From contig NZ_CP147915.1 of the NCBI RefSeq assembly GCF_039645585.1, positions 1,488,001 to 1,552,000 of the forward strand: DNA of 64,000 bases, given 5' to 3'. The notes under the pieces are model-generated. The model did not search any database, was not told the origin of the DNA, and saw only the letters and a program-made list of their open reading frames with translations. Below, in pieces: positions 1 through 64,000 of this stretch. The stretch comes from Sulfurimonas sp. HSL-1656 (GTDB lineage Bacteria > Campylobacterota > Campylobacteria > Campylobacterales > Sulfurimonadaceae). How positions within the stretch are numbered: the stretch's first letter is position 1; the number at the start of each line of letters is the position of its first letter. Position numbers and translations under genes: made by a program.

Positions 1-191
1 TTCGTCACATACCCCTCGGCACCCGGTTCGATCAGAATGCCGTCACGCGGGTGGAACGGGTTGGTCCCGTCATTGCGGATCGCCTTCGTGATTTTGACCC
101 GCTGGCCGATCCGGAAGACCGGGAGAATGGCATCTTTCTTTGAGGGGGATATCATTTTGCTGTCAGCAGTCGACATTTGATTTTCATCCAT
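1..191 (-). CDS. nifZ: NifZ family protein, 3' part outside the window
   Basis: Only the first ~63 codons are in the window; the rest lies beyond the left edge. After an ~20-residue leader the protein reads FRIGQRVKITKAIRNDGT and then GILIEPGAEGYV. This matches the opening of NifZ (G-RV-T--IRNDGT ... G--GYV), a small SH3-like accessory protein that helps mature the nitrogenase MoFe protein P-clusters. The ATG at 191 is chosen because AGGAGG lies six bases upstream; a second in-frame ATG five codons later lacks such a site. It follows nifW by 59 bp on the same strand and is probably in the same transcript. Confidence 0.8.
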   Translation of the reverse strand, partial: MDENQMSTADSKMISPSKKDAILPVFRIGQRVKITKAIRNDGTNPFHPRDGILIEPGAEGYVT

Positions 192-250
192 TGCATACCT
201 CCTGTATTTTATTCGTTTGGCCTATCCGGAATCCCGGGAGCATCGCATCT

Positions 251-631
251 TTAGTTGAAGCTGAGATCCGCCTGGCTTGTACAGGCGTGAACGCCGTTGC
301 TCACTTCTTCGACGTCGCTGCAGCTCTCCGATGTCGAGCAGGTCCCGCAGGCGCTCTCTTTTCCGAACATATCCCAGACGTCCGCCGCGGACGGGGCATA
401 GCCGTTCTCGAAATTCTTGTACACGGTGATGAGTGCAAACTTGTAGTATTCAAGCAGTTTGTCATCACCTTCGAGATCGCTCCCGATGGCGCGATCCATC
501 ATCGCACCAAACTCCTTCAAAATGTGAAACCGTTTGACATAGACCAGACGCTCATCATAATCGAGATCGAAGAAATCAAAATAGTCTTCGGCATCGGTCA
601 GCGATTGAAACTCTGTGAGTGTACCCATCAT
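251..631 (-). CDS. nifW: Nitrogenase-stabilizing/protective protein NifW
   Basis: 126 residues. The N-terminal part carries the NifW pattern L--AEDYFDFFDLDYDE followed by V--FHILKEFG, then the helical core to about residue 90. NifW associates with the MoFe protein and is thought to protect it from oxygen or assist its maturation. The last ~35 residues (CGTC, a further C, then AC near the end) form a Cys-rich extension that I do not recognise as part of the usual family, which is normally about 90-115 residues. A double ATG start at 631 follows AAAGGA. It lies between flavodoxin and nifZ in the minus-strand nif cluster. Confidence 0.82.
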   Translation of the reverse strand: MMGTLTEFQSLTDAEDYFDFFDLDYDERLVYVKRFHILKEFGAMMDRAIGSDLEGDDKLLEYYKFALITVYKNFENGYAPSAADVWDMFGKESACGTCSTSESCSDVEEVSNGVHACTSQADLSFN

Positions 632-719
632 CTATCCTTTCTAAGTGATTTGCAATTTTGATTCTTTAGTTTTCTGTCGAAAGAATCATTTAAGGGACTG
701 AAAAGGTGACAAATTTGTC

Positions 720-1238
720 TTACAGTCCCATCTCCTGTTTAAGCTGGCCAGCCCAGCTGCTCACGCGCTCTTCGGTCAGGTCTTCCTGGTTGACTTTATC
801 GATCGCGAGACCGACGAATTTGCCGTCTTTCTCTGCGGCGGAGAACTTATAGGTGTACCCCTCCGTCGGCCAGTAGCCGTATTCGGTATCCGCACCGAGC
901 TGGGTAAAGAGGTTTTTGAACTTCACCAGGGCACTGACGAACTCCTCGCCGTGCGTATCCTGGTCACCGGCACCGAAAAATGCGACTTTCTTGCCGCTGA
1001 AATCGGGGGTTTCGCTCTCAAGTTCCATCATCGGATCGACCCAGTCACGCTGCGGGTCGCCCTGACCCCACGTGGAGGAGCCGATCAGCAGTACGTCGAA
1101 ATCGTCGAATTGTTCGAGATCGTCGAAATCTTCTTCCATATTGATCACTTCTGCGCCTTCGAACTGCTCTTCGAGCAGTTCCGCTACTTCCTGTGTCGCA
1201 CCGGTACTGCTACCGACGAAAATACCTACGTTTGCCAT
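720..1238 (-). CDS. nifF: Long-chain flavodoxin (probable nitrogenase electron donor)
   Basis: 172 residues, a typical long-chain flavodoxin. The FMN-phosphate loop GSSTGATQEVAE is at residues 9-20, the STWGQGD loop that packs against the isoalloxazine follows, and then GAGDQDTHGEEF. It carries single electrons as an FMN protein in the cytoplasm. Because it sits inside the nif cluster (23 bp downstream of the DUF269 gene and upstream of nifW), the likely role is electron donation to NifH, so nifF is the natural name, although a general fldA role cannot be excluded. A strong AGGAGAGAG ribosome site precedes the ATG at 1238. Confidence 0.85.
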   Translation of the reverse strand: MANVGIFVGSSTGATQEVAELLEEQFEGAEVINMEEDFDDLEQFDDFDVLLIGSSTWGQGDPQRDWVDPMMELESETPDFSGKKVAFFGAGDQDTHGEEFVSALVKFKNLFTQLGADTEYGYWPTEGYTYKFSAAEKDGKFVGLAIDKVNQEDLTEERVSSWAGQLKQEMGL

Positions 1239-1261
1239 ATGTGTCTCTCTCCTTGTTGTAA

Positions 1262-1717
1262 TTAAGCTTTGTCTTTGCAGGGTTTGTACTGTTCGTAGAT
1301 CTCGAACGCTCTGTCGAGCAGTTTCTGACCGTCCTCGTATAGTTTGTCGAGGGTACGGAAGCTGAAGCGGTGTGCGTCTTTGAAATACTTGTCCACCAGA
1401 ACGATCTTGTCCGCGATGACGATACAGCGTCCGAACCCTTCGTGGCTCATCTCCATAACGACGTTACACATGACGCCCGTTTTGCGTTCGAACTGCAGGG
1501 CGATCGCCTTGTAGATCATCTTGATCTCGCCGATGAGCATCTCATCGATATCCGCGATGATCGGGATCTCCTTGAGCTGCTCTTTCGTTTTGACGTATTT
1601 TTTCGTCAGAAGCTCTTCGTCGCTCATTTTCGACCAGTTACCGAACTGGTCCGTTGCGCGCAGCTGACGGATCAGCTCCTCGGTGAATGCATTGATTTCA
1701 AGTGCCGTATCGCTCAT
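1262..1717 (-). CDS. NifX-associated nitrogen fixation protein (DUF269)
   Basis: 151 residues. The sequence has the DUF269 hallmarks: LIRQLRATDQFGNW near the start, LKEIPIIADID in the middle, then KTGVM and MSHEGFGR, and a C-terminal HRFSFRTLDKL. The family is found almost exclusively next to nifX in nif clusters and is linked to FeMo-cofactor assembly, though its biochemical role is not settled. It lies 39 bp downstream of nifX and 23 bp upstream of flavodoxin, consistent with one transcript. AGAAGG precedes the ATG at 1717. Confidence 0.88.
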   Translation of the reverse strand: MSDTALEINAFTEELIRQLRATDQFGNWSKMSDEELLTKKYVKTKEQLKEIPIIADIDEMLIGEIKMIYKAIALQFERKTGVMCNVVMEMSHEGFGRCIVIADKIVLVDKYFKDAHRFSFRTLDKLYEDGQKLLDRAFEIYEQYKPCKDKA

Positions 1718-1756
1718 TGTTTTCCTTCTTTTGATGTTGCTTGCGTCTTGCGACGG

Positions 1757-2215
1757 TTATTCGACGGCCCAGCGCGCCAGGCGCGGGTCCTCTTTGGTTT
1801 CCATGTTGATGATCCGCTTGACCCATGGCGGCGGGTTGCCGTTGATCATCTCGACCAGTTCCCCCAGGATCTCTTCGATCCGGCGCGGGTCGGGGACCTT
1901 CATCGGGTTGATGCCCGCACGGATCACCTTGGCCGCTGCCGTACCGCCGATGGATTCGACGTACATGATGTTGATCCCTTCGAGGCACTGCACCTTGAAA
2001 TCGGTCTTGTCGTCGCCCGTCAGCCCGGACGTATCCGACTTGATCACGCCGTTAAGCTCATAGCCGTCCTTGGAGACGTTGTAGACGACGAACTCCTTCG
2101 CCCCTCCGAAGTGCGCGTTGACCGTCTCCATATCTTTTGATGCAAAAGCGACCTTCATCGCGTTTTCCAGTTTCCCGGACGTCTCGACGCTGATCTTCGT
2201 ACTTTCTCCCATCAT
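1757..2215 (-). CDS. nifX: Nitrogen fixation protein NifX
   Basis: 152 residues. The protein fits the NifX/NafY/VnfX dinitrogenase-cofactor family: MKVAFASKDMETVNAHFG near the start is the NifX/NifB C-terminal-like fold, followed by CLEGINIMYVESIGGTAAAKVI and NPPPWVKRI. NifX binds NifB-co and the VK-cluster during transfer between NifB, NifEN and NifDK. It begins 18 bp after the nifN stop, with a double ATG after AAGGGG. The order nifN-nifX-DUF269 is classical. Confidence 0.9.
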   Translation of the reverse strand: MMGESTKISVETSGKLENAMKVAFASKDMETVNAHFGGAKEFVVYNVSKDGYELNGVIKSDTSGLTGDDKTDFKVQCLEGINIMYVESIGGTAAAKVIRAGINPMKVPDPRRIEEILGELVEMINGNPPPWVKRIINMETKEDPRLARWAVE

Positions 2216-2233
2216 GACCCCTTCAATTCAGAT

Positions 2234-3553
2234 TTAGTGTTCACCGTGCATGACATGCCGCAACGTATTCGCCGCTTCAAAGAGGAAGAAACAGCTCCCT
2301 TCGTAGAGCTGGTCACTCTTGAGCTGGTTGCCGAGCTCCTCGTAATTCGGGAAGCCGCGCAGCATCAATCCGGCATGGCATTTGTCATCCATATGCAATA
2401 ATCGTTCCGCATGGAAGTTGCTGATCACCAGATCGGCGTCTTTGAAGTGCGCGGCCGCGTCTTCGAGGTCCCCGACGAAGACATGCTCGGCCGTGATTTT
2501 CTCCAGCACCGGGCTGTACGTCGTTGCCACGACCGTATCGATCGTCCCGCCGACACTTTGCAGCAGTTCGCAGATGCCGATGCACGCATCCGGCTCGCCC
2601 GTGATGACGTAGCGGGCCGATCCGACCAGGAAGTGGCTGTCGAGCATAACGTCCTGCAGGCGGCCGCGCCAGCGCTTGACGAGTGGCGGGGGATCGATCT
2701 GGCGGATCTTCATCAGTTCCGCGACAAAATTGTCGTTATTTTCCAGCCCCATGAGGTGGTCGAAGTGCACGTGGCGCACGGCGGGGTTCTTCTTCTGAAG
2801 CGCCTCCGCGCCGACCTTCATGGAGTGTCCGATCGTGATGACGGTCTCCGTGTCGCCAAGCGCCACGATATCATCGATGCCGATCGATCCCGTCGCCAGC
2901 TTGCCCTGCCCCTCGCTGAGGAAACCGTCCAGGGAGGTGGAGAGGTCCGGCATTGCCAGGGTCTCGAAACCGAAATCCTCGCACATCGCCTTGATCTTCT
3001 CGATCTCGCCGGGCTGGATGCCGACATGCGGCATCAGCACGAGTTTGTTCGGCTTGCACTCCGTCGCCGGTGCGGTATGCTGGTCGATCAGTGCCTTCAC
3101 GGTGAGGGCCCAGCCGCTCTCCATGCCCCCTTCGAAGTCGGGTGTGTTGACGTAGCAGTAGGGGATCTCGATATGCATCCCCACGCCGCGCACGTCGTCG
3201 CCTTTCGTCTCCGTCAGCCCCGTCGTATGCAGCCCGATGATCTCGGGTTTCATCCCCTTGTTCTTCTTGGTGATGTTTTCGATGGCCAGCAGAATGGAGT
3301 AGTCCCCGCCGTCGAGCACCGCGGTAATGTCGCTGACCGAGGTGTTGTACATGGGAATCGGTTCATTGAAGTGCTTGGTATAGAAGACTTTGGTGTAGGA
3401 CGCGCACCCCTGCGAGGCGTGCATCAGCGGCAGGCAGTTGCGGATGCCCATAAACGCCAGGGCCGCCCCCATGGGCTGCGAATGTTTGATGGGGTTGACC
3501 TGCAGCGGTTTGTGCTCTTTCCTGTTCAGTTCGAAGTCGGCTTCGTGAGACAT
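2234..3553 (-). CDS. nifN: Nitrogenase iron-molybdenum cofactor biosynthesis protein NifN
   Basis: 439 residues, nitrogenase component-1 superfamily. The early motif NPIKHSQPMGA and the cofactor/cluster-region cysteines C40 and C50 (HASQGCASYTKVF) are diagnostic. SVSDITAVLDGGDYS and GLTETKGDDVRG follow as in NifN and NifK. NifN forms the NifE2N2 scaffold on which the FeMo-cofactor precursor is matured. It heads the nifN-nifX-DUF269-nifF-nifW-nifZ series. Unusually it is not adjacent to nifE, which lies about 1.9 kb upstream with yceI-tetR and a small gene between. I found no GG-N10-GC sigma-54 signature in the gap 3554-3690, so its promoter is unclear. Confidence 0.92.
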   Translation of the reverse strand: MSHEADFELNRKEHKPLQVNPIKHSQPMGAALAFMGIRNCLPLMHASQGCASYTKVFYTKHFNEPIPMYNTSVSDITAVLDGGDYSILLAIENITKKNKGMKPEIIGLHTTGLTETKGDDVRGVGMHIEIPYCYVNTPDFEGGMESGWALTVKALIDQHTAPATECKPNKLVLMPHVGIQPGEIEKIKAMCEDFGFETLAMPDLSTSLDGFLSEGQGKLATGSIGIDDIVALGDTETVITIGHSMKVGAEALQKKNPAVRHVHFDHLMGLENNDNFVAELMKIRQIDPPPLVKRWRGRLQDVMLDSHFLVGSARYVITGEPDACIGICELLQSVGGTIDTVVATTYSPVLEKITAEHVFVGDLEDAAAHFKDADLVISNFHAERLLHMDDKCHAGLMLRGFPNYEELGNQLKSDQLYEGSCFFLFEAANTLRHVMHGEH

Positions 3554-3625
3554 GGCACCTCCTTAATATAGGAGGACATCTGCATTTCGCGTTCTTGCAG
3601 GCCTTTTTCGATAGAAATTATCAAA

Positions 3626-3688
3626 TTAGTGTAATTACTCTTGACATGTTTCGAAAAAAGGAGTAAAGTTCTAGAGTATTTACACTAA
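3626..3688 (+). promoter_or_regulatory. yceI-tetR promoter with flanking 13-bp inverted repeat
   Basis: TTGACA at 3641-3646 and TAAAGT at 3664-3669 are separated by 17 bases, a near-consensus sigma-70 promoter. TTAGTGTAATTAC at 3626-3638 and GTATTTACACTAA at 3676-3688 are reverse complements with one mismatch and bracket the promoter on both sides. As a TetR-type regulator is encoded immediately downstream, this dyad is a plausible operator for it (inference). Confidence 0.6.
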
Positions 3689-3699
3689 AAGGATTCGAA

Positions 3700-4275
3700 A
3701 TGAAACTTTCCACACGCATTCTGGGAACCGCTGCGGCGATCTCCCTCTCGTCTTCCCTGCTCTTCGGCGCCGTGTACGACGTCGATCCGACCCACTCCAC
3801 CGTGGGCTTCAAGGTGCGCCACATGATGATCAGCAACGTCAACGGCCACTTTGCCGACTTCAGCGGCAGTTACGACCTGGAGGGCAATGTCCTCAAATCC
3901 TTTACGGGCAGCGTCAAGACCGCCAGCGTCGATACGGGGATCGTCAAGCGCGACGACCACCTCAAAAGCGCCGATTTTTTCGATGCGGCGAAGTATCCGG
4001 ACATTACGTTTACGATGACGAAGTTTGACGGGGAGTCGATCACCGGGGAGCTGACGCTGCACGGTGTTACCCGCAGCGTCACCTTTGATGCGGAAGTCTC
4101 CGGGACCATCAAGGACCCCTGGGGGATGACGCGCAGCAGTGTCCTTCTGGAGGGCAAGATCAAGCGCAGCGATTTCGGGCTGACCTATAACCAGGTCCTC
4201 GAAGCGGGCGGGGTTGCCGTCGGCGACGACGTGAAACTGACGATCGAGCTCGAGGGGATCGCCAAACCGCTATAA
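3700..4275 (+). CDS. yceI: YceI family periplasmic protein
   Basis: 191 residues. An N-terminal signal peptide (about residues 1-23, ending SSLLFGA) precedes a YceI lipocalin-like barrel: VYDVDPTHSTVGFKVRHMM, SGSYDL, FFDAAKYPDITFT, ELTLHGVTRSVTF and GMTRSSVLLEG. Family members bind polyisoprenoids or other amphiphiles in the periplasm. AAGGA precedes the ATG. The gene has its own sigma-70 promoter and is followed after 7 bp by a TetR-type gene on the same strand. The pair lies between nifE and nifN without an evident link to nitrogen fixation. Confidence 0.88.
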   Translation: MKLSTRILGTAAAISLSSSLLFGAVYDVDPTHSTVGFKVRHMMISNVNGHFADFSGSYDLEGNVLKSFTGSVKTASVDTGIVKRDDHLKSADFFDAAKYPDITFTMTKFDGESITGELTLHGVTRSVTFDAEVSGTIKDPWGMTRSSVLLEGKIKRSDFGLTYNQVLEAGGVAVGDDVKLTIELEGIAKPL

Positions 4276-4282
4276 TGCCGTC

Positions 4283-4885
4283 ATGGGAACGAAAAAGAAG
4301 ATTCTTGCGGGGGCGCTGAAGCTCTTCAACGAAGGCAATACCCAGGCCGCGACGACGAACCATATCGCCGCGGCGCTGGGGATGAGCCCCGGCAACCTCC
4401 ACTATCATTACAAAAACCGCGAGGCGATCATTCTGCGGCTCTACGAAGAGATGCAGGCGCAGACGGAGCTGGAACCGCAGGAGCGGCCCGACTCCATCGA
4501 GGCGCTCCATGCGCACATGTCGCACCTGGCGCACGTCTACTGGACGTACCGTTTTTTCCACCGCGAGCTGCTCTTTCTGCTTTCGCGCGACCCGGAACTC
4601 AAGGCCCGCTATATCCGCGACAACCTCGCCCACCGCGGGCGCATCGTCATGGTGCTCGCCGGTCTCGTTGACAACGGCTATTTGCAGGTCCCTTATGACA
4701 ACGTCCTGGAGCATCTGGCCGACACGACCCTGCTCGCGACGCAGTTCTGGATCCCCTTCCTCGAGACCCTGGGCAACCCCCTGGACGAGTACCATCTTGA
4801 AGGGATGTTTCAGCACGTCCAGGGGGCGATGCGCCCCTACCTGACCCCCAAAGGCCTCAAAGCCCTCGCCGGGATCGCGGCGTAG
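4283..4885 (+). CDS. TetR/AcrR family transcriptional regulator
   Basis: 200 residues. The first ~50 residues are a TetR helix-turn-helix: KKILAGALKLFNEGN, TNHIAAALGMSPGNLHYHYKNREAI. The C-terminal ligand-binding/dimerisation part is helical, with WTYRFFHRELLFLL. The sequence resembles the TetR subgroup with a Tetracyclin_repressor-like C-terminal domain found in Campylobacterota. It follows yceI by 7 bp, so it is probably cotranscribed and may control the promoter dyad at 3626-3688. I see no strong ribosome site, suggesting translational coupling. Confidence 0.82.
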   Translation: MGTKKKILAGALKLFNEGNTQAATTNHIAAALGMSPGNLHYHYKNREAIILRLYEEMQAQTELEPQERPDSIEALHAHMSHLAHVYWTYRFFHRELLFLLSRDPELKARYIRDNLAHRGRIVMVLAGLVDNGYLQVPYDNVLEHLADTTLLATQFWIPFLETLGNPLDEYHLEGMFQHVQGAMRPYLTPKGLKALAGIAA

Positions 4886-4925
4886 CCGCGCTTCTCACTG
4901 CCCGATAAAAGGATAAAAATGCCGT

Positions 4926-5327
4926 TTACATACGGCCGTCGAGGATCGTTTCGTTGTCGATGCGGACACGGGGGCGCTTGCGCACCTCGTCCATGATCCG
5001 CTGGAGACGGTTCAGCACCATCCCCGAGTGGAGTGTCGTATCGAAGCTGTCGAGCGCCACACGGCTTTCGGTATCGCGGAAGTGGTCGTCAAGACGGCAG
5101 AGCAGGTTCTGGCAGGCTTTGTAGGCGCCGCTGTAGTCTGTGAAGGTAAAGATGATGATGTAGTGGTTGTCGTCAATCTGATGCAGGTGGTCGGAGAGGC
5201 GTACGAAATTGCCCAGTTCCTCCACGTCAAGGGGGCGGGCGTGATAGAGCAGCGCGAAGGTCGCATCGACCCCGTATCGTTCGTAAATATAGTAATGCTT
5301 TCTGACAAGCGTGTCAAAATGTCTCAT
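4926..5327 (-). CDS. Hypothetical protein between nifE and yceI-tetR
   Basis: 133 residues from the ATG at 5327. An alternative GTG at 5363 is rejected because it sits on a TATAAT box that looks like this gene's own -10 element, while GAAGGG lies upstream of the ATG at 5327. The protein alternates helices and strands (YIIIFTFTDYSGAYKACQNLL). It is faintly reminiscent of a degenerate nucleotidyl-cyclase fold, but no GGDEF, EAL or metal site is visible. No function is assigned. It lies on the same strand as nifE, 160 bp downstream. Confidence 0.6.
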   Translation of the reverse strand: MRHFDTLVRKHYYIYERYGVDATFALLYHARPLDVEELGNFVRLSDHLHQIDDNHYIIIFTFTDYSGAYKACQNLLCRLDDHFRDTESRVALDSFDTTLHSGMVLNRLQRIMDEVRKRPRVRIDNETILDGRM

Positions 5328-5450
5328 CGCATCATTCCCTTCTGCCCTTAACCTTTTTATCACGATTATAACAGCTTTCGGGAAACATGTATAGTTAAAT
5401 AAAATAATTGTAATTAGATGTGTAAAGAGAGGCGGCAGATGCCGATGATG

Positions 5451-5472
5451 CCGGACGGCAGTGCCGTTCCGG
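5451..5472 (-). terminator. Hairpin downstream of nifE
   Basis: CCGGACGGCA and TGCCGTTCCGG form a stem with one interruption, starting about 15 bases after the nifE stop. On the minus strand no U-run follows, so it is either a weak terminator or a 3'-end stabiliser. Confidence 0.35.
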
Positions 5473-5486
5473 TCCGTGTTTTCGGA

Positions 5487-6854
5487 CTAGCCGACTTCCC
5501 AGGGGGCCTTTGCCGAAACATTGGCGAAAACGGGGTTGGCGAAGGCGGCCTTGAGGTCCTCGGCGAGGTTGATGAGACCGTTGTAACCGCCGTAGGAAGT
5601 CTTCTTCTCCTGGTTGACGTCGATAAAGGAGATCTTCTTCTTGATCGCCGTATAGAGGCTGCGCCCCCCGGCGAGGAGGATATGGGCCCCTCTTTCGTCG
5701 ATAACCTTGGACTGCTGGGCGGCCGGTTTGTCCATCAGGACCCCGTCTTCCCCCAGATACTCGCGGGCTTTTTCAATGTCGTCCGCCGTTGACTTTTTGA
5801 TGGAGGTCGCGACGACCTCGATGCCGAGGTCCTGCAGGCCCGAGGCGATGGACCACGCCTTGTTCCCCCCGGTGTTGAGGACCGCTTTTTTGCCCTTGAA
5901 GAGACGGCGGTACGGCTCGAGCGCCAGGTCGAGTTTCGCCTCCTCCTCGTCGATGAGGCGTTCGGCCCTCTCGATCAGTTCCGGGTCGCCCAGCGCCTTG
6001 ACGATCTCGCGGATCGCAAAGGTCGTATCGCGCTTGCCGTAGAAGGAGACGGAGACCCAGGGGATATCCCACTTCTCGTTCATCTTGCGCACCAGCGTCA
6101 CGAGCGATTTCGCACAGACGATGACGTTGAGCTTGGCGCGGTGTGCCGTGCGGATATCGCCGACGCGGCCGTCTCCGCTCATGGAGGCGAGCACGCGGAT
6201 GCCGAGTTTTTCGAACATCGGCAGGTACTGCCACATGTCGCCCGTGACGTTGTAGTCGCCGATCAGGTTGATGTCGTACTTGGTCGTGAATTCGGGCTCT
6301 TTGGTCCCGATCAGGTGCTCGAGCACCGCTTCGCCCGCCAGGCGCGAACCGAGGTTCTTACCGCCGACGAAGCCCGGCGCATGCACCGGGACGACCGGCA
6401 CGCCGTGCTTCTGGCTGCCGAGTTTGCAGGTCATGTCGATGTCGTCGCCCACCAGCGCCGTGACACAGGTGGAGTAGACGAAGATCGCCTCGGGCTTGTA
6501 GTGTTCCATGACGTAGTCGATGGAGTCTTCCAGGCGCTTGTCGCCGCCGAAGATGACGTCGTTCGTCGTGATCCCCGTCGTGAAGCCCATAAAAGTATGG
6601 TTGCGCCCCTTGTAGGAGCTGAGGCTCTCCCGGGTCTCCCACGAGGCGCCGAGACAGGTCTGCGGGCCGTGCACCAGGTGGACGGCGTCCGCATAGGGAA
6701 AGAGCGAGATCTGTGCGCCGTCGAAGGCACAGCCGCCGGCCGCCATTCCCGGTTTGGGCTTGTCGCACCCCTCGCCGGGTTTTTTGTCCTTGCTGTGCGA
6801 ACAGGCACTCTCGTTCAACAGTTCTTTGATCTTTGCGCGGTTTACCATTGCCAT
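5487..6854 (-). CDS. nifE: Nitrogenase iron-molybdenum cofactor biosynthesis protein NifE
   Basis: 455 residues. NifE hallmarks: GGCAFDGAQISLFPYADAVH, HGPQTCLGASWETR, FTTGITTNDVIFGGD, VYSTCVTALVGDDI and a C-terminal GGRSLYTAIKKKISF. NifE pairs with NifN as the NifE2N2 scaffold for FeMo-cofactor assembly and is homologous to NifD. The ATG at 6854 is preferred over one 12 codons upstream because AAGAAGG lies directly before it and the upstream stretch overlaps that ribosome site. A candidate -24/-12 promoter lies about 88 bp upstream. nifE stands alone instead of forming the usual nifEN pair. Confidence 0.93.
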   Translation of the reverse strand: MAMVNRAKIKELLNESACSHSKDKKPGEGCDKPKPGMAAGGCAFDGAQISLFPYADAVHLVHGPQTCLGASWETRESLSSYKGRNHTFMGFTTGITTNDVIFGGDKRLEDSIDYVMEHYKPEAIFVYSTCVTALVGDDIDMTCKLGSQKHGVPVVPVHAPGFVGGKNLGSRLAGEAVLEHLIGTKEPEFTTKYDINLIGDYNVTGDMWQYLPMFEKLGIRVLASMSGDGRVGDIRTAHRAKLNVIVCAKSLVTLVRKMNEKWDIPWVSVSFYGKRDTTFAIREIVKALGDPELIERAERLIDEEEAKLDLALEPYRRLFKGKKAVLNTGGNKAWSIASGLQDLGIEVVATSIKKSTADDIEKAREYLGEDGVLMDKPAAQQSKVIDERGAHILLAGGRSLYTAIKKKISFIDVNQEKKTSYGGYNGLINLAEDLKAAFANPVFANVSAKAPWEVG

Positions 6855-6939
6855 AATGTCATCCTTCTTTTGGATTTTCATAGTCAGCAAAGCTGCTCAT
6901 CCGCCTGCTTTACGCTATTGATTTTTCTTGTAGGGCGAT

Positions 6940-6956
6940 ATGCAATATGTGTACCT
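6940..6956 (-). promoter_or_regulatory. Candidate sigma-54 (-24/-12) promoter of nifE
   Basis: On the minus strand the sequence reads AGGTACACATATTGCA. It has the invariant GG-N10-GC spacing and a perfect TTGCA -12 element; the -24 half matches TGGCAC at four of six positions. It lies about 88 bp before the nifE start, a normal distance. I found no TGT-N10-ACA NifA site upstream, so activator dependence is not shown. Confidence 0.45.
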
Positions 6957-7010
6957 GCGGAGGGTTGTTGGGAGCGGTTATCAGTTAAAGGGGGGAAAGG
7001 GTAAGCAGAT

Positions 7011-7026
7011 GCCGGGCATACCCGGC
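7011..7026 (-). terminator. Hairpin after the 7038-7313 gene
   Basis: GCCGGG and CCCGGC form a perfect 6-bp stem with a 4-base loop just beyond the stop codon of the small secreted-protein gene. Only a weak pyrimidine stretch follows on the minus strand, so termination efficiency is doubtful. Confidence 0.35.
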
Positions 7027-7037
7027 GTACGGAGGGG

Positions 7038-7313
7038 TTACTCCGTGACCGTGTCGGTCGTCTCGACGACTTCCGGCTCCGTGACCGTCTCCTCGACACC
7101 GTTTTGGTGCTGGTGCTGGTATTTTGCCTGCGTCATGTTCTGGATCTGGTGCTGGTAGCGCATCTGGCTCTGCATCTGCTGCTGCATCATCGCCGCGCTG
7201 CGCTGCATCGTCGCCGTACCGGCACCTGCACCTGCACCCGGCCCCTGCTGTGCCATCGCCGCCGTTGAAGCGACCAGTGCCGCTGCCGTCATTGCAATCA
7301 TTGTCTTTTTCAT
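7038..7313 (-). CDS. Small secreted Gln/Met-rich protein
   Basis: 91 residues from the ATG at 7313 (AAAGGA upstream; the open frame extends further upstream but only MKKTMIAM begins a signal peptide). The signal peptide ends near AMA-Q. The mature part has a Gly-Ala stretch, then about 40 residues dominated by Q, M, H and Y (QHQIQNM, YQHQHQN) and an acidic Thr/Val-rich tail. No family is recognised. The composition and the layout of signal peptide plus Q/M repeat are shared with the protein at 10343-10702. Both look like disordered periplasmic proteins, possibly metal-binding; that is speculation. Confidence 0.65.
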   Translation of the reverse strand: MKKTMIAMTAAALVASTAAMAQQGPGAGAGAGTATMQRSAAMMQQQMQSQMRYQHQIQNMTQAKYQHQHQNGVEETVTEPEVVETTDTVTE

Positions 7314-7425
7314 CCTGTGTCCTTTTTTTCGTTGGGATGCGGAAATTGTAGAACAGGAGGGTGAGCGGAGTGTGAGGGATACGCTGCGCTTTTCGCTAAG
7401 ATATGGCATCACCCAAGGAGCCGTC

Positions 7426-8229
7426 ATGCCCGAGACCGTATCTGCTTCCTTTCTCCGCCGCCACTGGAACCGGCTGCTTATCGTCGCGCTCTCGTTGCTG
7501 ATCCTGGCCCTCTCCTTTGCCGGGACCCTCGACAAATCCGGCCGCACGGTCGTGGACGATGCCTTCAAGCAGGCCCTCGTCGTCTTCGGCACGGCCAAGG
7601 CGCTTAACGCCGTCATCTCCGTCGTGCAGGGTACCGAGGTCGGGCCGCCCGGCGTCACTCTTGCCGTCGGCGAAGTGCTCGACCCCGTCAACGACCTCAT
7701 CGAACGCTTCTCCTGGATCATGCTCGCCAGTATCACCTCCCTGGGAATCCAGACCATCTTCATGAATATCGTGACGGACGCCTTTTTCAACTACCTGCTG
7801 CTCTTCCTTGTCATCGCCTACAACCTCTGGCTTTTTTTCCGCTTCACGCGCGACGAGAAATCCCGGACCCTCTTTTTCAAGATCACGGTCATCATGGTCT
7901 TCCTGCGCTTCAGCGTACCGCTCATGGCCATCGCGAACGACCTCGTCTACACCCAATTTGTCCAGCCCGAATACAATATTGTCGAACTCGACCGGGGGGT
8001 CACGGCGATTGCGGACGATATCGAACAGTTCAAAAAGAGTTCCTACAGTGTTTTCAGTACGTCGTACTATACCGAGCAGGTTGAGCACTACAAGGCCGAG
8101 GCCAATGCGGCCGGCGACCGCATCGTCCGGCTTATCATCGCCTTCGTCTTCCAGACGGTCGTCTTCCCGCTGCTCTTTTTGTTCCTGCTGTACAAACTCG
8201 TGCTCAGGGTGTTCGATATCGGCAGGTAA
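7426..8229 (+). CDS. Conserved membrane protein of unknown function
   Basis: 267 residues, starting at the ATG at 7426 because AAGGAG lies five bases upstream. The predicted hydrophobic segments are near residues 12-32, 98-115, 120-140, 150-170 and 235-260. Between the last two is a ~60-residue soluble region with FKKSSYSVFSTSYYTEQVEHYKAEA, possibly a helical hairpin. No transport or catalytic motif is visible. It looks like a family restricted to Campylobacterota-type genomes, which is an impression only. It lies 61 bp upstream of the diguanylate cyclase. Confidence 0.7.
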   Translation: MPETVSASFLRRHWNRLLIVALSLLILALSFAGTLDKSGRTVVDDAFKQALVVFGTAKALNAVISVVQGTEVGPPGVTLAVGEVLDPVNDLIERFSWIMLASITSLGIQTIFMNIVTDAFFNYLLLFLVIAYNLWLFFRFTRDEKSRTLFFKITVIMVFLRFSVPLMAIANDLVYTQFVQPEYNIVELDRGVTAIADDIEQFKKSSYSVFSTSYYTEQVEHYKAEANAAGDRIVRLIIAFVFQTVVFPLLFLFLLYKLVLRVFDIGR

Positions 8230-8290
8230 CGGCAAACGCCGGCCTGCGCATGAAGGAAAAAATTAATAATCACTTTTATATACTGCAATT

Positions 8291-10276
8291 ATGAACATCT
8301 ATCACAAAAAACTGCATTTTGAACCGGCACTGAAATATCTGATATTTTTTGTGTTGAGTGCCGTCTTGATCCTCATCTTCAGCAATGACATTCTGACCGA
8401 CCGCGTCAAGGGGCATCTTGCCGCGGAAAAGGAGCTGACGGTCTCGACCTACCGCAGCATCATCCGCGGGTTCCAGTCCCAGGCCGACATCATCTACTAT
8501 AACCGCATCAATGTCAAAGACGTCATCGACCTCTACAAAAGGGTACCGGACGCATCGGAAGCGGAACGTGCCGCGATCCGCAAACAGCTCTACAGCCTGC
8601 TGCTCCCCGTTTACCGGAACATCAGTCTCTACCACCTCAAGCAGATGCACTTCCATCTGAGCAACAACGAAAGCTTTCTGCGCTTTCACCGCCCCGAGCG
8701 CTTCGGGGACGACCTGACCGGGGTGCGGGACAGCGTCGCCTATGTCAACCGGACGCACAAGCCCGTGTCCGGCTTCGAGGAGGGGCGCATCTTCAACGGC
8801 TACCGCTTTGTCTATCCCCTCTTTGACGGAAACAATTACCTCGGCAGCGTCGAACTCTCCATCGCCATGCAGACCATTCTCGAACGCATCCGTGACGACA
8901 TCCATGCCGATGCCCACTTTATCATCCTCGCTGACACCGTCAAATCGAAGGTCTTCCCCGACGAACAGAACTATTACGCCCCTTCGGAGCTGTTCGGCGA
9001 CTACATGCACGAAAAGGCGCTGGGGCCGAACCATACCCCCGAAACGGCGGCACTGATCCGCAACCATATCCGGGAGAACGGCTCACTGGACAGTGCCCTG
9101 GCGAGGGGGAACGCTTTCAATTTCTTCGAATTCGATGAGCAAACCCTCCATGCCATCACCTTCGTGCCCGTCGTCAATGCGATTTCGCACAAGACCGTGG
9201 CCTACCTCATCATCGACCGCAAGCACGAGGACCTCCAGACCCGCTTCAACCAGTACAAGATCATGGCCTTTGTCATCATCGCGCTCCTGGCCCTGCTCTT
9301 CTACCTGCTTTACCGTGCCAACCTGCAGCGCAACGCAATCGAAATCGACAAACGCCAGCTGCAGTCGCTCATCGACCTCCAAAAGAACGTCGTCATCCTG
9401 ACCGACGGCCATGTGCTGAAGTTCGCCAACCGCTTCTTCTACGAGTCGTTCAACTACGATTCGCTCGAACAGTTCCGCGAGGAACATGATTGCATCTGTG
9501 ACCTCTTCATCGAAGACGAGCGCTTTTTCCACCTCGGCAAGGTCCCCGAGGGCAAGCAGTGGGTCAAAACGCTGATGGAGACCCCGGCGACGCGCCGGAT
9601 CGTCAAGATGCTCGACCGCGAAGGAACCCCGCGCGTCTATACCGTCAGCGTCAACCCCATTCCCGGCCACCGCTACATCGTCGTCTTCACCGACATCAGC
9701 CTGACCATCCTGAACCAGCGGGAGCTGGAACAACGGGCATCACGGGACAAACTGACCCGCGCCTACAACCGCGAATTCCTCGATGCCTCCTTCCACAAAC
9801 TCTGCCACTCGGCCAACGCGCAGCAGAAACTGCTGGGTGTTATCATGGTCGACCTCGACCACTTCAAGCGGATCAACGACACCTACGGCCATAACCGGGG
9901 CGACGAGGTCCTCAAAATGTTCGTCAGCATCATCCGCCATGCCATCCGTCAGGAGGACTTCATCATCCGCTGGGGCGGGGAGGAGTTCCTGCTGCTGATG
10001 ATGGTCGACAGCCTGCACAGCCTTACGGCCATTGCGGAGGGGGTACGCGAGCGTATCGAAAAAGCGACGTTCGACGAGGTCGGACAGATCACGGCAAGCT
10101 TCGGCGTGACCATCTACCGCGACGGCGACAACCTCAAAAACACCGTCGCACGCAGCGACAAGGCCCTCTACGAGGCAAAATCATCGGGCCGGAACATGGT
10201 CATCGTCGATGATGCCCTCATCGAAGACGGTGATCATCCGTTTGAACGTGCGGTAAAAGAGAAAGCGGAATCATAA
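8291..10276 (+). CDS. Membrane-bound diguanylate cyclase with periplasmic sensor
   Basis: 661 residues. A membrane segment near residues 15-33 is followed by a ~280-residue periplasmic region that looks like a Cache-type sensor (HFHLSNNESFLRFHRPERFGDDL). A second membrane segment lies around 320-340, then a PAS-like segment (~350-470) and a GGDEF domain (~490-650). The catalytic loop reads RWGGEEF and the preceding strand VDLDHFKRINDTYGHNRGD is intact, so the enzyme should make cyclic-di-GMP. No clear RxxD inhibitory site is seen. The periplasmic part presumably binds a small ligand. It is monocistronic, with the small secreted gene convergent downstream. Confidence 0.88.
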   Translation: MNIYHKKLHFEPALKYLIFFVLSAVLILIFSNDILTDRVKGHLAAEKELTVSTYRSIIRGFQSQADIIYYNRINVKDVIDLYKRVPDASEAERAAIRKQLYSLLLPVYRNISLYHLKQMHFHLSNNESFLRFHRPERFGDDLTGVRDSVAYVNRTHKPVSGFEEGRIFNGYRFVYPLFDGNNYLGSVELSIAMQTILERIRDDIHADAHFIILADTVKSKVFPDEQNYYAPSELFGDYMHEKALGPNHTPETAALIRNHIRENGSLDSALARGNAFNFFEFDEQTLHAITFVPVVNAISHKTVAYLIIDRKHEDLQTRFNQYKIMAFVIIALLALLFYLLYRANLQRNAIEIDKRQLQSLIDLQKNVVILTDGHVLKFANRFFYESFNYDSLEQFREEHDCICDLFIEDERFFHLGKVPEGKQWVKTLMETPATRRIVKMLDREGTPRVYTVSVNPIPGHRYIVVFTDISLTILNQRELEQRASRDKLTRAYNREFLDASFHKLCHSANAQQKLLGVIMVDLDHFKRINDTYGHNRGDEVLKMFVSIIRHAIRQEDFIIRWGGEEFLLLMMVDSLHSLTAIAEGVRERIEKATFDEVGQITASFGVTIYRDGDNLKNTVARSDKALYEAKSSGRNMVIVDDALIEDGDHPFERAVKEKAES

Positions 10277-10342
10277 CCCGGCCCCGGCTCGGGGCGGATC
10301 ACTGAGGAGGAAGGGAAACGGGCGAAGGTTCACCCGAATTGA

Positions 10343-10702
10343 TTACTCGTCGTCGACGTGGATGCGGTCCCTGTCACGATCCTGGGCGGGCTCATCGACC
10401 CGGTCCTGCAGCCGGTCTTGCAGACGGTCCTGATCGGGTTCATCCACCCTGTCCTGCAGACGGTCGCGCGTCTGATCCTTGTCCTGGTCTTTGGTCTGAT
10501 CCTGGAGCTGATCTTTCGTACGGTCCTGCGTCTGCAGATAGGTCTGGTTCTGGATCATCATGCGGTTCTGCTTCATCTGCATCTGCTGCGTCTGCATCTG
10601 CGACTGGGACTTCTGCATCGTCGTACTGCCCTGGCCCTGCGCCAACAGCGCCGTTGCCGCCAGCAGCGATACCGCTGCGGCTACTGTCATTACCTTTTTC
10701 AT
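10343..10702 (-). CDS. Secreted Gln/Asp/Arg-rich repeat protein
   Basis: 119 residues: signal peptide (about 1-21, ending LLA-Q), a Q/M-rich middle (QSQMQTQQMQMKQNRMM), then a tail of short repeats built on DRLQDRVDEPDQ and DRLQDRLQDRVDEP. The tail is visible as tandem DNA repeats in 10380-10480. It is highly polar, lacks Cys and is probably disordered. It resembles the 91-residue protein at 7038-7313 in signal peptide and Q/M segment, suggesting paralogues flanking the diguanylate cyclase. Function unknown; calcium or metal binding by the acidic repeat is only a guess. Confidence 0.65.
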   Translation of the reverse strand: MKKVMTVAAAVSLLAATALLAQGQGSTTMQKSQSQMQTQQMQMKQNRMMIQNQTYLQTQDRTKDQLQDQTKDQDKDQTRDRLQDRVDEPDQDRLQDRLQDRVDEPAQDRDRDRIHVDDE

Positions 10703-10774
10703 GACGTGCTCCTTATAGAGGTGGGATACTCAAATGGTACGCCCCCACTATGAGCGAAGTATGAGTACCCTTGA

Positions 10775-11509
10775 TTATACCTCGTACGGTGTCGGGAGCG
10801 GCGGGTTCGTACCGAAGGCCCGGGCGATCGCCTCGGTGACTTTGGTCTTGAGTTTCCCGGCGGCGACGGGGTGTAAGAAGCGCACCCCCTCCTCGCTCAT
10901 CTGCTGCCGCAGGCCCGGGTCGTAGATGTAGGCCCGTGCCTTCCCGATCTTTTCGCTCTGCTCGAAGATCGACTTGGCGTAGGCGAGGATGTTGGGGTGG
11001 TGACGGTCGAAGCGGTTCCCCCAGGCGAAAAAGACAAACTTGCCGCTGAGGCGGATGTTCTTGACATCATGGTAGTTGAGTTCACGGCTGAAACGGGTCT
11101 GCTGGAAGGAGGGAAGTTTCTCGATGTCCTCGTTGAAGGTCTCCAGCACCATAGTCGGTTCGATGTCGGGGCGGTTGTAGTTGAAGAGGTACTTCACCTC
11201 GATCAGTTTGCCCTCGAAGCCGTGGATGCGGGACTGAAAGATGTCCATCAGCTTGTTGAACTGCAGCGCCGTGTAGCGGCCGTCAAATTCGTACCCCTGT
11301 TCGGCGAGCGGTTTGTCGGTGTTGTACCCCGCCGGGGCCATGGCCGGGTTGTAGAGGAAGAGCGTCCCCGCGACGGTTTTGTTCTTCTTCTTGAGCAGCT
11401 GCGGCAGATCGAGGGCAGAGAGCTCCTCGTCCGGCGCGTTGAAATAGAGGTAGTGTTCGACGAGGTATTCCAGGTCGTGTTCGGTGGCGAATTTTCCGAA
11501 AGCTTGCAT
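10775..11509 (-). CDS. Hypothetical cytoplasmic protein
   Basis: 244 residues, no signal peptide or membrane segment. Two features stand out: VAGTLFLYNPAMAPAGYN near residue 46 and GKFVFFAWGNRFDRHHPNILAYAKSIFEQSEKIGK in the second half, rich in aromatic and basic residues. Together they are mildly reminiscent of DUF1643-like proteins, but I cannot confirm this. AAAGG precedes the ATG. It has no obvious operon partner; the next gene upstream is divergent. Confidence 0.65.
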   Translation of the reverse strand: MQAFGKFATEHDLEYLVEHYLYFNAPDEELSALDLPQLLKKKNKTVAGTLFLYNPAMAPAGYNTDKPLAEQGYEFDGRYTALQFNKLMDIFQSRIHGFEGKLIEVKYLFNYNRPDIEPTMVLETFNEDIEKLPSFQQTRFSRELNYHDVKNIRLSGKFVFFAWGNRFDRHHPNILAYAKSIFEQSEKIGKARAYIYDPGLRQQMSEEGVRFLHPVAAGKLKTKVTEAIARAFGTNPPLPTPYEV

Positions 11510-11627
11510 GATTGTGGGCCTTTAGAGCATTTAGCGGATTTTACAGTAATTCGCCGCGAATGAACAACCCCGCACCGCGTTTGGACCGTAAAGTGCATAA
11601 GGCGGGAAAAAGTACCAAAGGAATCCG

Positions 11628-12029
11628 ATGAAAGCATTAACCCAGACCATGATGGAGAGCGGCAAAACGTTTGTAGAGCTTCTCGACGACAGCGGGCGCA
11701 AACCCAAAGCCGCATTCTGGATCTACAACCCGGAGCTCGATGAGTGGATCCTGCTGTTTGGGCATGTCAAAGGTATCAACGACGACGACGCGAAATTCAA
11801 TGAAACGGTCGGTGCGCTCTACGCGTCGAACCGGGAGCAGCTGCCAGGGCTGAACATGACCGATATCGGCCTGGCACAGGAGAACGCCCCCATCCTCGAA
11901 CTGCTCGATTCCGTCGTCAATACCGGCGATGAGATCCTGGGCATCAGCTTCACCAACGAAGAGATCCTGGGCCAGGTCATCGACGGCGTCTTCCTCTACC
12001 GGATGAACATCACCGAATTCGTCGCCTGA
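11628..12029 (+). CDS. Hypothetical small acidic protein
   Basis: 133 residues, cytoplasmic, acidic, mixed alpha/beta. AAAGGAATCCG precedes the ATG. Two similar short segments (ILELLDSVVNTGDEILGISFTNEEILG) suggest an amphipathic helix pair. I do not recognise a family. It is transcribed divergently from 10775-11509 and convergently to the AMMECR1 fusion. Confidence 0.62.
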   Translation: MKALTQTMMESGKTFVELLDDSGRKPKAAFWIYNPELDEWILLFGHVKGINDDDAKFNETVGALYASNREQLPGLNMTDIGLAQENAPILELLDSVVNTGDEILGISFTNEEILGQVIDGVFLYRMNITEFVA

Positions 12030-12050
12030 TACACGACGCAGCCGCGCCGC

Positions 12051-13043
12051 TCAGTGCATGACCACCGCGCTCGTCCCCATGACCTTGGGGTCGGGGGAGG
12101 TGTGGTGCATGAAGAGGCGCCACCCCTCCGGCGTCTGCCGGTAGACGTTCGTCGCCAGGGCCATCCCGGCCAGCTGGCCGTCGACGTAGACACACTCTCT
12201 GAGGCTGTGGATGCTTATTGTCCCCTCGCGCGTCGTCTGTACCTCTTCGAGCTCGAAATGGACACCCTGCTGCCCCGCCAGCATCGCGCGCCAGCTCCCG
12301 GCTACCGCCTCCCTGCCCTGCAGGCGTTCGCCGCCGGGGTGAATGCAGACGACCGCCTCGTCATCGGCCCACACCGAGAGCATCGCCTCCAGGTCCCCGC
12401 GTTCCAGGGCGCCGTAAAAGCCCGCCTCTGCAGCCTGAGGGGTGGGGAAAGGGGTGTCGGTTGCCACCTCGTACTCCTCCTCCGGCGCGACGTCTGCGAA
12501 CCGCTCGACCTGGTAGATAAAGATGGCAGGGTGTTCGTCGAGCGCAAACCCCCTGATCCCCGCCTTGACGCCGAGCTGGCCGAAAAACTGGTCAAACGAA
12601 GGGAACTCCTCCCACACCTGCGGCAGGAAGGTCGCGCTGTGTCTGCCCTGCTGCAGGATCACCCCGTCGATGCCGGGCCGTAGTTTCGCTTTGAGCTCCT
12701 CCGTATCGCCGTACTCCACCTCCTCGGGCAGGGTCAGAATGGAGATCTCGATGCTGCAATAGGGGTACTCGCTTTCGCTCAGCGGGAAGAAGCGCCGGTC
12801 GCTGAAGGCCGCGGCCTGGGCGTTGTAGACGACGTCGTCGAAGAGCGTCTTGTGCGGCAGCAGCGACCCGATACAGCCGCGCAGGGAGTCCCCGTCGATG
12901 TTGATGGTCACAAACGTCGCACGCGCTTCCGAGAGCTGCGGGAACTGCTCGAGCAGAATCTCTTTTGAGTAGGGAAAAGGTTTTCCGAATTTCTCTTCGA
13001 TGGATGCGCGGGCGAGCTTGAGCAACAGGTCTTGCAGTGTCAT
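12051..13043 (-). CDS. AMMECR1-domain protein fused to an NTF2/SnoaL-like domain
   Basis: 330 residues from the ATG at 13043 (AAGGAG upstream). Residues ~1-185 are an AMMECR1/AmmeMemoRadiSam-A domain with the signature LRGCIGSL at 54-61, FSDRRFFPLSESE and SIEISILT. Residues ~200-330 form an NTF2-like (DUF4440/SnoaL) cone: GFYGALERGDLEAMLSVWADDE, CIHPGGERLQGREAVAGSW, VYRQTPEGWRLFMHHTS. AMMECR1 proteins are usually ~180-220 residues alone or act with AmmeMemoRadiSam B and radical-SAM partners; neither neighbour is present here. The fusion is continuous in one frame. Its joint function is unknown; a small-molecule enzyme or binding role is inferred for the NTF2 part. Confidence 0.82.
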   Translation of the reverse strand: MTLQDLLLKLARASIEEKFGKPFPYSKEILLEQFPQLSEARATFVTINIDGDSLRGCIGSLLPHKTLFDDVVYNAQAAAFSDRRFFPLSESEYPYCSIEISILTLPEEVEYGDTEELKAKLRPGIDGVILQQGRHSATFLPQVWEEFPSFDQFFGQLGVKAGIRGFALDEHPAIFIYQVERFADVAPEEEYEVATDTPFPTPQAAEAGFYGALERGDLEAMLSVWADDEAVVCIHPGGERLQGREAVAGSWRAMLAGQQGVHFELEEVQTTREGTISIHSLRECVYVDGQLAGMALATNVYRQTPEGWRLFMHHTSPDPKVMGTSAVVMH

Positions 13044-13324
13044 GGTGAACTCCTTTTTGTGTTTGAACCTTCCCAGGCTTTCAGCAGCCGCTTTTCGGGC
13101 GGCGGGACGGTCTGTCCGAGCGAACGCCAAAGCGCCAAGGGGCTCCCGAACCGGCCGGACAATTCCCGGGAGACGGTTGCGGCAAAACCGTCGTTTAGTG
13201 CCGCACTACAATTTTTATTCTCAACGGACAATTTTTATCGTATAAATGGCAGAAAAGTGGGTTCTGGCTGTTAAAAGTGACGGGAAAAGCGTGAAGTGTT
13301 TGGCGGCCGAAATGCCGCCACTCC

Positions 13325-14539
<1,215 letters not shown>

Positions 14540-14699
14540 TACTGCTCCTTCTGATAATCTCCACCGATTCTAGCGGAGGACATCTTAGAAAACAGTAGCG
14601 GGGAACGGCAGCTTGAACGGGCATTGCATTATAGAGAGGCAACGGGTCTGCGGCACGCGTCGGAGGCCGCACCATCTTTAATATATGACAGGAGGATCG

Positions 14700-15290
14700 A
14701 TGCGTGTAAAAATCACCGGCATCACCAATCTCGAGGACGCGCTGGCCGCCGTAGAAGAGGGCGCCGATGCCATCGACTTTATCTTTTTCCAGGGCTCGCG
14801 GCGCTTCATCACCCCCGAGGCGGCGTTCAAGATTGTCGAGCATCTGCCCCCCTTCGTCGAGAAGGTCGGCATCTTCGTCGACAGCGATGCCAAGTACATC
14901 AACAAGGCGATCGCGCTCAGCGGCATCACTCTCGCCCAGATCCACTTCGAGGCGACGGACGCTTTGTACGGTTCGCTCGTCGCGCCGCACCTGCGCGTCG
15001 TGCGCGCCCAGCGCGGGGCCGACATCGGCTACCTTGGCGACCGCTACCGCATCGTCGACGTCTTCGGCGCGAACACGCTCAAAGCGGACGGCAGCCTGGA
15101 CCTGTCGTGGTTCGAGGGCAAGGACTGCTCGAAGATTATCCTCTCGGGCAACCTGACGCCCGAAAACGTCGAACAGGCCCTCCCCTACGGTTTTTACGGC
15201 GTCGACGTCAGCACCGCGGTCGAGCGCGAACCGGGTAAGAAGGACCGCGAAAAGATGCGGGCCTTTATCCGTGCCGCCAAGCAGTGCTAG
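14700..15290 (+). CDS. trpF: Phosphoribosylanthranilate isomerase
   Basis: 196 residues from the ATG at 14700, chosen because AGGAGG sits just upstream. TIM-barrel signs of TrpF: MRVKITGITNLEDAL with the K-I-T-G opening (the usual Cys of KICG is Thr here), FQGSRRFITPEAA, FVEKVGIFVD, and a C-terminal phosphate-binding region LSGNLTPENV ... GVDVSTAVEREPG-KD. It catalyses the Amadori step of tryptophan biosynthesis. Divergent from trpB; no other trp gene is adjacent. Confidence 0.92.
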   Translation: MRVKITGITNLEDALAAVEEGADAIDFIFFQGSRRFITPEAAFKIVEHLPPFVEKVGIFVDSDAKYINKAIALSGITLAQIHFEATDALYGSLVAPHLRVVRAQRGADIGYLGDRYRIVDVFGANTLKADGSLDLSWFEGKDCSKIILSGNLTPENVEQALPYGFYGVDVSTAVEREPGKKDREKMRAFIRAAKQC

Positions 15291-15299
15291 GCGCTTCGT

Positions 15300-15875
15300 C
15301 TACGCCTGCAGCAGCCACTCTTTGCGCGCCGGGGCGAGCGCCTCGAGCGTGTGCCAGACGGTGGGGTAGTCGCCGATCTGCGCGATCATCCCGTTGAAGA
15401 TGTGGTAGGCCATGCCGTCTCCGGCTTCATTCTGCGCCTCACTCTTTGTCTTCTCCAGTACCTCCAGGGGGTCGAACGTTCTGACGAATTTCGTCTCGAC
15501 GGGCATCCCCGTATGATTCGCGACGGTGGCAATAATGACGTTGTACTTGTCCATTTTCAGCAATGCCTTCAGGGATTCGTACATTTTTGGGTCGGTAATG
15601 TCGTAGTGTGTCGTAAAGATGTAGTTGTCGTCTTTGTTCAGACGGAACTGGACAATACAGACCCCTATGGTCTTGCCGTCAAAGGGCATCAGCAGAAATG
15701 TCGGCTTGAAGTCGCACTCCAGCTCGGGGGCGTCGAGCAGCGCCTCCGCCCCGTCGCTGAGGCGCAGAAGGATCATGGGTTCATCGTTTTCGACTCCCAA
15801 TGGGATGGCATCGCCCGGGTCCATGGCGAGGATGGCTTGTTGTACTTCCGCCGGTAATTCATGGTTGAAAATCAT
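15300..15875 (-). CDS. Hypothetical protein
   Basis: 191 residues without signal peptide. The N-terminal half is strand-rich (PMILLRLSDGAEALLD, FLLMPFDGKTIGVCIVQFRL), the remainder mixed. AAAGGAACCG precedes the ATG. Convergent with trpF (10 bp apart). I do not recognise a family and see no catalytic motif. Confidence 0.65.
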   Translation of the reverse strand: MIFNHELPAEVQQAILAMDPGDAIPLGVENDEPMILLRLSDGAEALLDAPELECDFKPTFLLMPFDGKTIGVCIVQFRLNKDDNYIFTTHYDITDPKMYESLKALLKMDKYNVIIATVANHTGMPVETKFVRTFDPLEVLEKTKSEAQNEAGDGMAYHIFNGMIAQIGDYPTVWHTLEALAPARKEWLLQA

Positions 15876-16001
15876 AAGTCGGTTCCTTTGTGGTTTTCCC
15901 CGGACCTACATTTTTTGTTCTTCCGCACGCCATCCGGCGCCAAATGTCGCGCCCGTTTCCTGCATTCAGCGGTAAATGAAAGCACCAAAAAAGGAGGCAA
16001 T

Positions 16002-16355
16002 GTGCCAAAAGGGACGATCATTACGCTGCAGGAAGTACAGGAGATTTTTTTCGAGAAAAAGATCCTCGGGTTCGACCAAGAGAAGATCGCCGAACTCTAC
16101 TACCTCATCGACGATCACGGCTACGTCTGCCTTCGCGACCCTGACCGAACCTGGGCGCCCAACATGGATGAGGACGACGAACGGATGGCCTACAACGAGA
16201 TCGCTGACATCCTCGAGCTGGACCACTCCATCATCGAGGAGTACTACATGGTCATCGCCGCCGCCGTCCAGGCCGCCTGCGAGCAGTTTACCGACATGAC
16301 GCAGCGGGAAAAGGTCCCCTTCTACATCATCGCACTGCACGAACTGCTGCCGTAG
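16002..16355 (+). CDS. Hypothetical acidic protein, GTG start
   Basis: 117 residues from a GTG at 16002, which is preceded by AAAAGGAGG; the longer open frame upstream lacks any ribosome site. Acidic and helical (FFEKKILGFDQEKIAELYYLIDDHGYV, DEDDERMAYNEIADILELDHS). A short Campylobacterota-type conserved protein by impression; no function visible. Monocistronic, convergent with the CSD-like gene downstream. Confidence 0.6.
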   Translation: MPKGTIITLQEVQEIFFEKKILGFDQEKIAELYYLIDDHGYVCLRDPDRTWAPNMDEDDERMAYNEIADILELDHSIIEEYYMVIAAAVQAACEQFTDMTQREKVPFYIIALHELLP

Positions 16356-16392
16356 GATCGGTGCGTGCCGGGGGTTGGGGAAACGTAATAGC

Positions 16393-16605
16393 TTAGAGAA
16401 AGTAGAGGTTGTGGGCTTCGGTATCGACGATCTCGAAAGAGACATCGTGGCCGACACGCAGCGCACGGATGCCCTCGGAACGGCGGTGGTGGATCTGGCA
16501 CTCCGCGATGGAGACCGTCTTGTGTTCGGCACGGAGCCGGATAATGCCGTAACCGTTTTCGGCATCGTACCAGATGACCGTCCCTTCATATCTTTCTTGC
16601 ATCAT
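16393..16605 (-). CDS. Cold-shock-domain-like small protein
   Basis: 70 residues. YEGTVIWYDAENGYGIIRL resembles the first two strands of a cold-shock OB fold (GTVKWFN-EKGFGFI), with the RNP1 positions partly kept (Y-A-E-N-G-Y-G). The RNP2 motif (VFVH) is replaced by TVSIAECQIHH, so nucleic-acid binding is plausible but altered. A double ATG at 16605; an upstream extension is rejected for lack of a ribosome site. It lies near a true CspA gene at 16940-17158. Confidence 0.62.
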   Translation of the reverse strand: MMQERYEGTVIWYDAENGYGIIRLRAEHKTVSIAECQIHHRRSEGIRALRVGHDVSFEIVDTEAHNLYFL

Positions 16606-16669
16606 TCTAAAAACCTTATTGTATTCGTACGGGAGTGCGGGTGTCTGGGGAAGGCGGTACTGTGGGTAT

Positions 16670-16855
16670 TCAGTGCCGCAGGTTCTGCCAGGAAATGGGG
16701 TTGTGAAAATCCAGACCGCTGCGCTGCCACTGGGCGCGTTCACTGTCCCTGGAGTGGAGGAGCCCCTCGATAAGTTTGTACTTCAGACCGGTGACGGTAC
16801 TGGTCAGCTCTTTGCCTTCACTCAGTGCCTTGAGTGTCTCTTCCTTCGTGTCCAT
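16670..16855 (-). CDS. Hypothetical 61-residue protein
   Basis: A small, charged, single-domain protein (MDTKEETLKALSEGKEL ... GLKYKLIEGLLHSRDSERAQW). AAAGGACCC lies before the ATG. It sits between two cold-shock-type genes on the same strand and may share their transcript. No family is recognised; the ribosome site and absence of overlap are the main support. Confidence 0.5.
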   Translation of the reverse strand: MDTKEETLKALSEGKELTSTVTGLKYKLIEGLLHSRDSERAQWQRSGLDFHNPISWQNLRH

Positions 16856-16939
16856 CGTGGGTCCTTTAAGTCGCTCTATAAGAGAGCAGTGCTCTCTTAA
16901 TCAAACGCCTAAAACGGCGGAAAGCTCCGCCGCAAGGAG

Positions 16940-17158
16940 TTACAGCGCGGTAACGTTCTCCGCCTGCGGGCCTTTCTGCCCCTGGCCGATCTCGTAAGTC
17001 ACTTCCTGACCTTCCTGGAGTTCGACACGGCCGTAGCCGCTTCTGTTGACCTGGCGGAAGTGTACAAATACGTCGTCGCCGCCTTCTTTAGGGGCGATAA
17101 ACCCAAAACCTTTTTCGCTGTTGAACCATTTAACGGTTCCGTGTTTAAGATCTGCCAT
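16940..17158 (-). CDS. cspA: Cold-shock protein CspA family
   Basis: 72 residues, a complete cold-shock domain: [15 protein letters not shown] (RNP1) and DDVFVHF (RNP2), ending QAENVTAL. It binds single-stranded RNA/DNA as an RNA chaperone. AAGAAGG precedes the ATG at 17158; an upstream in-frame extension is rejected. The long, AT-richer leader upstream is typical of cold-inducible csp mRNAs. Confidence 0.93.
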
Positions 17159-17461
17159 TGCAAAACCTTCTTGTTGGAGTGTTGTCAAAATATAATGCGG
17201 AGTAAAACGAGGCATAGAAAATACTGAGGAAGTCTTCAATAATCACAAACCAAGATGAAACTCTAGATCATCTTTCAATGCCTTAATTATACCTGAAATA
17301 TTCAAAGGAAGCAAGCGTGTATGAAAGGAATTACCGGTTCCATGCCGGCATTCTTATTACACGAAAAGACGCCAGGCCGTGCGGTGGGATTCGTTTTTGC
17401 ACATTAAAAGCGCTTATGCAACAAACACAGAAGAACTTCCATGCAACAAGGAGCAAAAGTA
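17159..17461. other. Intergenic: cspA leader and sodB promoter region
   Basis: This 303-bp gap separates the divergent cspA and sodB genes. Its cspA half is AT-rich and could be a structured cold-shock 5' leader. The sodB half ends with AAGGAG before the start. I see no further gene and no clear factor-binding dyad. Confidence 0.5.
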
Positions 17462-18067
17462 ATGGCATTCGAACTGATGAAACTGCCTTTTGAAGAGGCG
17501 GCACTTGAACCGATGATCTCCGCGGAGACGATCCAGTACCACTACGGCAAGCACCACCAGGGCTACGTCAACAACCTGAACGGGCTGATCGCGGGCGGTA
17601 AGTACGAAAACGCGTCACTGCTGGAGATCATCCGCAAATCCAAGGGGCCGACGTTCAACAATGCCGCGCAGGTCTTCAACCATGATTTCTACTGGTACGG
17701 CCTGAGCACGGAGAAGACCTCTCCTTCCAGCGTGCTCATGGACAAGATCGAGCACGACCACGGCTCCATGGAGGACTTCAAAGACGCCTTCCTCAACGCC
17801 GCCGCAAGCCTCTTCGGTTCGGGATGGTGCTGGCTGGTCGTTCAGGACGGCAGCCTCGCCATCAAGAAGTACAGCAATGCCGAAACGCCCGTGAAAGACG
17901 GCCTTAAACCGCTGCTCGTCTGCGACGTCTGGGAACACGCCTACTACATCGACCAGCGCAACAACCGCGCAGCCTACCTGGAAAACTGGTGGAAGCTCGT
18001 TAACTGGAAATTCGTTTCCGACAACTACGCCGCCAAAGAGGACGACCCCATCATCGGGTACAACTAG
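17462..18067 (+). CDS. sodB: Superoxide dismutase [Fe]
   Basis: 201 residues. Metal ligands are visible: H27 in QYHYGKHHQGYV, H in NHDFYWYGL, and D and H in DVWEHAYYIDQRN. The spacing and the AQVFNHDFYW segment fit cytoplasmic Fe-SOD, which converts superoxide to hydrogen peroxide and oxygen. The start at 17462 (AAGGAG eight bases upstream) is preferred to one seven codons earlier. Monocistronic. Confidence 0.95.
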   Translation: MAFELMKLPFEEAALEPMISAETIQYHYGKHHQGYVNNLNGLIAGGKYENASLLEIIRKSKGPTFNNAAQVFNHDFYWYGLSTEKTSPSSVLMDKIEHDHGSMEDFKDAFLNAAASLFGSGWCWLVVQDGSLAIKKYSNAETPVKDGLKPLLVCDVWEHAYYIDQRNNRAAYLENWWKLVNWKFVSDNYAAKEDDPIIGYN

Positions 18068-18097
18068 GCCGGATTCTCCGCGCTTTGGGCGCCCCTC

Positions 18098-18847
18098 TCA
18101 CCCGAGGGTGACCTTGTAGCCGATTTTGGAGTAGCAGGTAATGAGGTCCTTGGGAATCTTCTGCCGAATACGAAAGATCAAGGAACGCAGGGCCCCCTCC
18201 CCGACCAGTTCCCCGTCCCAGACATAATTTTCGATCTGTTCGACACTGACGACTTTGCCGAAATTTTTCACCACGAGTCGCATGAACTTCTTCTCTTTAT
18301 CGTTCAGCGGCACCTCTTTTCCCGACAGCAGCAGCACATCCTCCTGCGTATCGTAGAGATAGCCGTACTTCAACCTGACAAAATGGCTTTTCGCATTCTC
18401 TTCCAGCAGGAGCCGGTTCTGGATGGTGGTGTACTCATGGTTGATCGTATCGATTGTCGTCGAGAGATTCCGGTTGGCCGCAAAATTCTTCAAAGCGATC
18501 TCGATCGTCGTTTTCAGCACCGCTTCTTTGAACGGCTTGAGGATGTAGCCGTACGGCGTGATGTCGATCGCCCGCTCGATCGTTCTCTCTTTGTCGTTCG
18601 CCGTCAGGAAGACGATGGGGATCTCCAGATCCGCCGTAATGTTCCGGGCCAGTTCAATGCCGTCTTCACGGTTTTTAAGCGTGATGTCCATCAGGATCAG
18701 GTCCGGCTTCCTGCGCTCCAGGAGGGCGAATGCGCTTGCGCTGTCCGGGGCGATCCCCGTCACCTCATACCCCTGCATCAGCAGGATCTCCTTGATATTC
18801 AGGGCGATGATGCTCTCATCTTCGACGATCATGATGCCCGGCTTCAT
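18098..18847 (-). CDS. Two-component response regulator, OmpR-type
   Basis: 249 residues. The receiver domain (1-~120) has the acidic pocket ED at 10-11, phospho-acceptor D54 in LILMDITL, T in FLTAND and K in YILKPF. A linker helix precedes a winged-helix DNA-binding domain (~165-249) with VEQIENYVWDG and GEGALRSLIFRIRQKI. Its ATG overlaps the stop of the histidine kinase by four bases, so the two are translationally coupled and form one signalling pair. Confidence 0.9.
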   Translation of the reverse strand: MKPGIMIVEDESIIALNIKEILLMQGYEVTGIAPDSASAFALLERRKPDLILMDITLKNREDGIELARNITADLEIPIVFLTANDKERTIERAIDITPYGYILKPFKEAVLKTTIEIALKNFAANRNLSTTIDTINHEYTTIQNRLLLEENAKSHFVRLKYGYLYDTQEDVLLLSGKEVPLNDKEKKFMRLVVKNFGKVVSVEQIENYVWDGELVGEGALRSLIFRIRQKIPKDLITCYSKIGYKVTLG

Positions 18848-20151
18848 TTGCTTCCCTGCTCGCTGGGGGTGAAACGGATGGTGCAGCAGAAGCCGTTGTC
18901 GTTGACGACCTCGATCGTTCCGTTGAGCTGGAACTCAGTGATGGAGTTGATCAGCTGGCACCCCAGGGTATTGGTCATGTCCGTCGTTTTCGGGTCAAAG
19001 CCGACGCCGTTGTCGCGTACGCCGAAATGGATGCTACCGTCCTCCGCATGACGGATGAAGATGCGGATCTCTCCGCGGCCGGCCCCTTTGAAAGCATGTT
19101 TGATCGCATTGAGAAAAAGCTCATGCACGATCAGGGCAACCAGCACGGCGTTGTCCATCGAGAGGCTGACGTTTTCCGCTTCGACATGCACGGCGATGTG
19201 TCCACTCGGGTCGTAAAGCTCCATCATCGCCCCGGAGAGGCGCTCGAGGTGCTGTTTCATGTCGATCGTCGCAAGCCCGGAGTTCTTGTAGAGCATTTCA
19301 TGGACGAGCGCAATGGCGAAAATACGGCTTTGGCTCTTGGAGAGCGCCTCTTTGACATGCCGATCCGTTTCACGGCGGTTCTGCATCTGCAGCAGCGAGG
19401 AGATGACTTCAAGGTTGTTCTTCACCCTGTGGTGGATCTCCTTGATCAGGGCCTCCTTCTCCTCCAGGGAGTGCTTCAGCGCGCTGTTCTGTTCGATGAT
19501 GATCTTCTCTTTTGCTTTCTGCTCGGTGATGTCCCGGCCGAACGCGCAGACGAACTCGTGCGTCCCGTTGCAAAAATAGTTCGTCGATACCGACGCGGGG
19601 AAGCGGCTGCCGTCCTTGCGGATCTGGATGCTCTCGAAGCAGACGAAGCCGCGCGCTTTGATCTCTTCGAGAAACGCCCTGCTGTTGAGATTGCTGTTGG
19701 GATCGATCTCGCACAGTTTCTTCTGCAGCAGCTCCTCTTTCGAATACCCCAGCATCTTGCAGGCGGCGTCGTTGACATAGAAAAATCGGGTGTCGAAGGT
19801 GAACCAGTAGATGGCGTCCGCGCTGTTGTCCAGGGCAAAGTTGAAGAGCTGGAGCTCCTCTTTCTCCTCGCGCTGGCAGGCCGCCAGCGTCGCCTGTGCC
19901 TTTTCGGCGACCATGGCCGTTTTGCGCAGCAAAGAGTAGAGAAACGTGGCGCTTAACAGGAAAAAAAGGACGCCGATCAGGAAAGGGAGACCATAGGTAT
20001 CCGCTTTGATCTGCGTCAGGCCGATCGAAATCCTGTCAACGATCGCGACCCCGATGACACCGGCGAAAGCAAACCCTGCGGCCTGGAGCTTCGCTTTGTT
20101 CCGATCGGAAAATTCAAGATGAGTGCGGTTCAAAACCAACCTTGCATGCAT
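18844..20151 (-). CDS. PAS-containing sensor histidine kinase (HisKA_2 type)
   Basis: 435 residues from the ATG at 20151, chosen because longer starts overlap the upstream divergent promoter; none has a strong ribosome site. Two membrane segments lie at ~25-45 and ~60-80, followed by a PAS domain (NSADAIYWFTFDTRFFYVND). The HisKA_2 dimerisation box reads EIHHRVKNNLEVISSLLQMQ, with phospho-acceptor H in the first HH, and a HATPase domain ends with DNGVGFD. With only a ~13-residue periplasmic loop, it probably senses through the PAS domain. Partner regulator directly downstream. Confidence 0.88.
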   Translation of the reverse strand: MHARLVLNRTHLEFSDRNKAKLQAAGFAFAGVIGVAIVDRISIGLTQIKADTYGLPFLIGVLFFLLSATFLYSLLRKTAMVAEKAQATLAACQREEKEELQLFNFALDNSADAIYWFTFDTRFFYVNDAACKMLGYSKEELLQKKLCEIDPNSNLNSRAFLEEIKARGFVCFESIQIRKDGSRFPASVSTNYFCNGTHEFVCAFGRDITEQKAKEKIIIEQNSALKHSLEEKEALIKEIHHRVKNNLEVISSLLQMQNRRETDRHVKEALSKSQSRIFAIALVHEMLYKNSGLATIDMKQHLERLSGAMMELYDPSGHIAVHVEAENVSLSMDNAVLVALIVHELFLNAIKHAFKGAGRGEIRIFIRHAEDGSIHFGVRDNGVGFDPKTTDMTNTLGCQLINSITEFQLNGTIEVVNDNGFCCTIRFTPSEQGSK

Positions 20152-20291
20152 GATGTGAAGCGATATTCTACCCCACATTCCGCACAGGATGTCAAGTGCT
20201 CGGCGGGGAAACAAACAAATTTCCCGTTGCGATTTTTATGCGATTTTTTTTCCCTATATTTCCGGCTGAACACATCAAAATAGGGGGTCAT

Positions 20292-20621
20292 ATGACACGA
20301 TTGGCTATTACGCTTCTGTTTGCTGGCAGTTCCATGTTCGCGGTCGAACTTGGCAAGCCATACAAGTTTGCGGACGGGAAAGAGGCATTTCAAAAAGTAT
20401 GCGCGCACTGCCATACGCTGAAAACCGCACCGCACTCCATTTTTACCAAAATGGACGACGCCACGGGTGTAAAAGCGAGAGCGGAAGGGATTTTCCAGAC
20501 GGTGAGACACGGCAGCAACGCCATGCCCGCCTTCCGGAAATCGGAAATAGACGACGCGACGCTGATGGATCTGGCGACGAGCCTGGCCGACGGCACGATT
20601 GCCGATCCCACGGCAAAGTGA
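20292..20621 (+). CDS. Periplasmic c-type cytochrome (PCMH cytochrome subunit-like)
   Basis: 109 residues: signal peptide (~1-17), one haem site CAHCH and a distal Met in SNAMPAF. This size and layout match the small cytochrome subunit of p-cresol methylhydroxylase-type flavocytochromes, and the matching flavoprotein gene follows two genes downstream. It would take electrons from the FAD subunit and pass them to the respiratory chain. GGGGTC lies just before the ATG at 20292. Assignment to PCMH rests largely on context. Confidence 0.82.
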   Translation: MTRLAITLLFAGSSMFAVELGKPYKFADGKEAFQKVCAHCHTLKTAPHSIFTKMDDATGVKARAEGIFQTVRHGSNAMPAFRKSEIDDATLMDLATSLADGTIADPTAK

Positions 20622-20630
20622 GGCGCGGCG

Positions 20631-21197
20631 ATGTATCGTAGAGCTTTCATGAAACACGCCGCGCTGGCCGCGGCCGCGGCGGCGCTCTCCACCCCGCTCG
20701 CCGCAGCGGGCGCCGGGGGCAGCGAAGGCGGCAAACTCATCACCGTCGTTTCCGCCTGTGCCGACGAAACCGGCTATGCGGGCGCCCCGGATGCGGGCGA
20801 CCTCATCCGGCTGGGCAGCGACAGGCTGGCAAACTTCCGCCTGCTTGCCGCGGCCATCGCCGAAAACAAAGGAGCGACGTTCTGCGGCCTGGTGGCGCCG
20901 AGCGATTACGCCCTGCTGCAGCAGGCGGCCATGCCGGCGCGGGTCTCTTTCGTTTCCGAGATCACCCATATGCCCTCCGCATCGGGGATGAACCATACGG
21001 AATCGACCCTCTCCGCCACGACGATGAAAAAGGTTTTCGATCATATCGATACGGTCCCGACCGACCGGTACGGCATGGCGGTCTCGGCCTACCACACCGT
21101 CGTCGGGCTCAATGCGGCGGCCGTCGCCAAACGACACGACTTTACCACCGGACATTTCGCGCAGAACGCATTTGTCTCATTCGTATTCAAAGCATAA
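20631..21197 (+). CDS. Tat-signal protein of unknown function in PCMH-like cluster
   Basis: 188 residues. YRRAFMK at residues 2-8 followed by an Ala-rich hydrophobic stretch is a twin-arginine signal. The remainder is a small alpha/beta protein with no Cys pair and no recognised cofactor site. It sits between cytochrome and flavoprotein genes (9 bp after one, 10 bp before the other). That is the place pchX occupies in the pseudomonad p-cresol cluster, so it may be a functional counterpart. One possibility is a Tat escort that carries the signal-less flavoprotein to the periplasm (inference). Confidence 0.7.
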   Translation: MYRRAFMKHAALAAAAAALSTPLAAAGAGGSEGGKLITVVSACADETGYAGAPDAGDLIRLGSDRLANFRLLAAAIAENKGATFCGLVAPSDYALLQQAAMPARVSFVSEITHMPSASGMNHTESTLSATTMKKVFDHIDTVPTDRYGMAVSAYHTVVGLNAAAVAKRHDFTTGHFAQNAFVSFVFKA

Positions 21198-21207
21198 GGA
21201 AGATTAC

Positions 21208-22755
21208 ATGAGTAAAAAACTGACGGCCATGCCGAAAAACGTTTCGCATGAAACGATGCAGAAAGCCATCAAGGCGTTTGTCAAAATCGTGGGCAAGGAG
21301 AACGTGCTCATCGGCGACGAGGAGATGCTCCCCTACGAGAAGATCATGATGGCCGTGCCCATCGAAGAGCATATGCCGGCGCTCGCCGTCCAGGCGTCAA
21401 CCAAAGAGCAGGTCGTGGAGATCGTCAAGGTGTGCGACAAATACGTCATCCCGCTCTGGACCTTCTCGACGGGCAAGAACATGGGGTACGGTACCGCCGC
21501 GCCCGCGCAGCGCGGGGCGGTCATCCTCGACCTGCACAAGATGAACCGCATCATCGAGGTGAACCCCGATCTGTGCTACGCCATCGTCGAGCCGGGCGTC
21601 ACCTACCAGCAGCTCTTCGACTACATCCATGAAAAAGGGTACAAACTGTGGCTCTCGTGCCCGGCGCCCAGCGCCATCGCCAGCCCCCTGGGCAACACGA
21701 TGGACCGCGGCGTCGGCTATACGCCCTACGGCGAACACTTTATGATGCAGTGCGGCATGGAGATCGTCCTGGCCGACGGCTCGGAGTTCCGGACCGGGAT
21801 GGGCGGGATCGAAAACTCCACGAGCTGGGGCGTCTTCAAATGGGGCTACGGCCCCTACCTCGACGGCATCTTTACGCAGAGCAACTACGGCATCTGTACG
21901 AAAATGGGGATGTGGCTGATGCCCGAGCCGCCGGCGTACAAACCCTTCTGCATCACCTTCGACAAGGTCGAGGACGTCGAGAAGATCGTGGAGGTCCTGC
22001 GCCCGCTGCGCATCGCCAACATCATCCCCAACGCCTTTACCATCGCCAGCACGCTCTACGAGGCGGCCGGCGTCGTCAGCCGCGCGGACTATGTCGAGGG
22101 GAACCGCGCCATTACCGACGCGGAGATCGAAAAGATCAAAAAAGATACCGGCATGGGGACGTGGAACGTCTATGCGGGGCTGTACGGGACCGAAGAGGCC
22201 AACGAGCTCAACTGGAAGATCATCCAGTCGGCCGTCTCCGCCAACTTCAAAAATGTCGCCTTCCTGACCGCGGCCGAGATGGGGGACGACCCCATCTTCA
22301 CATACCGCGCCGACCTGATGCGGGGCTACATGACCCTCCAGGAGTTCGGCCTCTACAACTGGCGCGGCGGCGGGGGCAGCATGTGGTTCGCACCGGTGGC
22401 GCCTGCCGAGGGCAAACATACGCTGAACCAGTCCGCCCTGGCCAAAAAGATCCTGAACAAATACGAATTCGACTACGTCGCCGAGTTTATCGTGGGGTGG
22501 CGGGACATGCACCATATCGTCGACCTGCTCTATAACCGCAACGATCCCGAGGAGATGCAGCGCGCCCATGACTGTTACGCGGAGCTGGTCCGGGAGTTTG
22601 CCGCCCAGGGCTACGGCGTCTACCGCACCAGCAGCGGGTTTATGGACCTCGTCGCCGAGACGTACGGCCCGGAGATCCACAACGTCTTCCAGAAAATCAA
22701 ACGCGCCCTCGACCCCAAGGGGATCCTGGCGCCGGGCAAGTCGGGGATCTATTAA
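21208..22755 (+). CDS. FAD-linked oxidase, 4-cresol dehydrogenase/vanillyl-alcohol oxidase-like
   Basis: 515 residues, close to the ~520 of PchF. The FAD_binding_4 domain spans ~45-260 (TFSTGKNMGYGTAAPAQRG, VILDLHKMNRIIEVN, CYAIVEPGVTYQQL), followed by the PCMH-type cap with YNWRGGGGSMWFAPVAP and a C-terminal DPKGILAPGKSGIY. Family members oxidise para-substituted phenols using an FAD that is covalently bound in PchF. No signal peptide is present; AAGGAAG precedes the ATG at 21208. With the cytochrome and Tat protein it should form a flavocytochrome. The substrate is unknown, and the family is unexpected in this lineage. Confidence 0.85.
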   Translation: MSKKLTAMPKNVSHETMQKAIKAFVKIVGKENVLIGDEEMLPYEKIMMAVPIEEHMPALAVQASTKEQVVEIVKVCDKYVIPLWTFSTGKNMGYGTAAPAQRGAVILDLHKMNRIIEVNPDLCYAIVEPGVTYQQLFDYIHEKGYKLWLSCPAPSAIASPLGNTMDRGVGYTPYGEHFMMQCGMEIVLADGSEFRTGMGGIENSTSWGVFKWGYGPYLDGIFTQSNYGICTKMGMWLMPEPPAYKPFCITFDKVEDVEKIVEVLRPLRIANIIPNAFTIASTLYEAAGVVSRADYVEGNRAITDAEIEKIKKDTGMGTWNVYAGLYGTEEANELNWKIIQSAVSANFKNVAFLTAAEMGDDPIFTYRADLMRGYMTLQEFGLYNWRGGGGSMWFAPVAPAEGKHTLNQSALAKKILNKYEFDYVAEFIVGWRDMHHIVDLLYNRNDPEEMQRAHDCYAELVREFAAQGYGVYRTSSGFMDLVAETYGPEIHNVFQKIKRALDPKGILAPGKSGIY

Positions 22756-22758
22756 TCC

Positions 22759-22777
22759 CCCGGCGCACTGCGCCGGG
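22759..22777. terminator. Bidirectional hairpin between convergent genes
   Basis: CCCGGCGCA and TGCGCCGGG form a perfect 9-bp stem directly after the flavoprotein stop and before the convergent hydrolase gene. Only a short pyrimidine stretch follows. Confidence 0.55.
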
Positions 22778-22802
22778 CCTGCCTTACTCCTTCACAATAA
22801 AA

Positions 22803-23456
22803 TCATTCCGTTTCCTGTGCTTCCAGCCACGTCTCGACTTCATCGACAAAGAACCCCTCGGCGCCGTCGAGCACATGGTTCGCACCGTCGATGCCGTACT
22901 GTTTGTAGGTGGGTCCGACAAGTTTGGCCCGCGTCGCGGCAAACCCTTCGTCCTCCCCGTTCGCTCTGCCCCAGACGTCCAGCACGTTCACTCTGATCTT
23001 CGGCATATTGTCGTTGCAGGAGACGACCTTGCTGCCGTTGCCGCGGCACCCCACGGCGATGTAGCCTTCCACGGATGCTTCGGGATGCGAAACGAGGTAG
23101 CTCGAGGTCATCCCCGCCCCCAGCGAGTGCCCCATAAAGTAGATCGTCTTCACCCCGTGCTCTTTCAGGTAGACGATGGCCCTGTCGATCATGGCGTCCA
23201 CACGCGGCTGTTCCGCCTCGTACCCTTCGTAATCCTCGTGGTTCGTCGGCATCTGCAGCGAGAGGGTATGGAACTCCAGGTCCTCGTTCAGCGCCCTTCT
23301 CAACGGCCCGACGACTTTGAAATCGGGGTGCATCCCCTTGCCGTGCGCGAGAATGATGCCTTTGTCGCTACTGCCTTCGAGGTAGAGGGCTTTTTCGGGC
23401 AGCGAAACGGCCAGCAGGGAGAGGGGAACAAGAGCGGTCAGCAGCAGACGGTGCAT
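22803..23456 (-). CDS. Secreted alpha/beta hydrolase
   Basis: 217 residues with a signal peptide (~1-17). GIILAHGKGMHPDF gives the oxyanion strand, GHSLGAGM the nucleophile elbow (catalytic Ser), and a late D/H pair (GANHVLDG) could complete the triad. It resembles DUF3530-type or dienelactone-hydrolase-like proteins. Substrate unknown. Convergent to the PCMH-like genes; its 5' side faces the repeat-rich region. Confidence 0.78.
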   Translation of the reverse strand: MHRLLLTALVPLSLLAVSLPEKALYLEGSSDKGIILAHGKGMHPDFKVVGPLRRALNEDLEFHTLSLQMPTNHEDYEGYEAEQPRVDAMIDRAIVYLKEHGVKTIYFMGHSLGAGMTSSYLVSHPEASVEGYIAVGCRGNGSKVVSCNDNMPKIRVNVLDVWGRANGEDEGFAATRAKLVGPTYKQYGIDGANHVLDGAEGFFVDEVETWLEAQETE

Positions 23457-23542
23457 GAATGTATCCTTTTTTCAGACAAGGATAATCCATAAGTATAAAT
23501 TCTGCGTAAAAACCCACAGTACACACGTCACACTACATATCA

Positions 23543-23851
23543 GCTTCGCCCCGTCGAAGCGCATCCAATCAAATGAAGAATTGGCCTTGAGCGCTCCTTG
23601 TAAGCCATCCCGGAGGCATAAAGCCGGGAGGGATGAGCGATTCGCGAAAGGCCGCTTTTTGTGCTACTTTTTCTAAAAAAGTGGCATAAACATTCTTCTC
23701 TATCTTTTCTTTTTACAAAGAAAAGAAACAAAAGAAAATCGTCGTTGCGCGAATCGCACGCTGCTCCCGGCTTTGGGCCTCCGCAGCGGCTTCCAAGGCA
23801 CGCTTAACGACCGTTAGCCTATCGATTTTATGCGCTTCGACGTGTCGAAGC
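23543..23851 (+). repeat. Fold-back repeat copy 1 (full length)
   Basis: 309 bp. It starts with a GCTTCG...CGAAGC hairpin and ends with another (GCTTCGACGTGTCGAAGC). The interior is a left arm with CCCGG...CCGGG, a central TTTTTCT/AAAAAAG hairpin, an A/T-rich hairpin CTTTTCTTT...AAAGAAAAG, and a right arm that is roughly the reverse complement of the left. The right-end hairpin is of the type found at the left end of most copies, but inverted. Confidence 0.85.
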
Positions 23852-23869
23852 TTATATTGAGAATAAAGA

Positions 23870-24178
23870 GCTTTGTCGCGACAAAGCGCATTCAATCAAT
23901 TAGGAATTGGCCTCGAACGCTCCTTGAAAGCCATCCCGGAGGCATAAAGCCGGGAGGGGATGAGCGATTCGTGAGAGGCCGCTTTTTGCGCTACTTTTTC
24001 TAAAAAAGTAGCAAAGAAATACACTTCTCTATCTTTTCTTTTTCATAAGAAAAGAAACAAAAGAAAATCGTCGTTGCGCGAATCGCTCGCTGCTCCCGGC
24101 TTTGGGCCTCAGCAGCGGCTTTCAAGGCACGCTTAACGACACTTAGCCTATTGATTAATGCGCTTCGGGAACCGAAGC
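23870..24178 (+). repeat. Fold-back repeat copy 2 (full length)
   Basis: Same structure as copy 1, 18 bp downstream in the same orientation. The left terminal hairpin is GCTTTGTCGCGACAAAGC, where the G-C pairs of the usual GCTTCG stem are changed on both sides, so pairing is preserved. The right end is GCTTCGGGAACCGAAGC. Confidence 0.85.
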
Positions 24179-24275
24179 TAATATGAAAGTGGCCTCTTCC
24201 CTTTTTTCTCTGTGACGGCGCGGCGGGTGCAACCTGTTATAATACGAAAAATTCTTCATCCGTCCAAAGAGTCCC

Positions 24276-26111
24276 ATGATACAGTTTTCAAACCTCTCCA
24301 AAAGCTTCGGCAGCCAGGAGCTTTTCAGTAACCTCAATTTCCAGCTCAACCCGGGCAACAAGGTCGGACTCGTCGGCCGCAACGGCAGCGGCAAGTCCAC
24401 GCTTTTCAAGATCATCCTCGGCGAGGAGAGCCCGGACAGCGGTGAGGTCCTCACCCCCAAGGGCTACCGCATCGGCGCGCTCAAGCAGTACCTGCACTTC
24501 ACCGAACCGACCCTGCGCGAAGAGGCGGCACTGGCCCTCGGCGAAGAGATGAAGTACGACGTCTACCGCGTGGAGAAGATCCTCTTCGGCCTCGGCTTCG
24601 ACCAGGAGGACCTCGACAAGGCTCCCGGCTCCTTCTCCGGCGGCTACCAGATCCGCATCAATCTCGCCAAACTGCTGGTAACAGAACCGAACCTGCTGCT
24701 GCTCGACGAACCGACCAACTACCTCGACATCCTCTCCCTGCGCTGGCTCAAGGCATTTTTGCGCAGTTTCAAGGGCGAGGTGATCCTCATCACCCACGAC
24801 CGCGACTTCATGGACTCCATCGTCACCCACACCATGGGCCTCGTGCGCCGCAGCCTCTTTGTCATCCCCGGCGACACCCACAAGTTCTACGACCAGCTCA
24901 AGGCCAACGACGAGCTCTACGAGAAGCAGAAGGCCGCCGACGACAAGAAGCGCAAGGAGCTGGAGGACTTCATCGCCCGCAACAAGGCGCGCGCCTCCAC
25001 CGCGGCGCTGGCCCAGTCCAAGGTCAAGCAGCTCGAGAAGATGGGGGAGATGGACGACCTCGGCTTCGACCCCACGCTGAAGTTCGACTTCAACTTCAAG
25101 GAGACCCCGGCCAAGGTGCTGCTGGAAGTCAAAGAGCTCAGTTTCGGCTATACGCCGGAGCACCTCCTTTTCAAAGACGTCTCCTTCACCCTGGAGAAGG
25201 GGCAGTGCCTCGCCATCATCGGTAAGAACGGTACGGGTAAATCGACCCTGCTCAACAACATCGCCGGCGAGCTCACCCCTCTCGGCGGCGAGGTAGCGTT
25301 CCACCCCTCGACCTCCTTCGGCCATTTCGGACAGACGAACATCTCGCGCCTCAACCCGGGCCAAACCATCATGGAGGAGATCTACGAGGCCAACCCGAAA
25401 CTCTCCGCCTCCGTCGTGCGCGGCATCTGCGGCGGCATGATGTTCAGCGGGGACCTTGCCGAGAAGAAGGTCTCCCTGCTCTCGGGCGGCGAGAAGAGCC
25501 GCGTCATGCTCGGCCAGATCCTCGCGCGCCCGGCGAACCTGCTCTTCCTCGACGAACCGACCCACCACCTCGACATCGACTCCATCGAGGCGCTGATGGT
25601 CGCCATCGAGAATTTCCAGGGCTCCTGCATCATCGTCACCCACTCCGAGGAGATGCTCCGCCGCGTCGCCGACCGGCTCATCATCTTCTCCAAAAACGGG
25701 GCCGAGTACTTCGACGGCGGCTATGACGACTTTTTGGCGAAGATCGGCTGGGGCGAGGAGGACCAGGTAGAAAAGGTCAAAACCGCCCCCAAGAACAACT
25801 ACAAGGCGAACAAAAAAGAGATCAACGCCCTCACCCGCGAACGCTCCAAGGCGACCGCGCCGCTGCGCAAAGCGGTAGAGAAGCTGGAGAAGGCGATCAT
25901 GGAGGGCGAATCTCGCATCAAAACGCTCCACGCGGAGCTCGTGAGCGCCTCGAACAGCGGGGACAACTCCAGGGTGATGGAACTTCACCAGACCGTTGCC
26001 AAAGAGGAGAAGGCGGTCGAGGCGGACTTCGAACGCCTCGCCGAAGCGCAGGAGAAGCTCGACGAGCTCATGGCAAGCTATGAGAAGCGCTTCGCGGAGC
26101 TGGAGGGGTGA
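24276..26111 (+). CDS. ABC-F family ATPase
   Basis: 611 residues with two ATPase domains and no membrane segments. Walker A sites GRNGSGKST (~36-44) and GKNGTGKST (second half), signature FSGGYQ and LSGGEK, Walker B LLLLDEPTNYLD and LLFLDEPTHHLD. The linker between domains (YDQLKANDELYEKQKAADDKK) is of the ABC-F P-site tRNA-interaction type, and a charged coiled coil forms the last ~100 residues. ABC-F proteins act on ribosomes (Uup/YheS/Ettan-like). An upstream TATAAT lies near 24237. The next gene overlaps its stop codon. Confidence 0.92.
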   Translation: MIQFSNLSKSFGSQELFSNLNFQLNPGNKVGLVGRNGSGKSTLFKIILGEESPDSGEVLTPKGYRIGALKQYLHFTEPTLREEAALALGEEMKYDVYRVEKILFGLGFDQEDLDKAPGSFSGGYQIRINLAKLLVTEPNLLLLDEPTNYLDILSLRWLKAFLRSFKGEVILITHDRDFMDSIVTHTMGLVRRSLFVIPGDTHKFYDQLKANDELYEKQKAADDKKRKELEDFIARNKARASTAALAQSKVKQLEKMGEMDDLGFDPTLKFDFNFKETPAKVLLEVKELSFGYTPEHLLFKDVSFTLEKGQCLAIIGKNGTGKSTLLNNIAGELTPLGGEVAFHPSTSFGHFGQTNISRLNPGQTIMEEIYEANPKLSASVVRGICGGMMFSGDLAEKKVSLLSGGEKSRVMLGQILARPANLLFLDEPTHHLDIDSIEALMVAIENFQGSCIIVTHSEEMLRRVADRLIIFSKNGAEYFDGGYDDFLAKIGWGEEDQVEKVKTAPKNNYKANKKEINALTRERSKATAPLRKAVEKLEKAIMEGESRIKTLHAELVSASNSGDNSRVMELHQTVAKEEKAVEADFERLAEAQEKLDELMASYEKRFAELEG

Positions 26112-26635
26112 TCCTCCTCGACTTCGAGACGAACTCGCACAACGTCCACGACGTCATCGAAGTTGCCGCACTGCGCGTTTCGAAGACTGCGACGGGGTAC
26201 GTCGTCACCGAGACCTTCCACCGCTACTACCTCTCACGCTACCCGGTCAACCCGCACGCCCTCGCCGTCCACAAGCTCTCCCCCTCGCGCCTGATCGCGC
26301 TGCGGGAAGACGCGACGTACCCGGAGCATTTCGACGAGGATCGGGAGTTTGCCGATTTCTGCAATGGCGCGACGACGCTGGTGGCGCACAACATCGCTTT
26401 CGAACTGCGTCATCTCGGCGACATAGTCGCGTTTCAAAACCACTTCTGTACCATGCAGGCGAACAAGCGCATCGTCAACGCCAAAAATGTCAGGGGCGGG
26501 CTGAAAAACCCGAAGCTCGCGGAGACCTGCGCCTTTTACGGCATCGACTTCGACGAGGAGCAGTACCACAGCGCCATCTACGACGTCACGAAGACACTGG
26601 AAATTTTGAACCGCATGGACGGTGCGCTTCGGTGA
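26108..26635 (+). CDS. DEDDh 3'-5' exonuclease family protein
   Basis: 175 residues from a GTG that overlaps the ABC-F stop, implying translational coupling. Exonuclease motifs: ExoI LLDFET, ExoII AHNIAFELRHL (the usual D is E here), ExoIII HSAIYDVTKT. It resembles RNase T/DnaQ-epsilon-like proteins and would remove nucleotides from 3' ends of DNA or RNA. Substitution of the ExoII Asp by Glu may weaken metal binding. Coupling to ABC-F suggests an RNA or ribosome-related role, which is inference. Confidence 0.82.
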   Translation: MILLDFETNSHNVHDVIEVAALRVSKTATGYVVTETFHRYYLSRYPVNPHALAVHKLSPSRLIALREDATYPEHFDEDREFADFCNGATTLVAHNIAFELRHLGDIVAFQNHFCTMQANKRIVNAKNVRGGLKNPKLAETCAFYGIDFDEEQYHSAIYDVTKTLEILNRMDGALR

Positions 26636-26683
26636 GCGCAAGGCTCGTATGAAAGTAAGTCAACGCTAGTAGGAACCTATAGA

Positions 26684-26991
26684 GCTTCGACACGTCGAAG
26701 CGCGTCCAATCAATAGGCAGAGTGTCGTTAAGCGTGCCTTGAAAGCCGCTGTGGAGGCCCAAAGCCGGGAGCAGCGAGCGATTCGCGCAACGACGATTTT
26801 CTTTTGGTTCTTTTCTTTGTAAAAAGAAAAGATAGAGAAGAATGTTTATGCCACTTTTTTAGAAAAAGTAGCGCAAAAAGCGGCCTTTCGCGAATCGCTC
26901 GCCCTTCCCGGCTTTAGGCCTCCAGGGCGGCTTTCAAGGAGCGCTCAAGGCCAAGGCCCGATTTATTTGAATGCGCTTCGGGAACCGAAGC
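26684..26991 (-). repeat. Fold-back repeat copy 3, core inverted
   Basis: 308 bp. The core (arms and central hairpins) is in reverse orientation relative to copies 1, 2, 4-6. The terminal hairpins, however, still read GCTTCGACACGTCGAAGC on the left and GCTTCGGGAACCGAAGC on the right of the plus strand, as in forward copies. The core therefore appears flipped between fixed ends. Confidence 0.85.
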
Positions 26992-27031
26992 TAATGTGAG
27001 AGTAGAAAGTGTGTTTGATTGGGACACGCAG

Positions 27032-27415
27032 CTATTTTTGCTGGCGTGCTGCCCTTCTGGCTGCTTTTTCCGCCGCTTTTGCAGCGCGGAACTCTTCCAT
27101 ATCCATCGCTTTTATCTCTTCGATAATTTCGACAAGCTCCTCCTCCGAAAATACGCCCGGTTTTTTGAAAACGACCGTTTTCTCCTTCATAATCACCGTT
27201 GTCGGCGTGCTTGAGATAAAGAAATGATCTGAAATACTCGTTTCCACCTGGGAGTTGAGCTTGGTGAAGGTGATCTCGGGGTATTTTTCAGACGTCTTTT
27301 CAAAGATAGGGGCGTACTGTGCACACGGAGCACAGAATTGTTGCCAGCAATCTATGGCCACGATCTCGCTGCCGTCGACGGTATTATCGTAATTCTCTTT
27401 TGTCAGTTCGAGCAT
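27032..27415 (-). CDS. Thioredoxin-fold protein with CAPC active site
   Basis: 127 residues, cytoplasmic. Active site C28-A-P-C31 in QQFCAPCAQYAP, cis-Pro segment SSTPTTVIM. CAPC replaces the canonical CGPC and should change the redox potential. After the thioredoxin fold a ~25-residue Ala/Lys/Arg-rich helical tail (EFRAAKAAEKAARRAARQQK) extends the protein. Close paralogue of the thioredoxin at 28982-29362. The rhodanese gene lies upstream on the same strand (28-bp gap) and may be cotranscribed. Confidence 0.85.
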   Translation of the reverse strand: MLELTKENYDNTVDGSEIVAIDCWQQFCAPCAQYAPIFEKTSEKYPEITFTKLNSQVETSISDHFFISSTPTTVIMKEKTVVFKKPGVFSEEELVEIIEEIKAMDMEEFRAAKAAEKAARRAARQQK

Positions 27416-27443
27416 CTATTTTTTCTCCTGCTTTTGCTTTTAC

Positions 27444-27809
27444 TTACTTGACAGTTTCCAGACCCTTGTCGATCCAGCCCCAGTTGATCCCGCCGTCGAG
27501 CTCGTAGACATTTTTGTAGCCGAGTTTGTCGCCCATGATGTCGCAGGCGACTTTCGTCCGGCTCGCATGGGCGCATACCAGGACGAAAGGCTGCTCTTTC
27601 GAGGTCACGACCTTTGAAAAGTCCTCCAGGAACTTGTCGATATCAAAGCTGCCCATCGCGTCAAAAAAGGTGATCTTGTGGCTCCCTTCGATGATGCCGT
27701 CGTACTCCCACTCATCGGCTCTTCTGATGTCGATGACAGTGAAACCTTCCTCCAGCTTCTTCTGGAACTCCTTCGTCGAAAGCGACTTGAACGGCCCGAA
27801 ATCTAGCAT
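27444..27809 (-). CDS. Single-domain rhodanese-like protein
   Basis: 121 residues from the ATG at 27809 (GGAGG upstream; a longer frame is rejected). Rhodanese fold: FTVIDIRRADEWEYDGIIEGSHKITF and active loop C79-AHASRT, with catalytic Cys. It transfers sulfane sulfur in the cytoplasm. Followed on the same strand by the CAPC thioredoxin, which could act as its reductant (inference). Confidence 0.88.
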   Translation of the reverse strand: MLDFGPFKSLSTKEFQKKLEEGFTVIDIRRADEWEYDGIIEGSHKITFFDAMGSFDIDKFLEDFSKVVTSKEQPFVLVCAHASRTKVACDIMGDKLGYKNVYELDGGINWGWIDKGLETVK

Positions 27810-27895
27810 TGTTTTCCCTCCTGATGGCGCTACCCTGCGCCGGGTGTTTTTGAGGGTATATACAAATATCATGCCTGTTTACAAAAATGAAGGGA

Positions 27896-28143
27896 GCTTC
27901 GACACGTCGAAGCGCGTCAAATCGATAGGGAGATAGCCTTGAACAATCTTTTGACACTACTATTTCTAAAAAAGTTACATAAATATTCTTCTCTATCTTT
28001 TCTTTTTACAAAGAAAAGAAACAAAAGAAAATCGTCGTTGCGCGAATCGCACGCCCTTCTCGGCTTTATGCCTTCAGGGCGGCTTTCAAAGCACGCTTAA
28101 CGACCGTTTGCCTATTGATCAATGCGCTTCGATGGATCGAAGC
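27896..28143 (+). repeat. Fold-back repeat copy 4 (left arm partly deleted)
   Basis: 248 bp. The left hairpin, central hairpins and right arm are present; most of the left arm, including the CCCGG/CCGGG hairpin, is missing. The right hairpin is GCTTCGATGGATCGAAGC. Copy 8 has a comparable left-arm loss and the same right hairpin, and both are followed by nearly the same 16-bp spacer and another copy. Confidence 0.82.
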
Positions 28144-28159
28144 TAGTAAAAGAAAGAGA

Positions 28160-28470
28160 GCTTCGACACGTCGAAGCGCATAAATAAAATAGACTCTTGG
28201 GCCTTGAGCGCGATCCTTATAAGCCATCCCGGAGGCATAAAGCCGGGAGGGATGAGCGATTCGCGAAAGGCCGCTTTTTGCGCTACTTTTTCTAAAAAAG
28301 TGGCAAAGAAGAATCCAGTTCATTCTTTTCTTTTTACCAAGAAAAGAACCAAAAGAAAATCGTCGTTGCGCGAATCGCTCGCTGCTCCCGGCTTTGTGCC
28401 TCCGCAGCGGCTTTCAAGGCACGCTTAACGACAGGTCGCCTATTGATTTATGCGCTTCGGGAACCGAAGC
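28160..28470 (+). repeat. Fold-back repeat copy 5 (full length)
   Basis: 311 bp, forward. Ends GCTTCGACACGTCGAAGC and GCTTCGGGAACCGAAGC. The central CTACTTTTTCTAAAAAAGTG hairpin lies near 28283-28303 and the second A/T hairpin near 28324-28349. A good reference copy for alignment. Confidence 0.85.
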
Positions 28471-28500
28471 TAATGTGAGTTATAGAGCAAAGAGAATGCT

Positions 28501-28806
28501 CTACCCCTCTTCATCCACCTCGTAATCGACAACGTGCATCTCTTCCGTCTTGTCTTTGATGAAATTGAGCACTTCCAGGCTCTCCTGCTCGACCTTGTAC
28601 CACATCAGGTGTTCCTTGGTCTTGAACGTCGCGTAGAGACAGAGGTCGTAAGAGTGCGCCCCGTGGTTGAAGTCCATCCCCACCTGCATCGTCTGCAGCC
28701 ACTCCACCTTTTCGGGCAGCGCTTCGAGCATCTCTTTGGCCTTGACCATGTTGGCCATCTTGTTCAGTTCGAGTTTGAACTTATACATTTCAACGTGTAC
28801 TATCAT
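28501..28806 (-). CDS. Dabb (stress-responsive A/B barrel) domain protein
   Basis: 101 residues from the second ATG of a tandem pair. The sequence MIVHVEMYKFKLE, EMLEALPEKVEWLQTMQVGMDFN and YDLCLYATFKTKEHLMWYKV fits the Dabb ferredoxin-like fold. Family members are small dimeric proteins of mostly unknown function. Divergent from the downstream thioredoxin gene; flanked by repeat copies. Confidence 0.82.
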   Translation of the reverse strand: MIVHVEMYKFKLELNKMANMVKAKEMLEALPEKVEWLQTMQVGMDFNHGAHSYDLCLYATFKTKEHLMWYKVEQESLEVLNFIKDKTEEMHVVDYEVDEEG

Positions 28807-28981
28807 CATTCACCCCGTTTAGAAAAAAATATGCTATCAACGAAAAGTCTGCTTTATCCGTTAGCTGCCAGGCGAGTTGCAAAATTTATGCATGAAGCTG
28901 GTTTTGTACAACAAAAACTCCCTCAAAATCACCCCTTGAATCTAATTTGCATAGGGCCATAAAAACAACCAAGGAGAAAGA

Positions 28982-29362
28982 ATGGCACCAGTAGCACTGA
29001 CAGCGGAGAACTTTGACAAAACAATAGCGGACAACGAGATCGTCATCATCGATTTCTGGGCGACATGGTGCGGGCCATGCAAGCAGTACGGCCCCATCTT
29101 TGAACGTGTCGCGGAGAACGTTTCAGACATCACCTTCGCCAAGATCAATACCGACGAGCAGCAGCAACTGGCCGCCCAGTTCCATATCCGTTCCATCCCG
29201 ACGACGGTGGTCATGAAAGACGAGATCATCGTGTTCCAGCAGGAGGGGGTTCTTTTCCACGAGAAGCTGCTGGACATCGCGGAAAAGGCGCAGGCGCTCG
29301 ATATGGACATGGTCCGCGCAAAAATTGCAGAGCAGGAAGCGGCAGCGCAGCAAGAAGGCTGA
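28982..29362 (+). CDS. Thioredoxin (CGPC) with helical C-terminal extension
   Basis: 126 residues. Active site C30-G-P-C33 in FWATWCGPCKQYGP and cis-Pro RSIPTTVVM. The tail after ~105 (DMDMVRAKIAEQEAAAQQEG) is an Ala/Gln-rich helix not found in ordinary ~105-residue thioredoxins, but similar in position to the tail of the CAPC paralogue at 27032-27415. AAGGAGA precedes the ATG. Reduces disulfides in the cytoplasm. A repeat copy begins four bases after its stop. Confidence 0.9.
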   Translation: MAPVALTAENFDKTIADNEIVIIDFWATWCGPCKQYGPIFERVAENVSDITFAKINTDEQQQLAAQFHIRSIPTTVVMKDEIIVFQQEGVLFHEKLLDIAEKAQALDMDMVRAKIAEQEAAAQQEG

Positions 29363-29365
29363 TTA

Positions 29366-29677
29366 GCTTCGACACGTCGAAGCGCATTAATAAAATAGAC
29401 CCTTGGGCCTTGAGCGCGATCCTTATAAGCCATCCCGGAGGCACAAAGCCGGGAGGGGTGAGCGATTCGCGAAAGGCCGCTTTTTGCGCTACTTTTTCTA
29501 AAAAAGTGGCAAAGAACTATTATCTTCATTCTTTTCTTTTTCATAAGAAAAGAACCAAAAGAAAATCGTCGTTGCGCGAATCGCTCACCCTATCTCGGCT
29601 TTATGCCCTCAGAGCGGCTTTCAAGGCACGCTTAACGACCCTGAGCCTATCGATCAATGCGCTTCAGGAACCGAAGC
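29366..29677 (+). repeat. Fold-back repeat copy 6 (full length)
   Basis: 312 bp, forward, starting four bases after the thioredoxin stop. Left GCTTCGACACGTCGAAGC, right GCTTCAGGAACCGAAGC. Confidence 0.85.
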
Positions 29678-29693
29678 TAGTATCAGTAAAAAG

Positions 29694-29730
29694 AGCTTTG
29701 TCGCGACAAAGCGCCTTCATTCAAATAGAA
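29694..29730 (+). repeat. Solo left end of the fold-back repeat
   Basis: A single terminal hairpin GCTTTGTCGCGACAAAGC (identical to the left end of copy 2), followed by a left-end-like GCGC-TTCATTCAAATAGA segment and then unrelated sequence. It is either a truncated copy or a recombination remnant. Confidence 0.65.
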
Positions 29731-29738
29731 ATCTGTTT

Positions 29739-30548
29739 TCATAACGCACTGTCGGAGGGAGGCGAGACCATCCGTTCGACATTGACAGACATATACAGCA
29801 GCTCCACGGGGTCGCCGAACTGCGTGTAGATGGCGACGTCGGCGGCATCCCGTCCGAAGGCGATCGCGATGCGCCCGCCCCACAGGTCATTTTGTGTCGG
29901 GTCGAACGTGTACCACCGGCCGCCTACATAGGCTTCGAACCAGGCGTGAAGGTCCATCGGTTCAAGGGTCTCCAGGTAACCGACAACCATGCGCGCCGGT
30001 ATCGACAGCGCCCGGCAGCAGGCGATGCCCAGGTGGGCCATGTCGCGGCAAACACCGAAGCCGCTCTGGTTGAGCTCGGAGGCGCTGATGATCTGCTGCC
30101 CCATGCCGGGCGCGTACCGGACCGTATTGCGGATATACTCGACAATAGCGGCGCACTGGTCGTAGCCCGCGGCCCGGCCCGCCGTGATCGACCTGGCCAT
30201 TTCCGTAAAACGGTCCGATTCGCAGTAGCGGCTGGGGTAGAGGTAAGGGAGCGTCTCGTCGGGCAGTTGCTGCACTTCGACAAAAGGAGCACCCGGGGCC
30301 ATATCGCAGGCCTCGGCAGTTTCAATGTCGACGGAGGTGTGAACGGTAAAGTAGCCCGACGGTGCGACCAGCCGCTGGCAGAGGTTGCCGAACATATCCG
30401 TAAACTCCATCACCGGCACATTGGGCGACAGAACGTAATGTTCGCTGGCAACCCACTGCTGCCATCCGCTCCGGGGGCGCAGCATCAGCAGAAAAGGTGT
30501 CGGAACCGGAATACTGAATTCAAGAAAACAAGATGCGTGTAACCACAT
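29739..30548 (-). CDS. Transglutaminase-like cysteine peptidase family protein
   Basis: 269 residues, no signal peptide. The N-terminal ~130 residues form a strand-rich domain; the transglutaminase core follows with [20 protein letters not shown] (catalytic Cys), [21 protein letters not shown] (His, Asp). This is the bacterial transglutaminase-like family (often near circularly permuted ATP-grasp proteins), typically of unknown substrate. AAGGATCG precedes the ATG. It stands alone between repeats. Confidence 0.88.
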
Positions 30549-30734
30549 GACGATCCTTCACAGTGTGACAAGTAGTGCTGCACCCCTATCCCACAAGATT
30601 TTCATTATAGCGTGTCACATGACATGCGGGACACATTTAAAAGCAGGTGAACGGAGCCTCTTATGGGGATTCATATGAGCATCTATCGGAATAGCGTAGC
30701 CCGGCAAAAAGCCTCTATGCCCTCCCCCATCATA

Positions 30735-31041
30735 GCTTCGACTCGTCGAAGCGCATAAAATCAATAGACAAAGTGTCGTTAAGCGTGCCTTGAAAGCCGC
30801 TGCGGAGGCCCAAAGCCGGGAGCAGCGTGCGATTCGCGCAACGACGATTTTCTTTGGTTTCGTTTCTTTGTAAAAAGAAAGGAAAAGGAAGAACTCTTTG
30901 CCACTTTTTTAGAAAAAGTAGCGCAAAAAGCGGCCTTTCGCGAATCGCTCGCCCTTCCCGGCTTTATGCCTCCAGGGCGGCTTACAAAGAGCGCTCAAGG
31001 CCAACTTCCAATTTGATTGAATGCGCTTCGATTCCCGAAGC
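30735..31041 (-). repeat. Fold-back repeat copy 7, core inverted
   Basis: 307 bp with the core in reverse orientation, as in copy 3. Plus-strand ends: GCTTCGACTCGTCGAAGC on the left and GCTTCGATTCCCGAAGC on the right. The right end reads as the reverse complement of the usual right hairpin. It lies between the transglutaminase start and clpS. The 186 bp before it (30549-30734) contain no gene I can see. Confidence 0.82.
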
Positions 31042-31094
31042 TATTTTAAGGAGATGAAATTCCTTTGCATCTTTTAATATGCTAGACTTCCGCC

Positions 31095-31388
31095 ATGTCA
31101 ACACAACTCGAAAGCAAGACCGAACTCGCCACCAGCGAACCGAAAATGTTCGCCGTTTTCATGCTCAATGACGACTATACGACCTGGGAGTTCTGCATCA
31201 AGATCATCAACACCGTCTTCCACAAAACCATTGCGGAAGCGGACGCCATCACCCATGACATCCACACCAAGGGCAAGGGACTGTGCGGCATCTACACCTA
31301 CGAGATCGCAGAGACAAAGGCTTTCATGGTTCGGGAGCAGGCCCGCAAAGAGGGCTTCCCCATGCGCTGCTCGGTTGAAGAGCAGTAA
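31095..31388 (+). CDS. clpS: ATP-dependent Clp protease adaptor ClpS
   Basis: 97 residues. ClpS signature MLNDDYTTWEFCIKII and H--D-H-KGKGLCGIYTYEIAETKAFMV, with the N-degron pocket residues (N, D, D) and M/V positions in place. It delivers N-degron substrates to ClpA. clpA is not adjacent: an AT-rich island follows on the opposite strand. The N-terminal ~17 residues are the flexible extension. No strong ribosome site is visible. Confidence 0.92.
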   Translation: MSTQLESKTELATSEPKMFAVFMLNDDYTTWEFCIKIINTVFHKTIAEADAITHDIHTKGKGLCGIYTYEIAETKAFMVREQARKEGFPMRCSVEEQ

Positions 31389-31502
31389 CGACACACAATA
31401 CAATTCCAAAATGAATATCTAGGAAAATATTTACATTGTTTGAAAAAAATACAAGAACTAATTCTTTCTATCTTTTAGTCAATCTCGGTAATGACCTCGA
31501 AA

Positions 31503-32813
31503 TCACTTAAGGCCATCAAAATAATTTTGAAGGGTATCACACCATCTTTTTATATAGTCAATACTTACTTTATTCGTATTTACAAGATATGACTTATCTT
31601 TGTACGTATCATATGTCTGTCTTAAAGATTCTATGATCTCTCTGACATTTTGATTGGGTATTTCGTCGAACTCTTTTACTTTACACTCTAAATAATGGCG
31701 GATACAATTATTTCTGCTTAACTCAGTCATTTTATCTGGATCTTTATCATGTAAATATACTATAAACTTTTCTTCTATTTTATCTGTGTCAATATTTTTT
31801 TTGCATACTTTGCAATTGCATATTTTTTCGTAAAATTCTTCTTTTGTTTTTAGTTTATGATTCTTAAGAATGTTGATCATATCAAATGGATTGATTTTCT
31901 GTTTTATTGTGGGAAGATAATATTTATGTGTAGGTTGCGATCCAATAGGATTCAAGCTTCTATGCTCACCATATACTAGATTATGGCAAACTCCGTCTAA
32001 TCCAATATGATATAAAAGCTGTGAAAAATACCCTCCATATAATGAAATAATTTCTTTTTGAGGATTCCGCTCTTTGTAGTGATGTACTAATTTGATCAAT
32101 GACTCTATTTCTTTTCCACTTACGTTTTGTTCATTAAAGTCATTCACCCAAAAGACAAGACCATCAGATTTTGAATATACATCAAGAATCTTTCTTATTA
32201 ATGAATCATTTAAAAGCACTTCTTTAGTAATTAGAAGTACTGCATATATACTTTTGTTATATATGTCTTTTTGTAGAAGACTCTGTTTTATGAAGTCTTC
32301 ATTGACGCCTAGCCAAAAATCTATATTATCTTTTAGTAAAAAATATGGAGCAATAAGGAATTTTGGTGTTTTATTTTTTTTGCTTCGTCTTACTAAAATT
32401 TTTAAATCGTCTTCTAAGTTGTCGAATAAGTAATTTTCTTGGAAACTTAGAACACTGTGGACAAAATTATTTTCTTTTAAAACATTGATATTTGTAGGAT
32501 TTATGGGATTTTTATTATCAAGCAAATTTGAGGGTAACTTATATTCAGAAAGTAAACTTTGGTAAGTCTGTCTCACCCCTTTGCCATCTTTTTTTGCCAA
32601 GTACTCGATGTCCATTTGAAAAGCATATGTTCTTGGATCAATTATGTATTCTTTCTCATGCAAGTCAACATGCAATAGTTCTGCATTATCTCTTGATTGG
32701 TGGCAAATAGTATTGGCATTAAATACTATAGTGGATGCATATTTCTGATACTCTTGAAAATATTTTTTATCAGTCGAAGTTCCATATCTTAATAAATGCT
32801 GGAGAGTACTCAT
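31503..32813 (-). CDS. Putative TIM-barrel protein with CxCxxC site, distant TGT-like
   Basis: 436 residues, the last gene of the AT-rich operon, starting 1 bp after the preceding stop with AAGGAAC upstream. Alternating strand-helix pattern: FLIAPYFLL, YAVLLITKEVLL, DGLVFWVND, EIISLYGGYFSQLLYHIGLDGVCHNLVYGEHRSL. It also has C332-N-C334-K-V-C337 and a later H373 in NNCIRHYLEC. A TIM barrel with a CxCxxC...H zinc site near the end resembles tRNA-guanine transglycosylases and the DNA-modifying relative DpdA. The Cys-His spacing is longer than usual, and no clear catalytic Asp pair could be assigned (D273 in GLDG is a candidate). The relationship is a hypothesis. Confidence 0.72.
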   Translation of the reverse strand: MSTLQHLLRYGTSTDKKYFQEYQKYASTIVFNANTICHQSRDNAELLHVDLHEKEYIIDPRTYAFQMDIEYLAKKDGKGVRQTYQSLLSEYKLPSNLLDNKNPINPTNINVLKENNFVHSVLSFQENYLFDNLEDDLKILVRRSKKNKTPKFLIAPYFLLKDNIDFWLGVNEDFIKQSLLQKDIYNKSIYAVLLITKEVLLNDSLIRKILDVYSKSDGLVFWVNDFNEQNVSGKEIESLIKLVHHYKERNPQKEIISLYGGYFSQLLYHIGLDGVCHNLVYGEHRSLNPIGSQPTHKYYLPTIKQKINPFDMINILKNHKLKTKEEFYEKICNCKVCKKNIDTDKIEEKFIVYLHDKDPDKMTELSRNNCIRHYLECKVKEFDEIPNQNVREIIESLRQTYDTYKDKSYLVNTNKVSIDYIKRWCDTLQNYFDGLK

Positions 32814-32814
32814 T

Positions 32815-33216
32815 CTATAAGTTCCTTTCTTTTTCTTCTAGTTTTTGAAATAAATAATCTCTATAAAATGGAATATGCAGATGACTTTTCTTAGGTTTTA
32901 TTATTTCCTCTAACGAATGTTTTTCATGATCATACATATATAGGCCAATACCTCTATCAGTCAAGGTCTGTAATATTTGATGACTTATATTTCTTTTCGG
33001 GATACATAAATAAGAATAATCTGAAACTATTTGATAGTCAGAAATTTGCTCAAATGCCTTTTGATAATTTTTCAATTTAAATTCAATAGCAATGAGTTTA
33101 TTGTCAGGTCTTTTTAGCACAACATCTATTGAACGAGTAAATATTTTCACTTCGCAATAAATAGAATGCTTCTTGAAAAATGGAAGAACATTTTCAACTA
33201 ATTCTTTTTCTGTCAA
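32815..33216 (-). CDS. Putative PD-(D/E)XK nuclease-fold protein, TTG start
   Basis: 133 residues; the start codon is TTG at 33216, preceded by AGGATGATC, 4 bp after the upstream stop. Core motif: RSIDVVLKR (D31), then LIAIEFKLKNYQKAFEQ with E45-F-K47 and Q57. This gives D-X(13)-E-X-K plus a downstream Gln, as in restriction-endonuclease-like folds. YSYLCIPK and GIGLYMYD fit the following strands. DNA cleavage is likely but unproven; binding to DNA without cleavage is also possible. Middle gene of the operon. Confidence 0.72.
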   Translation of the reverse strand: MTEKELVENVLPFFKKHSIYCEVKIFTRSIDVVLKRPDNKLIAIEFKLKNYQKAFEQISDYQIVSDYSYLCIPKRNISHQILQTLTDRGIGLYMYDHEKHSLEEIIKPKKSHLHIPFYRDYLFQKLEEKERNL

Positions 33217-33220
33217 TAGA

Positions 33221-33721
33221 TCATCCTAATACTTTTTCTTTTATTTTTGAGTTTTTTGTATATTCTGGATACTTTGTATATACAAGCTTTATGAGTTCAT
33301 TCAGATTCATACTATTGTATTCTTTTTTAAATGCGTCCAAAGTTTCCATTTCAAATGGATTTATTCTTTCTTTCTGAAATATCTCTTCATGCACCGTTGT
33401 AATGCCATCTTCTGTAATGCAGTATTCGGTTTCCTTTTCTACCAAATTTTCATCTTCAGAATCAGTCTCATTTTCAATCGTTATCATTCCAAATGTTTTC
33501 AAATTTTTCAAATGTTTATAAAGGTCTTTAGAAAATGGGCCATAATGATGAGCAAAAAAATCAAACAAATTTTTTTCACGAATTTGATTGATCTTATTTT
33601 GACATTCTTTTTCATAAAGAAAAATCATTTTTTGAAGCCTTGTTTTTCCTACGATTTTACCTTGTTCATCGGCATACATAATTAGGAGTAGAACAAGATC
33701 GTTGGATAATTTTTGTTGCAT
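33221..33721 (-). CDS. SocA/YwgA-like (Panacea-type) protein
   Basis: 166 residues, first gene of the AT-rich operon. KTRLQKMIFLYE at 26-37 and FFAHHYGPFSKDLYKHLKNL at 55-74 correspond to the conserved segments of the SocA-like/DUF4065 and YwgA families (K-LQK---Y ... YGP----L). A charged acidic middle and a C-terminal helix follow. Such domains occur as antitoxins or as regulatory parts of defence loci. Role here unknown; it could regulate or neutralise the nuclease-like product downstream (inference). Confidence 0.72.
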   Translation of the reverse strand: MQQKLSNDLVLLLIMYADEQGKIVGKTRLQKMIFLYEKECQNKINQIREKNLFDFFAHHYGPFSKDLYKHLKNLKTFGMITIENETDSEDENLVEKETEYCITEDGITTVHEEIFQKERINPFEMETLDAFKKEYNSMNLNELIKLVYTKYPEYTKNSKIKEKVLG

Positions 33722-33998
33722 AATTACAAACCTAATAACTTGAATTTGAAAAAGTATACTACAACTATAAATTGTATTTGTTTATTTTTAATATTTTTAC
33801 TCCTATCAACAATTGAATATGCTTCAAGCCACAATTTTTTGAGGGAATATACGCTCTCTGTGCCATTGCAACAAGCTTTCATATGGATATACAAAACAAT
33901 ACCTATTTAAAAAAATACAACATGATAAATGCCTCAAAAGCTATACTACTATAGGTAAGGAAGGCTTTTATAGAATAAAAAAAGCATCGCTAACGCCC

Positions 33999-34751
33999 AT
34001 GGAAATATCAATCGAAATGCTCACGTTCCTCTTTGCCGCATCCATCGTCGCGGGCACGATGGATACGATGGTCGGAGGCGGCGGGCTTATTACCCTGCCC
34101 TCGCTGATGCTCACTGGACTCTCACCCATCAACGCACTGGGGACAAACAAGCTGCAGGGGTGCGTCGGCACGGGGACGGCCACTTTTTTGCTGCTCAGAA
34201 AGTCCAAAATAAGATGGCGTCACATCAAGCCCCTCTTTATTGCCGCCTTTGTCGGTTCGGTCATCGGTACCGTGGCCGTGCAGTTCATGAGTCAGCATTC
34301 GCTGTCACTGGTCATCCCCGTCGTGCTCGTGGTGATCATCGGCTACTTTCTGCTCTACAACCCAAGCAGAACAAAAAACTTCAGCATCAAGGTGGGTGCG
34401 AAAAAGTTCACCTGGCTCGTCGTGCCAGGCATTGGCTTTTACGACGGCATGTTCGGCCCCGGGACGGGCTCGTTCTTTGGCTTTGCGAACGTGCTTCTTC
34501 GGCGCGCGAAACTGGTGGCGGCTACCGCCACGGCCAAGCCGCTCAACTTCGCCACCAACGTTTCATCCCTCTTGGTCTTCATCCTCTTCGGCAACGTCGT
34601 CTGGCACGTGGGCCTCGTGATGATGCTGGGCCAGGCCATCGGCGCCTGGCTGGGGGTGCATCTGCTTTACAAGATCAACCCGCAGTACCTGCGTGCCTTT
34701 GTCATAACCATCTGTCTGCTGATGCTGGCCAAATATTTAGCATCATCCTAA
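33999..34751 (+). CDS. TSUP/TauE-SafE family membrane transporter
   Basis: 250 residues, about eight hydrophobic segments. Family signs: VAGTMDTMVGGGGLITLPSLM and NALGTNKLQG in the first half; the mirrored GFYDGMFGPGTGSFFGF and ATAKPLNFATNV in the second half. TSUP proteins export sulfite or organosulfonates or move other sulfur compounds across the inner membrane. GC content returns to the local norm here. Monocistronic, 148 bp before cowN. Confidence 0.88.
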   Translation: MEISIEMLTFLFAASIVAGTMDTMVGGGGLITLPSLMLTGLSPINALGTNKLQGCVGTGTATFLLLRKSKIRWRHIKPLFIAAFVGSVIGTVAVQFMSQHSLSLVIPVVLVVIIGYFLLYNPSRTKNFSIKVGAKKFTWLVVPGIGFYDGMFGPGTGSFFGFANVLLRRAKLVAATATAKPLNFATNVSSLLVFILFGNVVWHVGLVMMLGQAIGAWLGVHLLYKINPQYLRAFVITICLLMLAKYLASS

Positions 34752-34899
34752 TGAAAGCGGCAGGCTCGCCCAGCCAAACCCGTCTTTTTCAACCCTTTTA
34801 CCTTAAATTATAAACAGTATAATCATTGTAAATATTTTTTAAGGAATAGAATGTCCCTCCGCACACCTGAGCCCCTCTTCCCTACAAAAAGCACGCCCC

Positions 34900-35211
34900 A
34901 TGAACAGTGAAATCCGGATAGACGAACGTTACGTCTCCTTTGCAAACATCGACTGCTTCGAGAACGCCTGTCTCGTCATCGACCGCCTGCTGTATGTGAC
35001 CGGGCAGGCCGAGCACGTCAACCTCTACTGGAAAAAGATCATCCCGACGATCCCCCAGGCCTACTACGACCGCGACCCGAAAGCGGACGAGAAAGAGGCC
35101 CTGCTCTACCTCGTCTGCTCCAACGTCTTCTACCTCGAAGAGCTCTTCGAGAACGAAGAGGACGAGGAGGGGCTCAATGCCCTGAAGCGCGCCGAACTGG
35201 AGTGCTGCTAA
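34900..35211 (+). CDS. cowN: N2-fixation sustaining protein CowN
   Basis: 103 residues. RYVSFANIDCFENACLVIDRLL at the start and ELFENEEDEEGLNALKRAELECC at the end match CowN, which lets Mo-nitrogenase work in the presence of carbon monoxide. Length is slightly above the usual ~90-100. It lies some 28 kb from the nif cluster at the left of the window. A TATAAT-like box lies upstream (near 34820); no GG-N10-GC sigma-54 site was seen. No strong ribosome site, so the exact ATG is slightly uncertain. Confidence 0.87.
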   Translation: MNSEIRIDERYVSFANIDCFENACLVIDRLLYVTGQAEHVNLYWKKIIPTIPQAYYDRDPKADEKEALLYLVCSNVFYLEELFENEEDEEGLNALKRAELECC

Positions 35212-35272
35212 GCGGCGGCCCCGCCCCTCTTCCCACCATAGGCTACACAAGTGTTACTCCCAATCTCCCCTC

Positions 35273-35323
35273 TTGACTATCGCAGATATTTGCAATATAC
35301 TTGTTTACTCAAATATATTGCAA
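35273..35323 (+). promoter_or_regulatory. marR promoter and 10-bp inverted-repeat operator
   Basis: TTGACT at 35273-35278 and TATACT at 35296-35301 are 17 bases apart. TTGCAATATA (35290-35299) and TATATTGCAA (35314-35323) form a perfect inverted repeat that overlaps the -10 box. This is a likely autoregulatory MarR site. Confidence 0.68.
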
Positions 35324-35332
35324 GGATAATCT

Positions 35333-35746
35333 ATGGCTACGAAACTGGAATGGCTCTTCGCCTTCTCCTCCGCGCATGCGAAGCTCTTCAAGCAGGTCGA
35401 CCGGGCGCTTAGCGTCCACGGCATCAGCTTCTCGGAGTTTTACATCCTGCACCGGCTCCGGAACGCTCCGGGGCGAGCCATGCGGCGCATCGACCTGGCC
35501 GAAGAGGTCGGGATGAGCGCCTCGGGGATCACCCGGGCGCTGAACCCGCTGGAGAAGCTGGGGCTGGTGCAGAAAGAGAAAAACCCCAGGGACGCGCGGG
35601 TGAGCCTCGTCAAGCTCTCCGAGGCCGGGGTGCAGTATTGCGCCGACGCCCTGGCGACGGTGCACTCTACCCTCGACACCCTGCTCGCGCCGCTGGAAGC
35701 GGGCGACATCGACGCCTGTATGGCGATCGCGGCGAAACTCAGCTAA
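35333..35746 (+). CDS. MarR family transcriptional regulator
   Basis: 137 residues. Winged helix: RRIDLAEEVGMSASGITRALNPLEKLGLVQKEKNPRDARVSLVKL, flanked by dimerisation helices. AAGGATAA precedes the ATG. The promoter overlaps a perfect 10-bp dyad, suggesting autorepression. It is followed after 10 bp by an acetyltransferase gene, so the pair probably responds to and modifies a small toxic compound (inference). Confidence 0.9.
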   Translation: MATKLEWLFAFSSAHAKLFKQVDRALSVHGISFSEFYILHRLRNAPGRAMRRIDLAEEVGMSASGITRALNPLEKLGLVQKEKNPRDARVSLVKLSEAGVQYCADALATVHSTLDTLLAPLEAGDIDACMAIAAKLS

Positions 35747-35756
35747 GGAGAAGACT

Positions 35757-36425
35757 ATGCTGGACCCGGCAAAAAAACACCCCATGGTGATGCCCGACGG
35801 CACCGCTGTCGAGCAGGTCGTCCACCTGAGGGCGGTCATAGACCACCCCCGCATTGAGGTGGGCGAATTCATCTACTACCACAATTTTGAAACGTTGGAG
35901 GATTACGCGGGCTATCTCGCCCCCTATCTCTTCCCCCTCAGCCTCGACAGGCTCATCATCGGGAAGTTCGTCCAGATCGCCCACGGGGTGCGCTTTATTA
36001 CCAGTTCGGCCAACCACGCCATGGGCGGATTCTCCACCTACCCCTTCGACAACTTCACGATGAACGCGGAGACGACGGGCGCAGACATCGTCGCCATGTT
36101 CGAAAAGTCCGGCAACCGCGGCGACACCGTCGTCGGCAACGACGTCTGGATCGGGCTCGGGGCCACGATCATGCCGGGGGTGACCATCGGCGACGGGGCG
36201 ATCATCGGCAGCCATGCCGTTGTCGCAGCAGACGTGGCGCCCTACACCGTCGTGGCGGGCAACCCGGCACGCCCCGTCCGCAAACGCTTCGACGACGAGG
36301 TGACGGCGGCGCTGCTTGCCATCCGCTGGTGGGAGTGGCCGACGGCGAAGATCGAGAAATACATCGACGTCATTACCGGCGGTGACATCGATGCACTGAA
36401 ACGCTGCAGCCGGGAGAGCTGCTAA
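35757..36425 (+). CDS. CatB-like xenobiotic O-acetyltransferase (hexapeptide repeat)
   Basis: 222 residues with left-handed beta-helix hexapeptide turns: IGKFVQIAHGVRFI, NDVWIGLGATIMPGVTIGDGAIIGSHAVVAADV, AGNPARPVRKRF. The catalytic His lies in NHAMGGFSTYPF. This is the Vat/CatB type that acetylates chloramphenicol, streptogramins or related alcohols with acetyl-CoA. AAGGAGAAG precedes the ATG. Cotranscribed with marR; the last four bases overlap the convergent small gene. Confidence 0.88.
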   Translation: MLDPAKKHPMVMPDGTAVEQVVHLRAVIDHPRIEVGEFIYYHNFETLEDYAGYLAPYLFPLSLDRLIIGKFVQIAHGVRFITSSANHAMGGFSTYPFDNFTMNAETTGADIVAMFEKSGNRGDTVVGNDVWIGLGATIMPGVTIGDGAIIGSHAVVAADVAPYTVVAGNPARPVRKRFDDEVTAALLAIRWWEWPTAKIEKYIDVITGGDIDALKRCSRESC

Positions 36426-36673
36426 TCCTTCAGGCGCTTCTCCTGCAGCTCCCGCCGGAACTTCTCCTGCGCCTCTTTCGCCCTCTCCCGCTCCGCGTCA
36501 CGCTGCCGCAGCCGCTCTTTGAAAACCGCTTCCTGCTTTTTCTGCTCGGCGGTCAGCTCTTTTTTCGGAGCGGGCTTCTCCTCCTCTTCGTAAGGAACGA
36601 TAACGCCGACGCTGATGGCGGAAGCCATGCTGCCATAAAGCAGGAAAGCCGCTGCAAATATGCTCTTTTTCAT
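36422..36673 (-). CDS. Small secreted charged coiled-coil protein
   Basis: 83 residues: signal peptide (1-~19, SMASA), then EEEEKPAPKKELTAEQKK and a highly charged helix (QRDAERERAKEAQEKFRRE). No Cys. Function unknown. Similar in style to 37232-37666 downstream: a short periplasmic protein with an E/R/K-rich helix. Confidence 0.65.
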   Translation of the reverse strand: MKKSIFAAAFLLYGSMASAISVGVIVPYEEEEKPAPKKELTAEQKKQEAVFKERLRQRDAERERAKEAQEKFRRELQEKRLKD

Positions 36674-36780
36674 ACGCTGATCCTTTTGACTCTATACACC
36701 CACAAATAGTAAAACTATTCTAGCCAACATCTTTTCATAATCAGTGAACTTCGGGAACCAAAGCTCATAAACGCAAGTGA

Positions 36781-36990
36781 GCTTCGACACGTCGAAGCGC
36801 ATTCATCCAATCAAAGAGTGGTAATCAAATACACTGCTCATTCTTTTCTTTTTCATAAGAAAAGAACCAAAAGAAAATCGTCGTTGCGCGAATCGCTCGC
36901 CCTTTCTCGGCTTTATGCCTTCAGGGCGGCTTTCATGGCACGCTTAACGACCGTTTGCCTATTGATCAATGCGCTTCGATGGATCGAAGC
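36781..36990 (+). repeat. Fold-back repeat copy 8 (left arm deleted)
   Basis: 210 bp. Left hairpin GCTTCGACACGTCGAAGC, then almost directly the second A/T hairpin and the right arm, ending GCTTCGATGGATCGAAGC. The first central hairpin is also missing. A degenerate right-end hairpin (CTTCGGGAACCAAAGCT) at 36749-36765 shows that another copy once ended just upstream. Confidence 0.8.
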
Positions 36991-37006
36991 TAGTAAAAGG
37001 AAGAGA

Positions 37007-37197
37007 GCTTCGACACGTCGAAGCGCATCAATAAAATAGACCCTTGGGCCTTGAGCGCGATCCTTATAAGCCATCCCGGAGGCACAAAGCCGGGAGGGGT
37101 GAGCGATTCGCGAAAGGCCGCTTTTTGCGCTACTTTTTCTAAAAAAGTGGCATAAATATTCTGACTATTAATCGTTATGCGTTTCAGGAACCGAAGC
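37007..37197 (+). repeat. Fold-back repeat copy 9 (right arm deleted)
   Basis: 191 bp. The left arm and first central hairpin are present; the A/T hairpin and right arm are missing; it ends with GTTTCAGGAACCGAAGC. Copies 8 and 9 together have complementary deletions. The 16-bp spacer before it nearly matches the one between copies 4 and 5. Confidence 0.78.
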
Positions 37198-37231
37198 GCA
37201 TTTCAAGAATAGTGCTTTGGGATACCAGGAC

Positions 37232-37666
37232 TTATTTGTTGCGCTCTTTCCGGTGCTCCTCGTAGCGTTTACGCTCTTCGCGCTCCATCTCTTCACGATG
37301 TTTACGCTCTTCGCGGTAATACTCCTCGTCTGCTTTGTTCCGCTCCCGGTAGTATTCCTCGTCCGCCTTGCGCCGCTCCCGCTCCATCTCTTCGCGGTGC
37401 TTGCGCTCCTCTTTGTAGCGTTTTTCGCTCGCTTTGCGTGCCTTCTTCTCCTCTTTCCAGCGCTTGTCGCCGTCATCCTCCCGCTCGACGCGCTCGTAGT
37501 GCTCAACGCGGGGTGCCGGGGCCGCGGTGCCGCCGCTGCCCACATTGACGTTGACGCCCCAGTTCCCGCTGCTGTCCGCCCCCGCACCCACCGTGTAGCC
37601 CGTATCGGCTGCGAAGATGCACCCGCCGGCGAGCAGGAGTGATGCCGTTACCGTTTTAATCTTCAT
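37232..37666 (-). CDS. Secreted Arg/Lys/Glu-rich repeat protein
   Basis: 144 residues: signal peptide (~1-19), a Gly-rich linker (NWGVNVNVGSGG), then ~95 residues of almost only R, K, E, H, Y in imperfect ~14-residue repeats (EERKHREEMERE, KADEEYYRE). The DNA shows the matching internal repeats at 37240-37430. Predicted to be one long charged helix. Function unknown; the start is supported by AAAGAA and the signal peptide. Confidence 0.68.
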   Translation of the reverse strand: MKIKTVTASLLLAGGCIFAADTGYTVGAGADSSGNWGVNVNVGSGGTAAPAPRVEHYERVEREDDGDKRWKEEKKARKASEKRYKEERKHREEMERERRKADEEYYRERNKADEEYYREERKHREEMEREERKRYEEHRKERNK

Positions 37667-37817
37667 TCTTTTTTTTCCTTTGGGGTAAATTATATGTGGT
37701 TATCATCTTAGCATGGCTAACCAAAAGAAACAACAGCGGAGCGGCGGGCGTCCGCAGCGCAACGATCTGCCAGATGATGAAGCTCTCCGGCGTCATGATC
37801 TAAAGAAACAGAAGAGA

Positions 37818-38127
37818 GCTTCGACACGTCGAAGCGCATCAATAAAATAGACCCTTGGCCTTGAGCGCGATCCTTATAAGCCATCCCGGAGGCATAAAGC
37901 CGGGAGGGATGAGCGATTCGCGAAAGGCCGCTTTTTGTGCTACTTTTTCTAAAAAAGTGGCTAAGAAACCCTCTTCTCTATCTTTTCTTTTTACAAAGAA
38001 AAGAAACAAAAGAAAATCGTCGTTGCGCGAATCGCACGCTGCTCCCGGCTTTGTGCCTTCAGGGCGGCTTTCAAGGCACGCTTAACGACAGGTTGCCTAT
38101 CGATTTATGCGCTTCGGGAACCGAAGC
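37818..38127 (+). repeat. Fold-back repeat copy 10 (full length)
   Basis: 310 bp, forward. Ends GCTTCGACACGTCGAAGC and GCTTCGGGAACCGAAGC. The stretch from the gene start at 37666 to this repeat has no other gene. Confidence 0.85.
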
Positions 38128-38143
38128 CAACAAAAACAAGAGA

Positions 38144-38565
38144 GCTTCGATACGTCGAAGCGCATTCAATCAAATTGGGAATTGGCCTTGAGCGCTCTTT
38201 GTAAGCCATCCCGGAGGTAAGGGTATATCTATATAGCCCCTGTGCAGTTTCAGCGAAGCAGAGAAAGACATAATCAAGGCGGCGTTTTGAAGGCCTGGCC
38301 ATAGCCAAGTCGAGAAGCGGCAACGTAGAGTATGGCTTTTCTCTGTTTCGCCCTGCGGGAGGACTTTGGAAACGCGACTTTCCCTCCTTTTTCCGCTCGA
38401 CTTGGCTACAGCCAGGCCTTCACAAAAAACAAAGACAACCTCACGCTTCCAAAACCCTCTGAATCTGTACAAGGGTTATAGATATACCCTCAAGCCGGGA
38501 GGGATGAGCGATTCGCGAAAGGCCGCTTTTTGCGCTACTTTTTCTAAAAAAGTGGCAAAGAGATT
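38144..38565 (+). repeat. Fold-back repeat copy 11, interrupted and lacking right arm
   Basis: Starts with GCTTCGATACGTCGAAGC and follows the left arm to CCCGGAGG, where a 269-bp element (38221-38489) interrupts it. It resumes at AAGCCGGGAGG and runs through the first central hairpin. The rest of the repeat is missing. Confidence 0.8.
38221..38489. mobile_element. Second fold-back (MITE-like) element inserted in repeat copy 11
   Basis: 269 bp. The left end GGGTATATCTATATAG and the right end CTATAGATATACCC-type sequence are inverted repeats (about 13 bp exact, ~30 bp imperfect). Inner arms AGGCCTGGCCATAGCC and GGCTACAGCCAGGCCT also pair, and the centre TTTCGCCCTGCGGGAGGAC is near a fold point. 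It codes for nothing plausible. The interruption is clear because flanking sequence continues repeat copy 11. No exact target duplication is visible (left TAA, right TCAA). Confidence 0.75.
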
Positions 38566-38603
38566 ACTATTCAGTCTTCAGTTTGACTGATGAGAAACGC
38601 AGC

Positions 38604-39959
38604 TTATATCTTCGTCTTCAACCACGCACGTCTGCGGAAGATCTTCCAGAAGATAAACCCTTTTATAAAGGTCTCCACCGTCATGATGATGTAGACGGCG
38701 ATGATGCCGAAGCCCAGTTTCATGGCAATGTAGGAGGGGATGACCCGCAGCAGCCACAGCGCGGCGATGTTGATTTTGAGCGGCGTGCGGGTGTCCCCCG
38801 CGCCGCGCAGGACGTTGCTGAGTACGAAAAGCACCGCCAGCGGCACCTGGGAGAGGCCGACGAGGCGCAGGTAGAGCGACGCCTGCTCCACCGTCTCGGG
38901 GTCCTGGGTGAAAAGGCGCACGAAGAGCTCGGGCCAGATGACCATGATGAGGCCGAGCAGGCCCATGAACGTTGCGGCGACTTTCAGGCTGTAGAGCCCT
39001 CCCTCGTAGGCCTCCTCGGGGCGCTTCGCCCCCAGCTGCTGCCCGGCGATAGCCATCGCCGCGACGGCGAAACCGAACCCCGGCATAAAGGCCAGCCCCT
39101 CCACGCGCAGCCCCACCTGGTAGCCCGCCAGCGCTGCCGTCCCGTACGACGCGATGACCCAGATGAAGAGCAGGAAAGACGCCGAGGTGATGAGCCGCTC
39201 CAGGGCGGCATGGCTGCCGATGGAGAGTACGCGCCGGAGGTCCGGCAGGTTCAGGCGCGGCAGTAGGTGAAGACGGGCATCATGAGAGCGCAGCAAGAGC
39301 AGGTAGAGCAGGATGTTGAGGGCATAAGCGGCAATGGTCGCGTAGGCCGCCCCGGCAACGCCCAATGCCGGAAATCCCCCGTGGCCGAAGATAAGCAGGT
39401 AGTCAAGCAGGGCGTTGACCCCGGCCGAGGCGAGCTTGATGTACAGCGAGCTTTTCGTGTCCCCCGCCGCACTGAGCTGGTTGTAAAAGAGCGAATCGAG
39501 GAAGATGAGGGGGAAACCGGCGGCGAGAATACCGAAATAGACGTGGCCGTAGTGCGCGACATCCTCCCCGGTACCCATCAGCAGGTAGAAGTCGCCGGCG
39601 AACAGGTACCCCGCCGCGGCAAAAGGCAGCGAGAGCAGCAGCGCGAGCAGTCCCAGCGTAAAGAGCAGCGTGTAGGCCCTTTTACGCCGCCGGGCGCCGA
39701 TGAGCCGTGCGGTGACGGCATTGCCCCCCACGACATAAAGGGTGATGACGACGTTGATGATCATCATGAACTGCAGGCTCATCCCCACCGCCGCCAGGGC
39801 AGCGACACTGAGGAAGCCGACCATCAGCATGTCCGTAAGGATCTGCACGACGTCGAGGAGGTGTTTAAAGGCCGCGGGCAGCGCCAGCCGCAGCACCTCG
39901 CGCAGGCGCGCCTTGGGCCGCAGGGACGTCAATACGGAGCGGATCGGGTTCGGGTTCAT
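38604..39959 (-). CDS. MATE family efflux transporter
   Basis: 451 residues, about 12 membrane segments in two homologous halves: ILTDMLMVGFLSVAALAAVGMS in the first, ITSASFLLFIWVIASYGTAALAGYQVGLRVEG in the second. GAGDTRTP and AAGDTKSS lie at equivalent positions of the two halves. This is the NorM/DinF multidrug exporter type, driven by Na+ or H+. AGGAAG precedes the ATG. Its 3' end abuts the repeat region. Confidence 0.92.
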   Translation of the reverse strand: MNPNPIRSVLTSLRPKARLREVLRLALPAAFKHLLDVVQILTDMLMVGFLSVAALAAVGMSLQFMMIINVVITLYVVGGNAVTARLIGARRRKRAYTLLFTLGLLALLLSLPFAAAGYLFAGDFYLLMGTGEDVAHYGHVYFGILAAGFPLIFLDSLFYNQLSAAGDTKSSLYIKLASAGVNALLDYLLIFGHGGFPALGVAGAAYATIAAYALNILLYLLLLRSHDARLHLLPRLNLPDLRRVLSIGSHAALERLITSASFLLFIWVIASYGTAALAGYQVGLRVEGLAFMPGFGFAVAAMAIAGQQLGAKRPEEAYEGGLYSLKVAATFMGLLGLIMVIWPELFVRLFTQDPETVEQASLYLRLVGLSQVPLAVLFVLSNVLRGAGDTRTPLKINIAALWLLRVIPSYIAMKLGFGIIAVYIIMTVETFIKGFIFWKIFRRRAWLKTKI

Positions 39960-40015
39960 TCAAAGTTGCTTCCTGCCTGCATCCGCTATCGGTGCGGCAA
40001 TGGTTAAGATGAGTG

Positions 40016-40804
40016 TTAACGCGGCGGGAGGGCCGAGACGTGCAGGACGACGGAGCGCCTGCTGGAGCGTCTGTTCTCGATGACGCTGCCGCCGTGGGGG
40101 AAAAGCGGGTGCCAGATAAGGGCGTCGCCGCTGCGGAAGGCGAATGCCTCCTCTTTCAATCCGGCCGCTTCGTACCGCCGCTTCAGCGTCTCCTGGTAGC
40201 GGCGCCATGCGCCCGGATCCTGTGGCGGCATTGTATCGAAACCTTCGTAGAATCGGTGCGGCAGACGGTAGCGTTCCGCCGCAACCCGGTGAGCGCCTTT
40301 GACCCCCGTCAGCGTACCGTTTTCCGGCGTCGTATCTTCCAGAGCGATCCAGATCCTGAAATAGGGCTCCCCCGGCATGACGTGAAAGACGGGGATGTCC
40401 CGGTGCAGCGGCTGCTGGCTCCCCTGCAAAAAGGTGATCGAAGTCCGCAGCGACGGTCCCAGGCCGAACAGCAGCTCCTGCAATTTGACGATCGTAGGTT
40501 CTGTGAAGAGCGCATTGATCTCGGGAATTTCTTCGTGCAGCCCGATCAGGCGCGGGTAGGTGCCGTCGGCTTTCTTGTTCGCCGCCAGGGCTTTGACGTT
40601 GGCAACCGTCCAGTCGTCCAGGGCGTCGTTGACCTTTTCGACCGTGTCGTCGCCGATGGCACCCCTGTAGAGGTAGCAGCCGTCCGTGTTGAACTGCTCG
40701 ACAATCGCCCGCTCCTCCCCGGAGAGGCCGAGGTAGCGGGGGTGCTGAGCGTAGTTTTCGTACTCGAACCAATGGTTTCCCGCCGGCATCGGCCCTACTT
40801 TCAC
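40016..40804 (-). CDS. Phytanoyl-CoA dioxygenase (PhyH) family protein
   Basis: 262 residues from a GTG at 40804 with GAGGGG upstream; an ATG five codons later is also possible. The longer frame, starting with TTG, overlaps the preceding gene. PhyH-type 2-oxoglutarate/Fe(II) oxygenase: QPLHRDIPVFHVMP supplies the first His and Asp, and GDALIWHPLFPHGGS with RRSVVLHV gives the distal His and the oxoglutarate-binding Arg. Substrate unknown. It follows the nuclease-like gene by about 65 bp. Confidence 0.85.
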   Translation of the reverse strand: MKVGPMPAGNHWFEYENYAQHPRYLGLSGEERAIVEQFNTDGCYLYRGAIGDDTVEKVNDALDDWTVANVKALAANKKADGTYPRLIGLHEEIPEINALFTEPTIVKLQELLFGLGPSLRTSITFLQGSQQPLHRDIPVFHVMPGEPYFRIWIALEDTTPENGTLTGVKGAHRVAAERYRLPHRFYEGFDTMPPQDPGAWRRYQETLKRRYEAAGLKEEAFAFRSGDALIWHPLFPHGGSVIENRRSSRRSVVLHVSALPPR

Positions 40805-40869
40805 TGTACTGCTCCCCTCTCTGCGTTCACGCCTTTTAGACGGTAAAGCAATTTCTGTTCGACCCCGCG

Positions 40870-41850
40870 TCAAAAGAGCGTCGGCTGCCGCAGCTGCCGG
40901 TAGAGCTCCAATACACCTGGCAGCTTCACCGCCCTGCGCATCCGCCCCGCCTCCCAGTAGGAGGGTTTGAGCAGTTCGTCGAAAAGCAGCTGCTTCTCCA
41001 GCGGGTCGACGTAATCCACCATCTTAACATCATCGGGCCTGCCGCCCCGCAGGCGGGTCACAAAGAGCTGCCGCGCGACCAATTCGCGTTCGCGCTGGGT
41101 GTAGACGGCGTCGATGACGTCACGGTAGGTGTTGTAGTCGCTGCCGGGAAGGCGGCTCCGGTTGTTCAGCATAGAGAAGAAGTGCTTCAGCTCCGGGGCG
41201 CGGAGCATGGCGACGAGCGTATCGGGGAGTAGCGGTTCGGGCTCCTTATAAAGCCCCAGGCCCGCTTCGCCGTAAAGCAGAATGCCCACATGCTCGAAAC
41301 GGTTGCCGAAGGTCTGGAGGTACTTGGTGAGGAACCGCTCGTCGAGGGCGACGTAGACATGGTTGCTGAAGCGGGAGTAGCTGTCAAGCTGACGGTAGAG
41401 GCGGTCGAGGTTGTCTTTGTCGCTCTTGATCTCGACGGCGACGAGCGTCTCTTCTTCCGTCAGAGCGTAAAGGTCAGGACGGACGCTGATGGTCCACTGC
41501 GTGAACTCGTGGATGACCTTTGTCCCCTCCCCGTAGCGTTCGCGCAGGAAGGTTTCGGCGGCCTCGCGCAGTTCGGCCTCGTTCGACGCCGGGGCGGGCC
41601 GGAGCTTGCGGTACTTGGCGAGGAAGCTCTTGTGGTCACGGTCCCGGCGCTGGCGCGGGGTCATATCCGCGTAGGCCTGCCGGACAAAGCCTTCGTCGTC
41701 GCCCCCGCTGCAGTAGTCGCACAATTGTTTGCGACGCCGTGTCAGGCGGCGGGGGATGAAGGGGTTGTCGGGCTGCTCTTCGAGCAGGGCTTCGTCGGCG
41801 GTGACGGCGTTGAGAAGGGCGAGGACTTCGCCCGCGTTGATGGTATCCAT
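40870..41850 (-). CDS. PD-(D/E)XK nuclease-like protein (sce7726-type)
   Basis: 326 residues from the ATG at 41850. SVRPDLYAL (D126) and LVAVEIKSDKDNLDRLYRQLDSYSRFSN (E140-I-K142, Q154) form a PD-(D/E)XK core as in the sce7726/MmcB-like families. A CDYC pair near 44-47 may be a small zinc site. The C-terminal half is helical and unrecognised. Activity on DNA is plausible, but there is no restriction or methylase partner. The start lacks a clear ribosome site. Confidence 0.75.
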   Translation of the reverse strand: MDTINAGEVLALLNAVTADEALLEEQPDNPFIPRRLTRRRKQLCDYCSGGDDEGFVRQAYADMTPRQRRDRDHKSFLAKYRKLRPAPASNEAELREAAETFLRERYGEGTKVIHEFTQWTISVRPDLYALTEEETLVAVEIKSDKDNLDRLYRQLDSYSRFSNHVYVALDERFLTKYLQTFGNRFEHVGILLYGEAGLGLYKEPEPLLPDTLVAMLRAPELKHFFSMLNNRSRLPGSDYNTYRDVIDAVYTQRERELVARQLFVTRLRGGRPDDVKMVDYVDPLEKQLLFDELLKPSYWEAGRMRRAVKLPGVLELYRQLRQPTLF

Positions 41851-41964
41851 GACGCGATTATAGCGCTTCACCGGGCGCGGCAATAAAAAGATGGCAGGAG
41901 TGCCAAGTGAGGGTTGCGGCAATTTCAAAGGATGGCCTTTCCGCCACCCGCAGCGTGGCGCTGT

Positions 41965-42513
41965 TCAGAACTTCGCGAGCCCCGTTTTCTGTACCACCTT
42001 CAGCACGCCGATGACGGCCATCACCGCCAGGATCTCCCACTGCCAGTAGGCGAGCGCCTTCTGCGCCATGACGAAGTGGACCGTTACCAGCAGCAGGGCG
42101 ACGTAGATGAGCTGGTGGTACCCGTAGAACCTGGCGAAAAGCTTCGGCAGGGAGGTGACGGCCATGAAAAGCAAAATGGCGAAGGCCGTCACCCCGAGAT
42201 AGATGAAAGGCTTTTTCAGCGTCTCGTCGAGAACGCTGGCGGGATCGAGCTCCATATCGAGGATAAGAAAGTTGGAAAAGTGCAGCAGGGCGTAGAAAAA
42301 GGCGAAGAGCCCTACCATCCGCCGGTAGCGCAGCAGCCGGATCTTTTTTCGCACCAATGAGATGGTGGTCGCCGCGTAGAGCAGCGTCAAAGCGCTGTAG
42401 CCGGTCACGCTGTAGATGGCCTTGATGGGGTCTTCCGCCCCGCCGGCGAAGAGGCGGTAGAGCAGGAAGATCAGCGGGGAGAGGCAGAGGAGAAAGAGGA
42501 GCGCTCTTTTCAA
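41965..42513 (-). CDS. msrQ: Protein-methionine-sulfoxide reductase heme-binding subunit MsrQ
   Basis: 182 residues with six hydrophobic segments of the ferric-reductase-like type. H ligands lie in [43 protein letters not shown]. It feeds electrons from quinones to MsrP. The start overlaps the msrP stop by four bases (ATGA), the normal arrangement. Confidence 0.9.
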
Positions 42514-43469
42514 AACTGTTTCCTCAGGTCCATGCCCTTGTAGAGGTGGGCGACCTCTTTCGCGTAGCCGTTGAACAGCTGCGTCGGCTGTTTGAAGAAG
42601 TGCCCCAGTACCCGTTCACGTGCCTGGGACCAGCGGGGGTGGTCGACGTCGGGGTTGACGTTCGCGTAAAAGCCGTATTCGCGGGGGGCGTAGACGTTCC
42701 ATGTGTTCTGCGGCTGGGTGTCGGTGAAGGTGATCCTCACGACCGACTTGATGCTTTTGAAGCCGTACTTCCACGGCACGATGAGGCGGATCGGCGCGCC
42801 GTTCTGCGGCGGGAGGGTGTGGCCGTAGAGGCCGACGGCCATCAGGGTCAGCGGGTGCATCGCCTCGTCCATGCGCAGCCCCTCGACGTAGGGGTAGTCC
42901 AGGGTCGCCAGGAGGCCGCGGCCCTGGTCGGGGAACTGCTCGGGGTCGTACAGGGTCTCGAAACGGACGTACTTCGCCGACGCGAGGGGCTTGGCCATGG
43001 CGATAAGCCTCGAGAGTTCGAACCCGATCCACGGCACAACCATCGACCACCCCTCCACGCAGCGGAAGCGGTAGATCCGCTCCTCCAGCGGCATCTGCTT
43101 CATCAGCTCCCAGACGTCCAGCTCGAGCGGTTGCTCGACCATCCCGTCGACGGTCAGTTTCCACGGCTCGCTTTTGAAGCGCTTTGAAAGGGGCTTGACC
43201 CCCTTTTTGCTCGTCGTGAACTCGTAGAAGTTGTTGTATGAGGTGATCTGCTCGTAGGTGTTGAGTTCGAGTCCTCCCGCGTTGGGGTCTTTGGCATAGT
43301 CGAGGTTGACGGCGGGCAGATGCTCTTTCGCGGCCAGCTCCAGCACCGCCGCCGTGCTCACCAGGCTCGCCGCCCCCAGCTTCAGGAATTTCCTGCGTTC
43401 GTCGAAGAGTGCCTCTTCCGTCACGTCGGCTTCGCGCAGCGGCCGGTTTTCGTATCGCGTGCGTTGCAT
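42510..43469 (-). CDS. msrP: Protein-methionine-sulfoxide reductase catalytic subunit MsrP
   Basis: 319 residues. A twin-arginine motif RRKFLKLG at ~26-33 sends it folded to the periplasm. The oxidoreductase molybdopterin domain contains [15 protein letters not shown], with the Mo-ligand Cys, and [19 protein letters not shown]. MsrP repairs oxidised methionines in envelope proteins. GGAGCG precedes the ATG. Operon with msrQ. Confidence 0.93.
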
Positions 43470-43598
43470 GGTCGCTCCTTTTCGGGCGTTTTACCTTTAC
43501 TATTACTATACGCCCGGCGCATAAATAGTTCAAAAACGCCCATGGCCGTGTTGGGCGGACAGATGCTACAATGGCGCAAACAAAACAGGGAGGGCGGT

Positions 43599-44102
43599 AT
43601 GAAGGAGCTGCGCTATCTTGCCCATTACCCCGAGACGCTCCAGGCCCAGGTGCGCCGCCTGATCGAAAGCGGGAAGCTCGGCGATTTCCTGCTGCAGAAG
43701 TACCCCGAAGCGCACACCCTCTCCACCGACGGCGCGCTCTACGACTACGCCGACGCCATGCGCAGTGCGCACATGCGCAACTCCCAGCCCCTGCACAAGG
43801 TCGTCTATGACACGAAGATCAGTGTCGTCGACGACGCCCTGGGGATGCACACCCGCATCTCGAAGGTGCACGGAGGCCGGGTGCGCTCCCGGCGGGAGAT
43901 CCGCATCGCCTCCCTTTTCAAGCGGGTGCCCGAGCCCTTCTTGCAGATGATCGTCGCCCACGAACTGGCCCACCTCAAAGAGCGCGACCACAACAAGGCC
44001 TTTTACAACCTCTGCGAGCACATGGCCCCCGGCTACCACCAGCTGGAGTTCGACCTGCGTCTCTACCTGACCCACCTGGAGCACGCCGGGAAACTCTACT
44101 GA
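43599..44102 (+). CDS. YgjP-like zinc metallopeptidase-fold protein
   Basis: 167 residues from the ATG at 43599 (GGGAGG upstream); a much longer upstream frame is rejected. Zinc site HELAHLKERDH at 121-131 (H121-E-x-x-H125 ... H131), followed by FYNLCEHMAPGY. This matches the YgjP/DUF45 (M48-like) family. Biological substrate unknown. Divergent from msrPQ. Confidence 0.85.
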   Translation: MKELRYLAHYPETLQAQVRRLIESGKLGDFLLQKYPEAHTLSTDGALYDYADAMRSAHMRNSQPLHKVVYDTKISVVDDALGMHTRISKVHGGRVRSRREIRIASLFKRVPEPFLQMIVAHELAHLKERDHNKAFYNLCEHMAPGYHQLEFDLRLYLTHLEHAGKLY

Positions 44103-44168
44103 CCCCGCACCGCGTTTTCCCCTGCACGCTATAATGGCGCCTTTCCATACCCTTTATAAAGGCAACCA

Positions 44169-45050
44169 ATGAAGATGTTTTTTTCCCGCCTGGCGGCACT
44201 CCTTTTGATCGTTGCGGCATTTGGCGGCTGTTTTGAGCCCAAGACCCCCCAGGAGGCTGCGGCAGCGTTCTGGAAGGCAGTTGAGCAGAACGATGCAGGC
44301 GATGCGGTCCGCTACTCCACCCTGGAAGACGAGGCGGCGTTCGACGCCTTCGGACACGTATGGGAAGGGGCCGAAGCGACGGTCGAACAGGTCCTCATCG
44401 AAGGGCGAAGAGCGCAGATCGTGTCTCGCATCAGTGCACCGGAAGGGCGTGAACTGCCCGCCACCGTGACGACCTACCTCGTCCAGCGCGACGAGACCTG
44501 GTTCGTCGACTACGAGCGTACGGCGGAGGGATTGCGCGGCAACGCCCTCTCCGCCCTCTTTTCGGAACTGACCAAGTTCACCCGGGAGCTGACGGGACAG
44601 CTCAGCGCCACCTCCGACGACCTGCAGCAGCAGCTCGGGACGATGCGGCAGCAGATGGACGCCTACGCCGAGACGCTGAACCGGCAGATGTCGGACTCCA
44701 TCGAACGCTACGGCAGCGTCCTGCGCGAACAGATCGACGCACTGGGCGCATCGGCCCGCGACGCACTCGACGAACACGGGGAGCAGCTCACACCGCAGGA
44801 GCAGCAGACCCTGAACGACGTCGCCGGGGAGATGGAACACCAAAGCGACACCCTCTCCGAACCGGACGCGGACAACGTGACCGAAGGGACTGAAAAAGCC
44901 CTCGAGGCCCAGGGGATGCTGCTGCAGCTTGATGAAAAGACGCTGGAGCGCTACAAAGCGCAGTGGATCGAGTGGCGCGAACAGTTTGAGAAAGAGGCGA
45001 AAGCCTTCTTCGACACCCTCGATGCCGAACTCCGCAAAGCGAAGGAGTAA
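44169..45050 (+). CDS. Lipoprotein, DUF4878-like, with long helical C-terminus
   Basis: 293 residues. Lipoprotein signal ending AFGGC (Cys21), then a ~100-residue NTF2-like DUF4878 domain (PQEAAAAFWKAVEQNDAGDAVRYST ... TYLVQRDETWFVDYERT). A ~150-residue Gln/Asp/Glu-rich helical region follows, probably coiled coil. Attached to a membrane on the periplasmic side. TATAAT at 44129-44134 and AAAGGCAACC before the ATG. Function unknown. Confidence 0.78.
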   Translation: MKMFFSRLAALLLIVAAFGGCFEPKTPQEAAAAFWKAVEQNDAGDAVRYSTLEDEAAFDAFGHVWEGAEATVEQVLIEGRRAQIVSRISAPEGRELPATVTTYLVQRDETWFVDYERTAEGLRGNALSALFSELTKFTRELTGQLSATSDDLQQQLGTMRQQMDAYAETLNRQMSDSIERYGSVLREQIDALGASARDALDEHGEQLTPQEQQTLNDVAGEMEHQSDTLSEPDADNVTEGTEKALEAQGMLLQLDEKTLERYKAQWIEWREQFEKEAKAFFDTLDAELRKAKE

Positions 45051-45160
45051 GGCACACCCCTCTCTGCCGGTCACGCCCAGTCCGCTCTTTCTCTCCAGAA
45101 GCTTTTAAATTTTTTTAAAAATATGTTTAATAAAGTTATTAATGTTACAATTATTTTCCC

Positions 45161-45180
45161 CGGCACCAATTCCGGTGCCG
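45161..45180 (+). promoter_or_regulatory. 5'-leader hairpin before SPOR-like gene
   Basis: CGGCACC and GGTGCCG form a perfect 7-bp stem with loop AATTCC, ending 15 bases before the ATG and just before AAGGAG. A hairpin of related sequence precedes the paralogue at 46386. Confidence 0.5.
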
Positions 45181-45195
45181 CCGAGAAGGAGAACC

Positions 45196-45822
45196 ATGCG
45201 ACCGATCATCGCGACACTACTACTGTTTATCACGGCGGCGTCCCTCGCGGCTGCCACCACCAAGGTCATCGTCGTCGGGGCGTTCCATACCCCCGAACAG
45301 GCGCAGCAGCGCGTCGACACCCTCAAAGGGTATCTGCGCTATGAACCGGAGAGCTACGCCCTGCAGCGCGCCGGATACTACACCTACGGCGTGCGAAGTG
45401 CAGCGCCCTACTACGTCGCGGTACTGTACAATTTCCGCAATTTCGACGAAGTGCTGACCGTGCGCAACAGCATCAAGAAGATCTACCCCGACGCCTACCT
45501 GAAGAACAACATGGATTTTACGCGCCCGTTCGGTGCCGCTGCTGAACGCATGGCGGCCGATGAGAGCGCGGCATTCGCTCCGGCGGCCGTCTCTGCCGAG
45601 GTCATGGCGGAAAGCGTCGCAACGGCGACGGACACGACCGTCGTCGCTACGGTACCGGGGACAGAAGTGACGGCGGTGACCACTCCCGCGGCACTCTCAT
45701 CGGCTTCCCTTTCCCCGGAAACGACGGGACCGTCCTTCCTGCCGCTGCTGATCGCCGAACTGCTCGGCGGGGCGGCGTTCATTATGCTCTTTGCAGGAAG
45801 ACGCCAGCCGGTGCAAGCCTAA
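45196..45822 (+). CDS. SPOR-like secreted protein with C-terminal membrane anchor
   Basis: 208 residues from the ATG at 45196 (AAGGAG). Signal peptide (~1-19), a ~80-residue SPOR-like repeat (VIVVGAFHTPEQAQQRVDTLKGYLRYEPE ... YYVAVLYNFRNFDEVLTVRNSIKKIYPDAYL), a Thr/Ala-rich disordered linker and a C-terminal hydrophobic anchor (PLLIAELLGGAAFIMLFAGRR). SPOR domains bind denuded peptidoglycan. Paralogue of 46386-47336, which has two copies of the repeat. Role in cell envelope inferred. Confidence 0.72.
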   Translation: MRPIIATLLLFITAASLAAATTKVIVVGAFHTPEQAQQRVDTLKGYLRYEPESYALQRAGYYTYGVRSAAPYYVAVLYNFRNFDEVLTVRNSIKKIYPDAYLKNNMDFTRPFGAAAERMAADESAAFAPAAVSAEVMAESVATATDTTVVATVPGTEVTAVTTPAALSSASLSPETTGPSFLPLLIAELLGGAAFIMLFAGRRQPVQA

Positions 45823-45827
45823 CCCGC

Positions 45828-46166
45828 TTAGATCTGCTTCACACTGAGGATCGATCCTGACGGGTCGATCTCTACCGCAAGCTGCACCGTGCAGCACTCC
45901 CCCCGGTAATTCTGTGCCGTAAACACGGTCACGACGCGCACGTTGTTTCCCTCGCCTTCGCTGCAGCTGCAGAGGGGCTCGAAGCTGTCCGGTACTCTCA
46001 GACGTTTCCGGATGTAGCGTGTCACGGCAGTATGGATGCCGCCACCCTGTCCGGGCTGCCGCTGCGCATGTGCAGTGCAGAAGCCGTTTTCGCAGCGTGC
46101 CGCCGCAGATGCCATTGCAGCGCCGTGGCGCTGCAGGGGTTTTCGGGATGTCGGTATCATGGTCAT
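45828..46166 (-). CDS. Hypothetical small cysteine-containing protein
   Basis: 112 residues. The N-terminal part is low-complexity, the C-terminal half (LCSCSEGEGNNVRVVTVFTAQNYRGECC) has clustered Cys. GGAAAA precedes the ATG. Positioned between two paralogous genes on the opposite strand, with no overlap. No family is recognised; it may be a real small gene or a chance frame. Confidence 0.45.
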   Translation of the reverse strand: MTMIPTSRKPLQRHGAAMASAAARCENGFCTAHAQRQPGQGGGIHTAVTRYIRKRLRVPDSFEPLCSCSEGEGNNVRVVTVFTAQNYRGECCTVQLAVEIDPSGSILSVKQI

Positions 46167-46349
46167 CGTGTTTTCCTGCGCAGATCTTCGTTGGCCGCCA
46201 CTTTACCCCCTTTGCACTACAGCAGGGTTACAAAAATGATGTTTTTATTGTTAAATCTTCTAAAATGTTAAAAAACGGCAAAACACACCGATTTTTGCAA
46301 CAGAAAAAAGTTAGACAAAGTTCCGAGTGCTAAAATTGTCTTCTTTCAT

Positions 46350-46366
46350 TGGTGCGTTCGGCACCA
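46350..46366 (+). promoter_or_regulatory. 5'-leader hairpin before second SPOR-like gene
   Basis: TGGTGC and GCACCA form a 6-bp stem with loop GTTCG, about 20 bases before the ATG at 46386. Comparable in position and sequence to the hairpin at 45161-45180. A TAAAAT box lies at 46331-46336. Confidence 0.45.
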
Positions 46367-46385
46367 TATTCGTCAAAGGAGTTCC

Positions 46386-47336
46386 ATGCGTCTGGCCACC
46401 CTATCGTTCTTTCTGTCTCTGTTGGTGCTCCCGCTCGCAGCCGCAACGTCAGAAGCCATTATCGCAGGGGCGTTCCAAACGGAACAGGATGCAAAACAGC
46501 GCATCGAGGCGCTGCAGTGGTACCTCCAGCAGGACCCGGAGACCAGTTCCCTCCAGGCCGCGGGCGTCTTTACCTACAGCGTGCGCAGCGCCGTGCCGGA
46601 CTACCTGGCCGTCCTCCACCACTTCCGCACAACCGAGGAGCGCCGCACCGTGCTGCGCACCATCCAGAAACTGCATCCGGATGCGTTCACGACCAACGGC
46701 GGGGAGATCATCGCCGGCGTCTTCAAAAGCAAACGCGAGGCACAGCAGCGCAATGAAGCGCTGCAGTGGTACCTCCAACACAACCCGGACACCAGCCGTC
46801 TTCAGAATGAAAACGCTTTCGCCTATGCCGTCAGCGGCGGGAGCAAGAACTACCTGACCGTCCTGGAGCAGTTCCACCACAAGCGGGATATCCAGACGAT
46901 CCTCGGCAGTATCCGGAAACTGCACCCCAACGCTTATGTCGAGAACGACCTCAACAGCCTGAAACCCTTTGTCACCCAGCCGCTCGAACCGCAGGCCCAC
47001 ACGACCATCAAAACGCCCGCGCCGGAGATCGAGGCCGCCGCCCGCGCCGCCGCTGCCCCGGAACCGGAACCGGAGACCCTCCCCGCGGCCCTGCCTGAAA
47101 GTACCAAAACCACGGTGATCGAGAACGACGCCGAAGCGCCCGTACTGCAGCAGACGCCGGCCGCCAAACATATCCCGGCAACGCAGGAGTTTGAACGCAC
47201 GACACCGTTCGAGATCTCGGATGCGTCCGAAGTCTCGGACGAGTCCATGCTCTCCTCCGTCATCACCCTCCTGCTCGCCGAACTGCTGCTCGGCGGCGCC
47301 GCACTGATGCTTTTTTTCAGACAGCGCCCGAACTGA
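46386..47336 (+). CDS. Secreted protein with two SPOR-like repeats and membrane anchor
   Basis: 316 residues. Signal peptide (~1-20), then two SPOR-like repeats (AIIAGAFQTEQDAKQRIEAL... and IIAGVFKSKREAQQRNEAL...), each with the WYLQ-x-P-T-S-LQ signature. A Pro/Ala/Glu-rich linker follows, then a C-terminal anchor (LLLAELLLGGAALMLFF) with the same LAELL-GGAA motif as the paralogue at 45196. Probably peptidoglycan-associated. Tandem-gene duplication with internal repeat duplication is evident. Confidence 0.75.
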   Translation: MRLATLSFFLSLLVLPLAAATSEAIIAGAFQTEQDAKQRIEALQWYLQQDPETSSLQAAGVFTYSVRSAVPDYLAVLHHFRTTEERRTVLRTIQKLHPDAFTTNGGEIIAGVFKSKREAQQRNEALQWYLQHNPDTSRLQNENAFAYAVSGGSKNYLTVLEQFHHKRDIQTILGSIRKLHPNAYVENDLNSLKPFVTQPLEPQAHTTIKTPAPEIEAAARAAAAPEPEPETLPAALPESTKTTVIENDAEAPVLQQTPAAKHIPATQEFERTTPFEISDASEVSDESMLSSVITLLLAELLLGGAALMLFFRQRPN

Positions 47337-47406
47337 ACGCCGAACCCCCTGCCCGAAATGCCGCTGAGCGTGCAGCGGTATGAATCTATCTTGCACAGGT
47401 ACAGCC

Positions 47407-47580
47407 ATGGAAACACTCTACTGCCTTCACTGCGACAAAAGCTACCGGGTCCGACCCGAAGATATCCTCCTCGTGCAGCAAAACAGTCCTGCCCTTGAAA
47501 AAAAAGGGGAGCAGTACCGTTTCACCGTAGGCTGCTTTTTCAAAACGCTGACGGCACTCAAAAACGAACGTACCCGCTAA
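47407..47580 (+). CDS. Small CxxC protein
   Basis: 57 residues from the ATG at 47407. METLYCLHCDKSYRV carries one CxxC pair and a further Cys follows at VGCFFKTL, suggesting a partial zinc ribbon. No partner pair is present, so metal binding would need dimerisation. No clear ribosome site. Short and unrecognised. Confidence 0.5.
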   Translation: METLYCLHCDKSYRVRPEDILLVQQNSPALEKKGEQYRFTVGCFFKTLTALKNERTR

Positions 47581-47646
47581 GCGCTGTATCTCACAATTAT
47601 TTAACGATTTCCCGTTATACTGAAGCTATCAATTAAGGAGGATACG

Positions 47647-48585
47647 ATGCGATACAGCAACTTCATATCCGTCGCAGCCGCACTGCTCATCGGCTCGGCC
47701 GGGCTTTATGCGGCCCCCGACCATGACAACAGGAAGGATAACGACAGAGGCGGTTCGAAGCAGGAGCGCTCTTATGAGAAACAGGACCGTTCCTATAATA
47801 AGCAGGATCGTTCCTACAACCAGAGCCGTTCCGGTAACCAGGGTAACGCCCTGGGGCAGGAGATACGCCGTGACCATAACCAGCCTTCCAAAGGTGAGAT
47901 CCGCCGTGAAGAGGTACGCCGTTCCGAACCTCAAAAGTACACACCCCATCCGGTCAAACCCGCGCCGGTCGTCCGCCCGCAACAGCGTGAAGAGTACAGG
48001 CACACCGAGCAGCGTACGGTCCGCCCGCCGAAGGTGGACTACCGCGACGGCAAACGGATCTATCCGCCTGCCAAGGGTGACATCGTCCGTATCGACAAGC
48101 ACAAGCGCTATTACCGCCCGCCGGGGGCCCGTCCTCTGACCTATTATCAGCGCCCGGGCTATGTGGTACACAGTCTGCCGCGTCTGGCGATCTCCCTGAG
48201 CCTCGGCGCGCTCTCGTTCTACTATGCCGACGGTCTCTATTACCGCCATCACGACGGCGGGTTTATCGTCACCGTTCCGCCGGTAGGCCTCGTGGTCCGT
48301 ACCCTTCCGGTGGGCTACACCGTCTTCGTACACAGCGGACGCACGTACTACTACTATGCGGACGTCTACTATACCTGGGACAACTACCGCAACGCCTACC
48401 GCGTCGTCAAGCCGCCGGTGGCCTATTATGATGTCGAATTCGCTCCCGGCCAGGTACTCGACAGCCTCCCCGACGGTGCCTACAGCGTCACGATCAACGG
48501 GGCGCAGTACTACCGCTATGCGGACACCTACTTCATGCAGGCGATCCAGGGGGACCGTATCGTCTATATCGTCGTCACGCCGTAA
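47647..48585 (+). CDS. DUF6515-type secreted protein
   Basis: 312 residues: signal peptide (~1-23), a ~120-residue low-complexity basic/polar stretch with short repeats (EKQDRSYNKQDRSYNQ), then a hydrophobic segment (SLPRLAISLSLGALSFYYADGLYY). A Tyr-rich C-terminal domain follows (VPPVGLVVRTLPVGYTVFV, GVTYYYYADVYYTW-like). This layout fits DUF6515 family proteins of unknown role. AAGGAGGATACG precedes the ATG. Confidence 0.75.
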   Translation: MRYSNFISVAAALLIGSAGLYAAPDHDNRKDNDRGGSKQERSYEKQDRSYNKQDRSYNQSRSGNQGNALGQEIRRDHNQPSKGEIRREEVRRSEPQKYTPHPVKPAPVVRPQQREEYRHTEQRTVRPPKVDYRDGKRIYPPAKGDIVRIDKHKRYYRPPGARPLTYYQRPGYVVHSLPRLAISLSLGALSFYYADGLYYRHHDGGFIVTVPPVGLVVRTLPVGYTVFVHSGRTYYYYADVYYTWDNYRNAYRVVKPPVAYYDVEFAPGQVLDSLPDGAYSVTINGAQYYRYADTYFMQAIQGDRIVYIVVTP

Positions 48586-48595
48586 GACGGCACCG

Positions 48596-49171
48596 ATGAT
48601 CCCCTTCAACCATCTCGGTTGGGCCTTCAGCCGCTTCGGGGCGGCCGTCTACCCCGAGACTGCCGTCGCGCAGCTCTGCATCTGCCTGCACGCCCTCCCC
48701 CCCGACGCCGATATCCTCGACCTCGGCGCGGGAACGGGCACCCTCGCCAACTACGCCCTCGGCTGCCGCAACGATTTAAGACCCGTCGCCGCCGACCCGG
48801 CCGAAGGGATGCTGCGCTATGTCCCCGAGACGGTCGGGCGTGTCATCGCCAGGGCCGAAGCCCTTCCCTTCGACGCCGACCGCTTTGACGGCATCCTCGT
48901 GGGCGAGGCGCTGCACCATTTCACCGTTCCCGAAGAGGCGCTCGACGAGATTGCCCGCGTCCTCCGCCCCGGCGGACTCCTGTTCGTCTACGATTTCGAC
49001 CCCTCCACCCTCCTTGGCAACCTGCTGCGGCGGGCGGAGAAACTGCTGGGGGAGCCGGGGCATTTCTATCCGCCGGAGACGCTGGCTTCGCTGCTTCGGG
49101 AGCGCGGTTTTTCCACTACCGTCAACCGTTACGGCTGGCGCTACAGCCTCGCCGCCCTGTTGGAGGCATAG
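48596..49171 (+). CDS. Class I SAM-dependent methyltransferase
   Basis: 191 residues from the ATG at 48596. Motif I ILDLGAGTGTLANYAL, motif II DPAEGMLRYV, ARAEALPFDADRFDGILVGEALHHF and IARVLRPGGLLFVYDFDPS are the standard type-11 (UbiE/BioC-like) pattern. Substrate unknown; a lipid, quinone or small molecule is possible. It starts 10 bp after the DUF6515 stop on the same strand. Confidence 0.85.
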   Translation: MIPFNHLGWAFSRFGAAVYPETAVAQLCICLHALPPDADILDLGAGTGTLANYALGCRNDLRPVAADPAEGMLRYVPETVGRVIARAEALPFDADRFDGILVGEALHHFTVPEEALDEIARVLRPGGLLFVYDFDPSTLLGNLLRRAEKLLGEPGHFYPPETLASLLRERGFSTTVNRYGWRYSLAALLEA

Positions 49172-49240
49172 GCCCGGACGTTTGTCGATTTCCCCCCTTT
49201 CATTGTAGAATTGTGCTATCCCAATTCCCAAGGCCTCACC

Positions 49241-49717
49241 ATGCAGATCACGAAAAACAGCCTCGTCACCCTGAACTATGAACTCTCCACCTCCGACGGC
49301 GAGCTGCTCAACCCCGACGACTCCGAACTGATGTATCTCCACGGCGGCTACGGGCAGATCTTTGCCAAGCTGGAAACGGAACTGGAGGGGAAACGGACCG
49401 GGGATGACATCCATGTCACCCTCTCGCCTGCCGAAGCGTTCGGAGAGTACGACGGTTCCCTCCTCGTCGAAGAGGCGCTTTCCGAACTCCCCGACGACCT
49501 AGAGGCGGGCATGGAGATCGAAGGGCACCTCGAATCGCACCCCGAGGACGTCATCATCTACACCGTCAAGGAGATCCGCGGCGACGAAGCGGTTCTTGAC
49601 GGCAACCACCCGCTGGCCGGCCGCAGCCTCGTCTTCGACGGAACGGTCACGGCAGTCGAGCCGCTCGACGATGCCGCCGTCCATGAGATCCTCGAACACG
49701 AGCATCATCACCACTGA
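49241..49717 (+). CDS. FKBP-type peptidyl-prolyl cis-trans isomerase, SlyD-like
   Basis: 158 residues from the ATG at 49241. The FKBP fold has an insert-in-flap domain as in SlyD: VTLNYELSTSDGELL, LHGGYGQIFAKLE, LSPAEAFGEYD, VDGNHPLAG-like segment LDGNHPLAGRSLVFDGTV. The His-rich tail (EHEHHHH) may bind nickel. It catalyses proline isomerisation and chaperones metalloproteins. The last base overlaps the dtd start. Confidence 0.9.
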   Translation: MQITKNSLVTLNYELSTSDGELLNPDDSELMYLHGGYGQIFAKLETELEGKRTGDDIHVTLSPAEAFGEYDGSLLVEEALSELPDDLEAGMEIEGHLESHPEDVIIYTVKEIRGDEAVLDGNHPLAGRSLVFDGTVTAVEPLDDAAVHEILEHEHHHH

Positions 49718-50160
49718 TGCTGGCCGTACTGCAACGCGTCGGCAGCTCTTCCGTCCACGTGGAGGGGCGTGAAGTCGCCGCGATCGGGATGGGGCTCAAC
49801 CTCCTTCTGGGGGTCCTGGAGGGCGATACGGAGGCGGACGCCGACAAGCTGCTCTCCAAAATCCTGACGCTGCGCATCTTCGCCGACGAGGCAGGCAAAA
49901 TGAACCGTTCCCTGCTCGACGTCGGGGGCGAGCTCCTCGTCATCTCCCAGTTTACCCTGGCCGCCGACGTCAAAAAGGGGAGGCGTCCCTCTTTCGATGC
50001 CGCCGCCCGGCCGGAACACGCCGAAACCCTTTACCGTTACTTCATTGACCGGGCATCCGGGAGCGTCCCGGTCTCGCACGGTATCTTCGGTGCCCACATG
50101 GATGTACGCATCGCGAACGACGGGCCGGTGACCATCCTGATCGATTCCAAAACGCTCTGA
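49717..50160 (+). CDS. dtd: D-aminoacyl-tRNA deacylase
   Basis: 147 residues. Dtd signature: MLAVLQRVGSSSVHVEGR, ISQFTLAADVKKGRRPSFDAAA and a late GVFGAHM-type segment (GIFGAHMDVRIANDGPVT). It removes D-amino acids (and Gly) from mischarged tRNA. The ATG overlaps the FKBP stop, and its stop overlaps the next start, so three genes are coupled. Confidence 0.94.
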   Translation: MLAVLQRVGSSSVHVEGREVAAIGMGLNLLLGVLEGDTEADADKLLSKILTLRIFADEAGKMNRSLLDVGGELLVISQFTLAADVKKGRRPSFDAAARPEHAETLYRYFIDRASGSVPVSHGIFGAHMDVRIANDGPVTILIDSKTL

Positions 50161-50819
50161 TGGCAGCGCTTTCCGTGCTCCGGCGCTACGTTTCGCTACC
50201 GCTCATCGTCCTGCTGGCCGCCAACCTCTACCCGCTCTACGGCGTCCTGGAACGGGGATGGGGCGTCTTCGAACTGATCTTTCTCTACTGGATGGAAAAC
50301 ATCGTGATCGGCCTCTTCAATGTCTTCAAGATGATCACCAACCGTCCCGAAGAGCTTGCCGGCAATCTCGGCAAGCTCTTCCTCGTACCCTTTTTTATTT
50401 TCCACTACGGCATGTTCACCTACGTGCACGGCATCTTCGTCATCGCGCTGTTCGCGCCGGAGGAGCTGCACCTGAACGTCTTCGGCCTCGCCGATTACCT
50501 CTACCACCGCGACACCCTGTTCGGCAACGGCATGCTCACCGCCCTGACGCTGCTCATCGTCAGCCATGCCGTCTCCTTCTACGTCGATTATGTCCGCAGC
50601 GGCGACTATGAGCGCACCACCCTCTCCGACTGGATGGGCGCACCCTACGGGCGCGTGGCCGTCCTGCACATCGGCCTGATCGGCGGAGGCTTTCTCGTCG
50701 CGGCCCTGGGCCAGCCCGTCGCCGGACTGATCGTCCTGCTCTTCTTGAAGGTCGGCATGGACGCACGTTCACTCATCCTGCGGCATGACGCGCTGCAGCG
50801 AAAACTGCCGGTGGATTAA
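50160..50819 (+). CDS. DUF6498-type membrane protein
   Basis: 219 residues, about five membrane segments (SLPLIVLLAANLYPLYGVL, FELIFLYWMENIVIGLFNV, and others). FLYWMENIVIGLFN with following F-MI and FFI-HYGMF fits the DUF6498 family, whose function is unknown. Overlaps the dtd stop by one base, implying cotranscription. Confidence 0.78.
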   Translation: MAALSVLRRYVSLPLIVLLAANLYPLYGVLERGWGVFELIFLYWMENIVIGLFNVFKMITNRPEELAGNLGKLFLVPFFIFHYGMFTYVHGIFVIALFAPEELHLNVFGLADYLYHRDTLFGNGMLTALTLLIVSHAVSFYVDYVRSGDYERTTLSDWMGAPYGRVAVLHIGLIGGGFLVAALGQPVAGLIVLLFLKVGMDARSLILRHDALQRKLPVD

Positions 50820-50931
50820 TGTGACTTTTTGATGATCACATTAATCTGATACCTGATTATTTTTTATCCATATTATCGCCGAAAATCTTTCGGCCGTGTC
50901 GTACACTTCGGTATTATTCTCGGAGGTCATT

Positions 50932-51480
50932 ATGGCATCAAAAGAAAACTATATTCAGAATATTCGAAATGCACGAACATACCAACTCAAATGGATCAAC
51001 CAGATCAAACTGATGGTCTCCGGGGTCAGCCAGGAGAAGGATGCCGTCCCCGTCAACCAGTCCGACAGCGACTTCAGCCGCTGGCTCTATGACGATGCGA
51101 TGGTCTTTTCCACCTCCAACGCCAAAAGTGTCATTGATGAAATGATCACACTCCATACCGAGTGTTACGATATCTATCTGAAGATCTATGCCACGCTGTT
51201 TGCCGGAAAATCGGGGGGACTGATGGGGGTGTTCGGATCGAAAAAGGCGAGCGCCAGCGACCTGAAACTGGCCCAGAACTACTACGAGGAGCTCTTAACC
51301 GTCTCGGATGCGCTGCTCAAACGGCTGCGCGCCTTTGAGAGCGTCATGCTGGCAACGCCGCAGACGAAGTTCGATGAACTGATGGTCGCACCGGAACCGG
51401 TGACGGTCGTCGCCGCCGAACCCGAAGCGCATGCGTCAAAACAGAAGCTCTACTTCCGCGGACAGCTTATCGAGGGCTGA
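50932..51480 (+). CDS. CZB-like (chemoreceptor zinc-binding-like) protein
   Basis: 182 residues from the ATG at 50932 (GGAGG). Four-helix pattern ARTYQLKWINQIKLMV, DSDFSRWLYDDAM, LHTECYDIYLKIYATLF resembles CZB domains (H-KW ... C--GKWLY ... LE--H---H). The first His and the GKWL Cys are replaced (Y, S-R-W-L), while the LHTEC His is kept. Zinc binding may therefore be lost or altered. Stand-alone CZB proteins regulate diguanylate cyclases or receptors in response to zinc or oxidants. Function here uncertain. Confidence 0.68.
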   Translation: MASKENYIQNIRNARTYQLKWINQIKLMVSGVSQEKDAVPVNQSDSDFSRWLYDDAMVFSTSNAKSVIDEMITLHTECYDIYLKIYATLFAGKSGGLMGVFGSKKASASDLKLAQNYYEELLTVSDALLKRLRAFESVMLATPQTKFDELMVAPEPVTVVAAEPEAHASKQKLYFRGQLIEG

Positions 51481-51487
51481 GCCGTAT

Positions 51488-51862
51488 TTAGTGTAAGTAT
51501 GTGACGTACGTCGTCACACCGCACGGTACCCATACGCCCCAGTCTTCAATGACGGTACCGTCATCATACTCCACGCTGATATCGTAATTCTGGTCGCATT
51601 CATAGATATCTATGACCAGATCGTCCCCCGGGTAGAGTACATCCGCGCCCAGCAGCTCGTTCCCCCAGCTCGACGCCGTGGAAGGAGCGACATAGGCGTA
51701 CCAGATATCGCCCCAGGAGTCTATATCATTATGGATCACGAGTGTCGCCGGCACAAAGGGGACATGGGGATCGTTATCCTCGACATAGATAAAACAGCCC
51801 GACAACAGCCACAGCGGCATCAACAGTACGGCGAGCCTGAGCATGACTTTACTGCGCTTCAT
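51488..51862 (-). CDS. Small lipoprotein
   Basis: 124 residues from the ATG at 51862 (GGAGG upstream). Lipobox LLSGC, then a beta-rich domain (FVPATLVIHNDIDSWGDIWYAYVAP, LLGADVLYPGDDLVIDIYEC). Exported and lipid-anchored; no function recognised. Its start overlaps the end of the upstream gene by 14 bases, so the two are coupled. Confidence 0.72.
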   Translation of the reverse strand: MKRSKVMLRLAVLLMPLWLLSGCFIYVEDNDPHVPFVPATLVIHNDIDSWGDIWYAYVAPSTASSWGNELLGADVLYPGDDLVIDIYECDQNYDISVEYDDGTVIEDWGVWVPCGVTTYVTYLH

Positions 51863-52100
51863 CGGACACCTCCGGTTTCGGAAGATAAAAGACATTGGGA
51901 AGTTTCCGGTCGTTCAGTTTGCCGAAATCCTTGGCCGGTTTGGCAGCCGGCGGCAGCGCGTCGGGCTTTTCAACAGCCTCCGGGGCACTCTGGAGGTGAA
52001 CCACTTTACGCACCTGCAGCGGACGTGATTCCGTCGGGACGGACGCAAAAACGGTCCCGGCGACGAACGCCGCCGAAATCAATGCTGTCATTCGTTTCAT
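51849..52100 (-). CDS. Small secreted protein upstream of lipoprotein
   Basis: 83 residues from the ATG at 52100 (AGGAGCGATT). Signal peptide (~1-19, AFVAGTVFA), then a Pro/Lys-rich mature part without Cys. Overlaps the lipoprotein gene by 14 bp in another frame. Unknown function; the pair may be exported together. Confidence 0.65.
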   Translation of the reverse strand: MKRMTALISAAFVAGTVFASVPTESRPLQVRKVVHLQSAPEAVEKPDALPPAAKPAKDFGKLNDRKLPNVFYLPKPEVSDEAQ

Positions 52101-52384
52101 AATCGCTCCTTTGTCAATGAATAAGACAACTGTACAGTGAAACCATGCAGTAATCGTGAAACGGGAATCGTACCGAAATATCAGCGCTTTTCCGCTTGCC
52201 AGGTGAAACCGCCGGCAATGATCAACACACCGGTTTGACGTGTCTGCACACCCTGCGCGAAACAAGAGTAAAACGATCATACACAGAGACGGCAAACAGC
52301 CAAAGAGTGCAGCAGAGAGGGGAGTCCCCGTGCCCGGCAGGAACGGCGGTTGCATTTTGTACCAAACCACTCAAGGAACCTGTT

Positions 52385-52621
52385 ATGGAACACCATGTCA
52401 TCATTGAAAAACTCTGCAGCTGCGCCAAAAGAAACGGCCTCGACCAGATCGTCTCCTACGATAACAAAGAGAGCGCCAAAAGCGCTGCGGAAGCGCAACT
52501 CTCCTTTATGAAGAACAGCTTCTGCGGCAAACACCATTTCGATGTCACCGAAGTCGACGACCACTTCGTCATCGGGATGCTCCAGGGCGGCTGCGGCTGC
52601 GGCAGCCACGAGCACCACTAG
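52385..52621 (+). CDS. Small conserved protein with CGCG-His tail
   Basis: 78 residues. MEHHVIIEKLCSCAKRNGLDQIVSYDN, SFCGKHHFDVTEVDDHFVIGM, then GGCGCGSHEHH. Cys and His clusters at both ends could bind metal. I recall no named function. The start is placed at 52385 because the frame upstream lacks a ribosome site. Convergent with 52633-53046. Confidence 0.65.
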   Translation: MEHHVIIEKLCSCAKRNGLDQIVSYDNKESAKSAAEAQLSFMKNSFCGKHHFDVTEVDDHFVIGMLQGGCGCGSHEHH

Positions 52622-52632
52622 GCCCGCGCGCC

Positions 52633-53046
52633 TCAGTGCTGCACGCGCAGATAGACCTGGAAAAAGGGCAGCACTTCGATATCATCCGCGTCGATACTGA
52701 CACTGCCGTCCTGCGCAACGCTGGCGATAATCTCCACCGCCTTGTCCTCACTCATAAAACTGAGCAGTGCCACATCCTCGCTCTTCTCCTCGAAAAGCCC
52801 GAGGCCCGTCTTTGTGATCATGTCGCGCAGCACTTCCGCCGACTCGAAAGCGGCCGCGGTGATCGCCGTCAGAAAAGCCGCAAAGGGTTCGCAACGCACC
52901 TCACAGAGCAGGCAATCCGTTTCCGAACGGCTGATGCCCCGGTTTTCGAAGTGGATAAAATCGTACTGCTGCAGGACTTCAAGATCATCCATCGTAATTT
53001 CGCGCGAAGCGTAGACGGCTTTGAGTGCATTGAACGTCGATAACAT
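52633..53046 (-). CDS. Hypothetical acidic protein
   Basis: 137 residues from the ATG at 53046 (GAGGAGATAACG). Helical, acidic, with a few Cys (CLLCEVRCEP) that could form a metal site. No signal peptide. No recognised family. Divergent from the hemerythrin gene, sharing the 53047-53173 control region. Confidence 0.62.
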   Translation of the reverse strand: MLSTFNALKAVYASREITMDDLEVLQQYDFIHFENRGISRSETDCLLCEVRCEPFAAFLTAITAAAFESAEVLRDMITKTGLGLFEEKSEDVALLSFMSEDKAVEIIASVAQDGSVSIDADDIEVLPFFQVYLRVQH

Positions 53047-53173
53047 CGTTATCTCCTCTTCGCCCGGTTTCAGGCGTTTTGGATAGAGTACTGCATATTC
53101 CGTGCGATACAGGGGCATCGCATGAAAGTTGCATAGGGCGCGTTAAAGCCACGGCAGTGCAAAGGAGCATCGA

Positions 53174-53560
53174 ATGGAAGAGCTGACACTCGGCATAGAG
53201 GTGATGGACCAGACCCACGCAGACTTTCTGCAGCAGCTCACCCTTGTCAAAGCGGCTTCGGGCAGTGACTTTGTCGAGGGGTTCTCCGCGCTTGTCGAGC
53301 ATACGGAAGCCCACTTCGCCATGGAGGAAGAGATGATGCGGAGCCTCGGGTTCTACGGTCTGCAGGAGCACCTGGACGAGCATGAGACCCTGCTCTCCGA
53401 AATGCGCTACTTCCTCCAAAAAGCACGAAAGCTTCCCCCCTTCGGGCGCTCCTATATTGATGACTACGCCTATGAAAAATTCCGGCGCCACATTATCAAT
53501 ATCGACTCGCAGCTGGCGATGTTCCTCAAGACAGTCGAAACGGAGAAAGTTTATGGTTAA
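53174..53560 (+). CDS. Bacteriohemerythrin
   Basis: 128 residues, single hemerythrin four-helix bundle. Ligand pattern MDQTHADFLQQL, HTEAHFAMEEEMM, HLDEHETLL and HIINIDSQL supplies the di-iron His/Glu/Asp set. It binds or senses oxygen and may buffer it for microaerobic metabolism. AAAGGAG precedes the ATG. Its last eight bases overlap the aldo/keto reductase start. Confidence 0.88.
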   Translation: MEELTLGIEVMDQTHADFLQQLTLVKAASGSDFVEGFSALVEHTEAHFAMEEEMMRSLGFYGLQEHLDEHETLLSEMRYFLQKARKLPPFGRSYIDDYAYEKFRRHIINIDSQLAMFLKTVETEKVYG

Positions 53561-54398
53561 GACGCTTCACACGCGCGCCGGCATCGAGATGCCGACACTC
53601 ATCTACGGGACGGCCTGGAAAAAAGAGCAGACGGCCCCCCTGGTCGAAGCGGCGCTGCGTTGCGGGTTCCGCGGCATCGACACCGCCTGCCAGCCCCGCC
53701 ACTACCATGAGGCCGGCGTCGGCGAGGCCCTTGAAGTGATGCGCGCCGAGGGGATCGAACGCGAAGCGCTCTTCCTGCAGACCAAGTTCACCCCCGTAGA
53801 TGGGCAGGACCCCGAAAACACCCCCTACGACCGGAAAGCCCCGCTTGCGGAGCAGGTCCGCCAATCCTTCCGCGTTTCGCAGGACAATCTGCGTACCGAT
53901 TACGTCGATTCGTATGTCCTGCACTCGCCGCTCTTCCCCTTTGCGCAGCTGCTTGCCGTCTGGCGCGCCATGGAGACGATCGCAAAAGAGGGCAATGCGC
54001 GGCAGCTCGGGATCAGCAACTGCTACGATCTGCGCACCCTGCAGCGCCTCTTTGACGAGGTGGAGATCAAGCCGGCGGTGCTCCAGAACCGCTTCTACGC
54101 CGATTCCGGCTACGATGTGGAGCTGCGCGCTTTCTGCGACGCCAACGCCATCCGCTACCAGAGCTTCTGGAGCCTGACCGCCAACCCCCACCTGCTCGGC
54201 AGCGAGCCGGTCATCCGCGCCGCGATGGCCCGGCGCATCGGCACCCCGCAGATCTTTTATGCGTACCTCATCGCCAAAGGGATCACCCCCCTAGACGGCA
54301 CAACCTCATCCGTGCACATGCAAGAAGACCTGCACGTCTCGGAGATCCGCCTGGCACCCGACGAGATTGCGGCGATCGACCGGCTGATCCTCTCATGA
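53553..54398 (+). CDS. Aldo/keto reductase
   Basis: 281 residues from the ATG at 53553. AKR barrel: RGIDTACQPRHYHEAGVGEAL (catalytic Asp; the usual Tyr position region), LFLQTKFTP (Lys), DYVDSYVLHSP (His), LGISNCYDL. NADPH-dependent reduction of carbonyls; substrate unknown. Overlaps the hemerythrin gene by 8 bp. Confidence 0.9.
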   Translation: MVKTLHTRAGIEMPTLIYGTAWKKEQTAPLVEAALRCGFRGIDTACQPRHYHEAGVGEALEVMRAEGIEREALFLQTKFTPVDGQDPENTPYDRKAPLAEQVRQSFRVSQDNLRTDYVDSYVLHSPLFPFAQLLAVWRAMETIAKEGNARQLGISNCYDLRTLQRLFDEVEIKPAVLQNRFYADSGYDVELRAFCDANAIRYQSFWSLTANPHLLGSEPVIRAAMARRIGTPQIFYAYLIAKGITPLDGTTSSVHMQEDLHVSEIRLAPDEIAAIDRLILS

Positions 54399-54757
54399 GC
54401 CCCAAGCGCATTTTGGCACCTGCGCTACCTTTTGTACAGCCCCAAAAGGCAATTGGTTAAAAGTTAATCATAAAATTGCATAGGGTGCCTGACAAATATT
54501 CTATACTGTGTGTACCCGTAAAAGGGTAAGCATTCCGATGCGATTGATTTGTATCAGACTTTCACTGGAAAGTCGAGCCATTACGTTTTTGTTCTTCTAC
54601 TCCCTTGCATTCGCGGTGCTGCTGACACCGCGAGCCTTTCACCCTTACATCACAACAATACATTCGGTTCATACATCAGGATGGACGGTAAAACCGTGCG
54701 ACCGAACCGGCCGTCACGCCGCAGCGGTATGGAGGGGGTTCCGCGGGGGGGGGAAGG
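54399..54757. other. Intergenic region without recognised gene
   Basis: 359 bp between the convergent reductase and galU genes. The short open frames here (from 54508 and 54549) lack ribosome sites and family resemblance. CGCGGTG...CACCGCG near 54613-54633 is a possible hairpin. A TTGCATAGGG decamer occurs at 54476-54485. Confidence 0.45.
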
Positions 54758-55609
54758 TTACTGCTTCTGCGCTTTCGCTTCGGCTTTCTTTTCGAGTTCG
54801 TAGAAGTAGTTCGTCGCTTCGACGAAACCGTCGACGCTGCCGCAGTCGAAGCGCTTGCCCTTGAACTTGTAGCCCAGGACCATCCCCTTTTTCGCCTGCG
54901 TCAGCAGGGCGTCGGTGATCTGCAGTTCGCCGTTCTTGCCCGGCTTGGTGTTTTTGATCACCTCGAAGATATCCGGGGTGAGGATATAGCGGCCGATAAT
55001 AGCGAGATTGGACGGCGCTTTGTCATTGTCCGGTTTTTCGACCATGTCGTCGACCATGAAAACACCCTCTTCGATCTCGCGCCCCGCGATAACGCCGTAT
55101 TTATAGACCTGGTCCTTCGGGACCTCCATGATGGCGACGATGCAGCACTTGTACTTGTTGTACAGCTCCACCATCTGCTTGAGCACCCCGTCGCCCTTGG
55201 GGTTGATGCACAGGTCGTCGGCGAGAATAACGGCAAAAGGGTCGCTCTCGCCGACCAGGACTCTGCCTTTGTAGATGGCGTCGCCCAGCCCCTTCATCTC
55301 GTTCTGGCGCGTATAGGTGAAGGTGCAGCTGTCGATGAGGCGGCGGATATCCTTGAGCAGCGACTCTTTCGAGGAACCCTTGATCTGATGTTCCAGTTCG
55401 TAGCTGATGTCGAAGTGGTCGGTAATGGCCCGCTTGCCGCGCCCCGTAATGACGGCCATGACGTCACAGCCGGCCTCGTTGGCCTCTTCCACCCCGTACT
55501 GGATCAGCGGCTTGGTAAGGATGGGCAGCATCTCCTTGGGCATCGCCTTGGTCGCGGGCAGAAAGCGCGTACCGTACCCGGCAGCGGGAAATAGACATTT
55601 TGTAATCAT
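54758..55609 (-). CDS. galU: UTP-glucose-1-phosphate uridylyltransferase
   Basis: 283 residues. GalU signature FPAAGYGTRFLPATKAMPKEMLPI, with EKP and GRYILTPDIFEVI. It makes UDP-glucose from glucose-1-phosphate and UTP. The start overlaps the stop of the GH13 phosphorylase by four bases, so it is the last gene of the glucosylglycerate operon. There it can recycle the phosphorylase product. Confidence 0.95.
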   Translation of the reverse strand: MITKCLFPAAGYGTRFLPATKAMPKEMLPILTKPLIQYGVEEANEAGCDVMAVITGRGKRAITDHFDISYELEHQIKGSSKESLLKDIRRLIDSCTFTYTRQNEMKGLGDAIYKGRVLVGESDPFAVILADDLCINPKGDGVLKQMVELYNKYKCCIVAIMEVPKDQVYKYGVIAGREIEEGVFMVDDMVEKPDNDKAPSNLAIIGRYILTPDIFEVIKNTKPGKNGELQITDALLTQAKKGMVLGYKFKGKRFDCGSVDGFVEATNYFYELEKKAEAKAQKQ

Positions 55610-57381
55610 TCAAACTCCTTTTCATTGATGATGGGCAGTGCCTGGTTGCAGCACGCCTCGAACGCCTCGACATCGATACGGCATTTTAGCCACATCACCC
55701 CGTAACTTTCAATCTGCAGCGTCTCCGACGTTACATAGATATTACTGATGCACTCCGTCGATGGCAGCTCAAGATAATCGGGCAGACGGAACTCGACCGT
55801 CTCGTCGCTGAAGTTGTGCACGGCCAGGATATGGCTGTCCAGTTCGCGGCTCTCGCGCTGGAGACAGAAAAGCGACGGGTGCAGGTCCAGGAAGATGAAC
55901 GGACCGAAGGGGTCGAAGGCCGTTTCGTTGATCCGGATGGAGAGCAGCCGCTTGTAGGCCAGGTAGACCCGGCGCTCCAGGCTCCCCTCTTTCTGCAGCT
56001 GCGCATCGAGCCAGTTGGAATTGAACTTCTCGCGGTTGATGGAGCGGTTGATCCCCGTCATCTTGACGCCCTGGAGGTAGTTGCGCGATCCGAACAGCGA
56101 ATGGAAATAGATCCCCGGCACCCCCGGCATCGCAAGGGCCACGGCCTGGGTCAGCAGCATCCGTTTCGCCCGGACGGCATCGTCTTCTTCGGGCGGCGTG
56201 AGCAGATCGATATAGCTGCAGTTGAGTTCGTAGGGGCTCTGCGTCCCGTCGGCATTCGCCCGGTACGACACTAGGCCGCCCGAACGTTTCGCCGCCGCCT
56301 CCAAGGTCGCGATATCCTCGATGTCAAGGATCTCGCTGACAGGACGCAGCCCCACCCCGTCATGCGAGGCGGTAAAGTTGAAGAAGCAGACCTTGTCGCT
56401 GGGCAGCGTCAGTGTACGCGCCCAGGAGAGCAGTTTGGCCGGGTTCCCCGTCAGGACCGAATACGCCAGCAGCGGGGGGAGCGCGAAGTTGTAGACCATC
56501 TGCGCCTCGTCGTCGCCGCTGCCGAAATAGGAGATGTTCTCCTGGTGCGGTACGTTCGTCTCGGTAATGATGATGACTTCGGGGGCGACCTTGTGCAGCA
56601 CCTCCCGCATCAGCTGGATCAGTTCGTGGGTCTGCGGAAGGTGGACGCTGGTCGTACCGATCTGCTTCCAGACAAAAGCGATCGCATCCAGCCGCAGCAG
56701 CGTCGCCCCCTTCTCGATGTAGAAGAAGAGCGCGTCCAGGACGGCCAGCAGTACCTTGTAGTTGGCGTAATTGAGGTCGACCTGGTCCCGGCTGAACGTC
56801 GTCCAGATATAGCGGATGCGCCCCTCGGCGTCTTTGAACTCGTGCAGCAGCGGCGAGGTGCGCGGCCGTACGACCGAGCTCAGGTCCAGGGAGGGGTCGG
56901 CGTCGATAAAAAAGTTCGCGTAGTCGGGATCGCCTTCAAGGTACTTCTTGAACCAGTCGGAAAACTGGGAGACATGGTTGATGACCGCATCGAACATCAG
57001 GCGGAAATGGGTACCCAGCTGCTCCACTTCGCTCCAGGAGCCGCAGTGCGGGTCGACCGCCTTGTAGTCGACGACGGAAAAGCCGTCATCGGAGGAGTAG
57101 GGGTAAAACGGCAGCAGGTGTACCGCGTTGACGAGCCCGTCGATATGCGACACCAGGAAGTCGTTGAGCTCTTTGAGCGGCGGTTCGGGCGGACTCTGCA
57201 CCTGGTCGCCGTAGGTAATGAGAATGGCATCTTTCTCGCTGAGCTGGTAGGGATGGGACGCAATCCGGTCGCAGTAGGTGTTGATCAGCTCCCGGATGCC
57301 CTCGTAGGCGCGCTCCGCGTCTTCGGGCGCGTAGAGGACCGTCAAACGCTCCCGTATCGAATGCGGTTCGTACTGGATCAT
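55606..57381 (-). CDS. GH13_18 sugar phosphorylase, probable glucosylglycerate phosphorylase
   Basis: 591 residues. Sucrose-phosphorylase-like GH13: VHLLPFYPYSSDDGFSVVDY, DAVINHVS, LLRLDAIAFVWK (nucleophile Asp), IIITETNVPH (acid/base Glu), FTASHDGVGLRP (Asp). With glucosyl-3-phosphoglycerate synthase, phosphatase and glycerate kinase in the same operon, phosphorolysis of glucosylglycerate to glucose-1-phosphate and glycerate is the best assignment. Sucrose or glucosylglycerol phosphorylase cannot be excluded by sequence alone. AGGAGG lies upstream of the ATG. Confidence 0.85.
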   Translation of the reverse strand: MIQYEPHSIRERLTVLYAPEDAERAYEGIRELINTYCDRIASHPYQLSEKDAILITYGDQVQSPPEPPLKELNDFLVSHIDGLVNAVHLLPFYPYSSDDGFSVVDYKAVDPHCGSWSEVEQLGTHFRLMFDAVINHVSQFSDWFKKYLEGDPDYANFFIDADPSLDLSSVVRPRTSPLLHEFKDAEGRIRYIWTTFSRDQVDLNYANYKVLLAVLDALFFYIEKGATLLRLDAIAFVWKQIGTTSVHLPQTHELIQLMREVLHKVAPEVIIITETNVPHQENISYFGSGDDEAQMVYNFALPPLLAYSVLTGNPAKLLSWARTLTLPSDKVCFFNFTASHDGVGLRPVSEILDIEDIATLEAAAKRSGGLVSYRANADGTQSPYELNCSYIDLLTPPEEDDAVRAKRMLLTQAVALAMPGVPGIYFHSLFGSRNYLQGVKMTGINRSINREKFNSNWLDAQLQKEGSLERRVYLAYKRLLSIRINETAFDPFGPFIFLDLHPSLFCLQRESRELDSHILAVHNFSDETVEFRLPDYLELPSTECISNIYVTSETLQIESYGVMWLKCRIDVEAFEACCNQALPIINEKEFE

Positions 57382-57384
57382 GCG

Positions 57385-58602
57385 CTACGCCTCCTGCGCA
57401 TCCAGGGCGACGGCACGGGCAAACTTTTCCGAGAACTCCGGCAGTACCGATCGGACGGTAATCCACGGGGACATCGACGGCACCCCGAGCGGATTCTCGA
57501 AAAACTCCTTGGCCGCTTCCTCGATGGCGTCCTGGAAGGCTTCGACGGCGCTGATCTCCTTTTCACGGTTATACTCGAGGCCGTTGAGCTTGGAGAGCGC
57601 CACGTACTTGGAGATCTCGAAACGCGACTCCTGGAAGTATGTCGCCAGCAGGGTCTTGAAGTGCGACTCCGTAAAGACGATCCCCTCCTGCGCCATCACC
57701 CGGAAGAGCGCCTTGGCGATGTCGCCGGCCATCTTGTAGACGCCGCCGCCCTCTGCCTTGTTGCCGAGGTCCTGGTGCTTGTGCTCGTAGGTATCCATAA
57801 TCTCCGTCTGGCAGATACGGCGGTTTGAGGTGTTCTTGTAGACTTCGCTCAGCGTCGAGACCTCCAGCCCCCAGGTCGGTGAAATCGCGATACCGCGCCC
57901 CAGCGAACGGATAAAGGCGAACTCCCCCGAAAGCGCGTAGCGGAAGCTGTCCATGTATTCAAGGTAGCGGTTCGTGCCCATCACCTTCTCCAGGGCATGG
58001 ATCAGCGGGGTGTAGAAAAGGCGCGTCACCCGGCCGTGAAGCTTGTTCGTCACCCGGGAGTAGTACCCTTTGTTGAACTCGTAGTCCAGCGCCGGGTGGA
58101 CGATGGGGTAGAAAAGGCGGGCGACGATCTCGCGCGAGTAGTTGACGATATCGCAGTCATGCAGGGCAAAGGCGTAGTTTTCCTCCCCCGTCAGGCCGTA
58201 CCCGATCATCGTCCAGACGTTGCGCCCCTTGCCGGGGTCTTTCAGGCAGGGGAACCCTTCGCGGGTCAGCTCCGCGTAGAGCTCCTGGATGCGGGGGCCG
58301 TCGTTCCAGAGGACCTCCACTTCGCAGGGGAGCTGGACCATCAGCTTCTTGACTTCGAGGAACTGTTCGCGGGTCGCACGGTCAAGGCCCAGGATGATGC
58401 GGTGCAGGTAGCGGACATGCTTGAGCTCTTCGATGATCGTATGCATTGCCGGAGTCTCGAACTCGCTGTAGAGTGCGGGAAGCAGCAGGACCATCTTCCG
58501 GCGTTCGGACATGCGTTCCAGGTCCTTCTCCATCGCTTCGAGGCTTCTGTCCCCTACCCGTTGCAGTGACGTGATCACCCCGTTTTGAAAAAAGTCAGCC
58601 AT
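57385..58602 (-). CDS. gpgS: Glucosyl-3-phosphoglycerate synthase (GT81-like)
   Basis: 405 residues. GT-A fold with PGKGRNVWTMIGYG and the metal site ALHDCDIVNYSREIVARL, then GIAISPTWGLEVSTLSEVY and the His-containing CQTEIMDTYEHKHQ. It transfers glucose from UDP-glucose to 3-phosphoglycerate. A mannosyl-3-phosphoglycerate synthase alternative is less likely given galU in the operon. AGGAGAGG precedes the ATG, which overlaps the glycerate kinase stop by 8 bp. Confidence 0.85.
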   Translation of the reverse strand: MADFFQNGVITSLQRVGDRSLEAMEKDLERMSERRKMVLLLPALYSEFETPAMHTIIEELKHVRYLHRIILGLDRATREQFLEVKKLMVQLPCEVEVLWNDGPRIQELYAELTREGFPCLKDPGKGRNVWTMIGYGLTGEENYAFALHDCDIVNYSREIVARLFYPIVHPALDYEFNKGYYSRVTNKLHGRVTRLFYTPLIHALEKVMGTNRYLEYMDSFRYALSGEFAFIRSLGRGIAISPTWGLEVSTLSEVYKNTSNRRICQTEIMDTYEHKHQDLGNKAEGGGVYKMAGDIAKALFRVMAQEGIVFTESHFKTLLATYFQESRFEISKYVALSKLNGLEYNREKEISAVEAFQDAIEEAAKEFFENPLGVPSMSPWITVRSVLPEFSEKFARAVALDAQEA

Positions 58603-59878
58603 TATCCTCTCCTTTGTAAGCTATGACAACATCCATGACGTTGGTGCCGGTGTAGCCGGTCTTGATAAGGGCCTCTTTGCCCGAGAAAAAGGTGTTGGAG
58701 TCGAAACGCACCAGGGCGTCGTCGATCTCCTCCGGAGTGCACTGCCGATAGAGGGCATCGGAGATGCGTGCCCCGGCCGCATCCGAATTGCCGTCGATCC
58801 CGTCGGTACCGGCACATATGATATCGTAACCGATATTTGTTTTTAAACGTTTCAAACAATGAAGGGCAAAATGCTGGTTCCGCCCCCCTTTTCCGTTGCC
58901 GGAGACCGTCACCGTTGTTTCGCCGCCCTGCAGCAGCAGGGTGCCCGGCGGCAGCATCTCGAAGCGGCGGCAGAATGCCTCCGCCGCTTCGGCCACGTCT
59001 CCCTGGATGGGGGTTTCGATGATCCGGACGTCCCGGCCGTGCTCGACGCCGCAGGCCGCCGCGGCTTCCAGCGCCTGCTTGTTGCTGCCGATCATCAGAT
59101 GTGTCACGTGCGGCAGCGGTGCCGTCGGCGTTTCGGGCATGGTACCGGCTTCGCCCGCCGCCAGGACGCCGCGTGCCGTGGCAGGGAGTCTCTCAAAAAG
59201 CCCTTTCTCCTTCAGCATCGCCGTGACACCGGCATAGGTACTGCGGTCGCAGTAGAGCGGGGCCGACCCGATGGTCTCGAGGTCATCCCCGATGACGTCG
59301 GAGACGACCAGCACGACCACGGTCGCCTTTGTCATCTGTGCCAGCCGCCCCCCTTTGATCATGGAGAGATGTTTTCGCACGCTGTTCGTCTCCCCGATGC
59401 TGCAGCCGTTCTCCAAGAGCAGCCTGGTGGTCTCCGCCATCGCGTCGAGCGTTACCGGCGGCTGCGGTTTCTCAATCAGCGCGGAGGTGCCGCCGCTGAG
59501 CAGGAAAAGGATCAGCTCACCCTCTTCAGCCGCCCCAAACTGTGCCATCAGCTGCTCGGCCGCCGCGATGCTCTCTTCGGAGGGGATGGGGTGCGTACCG
59601 TGCACGTAGCGGCAGTAGCGCAGCGGGCGTTCGGCTTCGGGCGTGACGATCACCCCGCCGGCGATGCGCGCCCCCAGAATGCCTTCGCACGCCTCGGCCA
59701 TCGGGAGTGCCGCTTTCCCCGCGCCGCAGAGGTAAAGGCGGCCGTAGCGCTCGAGGTCATACCGCTTGTCATCGATGGAGAGGATTCCGTCATGAAGCTG
59801 CATCCGCTCCGGGAGCATCTGCTGCGGCATCACCGCATCGACGGCAGCCTCGAAGAGGGCTGGGAGCTCAGGCAACAC
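58595..59878 (-). CDS. Glycerate 2-kinase (MOFRL family)
   Basis: 427 residues from a GTG at 59878, which has AGGAG at the right distance (seven bases); this overlaps the phosphatase end by 11 bp. An upstream ATG is less likely. DUF4147/MOFRL glycerate-kinase hallmarks: LCGAGKAALPMAEA, LFLLSGGTSALIEKP, NSVRKHLSMIKGGRLAQM, VVSDVIGDDLETI, LLQGGETTVTVSGNGKGGRNQ, GTDGIDG. It phosphorylates glycerate, here presumably the product of the phosphorylase. Confidence 0.88.
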   Translation of the reverse strand: MLPELPALFEAAVDAVMPQQMLPERMQLHDGILSIDDKRYDLERYGRLYLCGAGKAALPMAEACEGILGARIAGGVIVTPEAERPLRYCRYVHGTHPIPSEESIAAAEQLMAQFGAAEEGELILFLLSGGTSALIEKPQPPVTLDAMAETTRLLLENGCSIGETNSVRKHLSMIKGGRLAQMTKATVVVLVVSDVIGDDLETIGSAPLYCDRSTYAGVTAMLKEKGLFERLPATARGVLAAGEAGTMPETPTAPLPHVTHLMIGSNKQALEAAAACGVEHGRDVRIIETPIQGDVAEAAEAFCRRFEMLPPGTLLLQGGETTVTVSGNGKGGRNQHFALHCLKRLKTNIGYDIICAGTDGIDGNSDAAGARISDALYRQCTPEEIDDALVRFDSNTFFSGKEALIKTGYTGTNVMDVVIAYKGEDNG

Positions 59879-60677
59879 CGAAGAGCTCCTGCAGCACGGC
59901 ATTCCAGCCTCTGGGCCCAGGATAGGGTGCCTTGATGAGATTGGGCAGGTTGATGGCGGCATAGCTGCCGTCGTGTTTGGGAATCAACACGGGGATGTCG
60001 ACGCTCTGCAGCATCGAGAAGTCGTTCTCGCTGTCCCCCAGCGCGATGGATCTGAAACGGATCCCCGTCGACGCTTCGGCGCGCTCGAGCAGTGCTTCGA
60101 CCGCACTCCCTTTGCTCTGGTTCCGCCCGATGAGATGGTAGAAACGCCCCCCTTTCGTAATCATGAACCCCTCGGCCGATACGGCTGCGACCAGGTCGTC
60201 AAGCAGGCTTTCGTCTTCCATAATAAAGGGTTCGGAGCAGTAGCGCGTCTTCGCCATCACGGCGCCTTCGCTCTGCAGCCCCGTGCGTTCGGCCACCTCG
60301 TCATGGTGCATATGCGAGAAGCCTCTCAGACGGAAGCGGGTTTTCAGGTTGTCCAGCAGGTTCGTACAGGCGTCATAGGCGGCACCCAGGGTGATCACTT
60401 CGTAGTCGGCCTCATGGTCCGCACCGTAAAAGCGGCTGCAGCAGCGCGGGATGAAGATCGCCCCGCCGTTCTCCACGATGAAGGGGGCGCAGAGTCCCAT
60501 CTTCTCCTGGAGTTTGACGGCTTCAGGCTGCGTTTTGCTGGTGACGAAAACCAGCGGTATCTCTTCACGTATCAGGTAGTCGATCGCGGGCTGGGCCGCC
60601 GAATGCGAGTAGGTTTCGTGATCAAGCAGTGTGGCATCTAGGTCAGTGAAAACGATGTAGTGCGGCGAATCAGACAT
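59868..60677 (-). CDS. Mannosyl/glucosyl-3-phosphoglycerate phosphatase (HAD-IIB)
   Basis: 269 residues. VFTDLDATLLDHETYSHSAAQPAI is the MPGP-family start (D-x-D, with A for G in DGT). IENGGAIFIP-like VENGGAIFIPR, NQSKGSAVEALL and ALGDSENDFSMLQSVDIPVLI follow. In this operon it should dephosphorylate glucosyl-3-phosphoglycerate to glucosylglycerate. First gene of the five-gene minus-strand operon. Confidence 0.87.
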   Translation of the reverse strand: MSDSPHYIVFTDLDATLLDHETYSHSAAQPAIDYLIREEIPLVFVTSKTQPEAVKLQEKMGLCAPFIVENGGAIFIPRCCSRFYGADHEADYEVITLGAAYDACTNLLDNLKTRFRLRGFSHMHHDEVAERTGLQSEGAVMAKTRYCSEPFIMEDESLLDDLVAAVSAEGFMITKGGRFYHLIGRNQSKGSAVEALLERAEASTGIRFRSIALGDSENDFSMLQSVDIPVLIPKHDGSYAAINLPNLIKAPYPGPRGWNAVLQELFGVA

Positions 60678-60820
60678 TCGCTTGGCCTTGCATGTTTGTC
60701 ATGTCCCCATTGTAACATCACTGCCGCCGTTATACGCTGGATGCCTGCCTCCTTTTTAGGCACACCTTAAGGGCCCCCTGGGGTATACTTCAAAAATATC
60801 CCGGGAAAAGAGGACATTTT

Positions 60821-61573
60821 ATGAACACTTCGATCATCAAAGGCGTCCTGTGCGACATCGGCGGTGTGCTTTACGAAGGCGACACCCCCTATCCCGGTGC
60901 CATCGAAGCGGTCGCGCGGCTCAAAGCAGGCTATCCCGTCCGCTTCCTGACCAATACGACTCAAAAGACGGGTGCGGAGGTCGTGGCAAAGCTGCAGAAG
61001 ATGGGTTTCGGCATCGAAGCCTCGGAAGTGATCACGGCCCTGGACGTCACCAAAGCGTACCTCATCGAGCGCCGAAGCCGGGCAACCTTCCTGCTCACGG
61101 ACGCCGCCGAAGCGTTTTTCGAGGACCTGCCCGACGCCCCCTGCCGCTGCGTCGTCATCGGCGATGCCCAGGAGAACTTCACCTATACGCGTCTCAATGA
61201 AGCCTTCCGGACCCTGATGGAGGGCGGCGAGCTTCTCGCCGCCGCGAAGAACCGCTATTTCAAAGACCATGGCGGGCGTCTCAGCATGGATGCCGGCGGC
61301 TTCGTCGCGGCCCTGGAATACGCCTCGGGCAAAACCGCGACGGTCATCGGGAAACCGAGCACGGACTTCTACCGCCTCGCCTGCGCCCGGATGGGCGTGG
61401 CGCCCGAAGCGGCGGTCATGATCGGCGACGACGTCGAAAGCGATGTCGGCGGCGCACAGGCGGCGGGCCTTCAGGGCATCCTCGTCGAAACGGGCAAATA
61501 CACCCCGTCCGATCTCGCACGCGGTATCACCCCCGACGCCGTTTTCCCCTCCCTCGCCGCGGTCACCCTCTAA
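60821..61573 (+). CDS. HAD-IIA family phosphatase
   Basis: 250 residues. LCDIGGVLYEGDTPYPGAIEAV opens the LHPP-like HAD-IIA subfamily (second Asp of DxD replaced by G, as related LHPP proteins also vary here). Cap with FLTNTTQKTG, then VIGKPS and MIGDDVESDVGGAQAAGLQGILVETGKY. Probable phosphatase on a small substrate. AGAGGACATTTT precedes the ATG; TATACT at 60783 could be its -10. Confidence 0.87.
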   Translation: MNTSIIKGVLCDIGGVLYEGDTPYPGAIEAVARLKAGYPVRFLTNTTQKTGAEVVAKLQKMGFGIEASEVITALDVTKAYLIERRSRATFLLTDAAEAFFEDLPDAPCRCVVIGDAQENFTYTRLNEAFRTLMEGGELLAAAKNRYFKDHGGRLSMDAGGFVAALEYASGKTATVIGKPSTDFYRLACARMGVAPEAAVMIGDDVESDVGGAQAAGLQGILVETGKYTPSDLARGITPDAVFPSLAAVTL

Positions 61574-61631
61574 AAACCCCGGAACCGGACTTGCATATCC
61601 TCCTTGCACTAACGAGGAGGAGTTTCTATAT

Positions 61632-62234
61632 ATGACGATTGATGTCAACGTTAAAGCAACCAATGAGGATTTTCTCGACGAGATCGACGAGATCATCGAA
61701 GATACGATGGTGCAGATCTTTTTTCTGCAGCCCGAAGACGAAGCGGCCCTGGAAAAGGCCAAGGAGGATGCCGAGGAGTATACGGCCCTCTTCTACACTG
61801 CCCCCATTGCCCTGGGTGAGCAGTCGGATACGAAATGCGTCGGCTACCGCGTCAGCAGTGCCGACGAGCTGCGTGCGTCTTCCATTGCGGACAAGCCGCT
61901 CTTTGTGGATGAGACCGCGCTGGACGATGCCCTCCGCAGCCTGCTGATTGAACGCGGCGACCAGGGGGTCATCCTCAACGCCACGCAGGCGCACGACGAC
62001 CTCGAACAGTTCTTCGTGGCCATCGGCCCCTCCAATGTCGGCGCCTTCGACCACGAGGTCCTCGCCGGACTCTCCATGGACAAGATCATGCTGCAAAGCG
62101 GCTTCCCCGAGCACGGTTTCGACGAGATCTTCCCGGCGGTCAAAACGATCTCGGACGCGATGTTCCGCCCCGAGCACAGCATTATCGCCCGGGCGACCAA
62201 GCACGCCCTCGCCCTTGCGGGCCTGAAAAAATAG
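61632..62234 (+). CDS. Hypothetical protein upstream of ankyrin gene
   Basis: 200 residues from the ATG at 61632 (GAGGAGG upstream). Acidic, mixed alpha/beta, no signal peptide (MTIDVNVKATNEDFLDEIDEII). No family is recognised. The GTG of the ankyrin gene follows 15 bp later, so the two are likely cotranscribed and may interact. Confidence 0.65.
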   Translation: MTIDVNVKATNEDFLDEIDEIIEDTMVQIFFLQPEDEAALEKAKEDAEEYTALFYTAPIALGEQSDTKCVGYRVSSADELRASSIADKPLFVDETALDDALRSLLIERGDQGVILNATQAHDDLEQFFVAIGPSNVGAFDHEVLAGLSMDKIMLQSGFPEHGFDEIFPAVKTISDAMFRPEHSIIARATKHALALAGLKK

Positions 62235-62249
62235 TCCAAGGAGACGACC

Positions 62250-62684
62250 GTGACCGAAACCACACTGACATGGCTGGAAGCAAACGACTACGACGCCGGG
62301 AACCTTGACCTTCAGGGCAGCTACGGCAACACGGCCCTGATGAAGGCCGCCCGCGAAGGCAATGCCGCAATCGTGCGCGAGCTGCTCGATGCCGGTGCGG
62401 ACATCATGCTCAAAAACGTCGACGGCAACACGGCGCTGTGGCTCTCCTGCTTCGGCGAGAACCCCGAGGTCGTCTCCATGCTCATCGACGCGGGCATCGA
62501 GCTTGACACGGCGAACGTCAACGGCGTCACCTCGCTGATGTACGCCGCGTCCAGCGGCAAGGAGGCGATGGTCAAGATGCTCGTGGACGCGGGCGCCGAC
62601 GTCGCTATCAAGAACCCCGACGACTTCACGGCCCTCGACCTCGCCGTCACCCCGAAGATCCTCCGCCTGCTGCGGAAAAAATAA
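62250..62684 (+). CDS. Ankyrin repeat protein
   Basis: 144 residues from a GTG at 62250 (AAGGAG six bases upstream). Three to four ankyrin repeats: GNTALMKAAREGNAAIVRELLDAG, GNTALWLSCFGENPEVVSMLIDAG, GVTSLMYAASSGKEAMVKMLVDAG and a C-terminal partial repeat. It has no signal peptide. Protein-protein interaction is the expected role, perhaps with the 61632 product. Confidence 0.88.
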   Translation: MTETTLTWLEANDYDAGNLDLQGSYGNTALMKAAREGNAAIVRELLDAGADIMLKNVDGNTALWLSCFGENPEVVSMLIDAGIELDTANVNGVTSLMYAASSGKEAMVKMLVDAGADVAIKNPDDFTALDLAVTPKILRLLRKK

Positions 62685-62738
62685 ATCCGGACGGGCTTCC
62701 CTTCCGGCGACTTGCTTTCCATCTCTTCATCCGTACTA

Positions 62739-62766
62739 CTGACAGATACGTCCCTCACTGTATAAT
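62739..62766 (+). promoter_or_regulatory. Sigma-70-like promoter of HAD gene
   Basis: CTGACA at 62739-62744 and TATAAT at 62761-62766, 16 bases apart, upstream of the GTG at 62806. Confidence 0.55.
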
Positions 62767-62805
62767 AGGTGATAATAAGTGTAAAAAAACCTTAGGGGAG
62801 AAGCC

Positions 62806-63435
62806 GTGAAATACAAGCTCGTCATTTTCGATTTCGACGGTACCCTTGCCGACTCTTTTCCCTTCTTCCTGCACGCCGTCAACGCCCTGGCGGAAAAACA
62901 CCATTTCAGAAAAATAGACCCGGAACAGATCGAGACCCTGCGGCACTATGATGCGAAACGCATCATCAGACAGCTCCGCATCCCCTTATGGAAAGTGCCG
63001 ATCGTCGCCGCCGTTTTCAGGAAGAAGATGGCACGGAACGTCGGCGACATCCCCATGTTCCCCGCGGTCACGGAGATGCTGTGCGCCCTCTCGGAACGGG
63101 GTATCATGCTCAGCCTCGTCACGAGCAACTCGCACGACAATGTCCTGAAAATCCTGGGAGAGGAGAATACGGGGCTGCTGCGCTACCCGCAATACGGCAC
63201 AAGCCTGTTCGGAAAAGCGTCCAAGCTGAAATCCATCCTGCGAAAAAGCGGCGTCAACGCGGAAGATGCCATCTATATTGGTGACGAGATCAGGGACCTG
63301 AACGCCGCGCGGGCCGTCAATATGGATTTCGGTGCCGTCGCATGGGGGTATACGAAAGGGGATGCACTGATGGAGCACGCCCCTGAAGTGATGTTTTACA
63401 CTGTCGGGGAGATTGCAGAGAAGCTGGCGCGCTGA
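62806..63435 (+). CDS. HAD family hydrolase (phosphoglycolate phosphatase-like)
   Basis: 209 residues from a GTG at 62806 (AGGGGAG). HAD motifs: VIFDFDGTLADSFPFF, LVTSNS, YIGDEIRDLNAARAV. Cap type IA. A Campylobacterota-type PGP-like phosphatase; substrate unknown. Confidence 0.88.
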   Translation: MKYKLVIFDFDGTLADSFPFFLHAVNALAEKHHFRKIDPEQIETLRHYDAKRIIRQLRIPLWKVPIVAAVFRKKMARNVGDIPMFPAVTEMLCALSERGIMLSLVTSNSHDNVLKILGEENTGLLRYPQYGTSLFGKASKLKSILRKSGVNAEDAIYIGDEIRDLNAARAVNMDFGAVAWGYTKGDALMEHAPEVMFYTVGEIAEKLAR

Positions 63436-63471
63436 AATACGTGCTTGCCGTTGGTTCAGGCCCGAAGGCCT

Positions 63472-64000
63472 TTACAGCTCGCAGTATTCGAGCCCGTGCG
63501 CTTCGGCGACGGCCAGGTTGGTGAGCTTGCCGTCGTAGGTATTGAGCGCACTGTGCAGCAGCGGGAATTTCGCGTACGCTTCCTCGCCGCCGAACTCCGC
63601 CAGTTTCAGCAGATACGGCAGCGTCGCGTTCGTGAGCGCCATCGTCGAGGTGCGCGGGTACGCCCCCGGCATATTGGCGACACAGTAGTGTACGACCCCG
63701 TCGACAACGTAGGTCGGTTCGGTGTGCGTCGTCGCCCTGGAGGTTTCGAAACAGCCGCCCTGGTCGATGGAGACGTCGATCAGGACACTTCCTTCGCGCA
63801 TTTGGGAGAGCATCGCCTTGGTAATCAGCTTCGGCGCTTTTGCCCCGGGGATGAGCACCGTACCGATGATGACGTCCGTCGTCGGCAGCAGCGATTCGAT
63901 GGCGTCGGTTGTACTGTACAGAGTACTGACATTGGCCGGGAGCACGTCGTTGAGGTAGTGCAGGCGTGCCAGATTGATGTCGAGGATCGTCACCTTCGCC
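63472..64000 (-). CDS. ald: Alanine dehydrogenase, C-terminal part
   Basis: The window contains the last ~175 codons; the 5' part lies beyond the right edge. Rossmann/substrate-domain features of Ald: LLPTTDVIIGTVLIPGAKAP, VLIDVSIDQGGCFETSR, THTEPTYVVDGVVHYCVANMPGAYPRTSTMALTNATLPY. It interconverts alanine and pyruvate with NAD. The reading frame continues to the edge without a start near it. Confidence 0.93.
   Translation of the reverse strand, partial: AKVTILDINLARLHYLNDVLPANVSTLYSTTDAIESLLPTTDVIIGTVLIPGAKAPKLITKAMLSQMREGSVLIDVSIDQGGCFETSRATTHTEPTYVVDGVVHYCVANMPGAYPRTSTMALTNATLPYLLKLAEFGGEEAYAKFPLLHSALNTYDGKLTNLAVAEAHGLEYCEL

Follow-up and report, generated by a model that had tools for sequence, protein, structure and literature searches.

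The 64,000-nucleotide stretch of DNA analyzed here, called the window throughout, contains an AT-rich insert of 2,603 bp (31396..33998, assigned to neither strand) flanked by a clpS-like gene (31095..31388, plus strand) at the left border of a variable site and a TSUP-like transporter gene (33999..34751, plus strand) at its right border, both named by sequence reading. GC content was approximately 28% (0.27 to 0.30) over about 31.4 to 33.9 kb, compared with 57% for the whole window and 0.5 to 0.6 outside the block. Three co-directional genes separated by gaps of 4 and 1 bp form an operon on the minus strand (33721-31503): gene 1 (33221..33721) for a 166-amino-acid SocA/Panacea (DUF4065) antitoxin-like protein, gene 2 (32815..33216) with a TTG start for a 133-amino-acid, sce7726-like protein predicted to have the PD-(D/E)XK nuclease fold, and gene 3 (31503..32813) for a 436-amino-acid predicted TIM-barrel protein with a C-terminal CxCxxC...H like that of tRNA-guanine transglycosylases (TGTs). 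An initial annotation, made from the sequence alone, had described the abrupt composition change, the tight operon with its single TTG start, the lack of mobile-element genes, and characteristic motifs in each product, and all were found as quoted. No mobile-element genes were present within the AT-rich block, and no convincing or above-chance terminal repeats were found at its edges. A possible operon promoter, TTAAAA-16-TATAGT (33764..33791, minus strand), was no better than chance, as the consensus search gave 16 sites where 16.5 were expected. We conclude that the AT-rich block was inserted cleanly, with clpS on one side and the TSUP transporter gene on the other.

To compare the same site across the genus, the flanking genes were located in other genomes, and both were kept in three sister genomes at about 90% identity. 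In G378, the flanks were separated by 38 bp, in place of the 2,603 bp of the window, and the site was empty. In G288, the site held 2.8 kb encoding a D12 methyltransferase and a partner, a pair that matched PD-Lambda-5_B (E 3e-118) and PD-Lambda-5_A (E 7e-73). In G264, the site held 4.6 kb encoding Multi_ubiq-like, DUF6791-ThiF, DUF6527, and RmrA-like HTH-IrrE proteins. These differing contents of the clpS-TSUP gap in the genus were recorded at loci L021:3618-5872 and L022:1580-5612. The idea that the operon sits in a plastic region was therefore borne out, and we conclude that the trio occupies a small exchange site for defense-type genes.

Other features of the window were noted in passing. 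A dispersed intergenic repeat of ~160 bases lies at 30860-31020 and at many further intergenic places (28-30 kb and 36.8-38.2 kb). The repeat had 36 matches in the 2.56-Mb genome, clustered at ~1.511-1.527 Mb (23-39 kb of the window) and near 1.11-1.14, 1.69, 2.24-2.25, and 2.32-2.33 Mb; it also occurs in sister genomes and yields spurious open reading frames, such as 28066-28323. Two similar thioredoxin-like genes (27032-27415 and 28982-29362) are close together in the repeat-rich stretch. By eye only, the open reading frames at 2234-3553 and 5487-6890 resemble NifN/NifE (nitrogenase cofactor scaffold), and one near them, at 720-1238, resembles flavodoxin.

The product of gene 1 had been read as SocA/YwgA-like, and profile searches agreed: Pfam SocA_Panacea (PF13274) matched with 35.2 bits (E 2.6e-8), above the curated cutoff of 25.7, and the PADLOC profile PDC-M19A matched over part of the model (E 2e-16). 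The protein carries the motifs G-K-T-R-L-Q-K and H-H-Y-G-P-F-S. Panacea is a broad, hyperpromiscuous antitoxin domain found in two- and three-gene toxin-antitoxin (TA)-like loci, and the study that described it names WP_049938427.1, the Panacea protein of this same trio on Haloarcula plasmid pNG400, as a haloarchaeal PanA (PMC8832971).

The fold proposed for gene 2 was likewise supported by structure prediction. An AF2 model (pLDDT 90.7) showed an alpha-beta-beta-beta-alpha-beta core in the order found in PD-(D/E)XK nucleases, and Foldseek matched it to 3dnx, SfsA, XisH, and NucS/EndoMS (E 4e-7 to 6e-4). The motif D31-x13-E45-x-K47 is followed by Q57, and E-x-K-x9-Q was present downstream of a hydrophobic-Asp motif in all 10 nuclease relatives, three of which, each linked to a kinase, carry a long insertion between the two elements. 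The NCBIfam family sce7726 (NF033832) matched gene 2 with 26.4 bits (E 5.7e-6) but did not reach its cutoff of 70 bits, and gene 2 appears to be related to that family while falling outside its curated limits. We infer that gene 2 encodes an active nuclease. As Beta_protein and sce7725 proteins share with the barrel protein an sce7726-like partner, homology of the barrel protein to either family was considered and rejected, with an hhalign probability under 1%. Elsewhere, an sce7725 family gene was seen between sce7726-like and HEPN/RES-domain genes in one operon (L029:484-3307), and Beta_protein (PF14350) genes were seen in two genomes (L032:926-2508 and L033:943-2541) with genes for an IrrE-type metallopeptidase-like protein and a small membrane protein directly upstream.

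Searches of Pfam, NCBIfam, PADLOC, and PHROGs did not yield a credible family for gene 3. Neither Pfam TGT (PF01702) nor the PADLOC profiles, including DpdA, matched at E values up to 1, and a sequence search of the PDB returned nothing credible and no relevant chain. An AF2 model built from four of eight sequences (pLDDT 69.8, pTM 0.77) had its strands arranged as in a TIM barrel, with very low confidence at residues 281-315. The best Foldseek E value came from dehydroquinate dehydratases (3.6e-4), in alignments limited to the barrel, while TGTs aligned over the whole length (~460 columns, probability 1.00) with an E value of 1.2e-3, which is to be read against a model pLDDT of 69.8 and similar values for other TIM barrels. 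TM-scores with TGTs ranged from 0.41 to 0.50, and when normalized to the query they were 0.41 to 0.44, the highest in the list, versus 0.24 to 0.34 for dehydratases and transaldolases. Foldseek also recovered Cap10 of type IV CBASS (9ntn, E 8.6e-3). In profile-profile comparison with 20 TGTs, the score exceeded those of all 200 column shuffles (P 0.006), and the best stretch was the CxCxxC region. When the comparison was extended to ten sequences, one shuffle in 150 scored better and the signal came from the Cys motif alone, such that TGT homology is treated as a lead. The initial reading of this product as TGT-like thus held in part: a TIM barrel was predicted and TGTs aligned with it over its whole length, but Pfam and PADLOC gave no match and the profile support was weak.

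A few weaker candidates for gene 3 were set aside. The DS-41 profile (DefensePredictor, NF053860) gave one weak match to a Haloarcula protein at E 0.031, a level at which the profile is unspecific, and the match was repeated neither in that protein's relative nor in the window protein. Weak matches of the 436-amino-acid query to a lytic-transglycosylase-like protein (L003), an aminotransferase-like protein (L006), and a signaling protein (L028) were false positives.

To ask which TGT features the barrel family retains, residues were compared across its members. The cysteines of gene 3 lie in CNCKVC at residues 332-337, with H373 beyond them. CxCxxC was present in the proteins of the window, UBA4036, three Haloarcula plasmids, G204, and Priestia, with variable spacing to the His (26 in TGT), and the cysteines were missing from the barrel proteins of Arthrobacter, Aminicenantes, and G070; thus, zinc binding is not universal in the family. 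When positions were mapped by strand order, an invariant D59-P60 fell where TGT has DSGG[FY]Q, and a GLDG motif (271-274) fell where TGT has GVDM ahead of FDC. By the same mapping, the position of the TGT nucleophilic Asp (MFDC) is occupied by C, I, A, V, S, or T, and of the base-contacting residues only the strand-3 Asp (D59) seems to be kept. The family thus seems to lack a conserved nucleophilic Asp, which makes classical base exchange, as in dpd-like modification, unlikely. Cap10 is a TGT-family protein remodeled to bind deazaguanylated CdnD in type IV CBASS (PMC11996544), and our analysis suggests that gene 3 has a TGT-like fold with an altered active site, for which a binding role like that of Cap10 is more likely than base exchange.

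A search for the same gene order, proposed in the initial annotation, found the trio in five other, distant genomes or plasmids, each with the Panacea gene in the identical position, and the arrangement is therefore not confined to the window. In Epsilonproteobacteria bacterium UBA4036, which belongs to the same taxonomic order as the window genome, tnsA lies 12 bp beyond the end of the barrel gene, genes named by sequence reading as TnsB-, TnsC-, and TniQ-like follow on the same strand, and a dprA-like gene adjoins. In a metagenome-assembled Aminicenantes genome, the barrel protein has a C-terminal SIR2_2 domain in place of the cysteine region. The remaining trios are on Haloarcula plasmids: pNG400, pHsi540, where a SIR2 gene is adjacent, and a plasmid of JP-L23, where an N-6 DNA methylase gene is adjacent.

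The nuclease and barrel genes also occurred together without Panacea. On Arthrobacter plasmid pSI-1, the pair lies behind a gene for a probable membrane protein, and in G204 and on a Priestia plasmid a Ser/Thr kinase domain is fused to the barrel protein. A four-gene version in G070 (L061:4002-7467) encodes a nuclease with an HTH-like insertion, a stand-alone Ser/Thr kinase, a barrel protein, and a convergent PP2C, with an integrase-like gene nearby, an arrangement suggesting that phosphorylation controls this same core. The G070 nuclease matched at E 1.5e-6. Homology of the G070 barrel protein is weak (hmmsearch E 0.024 at a nominal database size of 100,000), and its assignment depends chiefly on the order of the genes, the DP motif, and the neighboring nuclease. 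Panacea was missing from 4 of the 10 loci and thus is not an obligatory part of the mechanism. Across the ten loci, the similarity matrices of nuclease and barrel were correlated (Spearman 0.72, permutation p 2e-4), indicating that the pair has traveled together; the Panacea matrix correlated less strongly across six loci (0.61 and 0.52, p 0.01 and 0.03). Moreover, among 399 genomes of the order, in which the module is rare (3 to 4 genomes), a strong nuclease hit occurred in three, each of which has the barrel gene as well. No relative of the barrel protein was found in the viral contigs scanned or in phage records, and thus there is no sign of counter-use by phages. We conclude that the nuclease-barrel pair is a stable core and that Panacea is replaceable by a Ser/Thr kinase, either fused or separate with a PP2C, or by a membrane protein.

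The genomic context strongly suggests a defense function. In addition to the defense genes at the same site in sister species, the neighbors and fusions found elsewhere (SIR2, PD-T4-6-like kinase, N-6 DNA methylase, Tn7-like genes, and PP2C) were counted in its favor, and the presence of the trio in distantly related bacteria and haloarchaea together with the sister-species genes indicates that it is probably a new virus defense system. Of the initial proposal of an uncharacterized defense or nucleic acid modification system, the first part was thus strengthened, whereas dpd-like base modification is unlikely. We favor, with somewhat better than even confidence, the view that the block is an antiphage module spread by horizontal transfer, its nuclease and remodeled TGT-like sensor being held under the control of Panacea as an antitoxin. 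The core would be the PD-(D/E)XK nuclease acting together with the TIM-barrel protein, the latter either remodeled from, or converged on, the TGT fold. The two proteins may form a complex in which the barrel serves as the sensor or targeting subunit, binding a ligand tied to infection (a nucleobase, a nucleotide, or a modified nucleic acid) and then directing or activating the nuclease, for which DNA is the presumed substrate. Panacea would keep the pair off until infection removed it, a role as a lock proposed by analogy with the action of Panacea on many toxins (PMC8832971). At other loci, control may instead lie with a membrane protein or with a Ser/Thr kinase, the latter sometimes accompanied by PP2C, and some loci may have added an NAD-depleting effector of the SIR2 NADase type.

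One alternative is that the trio is a TA addiction module without a dedicated defense role, in which Panacea neutralizes the nuclease (or else the barrel) and postsegregational killing maintains the module. The hyperpromiscuity of Panacea in TA-like loci, the naming of a member of this very trio as PanA, and the location of several relatives on plasmids are consistent with addiction. Nonetheless, the position of Panacea can be held by a kinase or a membrane protein, SIR2 effectors are appended in some loci, and known defense systems occupy the same chromosomal site in sister species; we therefore regard addiction alone as rather unlikely. The two roles are compatible and do not exclude one another.

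Two further alternatives concern 7-deazaguanine, and each seems improbable. First, the barrel protein could act like DpdA, exchanging guanine for 7-deazaguanine in host DNA or tRNA while the nuclease cuts unmodified DNA. The TGT-like fold and CxCxxC...H of gene 3 fit such a scheme, and TGTs are used by dpd (PMC6884629) and by BREX-related BRC systems (PMC12839542), but the profile searches and the variable residue at the mapped nucleophile position do not, substrate-binding residues are not kept, and some members have lost the cysteines. Moreover, the block lacks preQ0 pathway and helicase genes, and the host encodes a separate canonical Tgt. Second, and with similarly little likelihood, the module could be a type IV-like restriction system that depends on modification, in which 7-deazaguanine in phage DNA is recognized by the barrel protein, which then licenses the nuclease. 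Remodeling of Cap10 for a deazaguanine-linked partner provides a precedent, and the occurrence of the module in Campylobacterota and Haloarcula parallels the hosts of deazaguanine phages, as dADG is found in Campylobacter phages and dPreQ1 in HVTV-1, a halovirus that infects H. vallismortis (PMC6884629). That host match involves very few cases, however, the module is also present in Priestia, Arthrobacter, and Aminicenantes, and the apparent retention of D59 alone among base-contacting residues argues against it. We give only a slim chance to the bolder proposal of an as yet undescribed trans-domain defense system comprising a TGT-fold protein, its catalytic machinery turned into a sensor of phage nucleic acid that carries 7-deazaguanine or a similar modification, a PD-(D/E)XK nuclease partner that destroys what is sensed, and a Panacea or kinase safety lock. 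Finally, an accessory role in mobile elements rather than defense, such as Tn7-like target choice or regulation, is suggested by the tns-like genes of UBA4036 but is very improbable, as no tns genes were seen at other loci and the window site has neither mobile-element genes nor clear terminal repeats.

Were the antiphage module protective against phage, it would be a compact system common to bacteria and archaea and unnamed in the family libraries used; for genes 2 and 3, PADLOC has no matching profile. It would provide a further context for TGT-fold proteins in immunity, alongside DpdA, Cap10, and BRC. The third component, which can be Panacea, a kinase with PP2C, or a membrane protein, would make restraint of the nuclease testable by module swaps. 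If deazaguanine sensing were true, the module would be a type IV-like countermeasure against phages whose DNA is masked by deazaguanines. A search of article texts, few of them from subscription journals or preprint servers, found no description of the trio or pair, and an earlier description or listing is possible. The folds of all three proteins are already known, and the trio ties Panacea to a defense-type nuclease pair.

The module resembles several known systems in part. Like type IV CBASS with Cap10 (PMC11996544), it places a protein of TGT-like fold in a probable defense operon, and 9ntn was found by Foldseek, but the block in the window encodes neither a QueC-like Cap9 nor a CD-NTase and no relevant PDB chain matched by sequence. 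Like the Dpd 7-deazaguanine DNA modification system with DpdA, it combines a protein of TGT-like fold with nucleic acid enzymes in one locus, but it shows no DpdA profile match, no apparent conservation of the catalytic Asp, and no further dpd genes, the block consisting of three genes. The pairs sce7725/sce7726 and Beta_protein (PF14350)/sce7726-like similarly join an sce7726-like nuclease to a partner of 300 to 430 amino acids, but the barrel protein of the window has no detectable profile similarity to either partner. In relatives, the barrel protein carries a fused kinase domain of the kind found in PD-T4-6 and MADS Mad6 (by PADLOC in G204 and by a Pfam kinase family in Priestia), whereas the window copy has Panacea instead of a kinase. 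As in PanA/PanT TA systems (Kurata et al. 2022, PMC8832971), a DUF4065/Panacea gene comes first in a tight operon with partners of unrelated fold, but here the partner is a conserved pair of nuclease and TGT-like barrel, and Panacea itself can be replaced by a kinase or a membrane protein. We regard the trio as a putative variant of Panacea/TGT-type defense modules.
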